Source: a virus
Virus record (IMG/VR): IMGVR_UViG_3300009285_002043
Coordinates: 1 to 21,720 of that record
Length of the DNA: 21,720 bases
Direction: 5' to 3' (one strand)
Shown: positions 1 to 21,720 of the stretch, piece after piece
Numbering within the stretch: the stretch's first letter is position 1
How the letters are laid out: every line of letters starts with the position of its first letter
Translations under genes and position numbers: made by a program
The notes under the pieces: model-generated
The model's input: only the letters and a program-made list of their open reading frames with translations
Databases searched by the model: none
Told to the model about the DNA's origin: nothing

Positions 1-201
1 GCGGGGGCTGGCCGTCCGCCTATTGATACGGCGGCTGGCCGCATGCCCAGTGTCAGTATCGGACTTCCCCGCACGGACATTGAGTTCGCCCGCATTGCGG
101 GGGGCGGCTCGGTGGCGGCGGGAGTGCGGCGGGCGATTGCCCTGTTGCGGGCGTCGGTCCCGCACCTGGACCCGCTTGGCGTGGATGGAAAAACTGATTG
201 A
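1..201 (+). CDS. Partial CDS, C-terminal end of a small ribbon-helix-helix-like protein
   Basis: Frame 1 is open from the window edge to a TGA at 199-201. It could enter from upstream or start at the ATG at 43, giving 52 aa. The segment SVSIGLPRTDIEFARIAGGG followed by a second helix (SVAAGVRRAIALLR) has the strand-helix-helix pattern of Arc/MetJ-type DNA-binding proteins. That assignment is inferred from pattern only. The stop codon lies inside the -35 box of the promoter for the next gene, so this gene ends exactly where the next transcription unit begins. The start is unresolved because the window begins here. Confidence 0.5.
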   Translation, partial: AGAGRPPIDTAAGRMPSVSIGLPRTDIEFARIAGGGSVAAGVRRAIALLRASVPHLDPLGVDGKTD

Positions 202-226
202 CAAACGCCAATCCGTCTGGTATGAT
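198..226 (+). promoter_or_regulatory. Consensus sigma-70 promoter of the early gene block
   Basis: TTGACA at 198-203, a 17-bp spacer and TATGAT at 221-226 give a near-perfect sigma-70 promoter. Transcription should begin near 232-234, about 16 bases before the ATG at 249. The -35 box overlaps the stop codon of the preceding ORF. It most likely drives the HTH gene and the downstream recombination genes, since no terminator is seen between them. Confidence 0.8.
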
Positions 227-248
227 TGCCGCAATGGAGGATTTACCA

Positions 249-506
249 ATGAGCAAAATATCGTCTTTCGGCGAACGGCTCGCCGAAAACGTCCACGCCA
301 TCGAGTGGTCGGACGCCGACATCGCATCCGGCCTCACGGACCTGGGCATCTCCGTGACGACTCAAACTGTTTCCCGCTGGCGGGCCGGGGACCGCGTCCC
401 CCGCTGGCACGAGGGGGAAGCGGTGCTCTATCTGACGAGCCACCCCCGCAGCGCCCGCGTGCTCTCGGCCGCCGGGTCGAAACGCGGAGGGCGCCGCCAT
501 GAATAA
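249..506 (+). CDS. Small helix-turn-helix DNA-binding regulator (Cro/XRE-like)
   Basis: An 85-aa protein. The start is ATG 249, with GGAGG at 236-240 eight bases upstream and a consensus promoter just before it; the longer in-frame start at 198 would lie upstream of the transcript start. Residues about 8-50 read as a helix-turn-helix with the recognition region TTQTVSRWRAGDRVPR, the pattern of phage Cro and XRE-family proteins. Being the first gene after a strong promoter fits a transcriptional regulator of early genes. Its operator is not identified. The C-terminus is basic (KRGGRRHE) and overlaps the next gene by 8 bases. Confidence 0.7.
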   Translation: MSKISSFGERLAENVHAIEWSDADIASGLTDLGISVTTQTVSRWRAGDRVPRWHEGEAVLYLTSHPRSARVLSAAGSKRGGRRHE

Positions 507-750
507 CGCTACAGAGATCTCCCATTCGCTCCTCCCCGAGCCGGGGCCTGGCCCCCGTAAGCCCGACCCCCCTCACCCACAGGCCCCGGCTCGGCCTCCC
601 CTTCACTTCTACGAGGCAATTGCCCGCGACCTCGACGGGATTATCGCGGAGAACGAGGACTCGCGCTCGACGCTGTATCGGTGCCTGAGTGCGTTTCGAA
701 TCGAGGCGTTGCGCGACGCGGCGTTAATACTACGGAGGAACGTTAGATGA
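499..750 (+). CDS. Hypothetical protein, Pro-rich N-terminus
   Basis: An 83-aa protein of unknown function. ATG 499 follows GGAGG at 485-489 and overlaps the end of the HTH gene by 8 bases. Residues about 13-34 are proline-rich and probably disordered. The rest (HFYEAIARDLDGIIAENEDS onward) looks helical, with charged and aliphatic residues alternating. The TGA stop overlaps the next ATG (ATGA at 747-750), so the two genes are probably translationally coupled. Confidence 0.6.
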   Translation: MNNATEISHSLLPEPGPGPRKPDPPHPQAPARPPLHFYEAIARDLDGIIAENEDSRSTLYRCLSAFRIEALRDAALILRRNVR

Positions 751-1034
751 TACCTATCGGAGATCACATGCTGGATCCGGACCTCTTGCCGGATGACGTG
801 GCGCGGTTGCGCTCGCGCGAGAAGGAAATCGTGGAGCACGAGGCGGCTGGCATACTGCGCGAGTTTTTGAATGACATCGAGGACATGGCTCGGGCGGCGC
901 GCAATGAACTGAGCGTCCCGGAAATGACGAGCGGCTATTCGTTGATGAACGTAGAGGATCTAGACGAGTGGCAGATCCTGCGCGACTATGAGCGGGAGGC
1001 CGGGTCGCTCCTCAACGACTGGGCTGGTCGGTAG
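747..1034 (+). CDS. Hypothetical small acidic protein
   Basis: A 95-aa protein, acidic and probably mostly helical, with no recognised domain. ATG 747 overlaps the preceding stop (ATGA) and has GGAGG at 734-738 with 8-base spacing. A second possible start, ATG 768, has GGAG at 758-761 and would remove seven residues. It lies directly before the RecT-like gene in the early operon; function unknown. Confidence 0.6.
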   Translation: MIPIGDHMLDPDLLPDDVARLRSREKEIVEHEAAGILREFLNDIEDMARAARNELSVPEMTSGYSLMNVEDLDEWQILRDYEREAGSLLNDWAGR

Positions 1035-1077
1035 GCCAGCTCCATTTGAGCAGAGGTCAAACGCCAGCTAGGCTGGC
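1022..1077 (+). promoter_or_regulatory. Pair of short hairpins before the RecT gene
   Basis: GCTGG at 1023-1027 can pair with CCAGC at 1036-1040. GCCAGC at 1063-1068 pairs with GCTGGC at 1072-1077 around a three-base TAG loop. The second hairpin ends four bases before the GGAGGAG site of the RecT-like gene. The four arms share the same sequence, so arm exchange is possible. No U-tract follows, so it is not a terminator; a role in translation or mRNA processing is only inferred. Confidence 0.35.
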
Positions 1078-1091
1078 AAAGGAGGAGTCCG

Positions 1092-2120
1092 ATGGAGAAT
1101 AATGGGTCGGTGGTTCGCCAGGACATGCCCCTCGGCGAACTCGGGGCGGTGTTTGCACGGAGTGGATATTTCAGCGATGCTCGCGAGGCCGCGCAGGCAA
1201 TTGTCAAAGTGCTGGCGGGGCGTGAACTTGGGTTCGGGCCGATTGCCAGCATGACGGGGATTCACATTATCAAAGGGAAGATGGCGCCGTCGGCGAACAT
1301 CATCGCGGCGGCGGTGAAACGGAGCGGCCGCTACGATTACAAGGTGGCTCTGCTCGATGCTGAACAATGCCGCCTCAATTTTTTCGACAATGGCGAGCCG
1401 TGCGGTGAATCCTCATTTTCCATGGAGGACGCCCGCGCGGCGGGGGTGTTGAGCAATCCGACGTGGAAACAGTACGCGCGGAACATGTTATTTGCGCGTG
1501 CCATGTCTAACGGGGCGAGATGGTATTGCCCCGATGTGTTCGGGGGGCCAGTGTACACGCCCGAGGAACTCGGCGAAGAGGTGGACGAGGAGGGCAACCC
1601 TCAACAGGCGCAGGCCGCCGAGGTCATCCCCTGTGCCGAGACGGCGCCCGCGCTGGCTGCGCCCGAAACGCCTCCTGCATCGCGGCGGCGGTCAAAATTC
1701 ACTGCACCGCCAACGCCCCTCGCAGACGATCCCATGGCGCGCTCGGAGCCGGATGTGGATGCAGCTATCGAGGAGAGGGTCGTCGAGGTGGCCGAGGCCA
1801 TGGGGTTCGCCACCGAGGATGTGACGGACGCGCTCAAGGGGCGCCGCGTTGCGGCGCTGGGGCACGCAAAGGCGGCCGACTACCTGACCGCCATGAAAAC
1901 CAGGGCGACGGTGCTCGGGCAAATCGCCGCCCACTTCGACAAGCCTACAGTGGATGACCCCCACGCGGCTGCGCTGGGCTATCTGGCGGAAATGGCGGCG
2001 GACAACTACCAGGGCAAGCCGTTGCGCGCGCCCACGCAGGCGTGGCGTAACTGGCTCGGTGAACTCAAAGCGGCGGCGAAAAAGAAAGAGGTGACGAACG
2101 ATGACACAGCCGATTTTTGA
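1092..2120 (+). CDS. RecT-family single-strand annealing recombinase
   Basis: A 342-aa protein. ATG 1092 follows GGAGGAG at 1081-1087. The N-terminal 170 residues have the layout of phage RecT-like annealing proteins, with segments GRELGFGPIASMTGIHIIKG, AANIIAAAVKRSGRYDY-like residues and MLFARAMSNGARWYCPDVFGG. These proteins coat single-stranded DNA and anneal complementary strands during phage recombination and repair. The C-terminal half is Ala/Pro/Glu-rich to about residue 230, then a helical tail ends in a basic KAAAKKKE segment. The following genes (coiled-coil protein, SSB, RuvC-like resolvase) form a recombination cluster. No partner exonuclease is evident in the window. Confidence 0.8.
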   Translation: MENNGSVVRQDMPLGELGAVFARSGYFSDAREAAQAIVKVLAGRELGFGPIASMTGIHIIKGKMAPSANIIAAAVKRSGRYDYKVALLDAEQCRLNFFDNGEPCGESSFSMEDARAAGVLSNPTWKQYARNMLFARAMSNGARWYCPDVFGGPVYTPEELGEEVDEEGNPQQAQAAEVIPCAETAPALAAPETPPASRRRSKFTAPPTPLADDPMARSEPDVDAAIEERVVEVAEAMGFATEDVTDALKGRRVAALGHAKAADYLTAMKTRATVLGQIAAHFDKPTVDDPHAAALGYLAEMAADNYQGKPLRAPTQAWRNWLGELKAAAKKKEVTNDDTADF

Positions 2121-2766
2121 TCTCGTTCCTCGCAACGTGCATCTTGAGGAAAGCGCCAGCGTGTTGATTGCGGAGGCGAAAGCCATTGTCGTCACCGACG
2201 ACGACAGCTACGTTGCCGCATCGGAGTTCCTGAAGGGGTGCAAAGCGCTCGAAAAAAACATCCTCGACTGGATTAACCCCCTGGTCAAAAAGTCGCACGC
2301 GGCGTGGAAGGAGGCGAAGGACCGCGAAAATCAGATGACTGGTCCGGTGAAAAACGCCTATCTCTACGTGTCGCGGGAAATGGGCCGGTATGTATCGGAG
2401 TGCGAGGAAGAACGGCGTCGCGAGGAGGCGGCCATTCGCGCAGCGGAACTGGAGGAGGCCCAGGAACAGCGGCTGAAATACGCGATGCACCTCGAAGAGA
2501 GCGGCTTCGCCAACGCGGCAGAAGCGGTGCTTGAAGCGCCGCTGCAAATCGAGACGCAGAAAGTGGAATCGTGGGCTCCGAAAGTTTCGGACACTGCGGC
2601 CCGCGTGACGTGGACCTATCGCGTCGTAGACGCCGCGCTGATTCCGCGTGAGTATCTGATTCCCGATGAGAAAAAAATCGGCGGCGTGGTGCGTGCTATG
2701 AAGGAGGCGACGAACATTCCCGGGGTCGAGGTGTACACCGAAACCAAGGTGCACGTAAGGAGTTGA
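2101..2766 (+). CDS. Coiled-coil phage protein next to RecT
   Basis: A 221-aa protein starting at ATG 2101, overlapping the RecT gene by 20 bases, with AAAGAGGTG just upstream. Residues about 60-140 are long charged helices (for example CEEERRREEAAIRAAELEEA) predicted as coiled coil. The last 60 residues form a compact domain (VTWTYRVVDAALIPREYLIP, then NIPGVEVYTETKVHVR). Proteins of this layout are common beside RecT/Erf-type genes in phages but have no established activity known to me. An accessory role in recombination is inferred from position. Confidence 0.65.
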   Translation: MTQPIFDLVPRNVHLEESASVLIAEAKAIVVTDDDSYVAASEFLKGCKALEKNILDWINPLVKKSHAAWKEAKDRENQMTGPVKNAYLYVSREMGRYVSECEEERRREEAAIRAAELEEAQEQRLKYAMHLEESGFANAAEAVLEAPLQIETQKVESWAPKVSDTAARVTWTYRVVDAALIPREYLIPDEKKIGGVVRAMKEATNIPGVEVYTETKVHVRS

Positions 2767-2767
2767 G

Positions 2768-3211
2768 ATGCCTGTAAATTTACGAATGCCTGACATCAAC
2801 GAGGTGCGGCTGGCCGGTCGGCTCACGGTCGCGCCTAAACTCGAAACATCCGCAAAAGGGACTTCATGGTGCAGGTGCAGGATTGCATCTGGCCGCAAAT
2901 GGACCGGGCGCGACGGCGTCGAACATCAGGACCAGTTGTTTGTGACGGCGACGGCTTTCGACAAGGCTGCCGAAATTCTCGCGACGATGGGAAAAGGCGA
3001 GCCTCTCTACGTTGAGGGCAAACTCGTGTTCAATGAGTGGACGGACAAGCAAGGGGGTGAGCGGTCGGAGATCAACATCGAACTCCGGCGGGTCTTGCCA
3101 TTGTCCTGGAAGGACGGGCCAGTACCGCACGATGCGCCGGGTCCGCAGGAACGTAACACAGGCGATAGCGAGCATGCGGCGGCGATAACAGAGGATGACA
3201 TCCCGTTTTAG
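2768..3211 (+). CDS. ssb: Single-stranded DNA-binding protein
   Basis: A 147-aa SSB. The OB-fold spans residues about 8-115, with INEVRLAGRLTVAPKLETS near the start and the segment EPLYVEGKLVFNEWTDKQGG. It ends in the acidic tip ITEDDIPF, the peptide by which SSBs recruit partner proteins. ATG 2768 has AAGGAG at 2757-2762; an internal ATG at 2786 would give a more typical SSB N-terminus but lacks a good ribosome site. It protects single strands made during phage replication and RecT-type recombination. Confidence 0.92.
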   Translation: MPVNLRMPDINEVRLAGRLTVAPKLETSAKGTSWCRCRIASGRKWTGRDGVEHQDQLFVTATAFDKAAEILATMGKGEPLYVEGKLVFNEWTDKQGGERSEINIELRRVLPLSWKDGPVPHDAPGPQERNTGDSEHAAAITEDDIPF

Positions 3212-3225
3212 GGAGGATATCTGGA

Positions 3226-3543
3226 ATGAGGCAGAAATGTTCAGTTAGTGGCAAGGGCGAATTTGGATGCGGCAATGCCCCGACGTGGCTGGCTGACGAC
3301 GGCCGCTACTACTGCGGCCTACACGACCCTAAGAATGTTGAGAAACGAGCGGCGCTTAAGGCGCAGGACGCTGAAATGCAGCGAATCGAGGCATACCTGA
3401 TCGCCGAACTCCGTCATTGTGTGCGTGCGGCACTGGCCCGCACGTGGGCGGAGCAGCTTGACCGCTACGAGGTATTGCTGGCCGCCGGTAAAGACGCGGC
3501 CGCAATACGTGTTGCGCTGGCAGCCGGAAACGAGAGGGAGTAG
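3226..3543 (+). CDS. Hypothetical protein with possible zinc-binding N-terminus
   Basis: A 105-aa protein. ATG 3226 has GGAGG at 3212-3216. The first 35 residues contain Cys5, Cys15, Cys30 and His33 (YYCGLHDP), spaced like a small zinc-binding module; zinc binding is inferred. The remainder is helical and Ala-rich. It sits between SSB and the resolvase in the early operon. No specific function is recognised. Confidence 0.6.
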   Translation: MRQKCSVSGKGEFGCGNAPTWLADDGRYYCGLHDPKNVEKRAALKAQDAEMQRIEAYLIAELRHCVRAALARTWAEQLDRYEVLLAAGKDAAAIRVALAAGNERE

Positions 3544-3547
3544 TCCG

Positions 3548-3811
3548 TTGCACGTTACGAGAAATGACAGGGGTCAGATCAGCCACGTTTTGGCTCGCGG
3601 CGTTGATGTTGAAATACGGAGAGGCGAAACTGTTTGGATTGTTGCGTTTTCGCGAAAAGGGGAACCTGTAGGCGCTGTGTATCTCCCGCTTGTGGATGTC
3701 TCCGAGATCCCTACTGAAAGTGTTACGTCATTACTGGCGACTGCCGTCGACGCAATTGGGCGGGCGGCGGCTATGCACAATGAAGGGGATGGCTCTATAT
3801 GCTTAAGATAA
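3548..3811 (+). CDS. Hypothetical protein, probable TTG start
   Basis: An 87-aa protein. I place the start at TTG 3548 because GAGGGAG at 3534-3540 lies just before it. The in-frame ATG at 3419 lies deep inside the preceding gene with no ribosome site. The product begins M-H-V-T-R-N-D-R and has beta-like segments (DVEIRRGETVWIVAFSRKGE) and a helical C-terminus. No family recognised. It overlaps the resolvase gene by 13 bases. Confidence 0.5.
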   Translation: MHVTRNDRGQISHVLARGVDVEIRRGETVWIVAFSRKGEPVGAVYLPLVDVSEIPTESVTSLLATAVDAIGRAAAMHNEGDGSICLR

Positions 3812-4257
3812 TCATAGCGATTGATCCCGGAGCACATGGCGCGATTGCCGTATACTACAACGATGGCCGTGTGGGCCGTGTCGAGTGCCATCGGATAGTG
3901 GACGATGGGGATACGCTCAATTTTTTGGTGTCGCAGTCAATGGCCCGAGCGCATGGGCTCGGGATTATGGCCTACGTCGAAAATGTGGGGCAGTATCATC
4001 CCGGCAATAGCGGACCTGCGTCGGTGAAATTCGCTGAGCATTGCGGATTCCTGCGCGGCGTTCTGTTTGCGCTGGCCATCCCCCGGGAAAAGGTCTCGCC
4101 TGCGACGTGGATGAAAGCGCTCGGGACGCTTCCGAAGAACAAGGCCGCGCGCAAGCGCGCGATCAAAGTGGAGATGGCGCAGAGGTATCCGCACCTCGAT
4201 GTTACGCTGGTGAATGCGGACGCGCTCGGAATCCTGACCTGGGCGATGAAACAGTAG
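3799..4257 (+). CDS. RuvC-like Holliday junction resolvase
   Basis: A 152-aa protein with the RNase H-like fold of phage RuvC-type nucleases. It opens with IIAIDPGAHGAIA (Asp9). Glu61 lies in AYVENVGQ, and NADALGILTWA near the end carries Asp141. The family uses such acidic residues to bind two metals and cleave four-way junctions. Here it probably resolves branched DNA before packaging, working with the annealing protein and SSB upstream. ATG 3799 overlaps the previous gene by 13 bases, with AAGGGG ten bases upstream. It is the last gene of this block before a 190-base structured gap. Confidence 0.82.
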   Translation: MLKIIIAIDPGAHGAIAVYYNDGRVGRVECHRIVDDGDTLNFLVSQSMARAHGLGIMAYVENVGQYHPGNSGPASVKFAEHCGFLRGVLFALAIPREKVSPATWMKALGTLPKNKAARKRAIKVEMAQRYPHLDVTLVNADALGILTWAMKQ

Positions 4258-4447
4258 AATGAATGCGGACGCACAATGATAGCGTTGCAGATCTTGCATA
4301 CGCGGTATAGGTGGTATATCACGAGTGATTATCACTCGGTGAATAGCCTACCCATACAAATACTTGTAGGAACGTACCAGCCCGGGTGTAAGTCCGTCAG
4401 TATGACTTACAACGGTAGAAGCGCCACTGTACGATAAAAAGGAGAAA
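4258..4447 (+). promoter_or_regulatory. Structured leader between the resolvase and the next gene
   Basis: This 190-base gap is AT-richer than its surroundings and full of inverted repeats. CGAGTGAT and ATCACTCG at 4322-4338 form a perfect 8-bp palindrome with one central base, a candidate operator. TACAA/TTGTA at 4355-4368 form a hairpin. TGTAAGTC (4387-4394) and GACTTACA (4404-4411) form an 8-bp stem with a 9-base loop. CTACC (4348-4352) can pair with GGTAG (4414-4418) to close both hairpins into a junction. AAAAAGGAG precedes ATG 4448. No consensus promoter is clear; a riboregulator or protein-binding leader is inferred. Confidence 0.5.
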
Positions 4448-4654
4448 ATGATTATGGATCTTATAGCCAAAGACAATACAAAGCCTGGGGTTCAACGGTT
4501 AGCTCCAGACGAAGTATTTAAGCGCTCCTCTGCGATGAAGAAGAGAATTAACGAGTTCCTCTTCGAGGTAGTAAGCCGAGACACGAAGGTCGGTGATCTC
4601 GATGCTGTCGCGAATGCGATGCTTGATTTTTTTTACATTGAATGGGAAAACTAA
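4448..4654 (+). CDS. Hypothetical small protein
   Basis: A 68-aa protein of unknown function, starting at ATG 4448 after AAAAAGGAG. It looks alpha-helical and mildly acidic, ending MLDFFYIEWEN. Its codons are AT-richer than those of the recombination genes, suggesting an accessory gene gained separately. The 137 bases after it hold no gene; they contain a GCGGGC/GCCCGC hairpin just downstream of the stop (about 4670-4691) without a U-tract. Confidence 0.55.
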   Translation: MIMDLIAKDNTKPGVQRLAPDEVFKRSSAMKKRINEFLFEVVSRDTKVGDLDAVANAMLDFFYIEWEN

Positions 4655-4791
4655 ACACTTTTCGCGCTGGCGGGCCTATCACCTGCCCGCAAATAAGACG
4701 GCATAGATGGATCCTCAGAGGTATGTATATAGCAGCCTTCGGCGTCTCGCCTAAAGAATCCTACTGTGCTGGAAGTAAAAAGGAGAATCAA

Positions 4792-4998
4792 ATGGATGAT
4801 ATTGGACATGTTAGTTTCTGGTCTAGGATGTATGCGCTGGTTGCGCAGATGCATGCAGAGGAGGCGGCCATTGCGGGGATGGTTGCGGAGAATCAATTGA
4901 GGTTGTCCAGAGGAGAAGCACTTGCCTACACAGGGGAAGATTTTAATCATCGAGCAAATTGCTTGATGGTACTTGCCGAGTTCCTTGCTAAAATATAA
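4792..4998 (+). CDS. Hypothetical small helical protein
   Basis: A 68-aa protein. I choose ATG 4792 because AAAAAGGAGA lies eight bases upstream, closely matching the ribosome site of the gene at 4448; the longer in-frame start at 4642 has no such site. Residues about 10-45 form a probable amphipathic helix (RMYALVAQMHAEEAAIAGMV). No domain recognised. Confidence 0.55.
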   Translation: MDDIGHVSFWSRMYALVAQMHAEEAAIAGMVAENQLRLSRGEALAYTGEDFNHRANCLMVLAEFLAKI

Positions 4999-5022
4999 TC
5001 AAGGGCACGAGGAGGGTAATCA

Positions 5023-5361
5023 ATGCACAGAGGCAATATAAATAAGCCAAACACCATGGCTGGGCGGCTCTACCGCCTCCTGCAACGCCGCGTCGAGTGG
5101 GATGCGTTCGAGCTCCAAAACGCTTTGCATACTCGGTGTCTCGCGACGCACATTGCGGAAGTGCGATGTCAGCTACGCCCATTGGGCGTAGACGTGGTGT
5201 ACGCGATGGACCGTGGCAGACACGGGACGTATAGGCTCATGCCGTGCCGCTCTTCATCTCGCGAGTTGCCCGCGAGCGTTGTGCGGGTAGAGCATGCAGG
5301 TGTAGAGCAGATGGACTTGGATGGCGTGCCTGTTCCAGAGTCGGAAATGGAGTGGTTGTGA
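5023..5361 (+). CDS. Small winged-helix-like protein
   Basis: A 112-aa protein with AGGAGGG at about 5009-5015 before ATG 5023. Residues about 12-70 (MAGRLYRLLQRRVEWDAFEL through THIAEVRCQLRPLGVDVVYA) follow a winged helix-turn-helix pattern ending in the beta-wing RHGTYRLMP. This arrangement is common in small phage DNA-binding proteins. The acidic C-terminus (DLDGVPVPESEMEWL) is unassigned. The stop overlaps the next ATG (ATGA at 5358-5364 region). Target and role unknown. Confidence 0.55.
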   Translation: MHRGNINKPNTMAGRLYRLLQRRVEWDAFELQNALHTRCLATHIAEVRCQLRPLGVDVVYAMDRGRHGTYRLMPCRSSSRELPASVVRVEHAGVEQMDLDGVPVPESEMEWL

Positions 5362-5516
5362 TGAACACTTTAATCCGGACTTGTGCCGATAGCTATAGTT
5401 ACAGTTATGGCGACGGCAATAGTTACGGCTATGCCTATTATGGTTATGGCAACGGCTATTGGGTGTTGCGGTGGCTGTGTGCGGCCGCATGCGCGACGGT
5501 GAGGGTATCTCTATGA
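5361..5516 (+). CDS. Small Tyr/Gly/Ser-rich repeat peptide
   Basis: A 51-aa ORF starting at ATG 5361, which overlaps the previous stop. Residues 10-34 are a low-complexity run of Tyr alternating with Ser, Gly, Asp and Asn (for example YSYSYGDGNSYGYAYYGYG), followed by a hydrophobic, Cys-containing end. The DNA is a degenerate 6-bp repeat at about 5394-5460. Both ends are ATGA overlaps, so it is probably translated in the operon. It has no recognised function; it could equally be a tolerated repeat. Confidence 0.45.
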   Translation: MNTLIRTCADSYSYSYGDGNSYGYAYYGYGNGYWVLRWLCAAACATVRVSL

Positions 5517-5728
5517 AATGGCAGAATGATCCATGGCAGTCGGTCATAGAGCATGACGGCATTTTTGCCGTGGTCTATCGTGAGGATCGCTGCTGGACGG
5601 GCTATATCCATTGCCCGGATGGGGTGATTGCATCGATAGGAATGTTCCGCTGGCGCTGGTTGGCGAAACGTGCGGCAAAGCGGGCGTTGATAGATGAACT
5701 CAGGAGGGCGAGCAATGAAACTGTATAA
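5513..5728 (+). CDS. Hypothetical small protein
   Basis: A 71-aa protein starting at ATG 5513, which overlaps the preceding stop (ATGA at 5513-5516); the longer in-frame start at 5459 lies inside the repeat ORF. It begins MKWQNDPWQS, has a beta-rich middle (IFAVVYREDRCWTGYIHCPD) and a basic helical C-terminus (RWRWLAKRAAKRALIDELRR). Unknown function. It overlaps the next gene by 14 bases. Confidence 0.55.
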   Translation: MKWQNDPWQSVIEHDGIFAVVYREDRCWTGYIHCPDGVIASIGMFRWRWLAKRAAKRALIDELRRASNETV

Positions 5729-6056
5729 GCGCCGCGCAGACTGTATGCGTTACACCGGCTCGGCGTGGCCTGTTTCCTCAGATGATGGAACGCTATGGGT
5801 CAGCAGCGTCGCCGCCATGCTGTTGCAGATGGACGTGATCGACACGGAGATTTATCAATATGCTGGCGTGTTTGAGGCGATAGTCTGGATTGGTGCAATG
5901 GGCCGGTGGACAATCGTTATGACGACGGGATTTAGTAACGGGGTAATGTCTGTGTCTGCGCACGCGTCATCCACCACGGCGGCACGTGAATACAGTGCGG
6001 CTAAATTCAGACTGACTGGGTGTGGCTACATTGCAAAACAAGCGGAAGCGAGATGA
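5715..6056 (+). CDS. Hypothetical protein
   Basis: A 113-aa protein. ATG 5715 has AGGAGG at 5702-5707. The sequence is rich in small and hydrophobic residues (SSVAAMLLQMDVIDTEIYQY, AIVWIGAMGRWTIVMTTGFS) but has no clear signal peptide or membrane helix. No family recognised. Its TGA at 6054-6056 overlaps ATG 6053. Confidence 0.5.
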   Translation: MKLYKRRADCMRYTGSAWPVSSDDGTLWVSSVAAMLLQMDVIDTEIYQYAGVFEAIVWIGAMGRWTIVMTTGFSNGVMSVSAHASSTTAAREYSAAKFRLTGCGYIAKQAEAR

Positions 6057-6109
6057 TAATGGATGCATCTGTAGGAAAAATTCCCCTGTCGGTGTTCGCT
6101 GTTTCATGA
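6053..6109 (+). CDS. Possible 18-codon coupling ORF
   Basis: ATG 6053 overlaps the stop of the preceding gene, and its own TGA at 6107-6109 overlaps ATG 6106 of the next gene. The 18-residue product begins MIMDASVGKIPL. It bridges two genes by consecutive ATGA junctions, so it may act as a translational relay rather than making a functional peptide. No separate ribosome site is evident. It may be chance. Confidence 0.3.
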   Translation: MIMDASVGKIPLSVFAVS

Positions 6110-6357
6110 CGTGGCCTTCCACTGATGTTGCGTCAGAGCCACAGAGTGAGCTCAACGAGGTGCTCTATGACGAGCCCCACACAATCGACGTGCGCTACCT
6201 CGACGATCTTATAGATGTGTCTTTACAGCTCAGCGCGGGGCTGCTGGAGGGGCGCTATGTGCTGGTCGCCGGGCCTAGCGGCACGGAGGCTGCGCTCGAC
6301 GAAATGCAGGCGGCTATCGAGGAATTGCGGCGGCTGGAGCGGAGGGACTCGCGATGA
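6106..6357 (+). CDS. Hypothetical small acidic protein
   Basis: An 83-aa protein. I prefer ATG 6106 (M-T-W-P-S-T-D) because it overlaps the stop of the 18-codon ORF; the longer start at 6022 would overlap the previous gene by 35 bases. It contains a helical C-terminal half (AALDEMQAAIEELRRLERRD). No domain recognised. The stop overlaps ATG 6354 (ATGA). Confidence 0.5.
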   Translation: MTWPSTDVASEPQSELNEVLYDEPHTIDVRYLDDLIDVSLQLSAGLLEGRYVLVAGPSGTEAALDEMQAAIEELRRLERRDSR

Positions 6358-6554
6358 AATATGCAGTGGTCATCAACGCGGCTTTTAGCTATTCGCTGGG
6401 GGAGGTCGAGGCGGACGATTTGGACGCGGCCTACGCCCGCGCATGGGAGCTTGCCGATATAGTGGGAGAGCCTGAGCTGTGCGAGGCGTGTGCGCAGCGG
6501 CTGTCATACGTTATGATGACCGACGCTCCGATCCTCGTGCCGGTGAACGGATGA
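6354..6554 (+). CDS. Hypothetical small protein
   Basis: A 66-aa protein, translationally coupled to the gene before it by ATGA. It begins with a beta strand (MKYAVVINAAFSYSL), then an acidic helix (DDLDAAYARAWELADIVG) and a Cys pair (CEACAQRL). Last gene of the small-gene chain; the next promoter begins four bases after its stop. Confidence 0.55.
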   Translation: MKYAVVINAAFSYSLGEVEADDLDAAYARAWELADIVGEPELCEACAQRLSYVMMTDAPILVPVNG

Positions 6555-6557
6555 TAA

Positions 6558-6586
6558 TTGACAGCGGCCCGGGTCCGTGGTAGAAT
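6558..6586 (+). promoter_or_regulatory. Consensus sigma-70 promoter before the replication region
   Basis: TTGACA at 6558-6563, a 17-bp spacer and TAGAAT at 6581-6586. The spacer is GC-rich. Transcription should start near 6592-6594. It lies immediately after the small-gene operon and faces the replication initiator, about 340 bp upstream of that gene's start. Confidence 0.75.
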
Positions 6587-6607
6587 GTGGGCGCGAAAGG
6601 ATAGCAT

Positions 6608-6700
6608 CGATGACACACGAGACCGACCCAATTGCGCAGTCAGTGCCCACCACTCGCTGTTCCTTTCGCAAGGCAATTGGGCCGGTCTCTTGTATCATCG
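6608..6700 (+). repeat. Long imperfect inverted repeat (28-bp arms)
   Basis: Arms at 6608-6635 and 6673-6700 are complementary at 25 of 28 positions, with the longest uninterrupted run at CCCAATTGC / GCAATTGGG. In the loop, CCTTTCGC at 6662-6669 is the exact complement of GCGAAAGG at 6593-6600, at the expected 5' end of the transcript, next to the ribosome site of the short ORF. The two pairings could coexist or compete. The combination resembles a regulatory leader or small structured RNA. Confidence 0.6.
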
Positions 6701-6720
6701 GGGATGACCGCCGTGGGTAA
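6610..6720 (+). CDS. Short ORF inside a long inverted repeat
   Basis: A 36-codon ORF beginning ATG 6610, with AAAGGAT at 6597-6603 and a consensus promoter upstream. Its product starts MTHETDPIAQSV and is not similar to anything I recognise. Its codons contain both arms of the inverted repeat at 6608-6700, and its TAA lies in the 5' arm of a possible terminator. It may encode a small protein, or it may be a leader whose translation controls folding of the RNA. Confidence 0.4.
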   Translation: MTHETDPIAQSVPTTRCSFRKAIGPVSCIIGDDRRG

Positions 6721-6760
6721 AGATCCCGCCTTCCTATTTTACCCGGCAGATCATTTTTCT
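6710..6760 (+). terminator. Possible intrinsic terminator or attenuator
   Basis: GCC plus GGGTAAA (6710-6721, with a two-base bulge) pairs with TTTACCC plus GGC (6738-6747). After seven bases comes a TTTTTCTTT tract at 6754-6762. The gap between stem and U-tract is longer than usual, so termination may be partial. It would separate the promoter at 6558 from the initiator gene and could act as an attenuator. Confidence 0.4.
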
Positions 6761-6796
6761 TTACTTTAAGGGGTTCTCTATGGTAGACTATGGGTG

Positions 6797-6895
6797 CAAA
6801 ACGTGAGGTAACCAAACCATGAACGCCAACATTGACCTGCCGGAAGGGGAGAGCCTTACCGCTTGCCTCGCGTTTTGCAACCCCGGCAGGTCAAT
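6797..6895 (+). promoter_or_regulatory. Interleaved inverted repeats in the initiator leader
   Basis: Two long stems share this leader. Stem A: 6797-6811 pairs with 6863-6877; its two non-Watson-Crick positions are both G-U wobbles in RNA. Stem B: ATTGACCTGCCGG at 6831-6843 pairs perfectly with 6883-6895. The order is A5', B5', A3', B3', so the stems either form a pseudoknot or exclude one another. Stem A covers the GAGG site of the short ORF at 6819, and stem B ends 30 bases before the initiator ATG. A translational or transcriptional switch for replication is inferred. Confidence 0.6.
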
Positions 6896-6929
6896 TCCAT
6901 TTTCCAGGTCAGAACGGAGAACGTCATGA
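6819..6929 (+). CDS. 36-codon leader ORF coupled to the replication initiator
   Basis: ATG 6819 runs to a TGA at 6927-6929 that overlaps the initiator start (ATGA at 6926-6929). GAGG at 6805-6808 is a possible ribosome site and is buried in stem A. The product begins MNANIDLPEGES and has no recognised family. Ribosomes translating it would pass through one arm of each stem, so it looks like a leader peptide that controls access to the initiator start. No homologue evidence is available here. Confidence 0.45.
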   Translation: MNANIDLPEGESLTACLAFCNPGRSIPFSRSERRTS

Positions 6930-8248
6930 CCGGACACAGAGACGCAAGATACCGCAAAGTGTCGAGTAGATTTTGGAATGATAGGGACGTTATGCAGTGG
7001 TCGCGAGACGCACGCTACGTGTTCTTGTTTGTCATTACATGTCCCAAGATGACATCGCTCGGGGCAATGCACGAGTCAATTCCAGGCATTGCGGCAATGT
7101 TGCGCGAGTCCGATGACTGGGTAAGGGCCGCGTTGCAGGAGCCTATCAGGAAGGGGGCTGTTGAGATAGATGACTCCGCATGCCTTGTTGTTTTACCGAA
7201 TTTTCTTAAGCACAACAGGCCCGAAAGTCCCAACGTAGTAAGGAGTTGGGCACAGATAGTAGCGGACCTCCCGGAGTGTGACCTACTTGATAAACATATC
7301 GACAACACAGAAGCCTTCCTGGAAGGCTTAGGGGAAGGCTTTGCCAAAGCCTTTCGGGAAGCCTTTAGGGAAGCCTTACCGAAAGCCTTTCGGGAAGCCT
7401 TTAGGGAAGCCTTACCGAAAGGATCTCGATATCCTTTGCCTAATCCCGATCCCGATCCCGATCCCGATCCCGAACTCGATCCCGAAGAATATATTCCGCC
7501 ACCTCCCGCAGACGGGGAGGCTGGCGGGATATCTATTTCGAATGAGGATTCAAGATCGTCCCAGTCAGAGCCTCCCCCAGCAGCCGACCCACTCGGCCCC
7601 TACCCCAAACTCCAGGCTGCTTACGACGGCATCTGGAAGGCCATCCTAAAATGTCCCGAGCACCGTGCCGTAAAAGCCCCCACCCCGAAACAACACCAGG
7701 CGCACCGCCTGGCCCTCGCCCGCCTGGCCAAACTCGACGGCTGGTCCGAGGATGACATTCTCTCGACGCTCCGATGGTTGTTTTCTCCCCGGACCCCTGA
7801 CCCGCAGGCCGCGTTCTGGCGCCAGCAGGTCTACTCCCTCTCAGGCCTCCGGAACGGCAATGATGGGAAATCCAAATTTGCGAAAATCCACACAGCCTAC
7901 CGGTCGGTCCTCGAAAAGAACGAGCCAACGCCGCCAACTATCAGTCCCGAGGAAAAACAGGTAATGGATGAATTAGTCGCACGGAATAGACGTGAACTGT
8001 ACGACCGATTCAACATTAAACTCGACCAGACCAGCGACTTAACCCACGAGGAGGTACACGAGGTCGTCTCAAAAGATCGCTGCTACCAACCCCCGTCGCC
8101 CGAAGAGGCGAGAGCGAACACCCAGCGGGAATTGGATGAATTGATACGGCGGAATCAAAAGGAGGCGTTCGACGCTTGCGGTATCCGACTCGATGCCGCC
8201 GGGCAAATCGTAGACGAGGAGGTGCGCCCAATTGACTGCCACCAATAA
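6926..8248 (+). CDS. Phage replication initiator / replisome organiser
   Basis: A 440-aa protein. I choose ATG 6926, with GGAGA at 6915-6919 and an ATGA overlap with the leader ORF; the longer TTG-initiated reading at 6863 lies within the leader stems. Residues about 8-105 are a winged-helix domain of the phage replication-protein type (RKVSSRFWNDRDVMQWSRDA, then VVLPNFLKHNRPESPN). Residues 129-165 are an (EAFR)-type repeat encoded by 12-bp iterons, followed by a (Asp-Pro) run. A central helical domain (about 225-300) and two related C-terminal repeats (ELVARNRRELYDRFNIKLD and ELIRRNQKEAFDACGIRLD) follow. By analogy with lambda O it probably binds its own gene's iterons and loads the helicase encoded next. 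Confidence 0.78.
   Translation: MTGHRDARYRKVSSRFWNDRDVMQWSRDARYVFLFVITCPKMTSLGAMHESIPGIAAMLRESDDWVRAALQEPIRKGAVEIDDSACLVVLPNFLKHNRPESPNVVRSWAQIVADLPECDLLDKHIDNTEAFLEGLGEGFAKAFREAFREALPKAFREAFREALPKGSRYPLPNPDPDPDPDPELDPEEYIPPPPADGEAGGISISNEDSRSSQSEPPPAADPLGPYPKLQAAYDGIWKAILKCPEHRAVKAPTPKQHQAHRLALARLAKLDGWSEDDILSTLRWLFSPRTPDPQAAFWRQQVYSLSGLRNGNDGKSKFAKIHTAYRSVLEKNEPTPPTISPEEKQVMDELVARNRRELYDRFNIKLDQTSDLTHEEVHEVVSKDRCYQPPSPEEARANTQRELDELIRRNQKEAFDACGIRLDAAGQIVDEEVRPIDCHQ
7311..7496 (+). repeat. Iteron array inside the initiator gene, candidate replication origin
   Basis: Nine AAGCCTT heptamers (or the complement AAGGCTT) start at 7311, 7323, 7335, 7347, 7359, 7371, 7383, 7395 and 7407, exactly 12 bp apart. 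The second and third are inverted, creating palindromes at 7311-7329 and 7335-7353. Two perfect 36-bp tandem copies lie at 7346-7381 and 7382-7417. Then come five TCCCGA hexamers (7444-7473) and the AT palindrome GAATATATTC (7487-7496). Iterons followed by a meltable stretch within the initiator gene is the lambda-ori layout; origin function is inferred. Confidence 0.68.
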
Positions 8249-9611
8249 TCTCCCCCATAACATCGAGCTCGAACGCTCGGTCCTCGGTACAATCATCCGA
8301 GACAACGGCAAATTTCCCGGCGTCCTGAAAATTCTCGGGGATTCTCCCGACGTGTTTTACGACTGGCAAAACAAAGCAGTTTGGCGCGCCATGCTCGCCC
8401 TCGACGAGGAGGGGATGGCAATCGACGAAATGACCCTGTACAGCCGCATCCGCGATGACATAGACGAGGCGCCCGGACTCATTGCGGACCTGTCGTCCTC
8501 CCCGCCAACCTCGTGGCACGCCCTGTACTACGCCCGCGAGGTCTATCGCTACTACATGAGCCGCCGGATCATTGAATTGTCTAGGATGGCCACAGAGGCT
8601 GCCGAACAGCACAGTAGCATAGACACCCATCTCGAAATTCAATCTCGCCTCTCAGAGGCGCTCAGAGAGTCTGGTGGCGATTCTGAGTGTTCCCTTCACG
8701 ACGTGCTTCCCTCGACCGTCGCGCATCTCCGCGCGATCTACGAGGGAACGGAGGCGATGCTCAGCACCGGCATCCCTGCAATCGACAACTACCTTGGCGG
8801 GTTCGAGGCCGGTACCTACGCCCTGCTCGCCGCCCGGCCGTCCGTAGGCAAGACGGCGCTGGCAGTGGCTATCACTCACCATGTCGCCGTGAAAAACAAA
8901 ATCCCCCTGTTGTTCATATCGCTCGAAATGCACCGGGAGCGCATTGCCGAGAGGCTCATGTGCGTCCATTGCGGCGTATCGCCGCAACTCCTTCGACTCC
9001 GCCGGACGGCCGACTTTCTGAAAGCCGAGAGCATGGAAAAACTCGAAGCTACCGCGCACGAAATAGACGCGGTGCCCGTTTACTTCCAGGCGGGGAGCAC
9101 TCTATCCATGGCGCAGATTGCCTCGTGCATCCGCGACCACGTGTGCCGCCACGGCATTCGCCTGGTCATCTGCGATTACATGCAGTTGATCCACCGGACG
9201 CGCGGGCAGAACACCAATACGGAGGTGTCGGAAATCTCGTGGGGCTGGCGCCGCATCACCAATGAGACGGGTATACCCGCCCTCGTTTTATCCCAGCTCA
9301 ATCGCGGCGGTGAGGGCGAGCGTCCACGCGCATCCAATCTCCGAGACTCGGGCAGCCTCGAACAGGATGCCGACGTGGTCCTGCTTATGTGGCGCCAGGA
9401 CGAGTCATCTCAAACGCCCGAGTATTCCCCCGTCACGCTCCGTGTGGAGAAAAACAGGAACGGCGAGACGGGTGAATCTCGTATGATGTTCGACAAAGTA
9501 TCGCAGAGATTTTTCCCGCTCGATGACAGGCAACAGCCGCCGCCTAAGAATGTGTATGCAAACGCCGCGCCCCCGCGAGAGGAGGATGACGACGATGACA
9601 CACCATTTTGA
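8232..9611 (+). CDS. dnaB: Replicative DNA helicase, DnaB family
   Basis: A 459-aa helicase. The start is TTG 8232, preceded by GAGGAGGTG at 8216-8224, overlapping the initiator by 17 bases. The N-terminal DnaB domain (NIELERSVLGTIIRD) spans residues 8-110. The RecA-like motor has Walker A ARPSVGKT at 201-208, LFISLEM at 227-233, Walker B LVICDYMQLI at 311-320 and the KNRNGETG arginine-finger region near 407-414. It unwinds the fork, presumably loaded by the initiator upstream. The C-terminus ends in DDDDDTPF, unusually close to the SSB tip DDIPF. The acidic tail DNA also holds the next gene's ribosome site and start. Confidence 0.93.
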   Translation: MTATNNLPHNIELERSVLGTIIRDNGKFPGVLKILGDSPDVFYDWQNKAVWRAMLALDEEGMAIDEMTLYSRIRDDIDEAPGLIADLSSSPPTSWHALYYAREVYRYYMSRRIIELSRMATEAAEQHSSIDTHLEIQSRLSEALRESGGDSECSLHDVLPSTVAHLRAIYEGTEAMLSTGIPAIDNYLGGFEAGTYALLAARPSVGKTALAVAITHHVAVKNKIPLLFISLEMHRERIAERLMCVHCGVSPQLLRLRRTADFLKAESMEKLEATAHEIDAVPVYFQAGSTLSMAQIASCIRDHVCRHGIRLVICDYMQLIHRTRGQNTNTEVSEISWGWRRITNETGIPALVLSQLNRGGEGERPRASNLRDSGSLEQDADVVLLMWRQDESSQTPEYSPVTLRVEKNRNGETGESRMMFDKVSQRFFPLDDRQQPPPKNVYANAAPPREEDDDDDTPF

Positions 9612-10044
9612 TTCTCCCATCGATGAATTAAAACTGGCACGCCTTGTTGCGGCAGGAAATGCCATGCAACAGGAAATAGAAAAGGCGGACAGCATCATTC
9701 GAGATCTTGAAGATCGATTTACCGCGCTGGAATTAAAAATCGAGATACCTCCTGGCATCCACATTTACAGTCATCCAGAAACTGACGATCCTGAATGCCG
9801 GTTAACAAACAACTGGATGCTTGGATATGATTTTTTTGGGGAAACGCGACGCATACTCGTGAAGAGGCAGCTATTCGCGTTGAAGGAAAATGGTGTGATG
9901 GAAGAGCGTGGAGGCAGCGTAAGTTTGCTTATGTGTGCACCCTGCATTATTAGGGTTAAAGCCATATCCCATTTAAACGCCCTAATTGACGCGCTCCACC
10001 ACAAAGTGAACTCGGCGTTATGCGATTTGCGAGTACAGGAGTAA
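9595..10044 (+). CDS. Hypothetical protein with coiled coil
   Basis: A 149-aa protein from ATG 9595, with GAGGAGG at 9579-9585 inside the helicase gene; it overlaps that gene by 17 bases. Residues about 15-55 form a probable coiled coil (NAMQQEIEKADSIIRDLEDR). The middle is beta-rich, with a YDFFGETRRILVKRQ segment. The C-terminus is helical. The sequence is AT-richer than the helicase. Function unknown; position suggests an accessory early protein. Confidence 0.6.
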   Translation: MTHHFDSPIDELKLARLVAAGNAMQQEIEKADSIIRDLEDRFTALELKIEIPPGIHIYSHPETDDPECRLTNNWMLGYDFFGETRRILVKRQLFALKENGVMEERGGSVSLLMCAPCIIRVKAISHLNALIDALHHKVNSALCDLRVQE

Positions 10045-10049
10045 CTACC

Positions 10050-10436
10050 GTGGAACTATCCGACGCGCTGAAAATAATCGAACCTATCGAGGCAGAGTGT
10101 CTGCTAGGCCGAGTTCGTCATGTTGCGATGACGCGCAAGATGCAGGAGGCCCTACTCATAATCATCGGGTCCGCTCGCGATGCGCAACAAAAATCCGAGA
10201 CCGATGCTAAGCTCACCAGGATCGACACCTTCATTCCAAATAAATATCCGTATGCGCAGTGTCTGCACGATGTTATTACAACAGGAGTTGCTTGCGGCGT
10301 GAAGTCATGCACGGAGTACGATTGTGAAAACCACCAGTATTTGCGCACAGTATCATCACACAAAAAGCGCCTACCAACCCCGCCGAGCACTCCCGACGAT
10401 CGGTATAGGGGAGAAGAAAGATCCCCGTATGGATAA
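10050..10436 (+). CDS. Hypothetical protein, paralogue of the gene at 10508
   Basis: A 128-aa protein. I choose GTG 10050 because CAGGAG lies at 10036-10041, and because the product then begins VELSDALKIIEPIEAE, aligning with MELSDAMKTIEPVKAA of the gene at 10508. Both continue with a TRKMQEALL / TREMREALL helix. The copies are recognisably duplicated at DNA level near their starts. This longer copy has a unique Cys-containing C-terminus. No family recognised. Confidence 0.6.
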   Translation: MELSDALKIIEPIEAECLLGRVRHVAMTRKMQEALLIIIGSARDAQQKSETDAKLTRIDTFIPNKYPYAQCLHDVITTGVACGVKSCTEYDCENHQYLRTVSSHKKRLPTPPSTPDDRYRGEERSPYG

Positions 10437-10507
10437 GCCAAAACGAAAGAACATGACACATGGCCGCTTGCGCATAATGGTGATGATTAAAACGAAAGGG
10501 CTGAGTT

Positions 10508-10696
10508 ATGGAACTATCCGACGCGATGAAAACAATTGAACCAGTCAAAGCCGCGTGTAAACAAAACGGCACCGGCCGCCTCACTATTACCCGCGAGATG
10601 CGCGAGGCGCTACTCGTGGTCATCCACGCAGCCGACGGCCAATATGGCATTGACAGTAAACGCGGAATGTGTGATAATCAAAAAGAAAGGATTTGA
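10508..10696 (+). CDS. Hypothetical small protein, shorter paralogue
   Basis: A 62-aa protein starting at ATG 10508 with AAAGGG about eight bases upstream. It aligns with the first half of the gene at 10050 (MELSDAMKTIEPVKAA; TREMREALLVVIHAA), so one arose by duplication. It lacks the C-terminal half of the longer copy. The 71-base gap between the copies contains no clear gene. Function unknown. Confidence 0.6.
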   Translation: MELSDAMKTIEPVKAACKQNGTGRLTITREMREALLVVIHAADGQYGIDSKRGMCDNQKERI

Positions 10697-10699
10697 CAC

Positions 10700-11107
10700 A
10701 TGAAAAAGAAAATTGCCTCCGACGAATCAATCCTCGACGCCAATCCCGGCGGCAGTCTGGCGGCAGATGACCTGATAGACGCAGCGCCAGACGCCTGCAA
10801 TAGCACTCCCTCCGAACTCGACACCTATTCCGCAGACATGCCCCCGCTCGATGCGACCTGCTTTATCAATCGCCACGGCGGTCTCCGCCCCGATAACTGC
10901 TCTATCTACTGGGTAGAGTGTGGCGAGTTTGAATGCGGACATTACGCGGACGGATCAGTGATCATCCCCGGAGGCGGCCGCGAGCTCACCACCCGCCACT
11001 ACATCGACGGCGCTCGCGTTGTCCACGTCGAGGAGGTCGAGTACCAGGGCGTCGCCTACAATCGCGTCTGGCTTTCCCCCGAGATGCAGGCGCAGGAGGC
11101 GGAGTAG
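10700..11107 (+). CDS. Hypothetical protein
   Basis: A 135-aa acidic protein starting at ATG 10700, with AAAGGA upstream. The first 50 residues look disordered (Asp, Ala, Ser, Pro rich). Residues about 51-130 look folded and beta-rich (CFINRHGGLRPDNCSIYWVE, GARVVHVEEVEYQGVAYNRV). No family recognised. Its end supplies the GGAG ribosome site of the ParB-like gene. Confidence 0.6.
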   Translation: MKKKIASDESILDANPGGSLAADDLIDAAPDACNSTPSELDTYSADMPPLDATCFINRHGGLRPDNCSIYWVECGEFECGHYADGSVIIPGGGRELTTRHYIDGARVVHVEEVEYQGVAYNRVWLSPEMQAQEAE

Positions 11108-11109
11108 CA

Positions 11110-11733
11110 ATGCCCACACCGGCAAAACGGAGAGGACGGCCTCGAAACAAAGGCTCCGGCATACGAGATAGGATTAAGGAGCTTCGTCGCGTGCGCGCTG
11201 GCGATCTTGTTACTAATCCTCAAAACTGGCGGATTCATCCGCAGCACCAGCGCGATGCGCTCAAGGGCCTACTTGCGGAAGTTGGTTATGCCGACGCGCT
11301 TATTGCGCGCGAGCTCGACGATGGACGGCTGATGCTGATCGATGGGCATCTCCGAGCGGAAACGACGCCTGACATGGAAGTGCCGGTGCTCGTGCTCGAC
11401 GTGACGGATAAAGAGGCGCAGATAATTCTCGCAACGCTCGATCCGCTGGCCGAACTCGCAGAGAAAAATGACGGGGCGTTGATTCAGTTGGTCGAAGGAA
11501 TATGCTCGAACAACGATGCCGTGACCGGCTTGTTAAATTCCATCGCCGGAGCCGAAGAACAAGGTGAAGGGAACGCGTTGACGTTTTTTTCTCCCGAAAA
11601 AATTCCCACGATGGCCTGGGTGTTAATCGGAATTCCGGTTTTAAGGTTCGGCGAAATAGCGGCAGACATAGAGCGCCTCTCCAAAATCGAGGGAGTGGTT
11701 AGCGAGACGACGATCAATGATCAAACAAATTGA
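11110..11733 (+). CDS. ParB-like nuclease-fold protein (ParB/Srx superfamily)
   Basis: A 207-aa protein. ATG 11110 has GGAG at 11101-11104; the longer in-frame start at 10933 is a shadow of the previous gene. After a basic N-terminus (KRRGRPRNKGSG), residues about 28-115 match the ParB N-terminal fold: NPQNWRIHPQHQRDALKGLL, then LIDGHLRAET holding the conserved GHxR-type motif, then VPVLVLDVTDKEAQIILATL. In phages this domain often accompanies DNA methyltransferases, and here a methyltransferase-like gene follows with a 17-base overlap. Segregation is unlikely since no ParA is present. Confidence 0.8.
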   Translation: MPTPAKRRGRPRNKGSGIRDRIKELRRVRAGDLVTNPQNWRIHPQHQRDALKGLLAEVGYADALIARELDDGRLMLIDGHLRAETTPDMEVPVLVLDVTDKEAQIILATLDPLAELAEKNDGALIQLVEGICSNNDAVTGLLNSIAGAEEQGEGNALTFFSPEKIPTMAWVLIGIPVLRFGEIAADIERLSKIEGVVSETTINDQTN

Positions 11734-12292
11734 TAATAGCAATCTTCCGGCAAAGCTGAAGCTACGGAGGTATTTTCTTGATCGCTACCATCAAGTGGAT
11801 GGATCGGTTTTAGATTGCTGCGCCGGAGACCGGGTCATATGGTCATCGCTCAAAAAAGAGTATCCACACCTCGTCTATCTCGGCGTCGACCACAGAGACA
11901 ACTACGGGGGGGGTACGGGGCGTCTCAAGGCGAACAGTGTGCGCCTATTAAAAAGTAAATTCATTCCCCAAAACATCATCGACATTGACACGTACGGTAG
12001 CCCGTGGGAGCACTGGGAGGCGCTGCTCTGCAACATCTCGCACCCAACGACCGTATTTCTCACATGTGGCTCAGTGGGCAATATAAGCAATATGTCTAAT
12101 TGCGATAAGCGTGCTCTAGGGCTAACGTTTAAGAGGCTTACCGTGCCCATGGCGCTATATCATCCAGTGTTGTTGTGGGCGGTGGATTTGCATCTCGGCA
12201 AAATTTACGACCATGGTATCGAATTAGTGGAGGCCGCAGAAGCCAGTAGTGGAGGCAACGCCCGGTACATTGGGGTAAGATTGGAGAAATGA
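11717..12292 (+). CDS. SAM-dependent methyltransferase-like protein
   Basis: A 191-aa protein overlapping the ParB-like gene by 17 bases. Residues 31-37 (VLDCCAG) form the SAM-binding glycine loop, GVDHR at 56-60 fits the strand that contacts the ribose, and DIDTYGSPWEHW at 89-100 sits where the catalytic motif lies in Rossmann methyltransferases. The typical DPPY/NPPY motif is replaced by DTYGSPW, so substrate and activity are uncertain. Context suggests nucleic-acid modification. Confidence 0.65.
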   Translation: MIKQIDNSNLPAKLKLRRYFLDRYHQVDGSVLDCCAGDRVIWSSLKKEYPHLVYLGVDHRDNYGGGTGRLKANSVRLLKSKFIPQNIIDIDTYGSPWEHWEALLCNISHPTTVFLTCGSVGNISNMSNCDKRALGLTFKRLTVPMALYHPVLLWAVDLHLGKIYDHGIELVEAAEASSGGNARYIGVRLEK

Positions 12293-13030
12293 ATGAACGT
12301 CGTGTATGAGCCAAGAGGAAGGGCCAGGGAGTATTCGGAGCTTGCCTGTAATCTATTCACTGGATGTTTGCACGGGTGCCATTATTGCTACGCCCCCGCA
12401 ATTCGTAGACAGTCCTTAACGCAATGGTCCTCGAGTCCCGAAGCGCGCAAGGACATAATTGCGCAATTGTCCAAGGACTGCGCGAAGCTGTCTTCGTCTG
12501 GTGAGCACGCAGATTCATGGATCTTGTTTTGTTTTATGACCGACCCCTATCAATCAGACAGCCTCTCTCCCGTAACGCGCGCGGCGCTCCAATGCGTTGG
12601 GCAACATGGACTAAAGGCGCAGGTGCTTACCAAGGGCGGCATGCGCGCATGCAGGGATTTCGACGTGCTGAAGCAATACGGCTTTAAGTTTGGCTCTACG
12701 ATTGTTTTCTTCGATGACGCGAAAAGAGCCGAGTGGGAGCCTGGGGCAAGCCCAATTTTAGATCGTATCGAGGCAGTAAAAGAGGCGCATCGACAGGGCA
12801 TCTATACGTGGGTTAGTATCGAGCCGATCATCGATGCCGACGAGGCGTTAAAAGTGATCGATGCCCTCACCGGTCACGTCGATTTGTGGAAGGTCGGAAA
12901 AATCAATCACAACAAAGCCGTTGAGAGCTCTATCGACTGGGCATCTCTGCTCGGTCGGTTAGAGAAGGCGCTGAAGGGCAATGAGCAAAATTACTACATC
13001 AAAAAAGATCTCCGTGCCTTCGCCGGATAA
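12293..13030 (+). CDS. Radical SAM protein (SplB-like subgroup)
   Basis: A 245-aa protein starting at ATG 12293 immediately after the methyltransferase stop, with GGAGAAA just upstream. It has the radical SAM cluster motif CX3CX2C at Cys25, Cys29, Cys32 (TGCLHGCHYCYAP), which binds the 4Fe-4S cluster that cleaves SAM. FCFMTDPYQ and VLTKGG are further conserved features of the spore-photoproduct-lyase-like group. Its substrate in phages is unknown to me. Gene order (ParB-like, methyltransferase, radical SAM) suggests a DNA or RNA modification cassette. It overlaps the small terminase by 50 bases. Confidence 0.82.
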   Translation: MNVVYEPRGRAREYSELACNLFTGCLHGCHYCYAPAIRRQSLTQWSSSPEARKDIIAQLSKDCAKLSSSGEHADSWILFCFMTDPYQSDSLSPVTRAALQCVGQHGLKAQVLTKGGMRACRDFDVLKQYGFKFGSTIVFFDDAKRAEWEPGASPILDRIEAVKEAHRQGIYTWVSIEPIIDADEALKVIDALTGHVDLWKVGKINHNKAVESSIDWASLLGRLEKALKGNEQNYYIKKDLRAFAG

Positions 13031-13463
13031 GCCGCCGCAGAAATATGCTGGCGGTCGCCCGCGCAAGCCGATTGACCTGAAGCTAGTGGCGAGCCTGGCG
13101 CACATCCAATGTACCGATGCGGAACTTGCCGCATGTCTCGGGTTCACCGAAGAGGGCTTTCGCCTTCGCAAGAAAGCGGACGAAGAGTTACTTGGGGTAA
13201 TACAAAAGGGTAAGGAAGAGGGGCGGATGTCTCTTCGCCGGATGCAATACCAGGGGGCACAGTCCGGCGACAGGACCATGCTGGTGTGGCTTGGCAAGCA
13301 GTACCTGGGGCAGACGGACATACAACGCCACGAATTGAGCGGCGTTGAGGGCGGGCCTATCGAGACCAAAACGGGAGTCAGCATTGAGCACCTTGACGAT
13401 GCAGATGTCGAAGCGCTCGAGCGCATCGCTGAACGCACTGCTAAACGCGCTTCCTCGGCATGA
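12981..13463 (+). CDS. terS: Terminase small subunit
   Basis: A 160-aa protein. The N-terminus has a basic GGRPRKPID segment followed by a helix-turn-helix-like region (SLAHIQCTDAELAACLGFTE). The middle segment GRMSLRRMQYQGAQSGDRTM with MLVWLGKQYLGQ is typical of phage TerS proteins, which recognise the packaging site and regulate the large subunit. ATG 12981 overlaps the radical SAM gene by 50 bases. It is followed by TerL in another frame with a long overlap. Confidence 0.8.
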   Translation: MSKITTSKKISVPSPDKPPQKYAGGRPRKPIDLKLVASLAHIQCTDAELAACLGFTEEGFRLRKKADEELLGVIQKGKEEGRMSLRRMQYQGAQSGDRTMLVWLGKQYLGQTDIQRHELSGVEGGPIETKTGVSIEHLDDADVEALERIAERTAKRASSA

Positions 13464-14889
13464 GATTGCGCGGCAACGGCTGTTGTCCTACGCGCGCTAC
13501 GTGTTGCGCGATTACCAGACGCCCGCGCATATTAGGGCGCTTGGCGCGAAACTTGAAGCGGTCGAGCGCGGTGAGATTAGGCGGCTGATGGTCATGATGC
13601 CGCCGCGCCACGGAAAATCGATGTTAGCCTCTCAGATTTTTCCGTGCTGGTATCTCGGCCGTCATCCCGATGCACAGGTCGCGCAGAGCGGCTACTCCCG
13701 TGACATTACGCTCGAGCATAGCCGCCGGGCTCGTGACATATTCTCGTCGCCGGAAACGCGCAGGGTCTTTCCTAGCGTGAGACACCAACCCCAACGGGAG
13801 GCTCAAGAGCAGGTGGCTATCGAGCGGCAGGCGGCGCACGAGTGGGGCACGAAGCAGGGGGGGCGATACTATGCCGTCGGCGTGCAAGGCGGGCTCACGG
13901 GGCGTGGGGCGGCGCTCGCTATTATCGATGATCCCGTGAAGGACCGCGAGGAGGCGAACAGCCGCATCGTCCGAGATAAAGTCTGGGCCTGGTATCGGTC
14001 GACGCTGTATCCACGGCTTACCCCGACCGGGGCAATCATCCTCGTCATGACGCGGTGGCACCCAGACGATCTGGCGGGGCGGCTCATTGCGGAAATGAAT
14101 AGCGGAGATGGCGATGCATGGGACATTCTGAGTTTGCCCGCAATTGACATTGACGGGTCAGCGCTATGGCCCGACAGGTGGGGGCTAGCCGAGCTTGAAC
14201 GCATCGAGGCGACCATAGGCCCGTATGAATGGGCTGCCCTGTATCAGCAACGGCCTAGGCCGGAGGGCGGGTCTATTTTCCTGCGTGACTGGTGGGCGGG
14301 GAAAAACAGGTACGACTCCACGGACGCGGGAATGTACAACGCCTGCTATGCGCGATGGCTCAGCCTCGATACTGCGTTCGAGGATAAGGCCTCGTCCGAT
14401 TACACGGCATGCTCGGTGGTCGAGTTACAGCCGGACTACCGCATCGCGTTGCGCGAGGTCTACCGCGAGCGGCTTCTATTCCCGGACCTCGTGCCGTGGA
14501 CACGGCAACTGGTGCAACGCCACAATAGAGACGAGAAGTTACACGGAATCATCATCGAGGATAAGGGCTCGGGCAAAAGCCTTGTTCAGACGCTGCGTGA
14601 GACGATGCCCGACGACCTGGCCGCGTTGCTGAGCGCGTATAATCCCGTGGGTAGTAAGGCGGTGCGCGGGCATGGTGCGTCGTCGTGGTGCGCGAATGGC
14701 TCTGTGCTGTTGCCGCATCCGCACGCATCCATTCCGTGGCTGCCTGCGTTCGAGCAGGAGCTATTTGATTTTCGCGGCGACGACAAAGACGGACACGACG
14801 ACCAGGTGGACAGTTTCACACAGTGCGTTTTGTTCCTCGAGCATTTTCTTGCAGAGGGGCTCGACGCCAGAATGGGGATAGCACAATGA
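13399..14889 (+). CDS. terL: Terminase large subunit
   Basis: A 496-aa DNA-packaging motor. The ATPase has Walker A PPRHGKS at residues 68-74, Walker B AIIDD near 174-178 and the coupling-type MTRWHPDDL segment. The C-terminal RNase H-like nuclease has LDTAFED (about 323), IIIEDKGSGKS (about 384) and HDDQVDS (about 466), giving the three acidic metal-binding sites. It fills proheads and cuts the DNA. The start is uncertain: ATG 13399 or 13405 fits, both 60-65 bases inside TerS, with no strong ribosome site. The stop overlaps the portal start. Confidence 0.93.
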   Translation: MQMSKRSSASLNALLNALPRHEIARQRLLSYARYVLRDYQTPAHIRALGAKLEAVERGEIRRLMVMMPPRHGKSMLASQIFPCWYLGRHPDAQVAQSGYSRDITLEHSRRARDIFSSPETRRVFPSVRHQPQREAQEQVAIERQAAHEWGTKQGGRYYAVGVQGGLTGRGAALAIIDDPVKDREEANSRIVRDKVWAWYRSTLYPRLTPTGAIILVMTRWHPDDLAGRLIAEMNSGDGDAWDILSLPAIDIDGSALWPDRWGLAELERIEATIGPYEWAALYQQRPRPEGGSIFLRDWWAGKNRYDSTDAGMYNACYARWLSLDTAFEDKASSDYTACSVVELQPDYRIALREVYRERLLFPDLVPWTRQLVQRHNRDEKLHGIIIEDKGSGKSLVQTLRETMPDDLAALLSAYNPVGSKAVRGHGASSWCANGSVLLPHPHASIPWLPAFEQELFDFRGDDKDGHDDQVDSFTQCVLFLEHFLAEGLDARMGIAQ

Positions 14890-16541
14890 GTATTATGCAG
14901 ACGTTAATGAGACGGCTACAGGCCAGCGAACGCAATACGCCGGGACAGGTGACGACATTCGATGAACTCCCGCCGGCGGAGCAGTACGACCTACTCGAAG
15001 CGTTCTATGAGGGGAACGGGCTTTACGTAGGACAACAGTCAGCCATGTACGCGGGCGGCTCGTGGGTGCCGGCGATGAAGTCGCTGATGACCTGCGCCTA
15101 CCGAGCGTGCGAGTTCTACCCGAAGAAACTGTGGGCGGGTCCGCTCGAGTCAGCTCTGCCTATCGTGACGGACAACGAGCGGTTGCCGGATGCGATACGC
15201 CAGGTGTGGGACTGGTCTAACTGGGCGGCGAAAAAGCAGGTGGCGGCGCGGTGGCTCGCTATCTACGGCGACCTTTTTATTAACGTCGCGACTCAACACG
15301 TGGGCGACGACCCCGAGATGCCCGCGACCCGGGTGAACTTTGAACTCGTGAAGCCGAAGTACGTAACGGACTTTGCAAAAGACGAACGCGGCATCATCAC
15401 GTACATCCGGTTTGACACGCCGCAGGAAGACCGGAGCGGGGATGCTATTCGCAAATTCACGCGCACGGAGATATGGACTGAAGCTGGCTACCGCCGCTGG
15501 GACAGCGACACGACTACGGCGCGGAAAGTCGAGCAGCTCGGCGCCCCCGATGTTGAGATTGCCATGGGCCAGTTTGGCAAGGGCGTCGATTTTATTCCTG
15601 TGGTGCACGCGCCATTCATCGACGAAGGGGACCTGCGCGGGGCGGCGTGCATCATGCCTGTGCTGGACAAACTCAACGAGTTGAACGCGATGGTCACGCG
15701 GCGTCATCAGATGATGTTCCGCTGGAACAAACAGATGCTCGCCATCACCGGCCAGGGGAAGACTAAGGACGGCCGCGTGATTCCCGCTGTGCGCGTGCGC
15801 AAATCCGACGGGGTGACCCTGGACGACGGCGAGACGTGGACCGTCGAGGATGATTTTGTTATGAGTCTGCCGGGCGATGCGGACGTGAAGAGCCTCGTCC
15901 CGTCTATCGACTGGGACGCGCTGGGCGCGGCGGCGGCGGACATGTACAACGAGATACGGCGGGACCTCCCCGAGCTGAGGTACTCGGACCTGGAAGCGGG
16001 GGCTAATCAGTCCGGTACGGCGCTCCGTCTGATGTTGTCCGATTGCATCGATAAGGTGCTCGAAGTGCGGGGCAACGCCGAGGCTGCGCTTGTGCGGGCG
16101 GACATGATGGCTATCAGCATTGCGCAGGCGCACGGGCTTGAGGGATTCAATGTGGGCTCGTATGATGCGGGCGAGTTGGCTCACACATTTGCGGCTCGCG
16201 ATGTTATTCCTCAGATGATTGAGGAGGTTGCGGCCACGACGAAAGTCTTCGTGGACATGGGCGTGCCTGCGGCGACGGCGCTGGTGAAATATGCGGGGTG
16301 GTCGGATGATGAAGCGGCGGAGATGGCGGCGGTGCTGGCTCCGGCGCCGGTGTCGATTATGGAACGGACGCCGCAGGAGCAGGCGCTGGTGACTGAGGAA
16401 GCCGTGCAACGAGCGGCGGTGGAGGTGAAGCCCGCGCTTGAGGCGATGATGAATGCGATCACCGACGGGATCGAGGATCATCTTTTGAAGACGGGCGCGC
16501 TGGAGGCGTTGATGGCTGCGCGTGCGCCGAAGGAGGGGTAA
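14886..16541 (+). CDS. Portal protein
   Basis: A 551-aa protein starting at ATG 14886, overlapping the TerL stop (ATGA). Length, position after TerL and content fit a phage portal: an N-terminal helix-rich part (FYEGNGLYVGQQSAMYAGGS), a beta-rich wing (YVTDFAKDERGIITYIRFDT), the stem/crown region with LNELNAMVTRRHQMMFRWNK, and an Ala-rich helical C-terminus. Twelve copies would form the channel through which TerL pumps DNA. A different in-frame ATG at 14823 lies within TerL and is unlikely. A repeat element follows directly. Confidence 0.87.
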   Translation: MSIMQTLMRRLQASERNTPGQVTTFDELPPAEQYDLLEAFYEGNGLYVGQQSAMYAGGSWVPAMKSLMTCAYRACEFYPKKLWAGPLESALPIVTDNERLPDAIRQVWDWSNWAAKKQVAARWLAIYGDLFINVATQHVGDDPEMPATRVNFELVKPKYVTDFAKDERGIITYIRFDTPQEDRSGDAIRKFTRTEIWTEAGYRRWDSDTTTARKVEQLGAPDVEIAMGQFGKGVDFIPVVHAPFIDEGDLRGAACIMPVLDKLNELNAMVTRRHQMMFRWNKQMLAITGQGKTKDGRVIPAVRVRKSDGVTLDDGETWTVEDDFVMSLPGDADVKSLVPSIDWDALGAAAADMYNEIRRDLPELRYSDLEAGANQSGTALRLMLSDCIDKVLEVRGNAEAALVRADMMAISIAQAHGLEGFNVGSYDAGELAHTFAARDVIPQMIEEVAATTKVFVDMGVPAATALVKYAGWSDDEAAEMAAVLAPAPVSIMERTPQEQALVTEEAVQRAAVEVKPALEAMMNAITDGIEDHLLKTGALEALMAARAPKEG

Positions 16542-16550
16542 TGGCGTGGC

Positions 16551-16800
16551 GTGTACGAGTTTCTCGCGGCATGGCATGGCCTGGCAAGGACCTGGCTTGG
16601 CTTGGCAAGGACTCGGACATGGACCGGGCAACGCAAGGCAAGGGTAGTTGAGTTGAATCGTGGTAGCAGCCAACGCCCCATGGGCGATGCGAGTTTTCGC
16701 GGCATGGACCGGGCGTGGCCGGGCGGGACAAGGGCAGGGCTGGACAAGGGCGGGGCTTGGACGAGGACTAGGCAACGCAAGGCAAGGGAAAGGCAGTTGA
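16551..16800 (+). repeat. Intergenic pentamer repeat element R1 (two units)
   Basis: This gap between portal and the next gene holds two units of a dispersed element. Each starts with a short GAGTTT hairpin (CGAGTTTCTCG at 16556-16566; GCGAGTTTTCGC at 16689-16700), continues as a GGCNN-type 5-bp periodic tract, and ends in an 18-base tail found at 16627-16644 and 16771-16788. Between units lies the hairpin CGCCC-CAT-GGGCG (16674-16686). The gene at 16815 has an open frame through it, but that translation is Arg/Trp/Gly nonsense with no ribosome site. Confidence 0.75.
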
Positions 16801-16814
16801 TAGGAGGGATCTTG

Positions 16815-17087
16815 ATGGCAACGTTCGACTCTAAAATGACAGTGACCGTAACGCCAGAACTGGTCGCGCTCGTGGATCGTATTGTGGCGGCTATCGGCGA
16901 GTTGGCGCAGGTCGTCGATGCTCGGACCTGCCCAGAAGCTTCGTGGTACAGATATGAGCTGAGTGCGGCGCAGCGAGTGGCGCAGTACGAGGAGCAAAAG
17001 GAGAAGGCAAAAGCCGCGAGGCCCGAGCCGGCCGCGCCAGTGTCCCCCTCGCCGTTCTACCCAGGGAGCGGTTTTTTCGATGGATGA
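16815..17087 (+). CDS. Hypothetical small structural-module protein
   Basis: A 90-aa protein starting at ATG 16815 with AGGAGGG at about 16802-16808. Residues 8-40 are a hydrophobic-acidic helix (TVTPELVALVDRIVAAIGEL); the C-terminal third is basic then Pro-rich. It lies between portal and the minor head gene, but no family is recognised. It overlaps the following membrane-protein ORF by 8 bases. Confidence 0.6.
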   Translation: MATFDSKMTVTVTPELVALVDRIVAAIGELAQVVDARTCPEASWYRYELSAAQRVAQYEEQKEKAKAARPEPAAPVSPSPFYPGSGFFDG

Positions 17088-17235
17088 CCCACACCGCAGA
17101 CTGAAAGTCGCAGGAGCTACCCTATCGACGGCCCTCGTGATAGGCGGGTGCTACCTGATGCACGTCGGCCTCGGAGTGGTAGTGACCGGCGTCTGGCTAC
17201 TGTTTCTGACGCACGTCGCAACGGGGAAAAAGTGA
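17080..17235 (+). CDS. Small hydrophobic, probable membrane protein
   Basis: A 51-aa ORF starting at ATG 17080, overlapping the preceding gene by 8 bases. After a charged N-terminus (MDDPHRRLK) come two hydrophobic stretches (about residues 11-28 and 31-46) with a short turn, ending in HVATGKK. It could be a two-helix inner-membrane peptide. No lysis genes are adjacent, so calling it a holin would be unsupported. Confidence 0.55.
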   Translation: MDDPHRRLKVAGATLSTALVIGGCYLMHVGLGVVVTGVWLLFLTHVATGKK

Positions 17236-17247
17236 GGACGTAACGCA

Positions 17248-19035
17248 GTGGCTGAGGCAATCATCTCGGAAGAGGAACTCGACGCCATGCTCGCATATGC
17301 GTTAGCCGACGCGGGCCTGCGCATTGCAGATATCTCGAAAGCTGACCTCGCTGTGTGGGTGGCTGGCATGATTGACCGCGTGGAGAACGCGGCCAAACTT
17401 ATGGAGGCAGAATATTACTCTCAGATGGCATCGGCTATGACGGGGGCGGCAGACCCGGCGCAAATTGAGGCGGCTCGCGCAATGTGGCGTGACCAGGCGC
17501 GGATACAGGCAAAAACGCTGACGACAAACATGATTCAGGCCGATCTCAAAACACTGTCGCAGACAATTGCGCAGGGGATAAAGGATGGCGCGCACCCATT
17601 CGAGGTGGCGCGGCGGCTTGATATGGTGAAAGGCCTTGACTCACAGCGGGCGGCGGCACTGACCAAAAAGTACGAGTACTGGAAATCACAGGGGCTGTCC
17701 GAGGAAGTGCTCGAAAAGAAACTCAATCGAGAGCGGGAAAGACTCCTTCGCGAGCGGCGCGAAACGATAGCGCGCACTGAGATGCGGCAAGCGCACGCAG
17801 AAGGCGAAATGCAGACGGCTCTTGCTGAGGGCGCAAAGTACAAGGTGTGGCAATCTACAGGCGACGCGCGCGTGAGCGATGAATGCGCGGCGAACGAGGC
17901 TCAAGGACCTATCGACGCAAAGGAGGCTTTTAGTAGCGGAGCACAGCACCCTCCCGCGCATCCGAGCTGTTTAGTGGGTGAAACGGCCGTTTTTGCCCCG
18001 GATAAGATCGCCGCATTTATCGCCACTTACAGAGGCCCTGTATTCGATATTACCACTGCCTGCGGCAGTGGGTTTACCGTCACCGCGAATCACATGCTCG
18101 TGACGCCCAACGGTTTTGTCAAGGCGCAATCTGTCTGCGAGGGTGATTATATACTCTACTGCCCCGTCATTCAGCGGACAGGATTTTGTAGCCCATATAA
18201 TGATCGGCGTCCATCCCGCATTGATCAGGCAATCGAATCGCTTGCGGAATCGCCGGGCGTGTCTATTCGTAGAGTGCCATTGTCCCCCGAATACCTCCAC
18301 GGCGATGGGCGGTTCTTGGATGGCTATATCGACATTGTAGCGCCCAATGGCTTTTTGCGTGGAGACATTAACTCCGCGCCTATTGAGCATGTTGACAAGC
18401 TGTGTTTCGAGAGGACTGATGCCAATTTGCTTGGACTCGATTGTCTGCGCAATTTTGTGTCTATGCTCGTCGCTCTGCGTGACGCCACGGACGGCGGTGT
18501 GGGCATTCGCAGTGAGAGCTCTGCGTTCGTCAGGAGAAAGGCGCTCCATCCGCAGGAAGTTTGCATCGCTTCCGTTGCGTCGGCAAATGCTGTTTTCTCT
18601 GAGGATTCTGGATATAACAGATCTGCTGGTGCAAAAACGCTTAGCAATGCTCAGCTCGGACTCTCCCTTCCCATATCGAAAGATGACAGCTTCGGAGTCA
18701 ATGTCTGTCCGCGAATATTGAAATCTCGGGATGCCGTTGATGCGCAAAACATGATCCACCCAACATCGAGATGTTCCGAGCGCATTCGCAATGTGCTTGG
18801 TCGATTCTCCGGACATATAGCGATTACACGCATTGTCCGGATAGTGCAACGGGAATTTTTTGGGCATGTCTTCGACCTCCATACGTTGAGCACATTTTAT
18901 CACCTAGACGGAGCACTATCAAGCAACTGCAGGTGCTCGGTGAGCTGGATCGCGTCGGACTCTGCGCGTGACAGGGAAAAGGGGCGGGCGGCGCAGCGTG
19001 CTGAGCAGACGGCGGCGGCGCGCGATGGCGAATGA
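17248..19035 (+). CDS. Minor head protein (SPP1 gp7 / Mu F-like) with in-frame intein
   Basis: A 595-codon ORF starting at GTG 17248 (GAGG about ten bases upstream). Residues 1-240 and 561-595 together form a 275-aa head-morphogenesis protein. They join as HPPAHPS / CRCSVSWI, restoring the HPxCRC motif typical of this family, preceded by RTEMRQAHAEG and STGDARVSDECAANE. Residues 241-560 are the intein. The protein is thought to sit at the portal vertex and aid DNA entry or capsid assembly. Splicing is required to restore the motif. A homing endonuclease runs antisense through the insert. Confidence 0.88.
   Translation: MAEAIISEEELDAMLAYALADAGLRIADISKADLAVWVAGMIDRVENAAKLMEAEYYSQMASAMTGAADPAQIEAARAMWRDQARIQAKTLTTNMIQADLKTLSQTIAQGIKDGAHPFEVARRLDMVKGLDSQRAAALTKKYEYWKSQGLSEEVLEKKLNRERERLLRERRETIARTEMRQAHAEGEMQTALAEGAKYKVWQSTGDARVSDECAANEAQGPIDAKEAFSSGAQHPPAHPSCLVGETAVFAPDKIAAFIATYRGPVFDITTACGSGFTVTANHMLVTPNGFVKAQSVCEGDYILYCPVIQRTGFCSPYNDRRPSRIDQAIESLAESPGVSIRRVPLSPEYLHGDGRFLDGYIDIVAPNGFLRGDINSAPIEHVDKLCFERTDANLLGLDCLRNFVSMLVALRDATDGGVGIRSESSAFVRRKALHPQEVCIASVASANAVFSEDSGYNRSAGAKTLSNAQLGLSLPISKDDSFGVNVCPRILKSRDAVDAQNMIHPTSRCSERIRNVLGRFSGHIAITRIVRIVQREFFGHVFDLHTLSTFYHLDGALSSNCRCSVSWIASDSARDREKGRAAQRAEQTAAARDGE
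17971..18867 (-). CDS. Antisense homing endonuclease (Vsr/PD-(D/E)XK-like) nested in the intein
   Basis: A 298-aa protein on the - strand. The start is the ATG at 18865-18867, with GGAGG (- strand) at 18876-18880, eight bases away; a longer reading from 18903 would begin upstream of the predicted transcript start. Residues 16-46 and 66-95 are two resolvase-type HTH segments (STKHIANALGTSRCWVDHVL; SELSIAKRFCTSRSVISRIL). Residues 111-142 resemble the NUMOD3-type DNA-binding motif. Residues 152-250 are a nuclease core: SPLETQLV (Glu154), YNVDIAI (Asp180), IAVEVFGGQWH (Glu191, His198), then AGWTPIIIWA. This is the fold of very-short-patch-repair-like homing endonucleases. The last 35 residues are antisense to the intein N-terminus. 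The TAA stop is antisense to the intein's second codon. Confidence 0.82.
   Translation of the reverse strand: MPKKFPLHYPDNACNRYMSGESTKHIANALGTSRCWVDHVLRINGIPRFQYSRTDIDSEAVIFRYGKGESELSIAKRFCTSRSVISRILRENSICRRNGSDANFLRMERLSPDERRALTANAHTAVRGVTQSDEHRHKIAQTIESKQIGISPLETQLVNMLNRRGVNVSTQKAIGRYNVDIAIQEPPIAVEVFGGQWHSTNRHARRFRKRFDCLINAGWTPIIIWATKSCPLNDGAVEYIITLADRLRLDKTVGRHEHVIRGDGKPTAAGSGNIEYRASVSGDKCGDLIRGKNGRFTH
18894..18922 (-). promoter_or_regulatory. Promoter of the antisense homing endonuclease
   Basis: On the - strand: TTGATA (18922-18917), a 17-bp spacer, TAAAAT (18899-18894), with TGA before the -10 forming an extended -10 element. Five of six bases match consensus at both boxes. The start point would be near 18887, then GGAGG at 18880-18876 and ATG at 18867. 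The -35 box begins five bases inside the intein end, so the whole transcription unit moves with the intein. Confidence 0.7.
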
Positions 19036-19270
19036 GTTTACCCGGCTCGGCCTGGCCGGGCTCGACGGGGCGAGGACTGGGCATGGCATGGCTCGGGCAA
19101 GGCCCGGACTCGGCAGCGCAAGGCAAGGGTAGTTGAGTTGAATTGAACAGTAGCCAGCGCCCCATGGGCGATGCGAGTTTGTCGTGGCGCGGACCGGGCG
19201 GGACCGAACGGGGCTAGGCGGGACAAGGGCACGGACTTGGCGTGGCAAGGCGTGGTAGTAGTTGAATTGT
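19033..19270 (+). repeat. Intergenic pentamer repeat element R2 (two units)
   Basis: Begins at the TGA stop of the minor head gene (TGAGTTT at 19033-19039). It contains a GGC-rich 5-bp periodic tract, a tail at 19112 onward nearly identical to that of R1, the hairpin CGCCC-CAT-GGGCG at 19158-19170, a second GAGTTT head, and a second tract. A 24-base stretch at 19226-19249 is identical to 20930-20953 in R4. No gene is visible in 19036-19335. Confidence 0.75.
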
Positions 19271-19282
19271 GGCGTATCGGCG

Positions 19283-19322
19283 TATAATGGCGGTGGTTAA
19301 CGGTCAACGGTCAACGGTCAAA
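19283..19322 (+). promoter_or_regulatory. Possible promoter and four heptamer repeats
   Basis: A perfect -10 box TATAAT lies at 19283-19288; the best -35 candidate, TTGAAT at 19262-19267, is only 15 bp away. Directly downstream are four 7-bp repeats: GGTTAAC (19295-19301), GGTCAAC (19302-19308), GGTCAAC (19309-19315), GGTCAAA (19316-19322). They would lie in the leader just before the AGGAGA ribosome site of the gene at 19336. A repressor or activator site is inferred. Confidence 0.45.
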
Positions 19323-19335
19323 ACAGGAGACGAAC

Positions 19336-19926
19336 ATGAGCAAGGCAACTGACGTGAAAATCGCAATCGCAACGCTGGAATCGATGTCCCCATACTCCCA
19401 GAGCAAGCAGTACCGGCTCGATGAAGTGCCGAAAAAATCCGGTGAGTTGCACAAGAACTACGAGATCAGGACGTGGCGCGAGCGGTGCAACGCAAACGGA
19501 GAGGGGAACGTCGTCATCCCGCCGATGGCGTTTTTCAACGCGCTGGTGGACGCGGCGCAGTACTCCGGGAAACAGATTCCCGGCCAGGGCAAGAAAACGT
19601 GGACGGCAAAATTCCGCTCGGGCATCATGGTGAAGGACGACCTCGTGCTACCCGTGAAAAAGGCGGACGTGGAGGGCGAGTGGTTCGATGTTCCGAGCGA
19701 CGGGAAGCGGGGCGGCGGCTCGCGCGTGCCGAAATGTTTCCCCGTGATTAGGGAGTGGACTGGAAAGGCGCCGTTTTATTTGCTCGACCCGATCATCACG
19801 AAGGACGTGTTCGAGGAAATGCTTACCGAGGCGGGGAAATACATCGGGATTGGGCGATTCCGTCCGCAGCGGAATGGGTACTACGGCCGGTTCGCTGTGC
19901 GGTCGATAGCGTGGGAGACTATGTGA
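19336..19926 (+). CDS. Conserved phage protein of unknown function
   Basis: A 196-aa protein starting at ATG 19336 with AGGAGA upstream. Notable segments are SPYSQSKQYR, EIRTWRERC, VVIPPMAFFNALVDAAQYSG, LVLPVKKADVEGEWFDVPSD, LLDPIITKDVFEEMLTEAGK and IGIGRFRPQRNGYYGRFAVR. The Gly/Arg-rich GIGRFRP...GRF end recalls RNA- or DNA-binding loops, but this is only a resemblance. I recall similar uncharacterised proteins in other phages, with no proven role. It is isolated by repeat elements on both sides. Confidence 0.65.
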   Translation: MSKATDVKIAIATLESMSPYSQSKQYRLDEVPKKSGELHKNYEIRTWRERCNANGEGNVVIPPMAFFNALVDAAQYSGKQIPGQGKKTWTAKFRSGIMVKDDLVLPVKKADVEGEWFDVPSDGKRGGGSRVPKCFPVIREWTGKAPFYLLDPIITKDVFEEMLTEAGKYIGIGRFRPQRNGYYGRFAVRSIAWETM

Positions 19927-20121
19927 GTTTCTCGGCGCATGGCTCGGCCGGGCAAGCCAAGACGGGGCCAGGACGCAGATCGGGCAACGCAAGGCAAGGG
20001 TAGTTTAATAGACACGACGCAGCGGCCAACGCCCACGCGGGCGATGCGAGTTTCTCGGGGCCGGGCGGGGCTCGGCACGGCCGGGCAGGGCTCGGCAAGA
20101 CTGGGACCTGGCAACGCAAGG
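19924..20121 (+). repeat. Intergenic pentamer repeat element R3 (two units)
   Basis: Starts at the TGA stop of the preceding gene (TGAGTTTCTCGG at 19924-19935). The 18-base tail is identical to R1 at 19983-20000. The hairpin is CGCCC-ACGC-GGGCG (20030-20043): the stem is kept while the loop differs from R1 and R2. A second GAGTTTCTCGGGGC head, a GGC tract and a partial tail up to 20121 follow. AAAAGGAG then leads to the ATG at 20141. Confidence 0.75.
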
Positions 20122-20140
20122 AACCAAAAGGAGATCGGTC

Positions 20141-20869
20141 ATGACGACGGTAGCAATGGTGGAGGCCATGGTGGACGCCATGGCAAACGGCGACTTTGAT
20201 GACGATGACGACGACCAGGATCAGGACGATGACGACCAGGACGGCGGTAACGACTGCGCACCGGCGATAGCCGACGATGCGGGCGTAGGAGCAGGCGCAG
20301 AGGACGGCGCAGGCGGCGCCCCCGACGCCCCCGACGCCACGCCAGACAAATGGTGGACGCGTGACGGATCGCCAGACGACCCGCATCGATTCCGCGTGCG
20401 GCCGCCTATGAGCATCGAGGCGTCAAAGTTGGTCGACCTGATGCTGGCTGGCACGCCGGGCGATATCCTCAGCGACGCCGAGCTGACGCAGGCGTGCGGC
20501 AAGGCGACCGCGCCCGGCTCGCCTGGGTATTCGCCTCTTCGCACCGCAACGAAATTCTGCGAGGTGGCTGGCGTGGTGTGGCGGCGCACGTACAAGGCGG
20601 GCGAGATCAAATGCCTTCCTGCCGTGGAGATCGTATCCACCTCGGGCAATGATCTGAAACACGTCTACCGCACGACCAGGCGCATCGGCCGCCGCATCGG
20701 CTCGGTGAATGTGAGCGAATTGGACGAGCCGCATCGGCGCGAGTGCCGGGCGCTGTGCGCGCAGGCGACGACGCTGGCGATGTTCTCGGCGAGCCGGACG
20801 ACGAAGAAATTTATTGCGCGGAAAATCGAGAAAGCGGTCGACATGAAACGGCTACTTGAGAACTGGTAG
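20141..20869 (+). CDS. Hypothetical protein with acidic N-terminus and winged-helix-like core
   Basis: A 242-aa protein starting at ATG 20141 (AAAAGGAG upstream). Residues 18-36 are almost all Asp/Gln, followed by an Ala/Gly/Pro-rich linker to about residue 68. The folded part begins near KWWTRDGSPDDPHRF; residues about 90-150 (ASKLVDLMLAGTPGDILSDA through SPLRTATKFCEVAGVVWRRT) look like a helix-turn-helix with wing. The C-terminus is basic and helical (RTTKKFIARKIEKAVDMKRL). Unknown role; position in the head region does not prove a structural function. Confidence 0.6.
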   Translation: MTTVAMVEAMVDAMANGDFDDDDDDQDQDDDDQDGGNDCAPAIADDAGVGAGAEDGAGGAPDAPDATPDKWWTRDGSPDDPHRFRVRPPMSIEASKLVDLMLAGTPGDILSDAELTQACGKATAPGSPGYSPLRTATKFCEVAGVVWRRTYKAGEIKCLPAVEIVSTSGNDLKHVYRTTRRIGRRIGSVNVSELDEPHRRECRALCAQATTLAMFSASRTTKKFIARKIEKAVDMKRLLENW

Positions 20870-20959
20870 CAGGTAGCAGCCGGAGCGTTTTTCGAGGCCG
20901 GACAGGGCCCGGCCCGGCCTGGACTGGGCAGGGCACGGACTTGGCGTGGCAAGTCAAGG
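20870..20959 (+). repeat. Intergenic pentamer repeat element R4 (one unit)
   Basis: A single, more degenerate unit: a GAGCGTTTTTCGAGG head at about 20883-20897, a GGCCC/GGGC tract, then a 24-base stretch at 20930-20953 identical to part of R2. It ends where a possible promoter begins (20960). No gene is visible. Confidence 0.65.
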
Positions 20960-20988
20960 TTGACATATTGTCCCCAATAGCGTACATT
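20960..20988 (+). promoter_or_regulatory. Possible promoter with a small palindrome in the spacer
   Basis: TTGACA at 20960-20965, a 17-bp spacer and TACATT at 20983-20988 (four of six). TATTG/CAATA arms lie in the spacer at 20966-20979 and could be an operator. The start point would fall at about 20995, leaving almost no leader before ATG 21001, so the gene just downstream could not use its GAGGTGG site. I treat it as tentative. Confidence 0.35.
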
Positions 20989-21000
20989 TGAGGTGGCGAC

Positions 21001-21249
21001 ATGGGCCGAGTGCTCAAAAGCCGTGGCGTCAAAGCGTGGCGGCCACCGGAGTTGATACCCCCCGGCGGCGAGCCGGACGCCCCGAACAGCAACGAGACGG
21101 CCTTGACGCTGCGCACCATTGAACGCGAGCTCATTGCGGCGAAGCGCCAGCTTGATTCGAGTATCAGGCGGGTGATGGCACTGCTAGACGCAGAAAGCGC
21201 CAGACGCCCCGACGGCGGCCCAGGCCGCCCCAGGAGCGGCGATAGTTGA
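21001..21249 (+). CDS. Hypothetical small protein
   Basis: An 82-aa protein. ATG 21001 has GAGGTGG at 20990-20996, close spacing. It is basic at both ends, with a helical centre (TIERELIAAKRQLDSSIRRV) that may form a coiled coil. It ends in RPDGGPGRPRSGDS. No family recognised. It is the last gene before the strong terminator at 21295. Confidence 0.55.
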   Translation: MGRVLKSRGVKAWRPPELIPPGGEPDAPNSNETALTLRTIERELIAAKRQLDSSIRRVMALLDAESARRPDGGPGRPRSGDS

Positions 21250-21294
21250 ATTCTGTGGGTGTGACGTACAGCCCGGCTAGTTGACCGGCTCTAC

Positions 21295-21346
21295 AGCCCC
21301 GTGTTGCGAGTTCTGAATGGACTCGCGGCGCGGGGCTTTTTGTTTG
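21295..21346 (+). terminator. Intrinsic transcription terminator
   Basis: AGCCCCG (21295-21301) pairs with CGGGGCT (21331-21337), GCGAGT (21306-21311) pairs with ACTCGC (21321-21326), and the bases between are G-C or G-U pairs. This makes a continuous 17-bp stem with a 9-base loop, followed at once by TTTTTGTTTG. It closes the transcription unit that contains the gene at 21001. Confidence 0.88.
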
Positions 21347-21414
21347 TGGCCAGGAATCCAGAATCGAAACGACGCGAACGTGCAACGCGGCAAATCCACG
21401 GCGGAGACAAAACA

Positions 21415-21720
21415 ATGTCAGACAAAACAGACAACACGCAGACGATAGGCGACGGCGCAAAGAAAGCCGACGCGAAAGCCGATGACAAGGCCGACGCGAA
21501 AGCCGATGCGAAGACGGACGCGAAAGCGCCCGATTCCGGCACGTCGAAAACGGATGACGCCACCGGTGGCTCTGATAAATCCCAGAGCCAGGACGGCGGG
21601 AAGATCGACGAGCCGAAATTCACAACGTCGATCCGGCAGGACCTCCTGCCCAACGTCAAGAGCTTCTATTACCTGCGGCTCCACGGCCGCAACGCCGCGC
21701 AGTGGTGGAAGCACGACTCG
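21415..21720 (+). CDS. Partial CDS with Ala/Lys/Asp repeats, runs off the window
   Basis: ATG 21415 opens a frame that stays open to the window end (102 codons). GGCGGAG lies upstream at 21400-21406. Residues about 14-40 are repeats of the type ADAKADDKADAKAD, followed by a Ser/Gly/Asp linker. A folded region starts at KFTTSIRQDLLPNVKSFYYL. A disordered charged N-terminus is common in scaffold or head-associated proteins, but the visible part does not identify a family. It is the first gene after the terminator at 21295. Confidence 0.65.
   Translation, partial: MSDKTDNTQTIGDGAKKADAKADDKADAKADAKTDAKAPDSGTSKTDDATGGSDKSQSQDGGKIDEPKFTTSIRQDLLPNVKSFYYLRLHGRNAAQWWKHDS

Follow-up and report, generated by a model that had tools for sequence, protein, structure and literature searches.

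In the repY/repZ leader of the IncI-alpha plasmid ColIb-P9 and of related I-complex plasmids, a pseudoknot forms between a loop and the Shine-Dalgarno (SD) sequence. In this system (repBA), according to excerpts of PMC10286972 and a title cited in PMC10724649, a short leader ORF is translated upstream of the replication initiator gene and coupled to it, and the pseudoknot decides whether the initiator is translated. Excerpts of other sources describe four further relevant cases. STAXI RNAs are tandem pseudoknots located near genes for Ssb, topoisomerase, integrase, and antirestriction proteins, and their function is unknown (PMC2864571). In the aapA3, hok, and MS2 maturation leaders, an early hairpin, which in aapA3 hides an SD, gives way to a more stable fold that forms later (PMC6733600). 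The T4 protein gp32 binds a pseudoknot located 5' of the ribosome site on its own mRNA (PMC535899), and the putRNA of phage HK022, about 70 nt long, exists in two copies, with putL at the start of the early transcript (PMC9378689).

The locus analyzed here belongs to a virus record of 21,720 bases (hereafter, the window), which includes a phage replication module. Upstream of its replication initiator gene lie stems in the interleaved order A-B-A'-B', an element that we also found in other phages. The element is real and recurs as a leader with interleaved stems, fused to a promoter, in front of phage replication initiators, and it is probably a new RNA family; the original prediction of an RNA-level element controlling the initiator is in this respect supported. 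The system closest in logic is represented by the rep leaders of IncI plasmids, which combine a leader ORF, a pseudoknot, and an initiator; in the window, a coupling of the leader ORF to the initiator is plausible. However, the plasmid leaders need an antisense RNA, and an antisense promoter was not found here; the plasmid pseudoknot joins a loop to the SD, whereas the phage modules consist of long interleaved stems placed at +1; lastly, in the other four phages (rather than plasmids) the leader ORF is either absent or three codons long. The closest system in arrangement is STAXI, which is included in Rfam 15 and is likewise made up of tandem pseudoknot-type units beside DNA-handling genes, the knotting being putative in our case. 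Nevertheless, in a search of the window and of the four other loci at E<=10, neither the STAXI nor the c4 model matched, no UUCG tetraloop was seen in the loops of the phage modules, and every unit is preceded by a promoter of its own, with its predicted start at +1.

The aapA3, hok, and MS2 leaders are precedents for the exchange of an early fold for a later one, which is predicted here, but the gene is unrelated, there is no toxin, and the interleaved stems are partly able to coexist. As in T4 gene 32, a putative pseudoknot immediately precedes the ribosome site for a phage replication protein. The T4 operator, however, comprises a knot of about 28 nt with UUAAA repeats behind it, and neither feature was seen in the modules. 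The put elements resemble them in being promoter-proximal, about 70 nt long, and present in two copies; in contrast, they are formed by adjacent, side-by-side stem-loops with a conserved sequence, whereas the phage modules have interleaved stems and differing arms. Rfam gave no match for the element, with no known aptamer of a metabolite riboswitch at threshold, and the alternative terminator hairpin with U-tract expected of an intrinsic transcription attenuator was not found at B', either by terminator prediction (window and L042) or by reading for a U-tract (L087, L180, and L185). No description of an interleaved-stem initiator leader was found in the open-licence literature, as judged by titles and abstract openings.

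Two interleaved modules in front of the initiator gene

The replication module of the window comprises a RecT-like annealing protein, an exonuclease, an SSB, a RuvC-like resolvase, a DnaD-like initiator, and DnaB. The initiator (6926-8248, plus strand; 440 aa) has a DnaD-like N-terminal domain and matches PHROG 25711 (4.6e-21) and PHROG 1701, a DnaD-like helicase loader (8.4e-10); the DnaB helicase gene (8232-9611) follows. When used as single queries, neither the initiator nor DnaB retrieved relatives, and alignment queries were needed.

Immediately upstream of the initiator (module 2, plus strand), arm A (6795-6811) pairs with arm A' (6863-6879), and arm B (6831-6843) pairs with arm B' (6883-6895), which begins 3 nt past A'. 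Stem A had originally been described as 15 pairs including two G-U; its location and the two G-U pairs hold, but the stem actually extends over 17 contiguous pairs, and 6792-6793 can also pair with 6881-6882 past one mismatch. Stem B consists, as proposed, of 13 perfect Watson-Crick pairs. Also in keeping with the original prediction, the GAGG (6805-6808) serving a 36-codon leader ORF (ORF2, 6819-6929) sits in arm A, where pairing with A' would mask it, and the TGA of ORF2 overlaps the initiator ATG at 6926 (ATGA). The initiator frame is -1 relative to that of ORF2; a frameshift reading was dropped, as no slippery heptamer was seen by eye. The start region of the initiator, with its SD (GGAG, 6916-6919), is predicted to lie in a hairpin of its own (about 6902-6933, plus strand), and the predicted fold of 6780-6960 has z = -2.9. 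The transcript would start with arm A, since this arm begins five bases past a -10-like TAGACT having TTTACT 18 bases upstream (promoter P2, 6760-6789, plus strand; 8 of 12 consensus matches), which shares TGGTAGAMTRTGGGYGCRAAA with the promoter described below.

Two hundred bases upstream, the analysis revealed a second A-B-A'-B' module with its own promoter (module 1, 6593-6700, plus strand), which was absent from the original prediction. Promoter P1 (6558-6586; TTGACA-17-TAGAAT with an extended -10) has 11 of 12 consensus matches plus the TG; only 0.05% of random positions score as high. Arm A1 (6593-6601), which embeds an SD-like AAAGGA, lies at the predicted transcription start, six bases past the -10, and forms nine pairs with A1' (6661-6669); arm B1 (6608-6635; 28 nt) is 89% complementary to B1' (6673-6700). 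The A-to-A' start distance (68) and the A'-B' gap (three bases) are the same in both modules. The contiguous 9+9 pairing of module 1 taken alone is at chance level (about one expected in shuffles), and our call therefore relies on promoter P1, on the 28-base, 89% B1 repeat, and on a 21-base promoter/start motif common to both modules, which has just these two matches in the window (0.01 expected). Module 1 also contains a putative coding frame of 36 codons (ORF1, 6610-6720, plus strand), whose product has no PHROG match; ORF1 and ORF2 have the same length but unrelated sequences. A predicted hairpin followed by a T-rich stretch (6701-6760, plus strand) might represent a terminator-like end of RNA 1, although a pattern scan gives just a shorter stem (6713-6729).

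The interleaved arrangement, in which the stems must either exclude each other or form a knot, was confirmed and is well beyond chance. The window was shuffled 60 times (first-order), and stems were measured in effective pairs, with G-U pairs subtracted. Interleaved arrangements in which each stem has at least 10 effective pairs occur with a mean of 0.083 per 21.7 kb in these shuffles, and single stems of at least 13 with a mean of 0.17; in module 2, both stems reach 13. The window's interleaved pair (score 28) ranks top in 1.0 Mb comprising the loci of initiator homologues and the window, both strands. When initiator upstream regions were scored with one rule (84 regions, one hand-picked locus per contig, leaving out near-copies and loci with <200 nt upstream), 4 of 84 reached at least 24, and none of 1680 shuffles did; the values were 30 for L185, 28 for the window, 25 for L087, 24 for L042, and 18 for both L180 and L023.

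Some high-scoring regions were not counted as modules. The one in L023 is a tRNA-end repeat. In L163, the high score comes from a short repeat cluster: positions 2027-2158 hold GTCTGCCTG repeats in both orientations that form very strong interleaved stems, an unrelated repeat element. L091/L129 was set aside because its stems are a perfect inverted repeat adjacent to the end of a tRNA; in L091, the repeat (2761-2841) has 27 bases, adjoins a tRNA-like end, and probably marks an attachment-site region. L085, L044, L031, L028/L029, and other high scorers, many of them within coding sequence, were judged unrelated. Upstream of the initiator of Tenacibaculum phage JQ (L004, 1645-1729), A/B-like interleaved stems (score 20) are followed by a T-run after B', possibly an attenuator-like cousin.

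Recurrence, promoter position, and covariation

A search with an alignment of the initiator N-terminus yielded 80 viral loci, and a scan with a second alignment added L180 and L185. The original prediction had proposed to look for the pattern in related phages, and there it was indeed found: eight interleaved modules occur in five phages (the window and four uncultivated ones), each upstream of the same kind of gene, the initiator, or of its operon. Two copies are present in three of the five, that is, in the window, in L042 (directly upstream of the initiator), and in its relative L087, while L180 and L185 have one module each. In each of the five phages, B' either touches the SD of the downstream gene or precedes it by no more than about 20 nt.

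What the leader might encode differs from phage to phage. In L042 and L087, arm A provides a purine-rich SD for three-codon ORFs (AUG-N-N-UGA), whereas no leader ORF is convincing in L180 and L185, so the lengths across the five are 36, 3, 3, none, and none; an SD in arm A or at its edge, followed by an AUG, is found only in both window modules and in the second modules of L042 and L087. The stop of the leader ORF overlaps or abuts the initiator start in the window but not in L042, L087, or L185; in L180, the module is followed by an ORF of 68 aa, and this ORF overlaps the initiator gene. The arm sequences differ among all modules, even between the two of one phage, with little primary sequence conservation across the five. 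A tRNA-like reading of the first L042 module was discarded, as no tRNA was found.

Arm A starts 5-8 bases past the best -10 in all eight modules. Their promoter scores add up to 68, whereas random positions average 40, and none of 200000 draws was as high; the distance and spacing limits were set after the modules had been seen, with the control positions scored by the same rule, and for module 1 of L087 the one of two A stems lying behind a promoter was chosen.

Homologues with unpaired substitutions in both arms, which had been named at the outset as evidence against the element, were not seen. L180 and L185 are the best-matched pair; their MAFFT alignment, for which structure was not used, shows standard pairing at all 12 positions of A in both sequences (seven unchanged, one with a one-sided change, and four with two-sided changes), whereas slid controls pair at 33-46%. 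With two sequences only, shuffling gives a weak control, 36 of 500 shuffles reaching the L180/L185 value. The two phages share an identical 21-nt block at the A'-B' junction, beside A'. Between L042 and L087, one base pair is gone from both arms of A, as judged by reading. A wobble test of the strand counted 12 G-U versus 6 A-C mismatches (P = 0.12), which is not proof that the RNA of this strand acts. This design recurs before the same type of gene with its letters changed and its pairing kept, and for this reason we consider it likely to be a new kind of control RNA.

The distribution of the element is patchy. It is absent from the closest initiator relatives of the window (L006-L025), and on a tree of 74 initiators, many forks of which are unresolved, its presence needs at least four changes; the element may have moved, been lost frequently, or originated several times. 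Four initiator relatives came from one scan of bacterial genomes, none with modules; loci neighbouring RecT gave no new modules, and the exact promoter-start pattern had no match in viral contigs. The L180/L185 block had nine matches in 398 genomes at <=2 mismatches, similar to a reversed-pattern control, and at the eight loci derived from these matches the best A stem had <=5 effective pairs in every case. No convincing matches to the L180 and L185 leaders were obtained with blastn against phage records.

Folding order and possible modes of action

The folding of growing transcripts was computed at equilibrium and without pseudoknots. The probability of A is 0.94-0.99 when A' has just been transcribed, in all eight modules; 40 nt past B', A has fallen to <=0.35 in seven of eight, and B, in the registers tested, is >=0.61 in six of eight. 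Module 1 of L087 is the exception, as it retains A; in L180, which has two options for the B register, no B forms in the given one, and A is lost to a bulged B register. The two states have similar energies in the window: for the leader up to five bases past B', the energy is -33.3 kcal/mol with A forced and -37.5 with B forced, and the ensemble including downstream sequence gives -64.1 and -63.5, respectively. According to a crude length estimate, both full stems fit together in six of the eight modules, the exceptions being module 1 of the window and the second module of L087. With A formed, the initiator start is more open in L042, L087, and L185, unchanged in the window, and less open in L180. 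Since A forms first and is lost later, yet both stems often fit, the element would be either a metastable switch or a pseudoknot built in that order; the folding model predicts an early hairpin that is later replaced, and this hairpin would mask an SD in both window modules and in the second modules of L042 and L087.

The reading that we prefer is that these modules are a family of promoter-fused, cis-acting RNA leaders controlling the phage replication initiator, a proposal that in our opinion has an even chance of being correct. The 5' end of the RNA would be arm A, placed at +1. With A' transcribed 53-68 nt later, the 5' end would snap into hairpin A; B' would follow, in most modules a few bases on, and its partner B lies in the loop of A, so that B:B' might either knot onto A or displace it as the more stable fold. 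Displacement would free the 5' end and, in the window, also the SD of the leader ORF. The early state would accordingly be A, with 5' end and leader SD closed, and the late state B or the pseudoknot. In the late state, ribosomes of the window phage would translate the 36-codon ORF, melt the hairpin at the initiator start, and re-initiate on the initiator; such translational coupling is plausible in the window, given the ATGA overlap and the predicted hairpin around the initiator start, which would be melted by a ribosome translating ORF2. It may also be that a stem of 11-17 pairs is kinetically trapped and B never displaces A. Computation shows the stems, their recurrence, where the promoter lies, covariation in one pair of phages, and the predicted order of folding; we infer that the RNA is produced, that it assumes these states in the cell, and that they influence initiator synthesis. 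The candidate outputs are leader translation, 5'-end protection, and the sensing of a protein or ligand.

A more specific version, which we advance only tentatively, considers the modules as promoter-locked RNA timers, in which a metastable 5' hairpin is opened or locked by B after a set delay, metering when the initiator is made, with the free-standing upstream copy acting as a decoy that titrates any factor bound by the leader. The control of the first replication protein determines when a phage commits its DNA. If true, an RNA family with starts exactly at the promoter, two interleaved stems kept by compensatory changes, and occurrences at separate places on the initiator tree would represent a mode of timing phage replication that is not on record, and the element would offer a compact natural case for studying co-transcriptional RNA folding.

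Different forces might have shaped the same arrangement. The modules might be static pseudoknot operators, in which A and B form together and a bound protein (e.g., the initiator itself) or ligand blocks ribosome entry downstream. The position of B', near or touching the downstream SD in all five phages, the fit of both stems in six of eight modules by crude lengths, and the T4 precedent, where excerpts of the source place gp32 on a pseudoknot 5' of the ribosome site (PMC535899), speak for this idea, which we regard as rather doubtful in view of the low sequence conservation across the five phages and of the two modules where the stems do not fit. It is also conceivable, but unlikely, that hairpin A at +1 slows mRNA decay because it keeps the start of the mRNA double-stranded, with B setting how long it stays closed. 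Indeed, A follows the -10 by 5-8 nt in all eight modules, beyond what SD masking needs, and an SD with its ATG is found in arm A only in some; protection alone, however, leaves the interleaved B unexplained. A put-like antitermination, with a promoter-proximal RNA binding RNA polymerase, would fit the start at +1, the terminator-like hairpin between modules 1 and 2 in the window and L042, and the two copies in three of five phages, which recall putL/putR of HK022. Against it stand the putRNAs themselves, two side-by-side stem-loops sharing sequence, whereas here the stems are interleaved and the arms differ within one phage, and we hold it to be very improbable.

The two remaining possibilities misfit the family because conservation of the ORF, a terminator behind B', and long complementarity between modules are all lacking. 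The attenuation switch originally envisaged, in which the position of the ribosome on the 36-codon ORF picks the stem, agrees with the window, where the SD is in arm A, B is within the ORF, and the stop overlaps the initiator start. Yet no terminator is predicted over or after B' in the window or L042, and by reading no U-tract follows B' in L087, L180, or L185, so classical transcription attenuation would be left without its terminator, and the ORF length is not conserved. Leader-peptide attenuation thus appears very unlikely; the opening of stems by ribosome movement is not supported as a general mechanism, the 36-codon ORF being found only in the window, but might be a local elaboration there. 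Antisense control, in which RNA 1 would act in trans on leader 2 in the manner of c4 RNA or of plasmid copy-number RNAs, is the least credible. Positions 6716-6758 are partly complementary to 6828-6860, and this 3' part pairs better than 98% of shuffles; nonetheless, the longest duplex between modules 1 and 2 has seven effective pairs in all three two-module phages, and Rfam gave no c4 match. For the whole RNAs, the duplex energy in the window does not surpass that of shuffles (0.685), and in L042 it is weak (0.12). Furthermore, there is no nearby minus-strand promoter, the single promoter-like site of that strand in 4200-8300 being at 4825. On the basis of duplex lengths and energies, antisense pairing between modules was rejected.

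Other features of the window

Within the initiator gene, at 7311-7430, seven overlapping units like AAGCCTTTCGGG follow each other with 12-base spacing. In phage lambda, an iteron origin lies inside the replication gene O, and by analogy these units are likely the iterons of a replication origin. Farther downstream, the 50-base starts of two adjacent small genes (10051-10100 and 10509-10558) are 82% identical, and between the replication and packaging genes (10933-13030) a ParB/methyltransferase-like ORF, a small ORF, and a radical SAM protein (PA0069-like) are arranged in a row. A Mu F-like minor head protein gene (17248-19035, plus strand) is apparently interrupted by an intein, the Intein_splicing match being weak; inside it, on the opposite strand (17971-18903, minus), a 310-aa ORF encodes HTH motifs and an MTES_1575/DUF559/Vsr-like nuclease domain, and is perhaps an antisense-nested homing endonuclease. 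Lastly, a GC-rich repeat family (GGACxxGGGCxxxGCAAGGCAAGG) is located between late genes, at 16581-16830, 19067-19256, 19969-20121, and 20900-20960.

Follow-up and report, generated by a model that had tools for sequence, protein, structure and literature searches.

A phage intein whose homing endonuclease gene appears to lie on the opposite strand

Introduction

Can one stretch of phage DNA encode a protein-splicing intein on one strand and, nested wholly within it, a complete homing endonuclease gene (HEG) on the other? The question is raised by an interrupted head gene in IMGVR_UViG_3300009285_002043, a complete IMG/VR virus record that we analyzed over its whole length of 21,720 nucleotides (the window). 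An intein with such an antisense HEG had been predicted here from the letters of the sequence, without database searches. In the following, we examine the host gene, the two products encoded by the element, the strand on which selection acts, and the occurrence of the layout in other genomes.

Results and Discussion

A minor head protein gene is interrupted by an intein

The window carries tailed-phage genes for a RecT-like annealing protein, an exonuclease, a DnaB-like helicase, a large terminase, and a portal protein. The original prediction also named a minor head protein as the host of the intein, which the Phage_Mu_F match (PF04233) bears out (Table 1). The host protein comprises 595 aa with the intein, which occupies residues 241-560 of the open reading frame product, and is predicted to retain 275 aa after splicing. 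The phrog_15127 head-protein profile also covers the intein region of this gene. G-rich, TGGC-rich degenerate repeats are found in intergenic DNA at 16551-16830, 19040-19300, 19930-20130, and 20900-20960; their common motifs are GGCAACGCAAGGCAAGGG and GCCCCATGGGCGATGCGAGTTT, and the repeats are not present in the intein.

Table 1. Features of the head gene, the intein, and the antisense HEG (window coordinates).
Feature	Position	Strand	Support or remark
Host gene, MuF/SPP1 gp7-type minor head protein	17248..19035	+	PF04233, E 7e-8; phrog_15127 head protein, E 1.7e-27
Intein (putative splicing element), 320 codons, Cys1 to Asn320, then Cys+1	17968..18927	+	Alignment with relatives (blocks A, B, F, G); solved-intein profile match; AlphaFold/Foldseek
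Intein block B, TVTANHMLV	18079..18105	+	Alignments; opposite strand encodes HEG tail motif VIRGDG
Linker motif EYLHGDGRF	18283..18309	+	Antisense shadow of HEG active-site strand PPIAVEVF
Intein block F, GHVFDLHT	18862..18885	+	Sequence; His codon CAT at 18865-18867 antisense to HEG start
Antisense HEG (putative), 298 aa, ATG 18867, TAA 17971-17973	17971..18867	-	PF18741; 3r3p profile; AlphaFold
HEG helix-turn-helix 1, aa 9-43	18739..18843	-	PF19575 weak match; model helices; match to CRISPR repeat-binding protein 2lvs
HEG helix-turn-helix 2, aa 58-91	18595..18696	-	PF02796 weak match; model helices
HEG PD-(D/E)XK-like nuclease domain, aa 152-248	18124..18414	-	E154, D180, E191 intact; Foldseek
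HEG Shine-Dalgarno GGAGG	18876..18880	-	Sequence; family consensus; antisense of block F Leu codon CTC
HEG sigma-70-like extended -10 promoter (putative), TTGATA-17-TAAAAT	18894..18922	-	Scan; family enrichment; inside intein

C1, N41, H42, and N320 are invariant in intein alignments of 53 and 42 sequences, and the +1 residue is Cys in the window and in most family members. The window residue that precedes the terminal Asn is Ser, not His. Pfam Intein_splicing matches the window only weakly (E 0.003, below the cut-off), and in general the window taken singly reaches only modest E-values with public family models. A profile of the intein family, when compared with solved inteins, matches the Mtu RecA intein (2imz) at E 2e-7, and Foldseek aligns the AlphaFold model of the 320-residue intein with the same intein at a probability of 1.00. 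The model is confident at the ends and disordered in the middle (residues 129-268); it is also confident at residues ~77-128. The structure modeling drew on the window and on the IMG/VR and genome loci, without the phage-record rows. Overall, the predicted + strand intein is upheld, from Cys1 through the T..NH of block B and the GHVFDL of block F to Asn320-Cys+1, as is the Hint match expected for it, and all coordinates that had been proposed are correct. Residues and modeled fold support assignment as a class-1 intein, with splicing itself inferred. The locus departs from canonical full inteins in one trait: no endonuclease domain lies in frame in the segment that separates block B from block F, and the nuclease is encoded by the - strand.

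An open frame within a phage gene need not imply splicing. In phage ShiLan, an HNH endonuclease is hidden in a methylase gene, on the same strand but in a shifted frame, without splicing (PMC11855218). That element resembles ours in that a homing nuclease is concealed in a phage gene whose frame is kept open, and it differs in strand, frame, nuclease type, and the lack of a splicing domain. If our locus were of this kind, the + strand would not be a splicing intein and the HEG would have inserted in frame as a tolerated loop, as proposed for ShiLan. This reading is very hard to sustain given the conservation of Cys1, the block B NH, block F, and Asn-Cys, the dN/dS values of 0.10-0.32 at the two ends of the element (see below), and the match of the model to intein structures.

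The opposite strand encodes a PD-(D/E)XK-like nuclease

The antisense frame (coding part without stop, 17974-18867) matches MTES_1575 (PF18741) in Pfam at E 2e-10. The HEG profile (alignment A1) matches the homing endonuclease I-Bth0305I (3r3p) at E 3.7e-7, and also the DUF559-like protein 3hrl. Because A1 is diverse and lacks a conserved stretch, the closer sub-alignments A2 and A3 were used for profile scans. The AlphaFold model of the window HEG has a mean pLDDT of 88.5, and Foldseek places it with 3hrl, 3r3p, and 1vsr (Vsr) at a probability of 1.00 (E 0.007-0.03). Among 66 sequences, D180 and E191 are invariant and E154 is nearly so.

These matches bear out the complete 298-aa nuclease and the Vsr/PD-(D/E)XK-like core that had been read from the - strand. 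The two helix-turn-helix segments are likewise retained, on weak Pfam matches plus model helices. The claim of a NUMOD3-like motif is not supported: Pfam finds no NUMOD3 domain in the HEG, and the segment is simply helical in the model. Profile and model both support a relationship to the PD-(D/E)XK homing endonuclease I-Bth0305I; cleavage of the empty site is an inference. I-Bth0305I (EDxHD) and the DUF559/Vsr-like nucleases share this core and a phage homing context, but those genes are intron-borne or lie between split-intein halves, whereas the present gene is nested in antisense orientation in a single contiguous intein. Dassa et al. are said to have described, in 2009, such "fractured genes", in which nuclease genes lie between the halves of split inteins; these are alike in that a nuclease is associated with inteins.

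Selection switches strands within the element

In the register shared by the two frames, + codon position 1 is - position 3, and the position at which substitutions fall therefore reveals the coding strand. Since the window has no close relative, these selection tests rest on its family relatives and do not cover the window. In the middle of the intein, 14 independent close pairs differ at 648/200/337 sites at + positions 1/2/3, a pattern found in 14/14 pairs (p 2e-23). The corresponding counts are 119/42/203 for the intein ends of the same pairs and 164/101/528 for the flanking extein, the latter being those of an ordinary + gene. Nei-Gojobori dN/dS for these pairs is 0.96 on the + strand (neutral) and 0.24 on the - strand in the middle, 0.32 and 0.66 at the N end, and 0.10 and 1.14 at the C end. 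Short transition zones, from residue 63 to ~78 and from 45 to 24 codons before the end, are constrained on both strands.

A second signature comes from codons that the HEG avoids. TTA, CTA, and TCA, each of which would stop the + frame, occur 0 times in 155 nested HEGs, whereas codon usage in the corresponding head genes would predict 913. The 11 AT-richest members (<45% GC) also contain 0, against 132 expected, while 12 occur in a free-standing nuclease relative (Acinetobacter phage P1068), which has no intein frame to keep open. This absence indicates that the sense strand is selected to stay translatable, as splicing requires. Taken with the substitution patterns, it points to selection on the middle of the sense strand for an open frame and not for its amino-acid sequence. 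The overlap of intein and HEG exceeds chance in the zero-stop, codon-position, and start-codon tests (the last described below).

An apparent objection is the + linker motif DFHGDG, which is almost invariant among family inteins. The linker could be a genuine domain conserved among inteins, with the antisense frame merely a by-product of the codon-on-codon register, which is often open in GC-rich DNA. AlphaFold is confident at this region, and a shortened intein with a truncated HEG in a Thiotrichales genome retains the motif, both of which are consistent with a real domain. In the 14 close pairs, however, dN/dS at the DFHGDG sub-region is 1.05 on the + strand and 0.16 on the - strand. The motif is thus best explained as the antisense shadow of the nuclease strand AVEV, and the AlphaFold confidence for this + segment is probably misleading. 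A by-product would also leave unexplained the nuclease matches of the antisense protein in profile and fold, the stop-free frames of members below 45% GC, and the conserved start codon, Shine-Dalgarno site, and promoter, and we find it scarcely credible. Dual coding of the region on both strands, considered because of the AlphaFold confidence, was set aside on the same + value of 1.05. The case cautions that a motif conserved in the linker of intein entries (such as DFHGDG), or a segment that AlphaFold models with confidence, can be an antisense shadow.

Gene signals of the HEG are written into intein codons

The start, ribosome site, and stop claimed for the window HEG are all present within the intein, and similar arrangements recur across the family. 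The block F His codon is CAT in 101 members and CAC in 14, corresponding to an ATG or GTG start, compared to 159:229 for other histidines (p 4e-20). The Leu that follows this His is encoded by CTC in 102/131, and the family Shine-Dalgarno consensus is GGAGGT at -13 to -8 from the HEG start. The HEG stop lies within the intein in 138/150, most commonly at intein codons 2 or 3, and the intein Leu2 codon is TTA or CTA in 42/55. Approximately one-quarter of the family has no His at the block F start position, which leaves the HEG start uncertain in these members.

The claim of an antisense promoter stands only in part. The sequence is present, but finding one such match in the window is no more than chance predicts (0.9 expected), and the promoter is credible only through enrichment in the family. 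Antisense sigma-70-like promoters scoring at least 10/13 occur in 49% of the family compared to 6.7% in a synonymous-codon-shuffle null (p 9e-27). The -10 box usually lies 26 or 45 nt upstream of the HEG start. A scan that covers no other promoter types gave no convincing sigma-70-like site upstream of the HEG in Gordonia Vivi2-type members.

The two-strand layout is widespread

Translated searches retrieved ~120 phage records per strand, mostly identical records for both. They include Salmonella and Escherichia Guernseyvirinae, phages of Gordonia, Pseudomonas, Klebsiella, Vibrio, Aggregatibacter, and Acinetobacter, and a Helicobacter prophage. Scans of IMG/VR gave 293 relatives by intein and 283 by nuclease, 80 of each of which were kept, and a genome scan added 21 loci from Actinobacteria, Firmicutes, Chloroflexi, Cyanobacteria, Proteobacteria, and others. 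An HEG and both intein ends were found in one antisense open frame at 195/204 loci, representing 155 distinct inteins, and 195/195 of these share a single codon-on-codon register. The layout holds whether loci were fetched via the intein or via the HEG. Of the nine exceptions, six are cut by a contig end or have no detected C end (L024, L073, L118, L132, L163, L169), two are weak matches without a nuclease (L123, L124), and one is P1068. In P1068, the free-standing nuclease relative (L017:1333-2226) is convergent with and adjoins an intein-less MuF gene; it is possibly an ancestor or an escapee. Inspected intein-bearing records annotate only the + gene, sometimes as intein-containing. Because annotation pipelines report just the sense frame, the layout has escaped notice.

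Host genes other than MuF are also occupied. Rctr197k (L205:1608-3014, fetched later) has an antisense-HEG intein in a cytidine/dCMP deaminase-like gene (PF00383, E 6e-11), whose annotation as head morphogenesis probably stems from the intein. Another antisense-HEG intein lies beside a weak prohead-protease match (L064, PF04586), so that the whole unit has probably invaded a prohead protease gene as well. In one MuF gene (L102:2501-4858), two separate sites are each occupied by an intein that carries an antisense nuclease of its own.

Presence and absence of the unit in close relatives

The original prediction called for a clean gap in intein-free homologues. We searched for an intein-free close relative of the window and found none, so clean insertion is seen in family relatives only. 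Gordonia phage Shivanishola lacks precisely the 948-bp intein of Gordonia phage Vivi2, and the two are 95-97% identical near the site. For fEg-Eco06 and KMB35, two phages of E. coli, the difference is again exact, 894 bp, and lies at a different MuF site. At the MuF site of Vivi2, near-identical Gordonia phages have either no insert or one of three different inteins (Vivi2, Sedona, and Lennon types).

The Lennon (L208:874-1698) and Barsten (L210) intein is a different one at this MuF site, and its antisense gene is LAGLIDADG-like. The antisense protein has the motif AAYVAAFIDGEGTVTV and matches an I-MsoI chain at E 2.9e-4; its relatives are annotated as endonucleases (E 4e-7). Pfam LAGLIDADG_3, at E 0.26, is not significant alone. 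Differences in the middle of this intein number 40/3/7 at + positions 1/2/3, the same strand switch. The antisense-in-intein layout thus probably arose at least twice.

These patterns also bear on what the nuclease is for. Free-standing HEGs of phage T4 can exclude competitors, and the nuclease might do another job of this sort (e.g., excluding competing phages) or belong to a free-standing HEG for which the intein is merely a safe place to land. The P1068 relative beside an intein-less MuF gene is compatible with such a role. It is difficult to reconcile with an HEG start and stop tied to intein blocks in most members, with the exact presence or absence of the unit as a whole, or with the occurrence of the whole unit in other host genes (deaminase and probably prohead protease). 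We regard a role outside intein homing as quite improbable and favor homing.

A proposed mechanism and its relation to known systems

The prediction, a splicing intein that holds a complete homing endonuclease gene in antisense, is supported, and we are highly confident that the element is a mobile intein whose functions are split between strands, with a Hint splicing domain on + and a separate homing endonuclease gene on -. Both coding layers, selection on each, their nesting, and exact presence or absence of the unit are evident at the level of sequence. With no experiment performed, HEG expression, the cleavage site, splicing, and homing are inferred.

In the mechanism that we propose, the two + strand ends of the element would form the Hint splicing domain, and the + strand middle would be a neutral linker that is read through and leaves with the intein. 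The - strand middle would encode a separate HTH + PD-(D/E)XK nuclease that has a start, a ribosome site, and a stop of its own and usually also a promoter. Host RNA polymerase may transcribe the nuclease from the antisense promoter, perhaps early and without relying on the late head operon. Once made, the nuclease would cut intein-free MuF alleles at the insertion site, repair would copy the intein together with the nested nuclease gene, and protein splicing would restore the late head protein.

Canonical full inteins (PI-MtuI, PI-PfuI, VMA) likewise have a Hint domain, an endonuclease between blocks B and F, and precise insertion in a conserved host motif. Their nuclease, however, is an in-frame domain of the spliced polypeptide, whereas that of the window is a separate opposite-strand gene, and the spliced linker is neutral antisense sequence. 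Antisense HEGs are established in group I introns (I-DsqI at L2066, also I-DirII), and the opposite-strand HEG of I-DsqI is expressed and cuts the empty site (PMC9548176). These introns likewise combine splicing with an opposite-strand homing endonuclease gene, but they splice as RNA, so their sense strand need not stay open; in the window intein, it must stay open through the whole nuclease gene.

The full-text literature searched, intein papers included, describes no antisense endonuclease in an intein, although most subscription papers were outside its scope. The arrangement is therefore likely, but not proven, to be undescribed so far. We consider it probable that self-contained antisense inteins, each with an independently promoted HEG opposite a contiguous cis-splicing intein, constitute a third mode of intein mobility. 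This mode would have at least two origins with unrelated nucleases and would be found in several host genes, among phages and prophages from several bacterial phyla, with the nuclease made early from host promoters and the intein late with head proteins. It would add a layout absent from textbook intein biology, and it opens to experiment how a mobile element can time its nuclease separately from its host gene. The long, recurring sense-antisense overlap, with selection measurable on each strand, also offers a natural experiment on overlapping genes, and the family is a source of many uncharacterized nucleases and compact inteins.

Decayed copies and additional variation

A homing cycle predicts decay of the nuclease, and broken or truncated HEGs are found as expected. 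In a Brasilonema locus (L115), the antisense gene is broken and the + frame is open; in the Thiotrichales genome (L120), the antisense HEG is truncated and the + frame is again open. The HEG of the window phage might itself be real but decaying, which would make its intein a passive passenger. Although it cannot be dismissed, we consider this unlikely: the window HEG is full length, its catalytic residues, Shine-Dalgarno site, and start are intact, and purifying selection acts across the family. The Brasilonema gene also contains a second intein end upstream of the decayed antisense-HEG intein (L115:857-3745). Elsewhere, one antisense nuclease (L109:173-1768) has apparent extra tandem copies of the HTH unit, a duplication that may enlarge the DNA-binding part.

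What the first reader, a model, noticed from the sequence alone, without database searches (positions are those of the whole stretch)
18876..18922. Endonuclease promoter and ribosome site embedded in the C-terminal splicing motif
The DNA that encodes the intein F block and C-terminal Asn also carries, on the other strand, a TTGATA / 17 bp / TAAAAT extended -10 promoter and GGAGG. The -35 box ends five bases before the splice junction. Splicing residues and transcription signals are thus encoded by the same bases. Antisense transcription across the head gene could also reduce head-protein expression (inference).
Basis: partly seen in the sequence, partly recalled or inferred. Interest (0 to 1): 0.7.

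Follow-up and report, generated by a model that had tools for sequence, protein, structure and literature searches.

The report
Intein with a backwards endonuclease gene
A self-splicing insert in a virus head protein carries, on the opposite DNA strand of the same bases, a complete DNA-cutting gene whose on-switch and start signal are written inside the splicing motif, and the same arrangement recurs in more than a hundred other phage sequences.

Summary
In the window an intein (17968-18927, +) interrupts a MuF/SPP1-gp7 head gene. On the - strand, codon-on-codon antisense to 93% of it, lies an intact 298-aa Vsr/EDxHD-type endonuclease gene (18867-17971).

Relatives confirm it. Of 158 scored loci, 154 have no stop in the antisense register. 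In 116 non-redundant inteins the block-F Leu codon is CTC (GAG of the Shine-Dalgarno) in 76 of 106 (24 expected) and the His codon is CAT (ATG start) in 91 of 100 (45 expected). The promoter exceeds the 95th percentile of a protein-preserving synonymous null in 66 of 115 (controls 5.6%); 11 are perfect TTGACA/TATAAT pairs. Selection flips from the sense frame at the intein ends to the antisense frame in the middle. Two Gordonia phages carry an unrelated LAGLIDADG-like gene in the same arrangement.

I conclude these are inteins with an autonomous, antisense homing endonuclease gene. Splicing, promoter activity and cleavage are inferred. I found no description in the papers searched; one relevant preprint could not be read.

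The parts
17248..19035 (+). MuF/SPP1-gp7-like head gene interrupted by the intein
   Evidence: Phage_Mu_F 33.6 bits over residues 148-241 (cut-off 29.6); phrog_15127 head protein
17968..18927 (+). Intein, 320 aa, Cys1 to Asn320, followed by Cys
18082..18093 (+). Block B TxxH motif (T39-H42)
   Evidence: conserved in A7
17971..18867 (-). Antisense endonuclease gene, 298 aa, helix-turn-helix matches plus Vsr/EDxHD-type nuclease, codon-on-codon with the intein
18274..18339 (-). Catalytic segment YNVDIAIQEPPIAVEVFGGQWH (D180, E191); its complement gives the sense motif HGDGRFLDGYIDIV
   Evidence: invariant D180 and E191 in A6; coordinates computed
18917..18922 (-). -35 hexamer TTGATA, antisense to Leu-Ser-Ser codons
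18894..18902 (-). Extended -10, TGA TAAAAT, antisense to Thr-Phe-Tyr-His codons
18876..18880 (-). Shine-Dalgarno GGAGG, antisense to Leu-His of block F
18865..18867 (-). Start codon ATG, antisense to the conserved block-F His (CAT)
17971..17973 (-). Stop codon TAA, antisense to intein residue Leu2 (TTA)

Best explanation
The element is an intein whose homing endonuclease gene is a separate, complete gene on the opposite strand, read codon-on-codon antisense through the splicing domain. A sigma-70-type promoter, a Shine-Dalgarno site and the start codon are written in the reverse complement of the C-terminal splicing blocks (F/G); the stop codon is at the N-terminal block. The head gene is read through the intein on the + strand and the precursor splices. 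Independently of the late head operon, the host polymerase transcribes the endonuclease from the - strand; the nuclease is inferred to cut intein-free alleles and so spread the whole element by homing. Shown here: both frames, the antisense register, synonymous-level selection on SD, start and promoter, the flip of selection between frames, intact catalytic residues and predicted folds, and precise presence/absence of the insert in close phages. Inferred: transcription, splicing, cleavage, homing and timing.
For: Both frames are open over the whole intein. 154 of 158 loci have no antisense-register stop inside the endonuclease match; 0 TTA/CTA/TCA codons among 4273 Leu+Ser codons of the endonuclease frame in the 116 non-redundant loci against 620 expected from extein usage (these 116 had been filtered for no antisense stop, but only 4 of 158 were dropped for that). 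SD and start: CTC 76 of 106 (24.1 expected), CAT 91 of 100 (44.6 expected), SD tetramer in 56 of 79 GH-type (16.3 expected). Promoter: mean percentile 0.89 over 115 loci, 66 above 0.95; 576 antisense extein windows 0.49 and 5.6%; TATAAT in 47 of 115 vs 2 of 576; the same DNA read on the sense strand scores lower in 105 of 115. Frame switch: intein ends sense identity 0.55 > antisense 0.40, middle antisense 0.49 > sense 0.32, with the sense first codon position (antisense wobble) the least conserved. AF2: antisense protein pLDDT 86.8; sense protein confident at 1-68 and 281-320, most of 129-274 below 50. Empty sites: in 30 of the 60 listed rows both exteins match in two pieces around a missing intein. 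Second endonuclease family in the same arrangement in Lennon and Barsten.
Against: No RNA, protein or cleavage data. In the window alone the promoter and SD+ATG are only modestly improbable (55 and 496 of 5000). 15 of 115 inteins with the block-F motif lack the His at either place and must start elsewhere. In 45 of 115 the best -35 lies in or across the extein, so the promoter is not always self-contained. The loci share descent, so counts are not independent events. The promoter matrix is the E. coli consensus recalled from memory and most hosts are unknown.
Confidence: 0.87

Rival explanations
1. The signals are by-products of the intein's conserved protein motif: His-Val-Tyr-Asp-Leu and Ser-Ser-Asn happen to look like SD, ATG and -35 when reversed.
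For: The peptide motifs do predispose to it: 496 of 5000 synonymous recodings of the window peptide keep SD plus ATG.
Against: Given the same peptides, synonymous codons are strongly biased towards the signals, and the promoter hexamers move between positions on the tree while remaining present (23 changes over three geometries).
Confidence: 0.03
2. The antisense endonuclease is real, but its transcript starts elsewhere (a downstream - strand promoter or read-through); the boxes within the intein are minor.
For: 49 of 115 loci are not above the 95th percentile of the null; in 45 of 115 the best -35 lies in or across the extein.
Against: Mean percentile 0.89, 47 of 115 perfect TATAAT, and the same geometry throughout the window's supported group of 11.
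Confidence: 0.07
3. The antisense promoter is kept to make an antisense RNA that damps the head gene; the endonuclease is incidental or dead.
For: Convergent overlap with a late gene makes interference plausible (inference, no call).
Against: The antisense protein frame is the conserved one in the middle of the intein, with invariant D180 and E191, and SD and start codon are selected, which an untranslated RNA would not need.
Confidence: 0.03

Closest known systems
Canonical large inteins with an in-frame homing endonuclease (PI-SceI type; recalled)
   Same: Hint-type splicing blocks at both ends, endonuclease encoded between them, insertion at a conserved protein motif before a Cys
   Different: Here the endonuclease is a separate gene on the opposite strand with its own promoter, SD, start and stop; the sense middle of the intein is predicted mostly unstructured
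ShiLan-type hidden HNH insertions in phage methylases (PMC11855218; abstract, passages and sections 18-19 read)
   Same: A second endonuclease frame inside an insertion that stays open in the host frame; sense insertion poorly predicted, hidden frame well predicted
   Different: ShiLan's hidden frame is on the same strand, with no detected splicing domain and no detectable RBS; here the gene is antisense, inside an intein, with SD and promoter under synonymous selection
EDxHD / Vsr-like homing endonucleases such as I-Bth0305I (PDB 3r3p; PMC3943268 passages read)
   Same: Nuclease-domain fold; nuclease domain attached to DNA-binding modules
   Different: I-Bth0305I is an intron protein; here the gene is antisense within an intein
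Split inteins with a free-standing EDxHD gene between the halves (Dassa et al. 2009; recalled, paper not held)
   Same: Intein partnered with an endonuclease that is not fused to it
   Different: Here the intein is contiguous and the endonuclease is wholly antisense to it
Annotated inteins of Salmonella/Escherichia Guernseyvirinae phages (PMC6776784, PMC11162368, PMC8425127; passages read)
   Same: An intein in a head gene of phages that this study finds to carry the arrangement
   Different: The passages read do not mention an antisense endonuclease gene in the intein

Membership tests
Intein (Hint splicing domain) | Cys1 or Ser1, block B TxxH, C-terminal Asn, nucleophile at +1 | tested here: met
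   C1, T39, H42, N320 invariant or nearly so in A7; +1 residue Cys 113, Ser 2, Thr 1 of 116
Intein (Hint splicing domain) | Hint fold / profile match | tested here: met
   Foldseek: intein structures lead, prob 1.00; Pfam Intein_splicing matches 36 of 38 at E <= 0.01; the window alone scores 17.9 bits, below the 35.8 cut-off
Intein (Hint splicing domain) | Protein splicing activity | not testable with these tools
   none
EDxHD / Vsr-like homing endonuclease | Nuclease fold and acidic catalytic residues | tested here: met
   MTES_1575 41.0 bits, cut-off 38.2, 33 of 38 members; 3r3p E 0.0012 by profile; 3hrl, 3r3p, 1vsr prob 1.00; D180 and E191 invariant
EDxHD / Vsr-like homing endonuclease | Site-specific cleavage of intein-free alleles and homing | not testable with these tools
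   only indirect: presence/absence of the insert among close phages
Canonical endonuclease-bearing intein | Endonuclease read in the same frame and strand as the splicing domain | tested here: not met
   Endonuclease is on the - strand; the sense protein has no endonuclease match and its middle has low pLDDT
ShiLan-type hidden endonuclease insertion | Same-strand alternative frame, no splicing domain, no RBS | tested here: not met
   PMC11855218
Sigma-70-type promoter | -35/-10 hexamers at 16-18 bp | tested here: met
Sigma-70-type promoter | Mapped transcript start | not testable with these tools
   no RNA data

The most novel reading that the evidence does not exclude
A widespread, unrecognised architectural class of inteins in which the homing endonuclease is an autonomous gene lying codon-on-codon antisense to the splicing domain, so that one stretch of DNA encodes a splicing protein on one strand and, on the other, a nuclease together with its promoter, Shine-Dalgarno, start and stop codons. 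At least two unrelated endonuclease families (EDxHD-like and LAGLIDADG-like) have adopted it, and intein motifs such as GHVYDL, SLYxANGxxSSN and DFHGDG are partly shadows of the antisense gene.
Probability: 0.82. Interest if true: 0.92.

Novelty: new variant of a known kind. Interest (0 to 1): 0.88.

Why it matters
It would be a clear case of two unrelated proteins and a set of transcription and translation signals packed into the same bases on opposite strands, kept across highly diverged relatives and testable by synonymous changes. It explains how an intein's endonuclease could be expressed apart from a late structural gene. It shows why annotation misses such genes: no antisense CDS is annotated at the gene in the phage and plasmid stretches opened (a few other records, e.g. 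H115 and H129, list extra hypothetical proteins there). It also warns that conserved motifs in one frame can be echoes of the other strand.

Tried and rejected
Single-window promoter statistics: the scan and the pattern (mis-spaced by one N) cannot decide and were set aside in favour of synonymous nulls. The nine-row alignment A1 was too diverse for a collection scan, so A2 and A3 were used. Pfam did not name the Gordonia Lennon/Barsten antisense ORF; PHROG 5046 'HNH endonuclease' (E 2e-15) conflicts with the weak I-MsoI (LAGLIDADG) match (E 7e-4); I call it LAGLIDADG-like partly from its FIDGEG motif, recalled. I did not find the upstream signals of that second family: my string search returned nothing. 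I considered that the sense DFHGDG motif is a functional intein subdomain; it is conserved in both frames and this stays undecided. The careful tree did not finish; the quick tree is used. Rows dropped before the counts: L036 (same contig as L001), L017, L131, L147, L148 (antisense stops), L001 and L035 (no C block), L019 and L064 (ends unresolved), leaving 149 of 158. L012 (the window record) was left out as a copy. The later loci L159-L166 are not in the counts. The A3 scan kept 80 of 110 loci. Of the phage tblastn records (123, 42 and 132, overlapping) only selected hits were opened.

Full report
Observation. The window is a 21,720-base IMG/VR virus record. A 595-codon + strand frame (17248-19035) is a MuF/SPP1-gp7-like head gene, downstream of a terminase gene and a weakly matched SPP1-type portal gene. 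Inside it an intein runs from Cys1 (17968) to Asn320 (18927), followed by Cys. On the - strand an ORF from ATG 18867 to TAA 17971 encodes 298 aa with an MTES_1575-type nuclease domain (41.0 bits, cut-off 38.2) after weaker helix-turn-helix matches. The - strand carries TTGATA (18922-18917), 17 bp, TGnTAAAAT (18902-18894), GGAGG (18880-18876) and ATG 8 nt later. Two details change: the Asn codon is not under the -35 hexamer, and the hexamer begins, in its own direction, five bases from the junction.

Register. Sense and antisense codons share boundaries. In this register a stop in the intein frame can arise only where the endonuclease uses TTA, CTA or TCA. The endonuclease ORF covers 897 of the intein's 960 nt. 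Its start codon is the complement of the block-F His codon (CAT) and its stop codon the complement of the Leu2 codon (TTA).

Relatives. tblastn with the antisense protein finds 123 phage records, many of them inside genes annotated as head morphogenesis or MuF, and 21 plasmid records, of which the best lies inside a phage minor head gene. Loci were taken from phage and plasmid records, from genome contigs (7 loci: Lamprocystis, two Firmicutes, Rubellimicrobium, Solirubrobacterales, Gemmatimonadales, Scytonema) and from viral contigs. Of 158 loci scored (window included), 154 have no antisense-register stop within the endonuclease match. Three have one, and L017 (Acinetobacter phage IME285) has twelve. 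L017 is a free-standing relative outside any detected intein and so a natural control. 149 loci have resolved intein ends and form 116 non-redundant groups. The endonuclease stop codon faces intein residue 2 in 51 of 116, residues 3-30 in 50, the upstream extein in 14, and elsewhere in 1.

Translation signals. Given the protein, synonymous codons at block F should follow local usage if the antisense gene did not matter. They do not: the Leu of VY(N/D)L is CTC, which reads GAG on the other strand, in 76 of 106 (24.1 expected, sd 4.1); the His is CAT, which reads ATG, in 91 of 100 (44.6 expected, sd 4.6). In 79 inteins of GHVY type an SD tetramer is present in 56 against 16.3 expected. The His lies at GHV in 78 and two residues earlier (HGxV) in 22 of 115; in 15 it is at neither place, so those genes must start elsewhere.

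Promoter. I scored sigma-70-type sites (E. coli consensus frequencies, recalled) on the endonuclease strand between the SD and ten codons of extein, against random synonymous recodings of the same peptide. Over 115 loci the mean percentile is 0.89 and 66 exceed 0.95; 576 antisense extein windows give 0.49 and 5.6%. TATAAT is the best -10 in 47 of 115 against 2 of 576, and a perfect TTGACA/TATAAT pair occurs in 11 of 115 against 0 of 576. The same DNA read on the sense strand scores lower in 105 of 115. The window scores 13.5 (55 of 5000 recodings reach it). Ten relatives have TTGACA-17-TATAAT with the -10 at the window's own distance, 14 nt before the block-F Leu codon. Inteins ending in Ser-Asn mostly have the -10 at that place (25 of 38); those ending in His-Asn most often have it 33 nt away (32 of 67), often as TGTGTTATAAT complementary to IITHN. 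Both hexamers lie inside the intein in 68 of 115; in 45 the -35 is in or across the extein; in 2 the site is in the extein. On a quick tree the window falls in a supported group of 11, all with the same geometry, and the three main geometries need 23 changes on the whole tree: the promoter moves but persists.

Which frame is selected where. In the window's intein and 14 relatives (14 of the 15 end in Ser-Asn) the ends (residues 1-60 and 301-320) are more conserved in the sense frame (0.55 against 0.40), and the middle (81-280) in the antisense frame (0.49 against 0.32). In the middle the sense first codon position, which is the antisense wobble position, is the least conserved (0.41, 0.66, 0.57 for positions 1-3), while the ends show the normal order (0.62, 0.76, 0.49). 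Pooled over the 116 groups the endonuclease frame uses TTA, CTA or TCA 0 times in 4273 Leu and Ser codons against 620 expected from extein usage. Structure prediction agrees: the antisense protein has mean pLDDT 86.8, and only its last residues (270-298), antisense to the intein's N-terminal block, are poor. The sense protein is confident at about 1-68 and 281-320 and mostly below 50 from 129 to 274. Foldseek puts 3hrl, I-Bth0305I and Vsr first for the antisense protein (prob 1.00, E 0.007-0.02) and intein structures first for the sense protein. These E-values are modest; the profile match to 3r3p is 0.0012.

Mobility. With the LPSE1 head gene as query, 406 phage records match and 58 cover at least 80% of it; of the 60 rows listed, 30 (H174-H203) match both exteins in two pieces with the intein missing, with identity up to 95.2%. 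The same intein type sits mostly in MuF-like genes (43 of 60 sense ORFs scanned match Phage_Mu_F), but also at another site of a coliphage head gene (KMB36), in a dCMP/cytidine deaminase of Virus Rctr197k and probably in a terminase (L075; E 3.5e-4, below Pfam's cut-off). This is what a homing element would show; homing itself was not tested.

A second case. Gordonia phages Lennon and Barsten carry a different intein at the same MuF site as other Gordonia relatives. Its antisense register holds an ORF with a weak match to the LAGLIDADG enzyme I-MsoI (E 7e-4) and a match to PHROG 5046, labelled HNH endonuclease (E 2e-15). Between the two phages the antisense frame is more conserved in the middle of the intein and the sense frame at its ends. 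This suggests that the arrangement arose more than once; two close phages are thin evidence and the promoter was not found.

Reading and limits. The simplest account is an intein whose endonuclease is an autonomous antisense gene, with its control signals inside the splicing blocks. Expression apart from the late head operon is the inferred advantage. What is not shown: transcription, splicing, cleavage, timing, and any effect on head-protein level. Counts across relatives are not independent. Literature: ten full-text searches (listings seen) showed no title or abstract start describing an antisense endonuclease inside an intein. The closest is ShiLan (PMC11855218: abstract, passages, sections 18 and 19 read), a same-strand hidden HNH with no splicing domain and no RBS. 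Three genome papers note inteins in such head genes; the passages read do not mention an antisense gene. The preprint 10.1101/2025.01.02.630785 on actinobacteriophage inteins with 'non-canonical architecture' is not held and could describe some of this.

Noticed in passing
L159 and L160 (Gordonia phages Lennon, Barsten), 2375-3199: A different intein at the same MuF site carries an antisense, codon-register ORF with weak LAGLIDADG (I-MsoI) similarity; selection flips between frames in the same way.
   Followed up: partly
L161 (Virus Rctr197k) 2108-3514: The 'putative head morphogenesis protein' is a dCMP/cytidine deaminase interrupted by this intein type with an antisense endonuclease frame; the annotation was probably drawn to the intein.
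   Followed up: yes
L164 (Escherichia phage vB-Eco-KMB36), gene at 2060-4030, - strand of the locus: The intein sits at a different site of the same head gene than in Snoke, also with an antisense endonuclease.
   Followed up: partly
L017 (Acinetobacter phage IME285) 455-1348: Free-standing relative of the endonuclease, not in a detected intein, with 12 antisense-register stops: a control and a possible ancestor type.
   Followed up: partly
window 16553-16822, 19011-19256, 19921-20121, 20896-20960: Degenerate G-rich direct repeats (31-64 nt) recur, largely between the late genes, with shared blocks near GCAAGGCAAGGG and GGGCGATGCGAGTTT.
   Followed up: partly
window 12293-13030 and 11717-12292: A radical-SAM-like gene (28.0 bits, just under the cut-off of 29.5) next to a gene without a Pfam match, upstream of the terminase.
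   Followed up: no
L166 (Salmonella phage GE_vB_HIL, unverified record): Both the intein frame and the antisense endonuclease frame are broken by frameshifts, perhaps sequencing errors.
   Followed up: no
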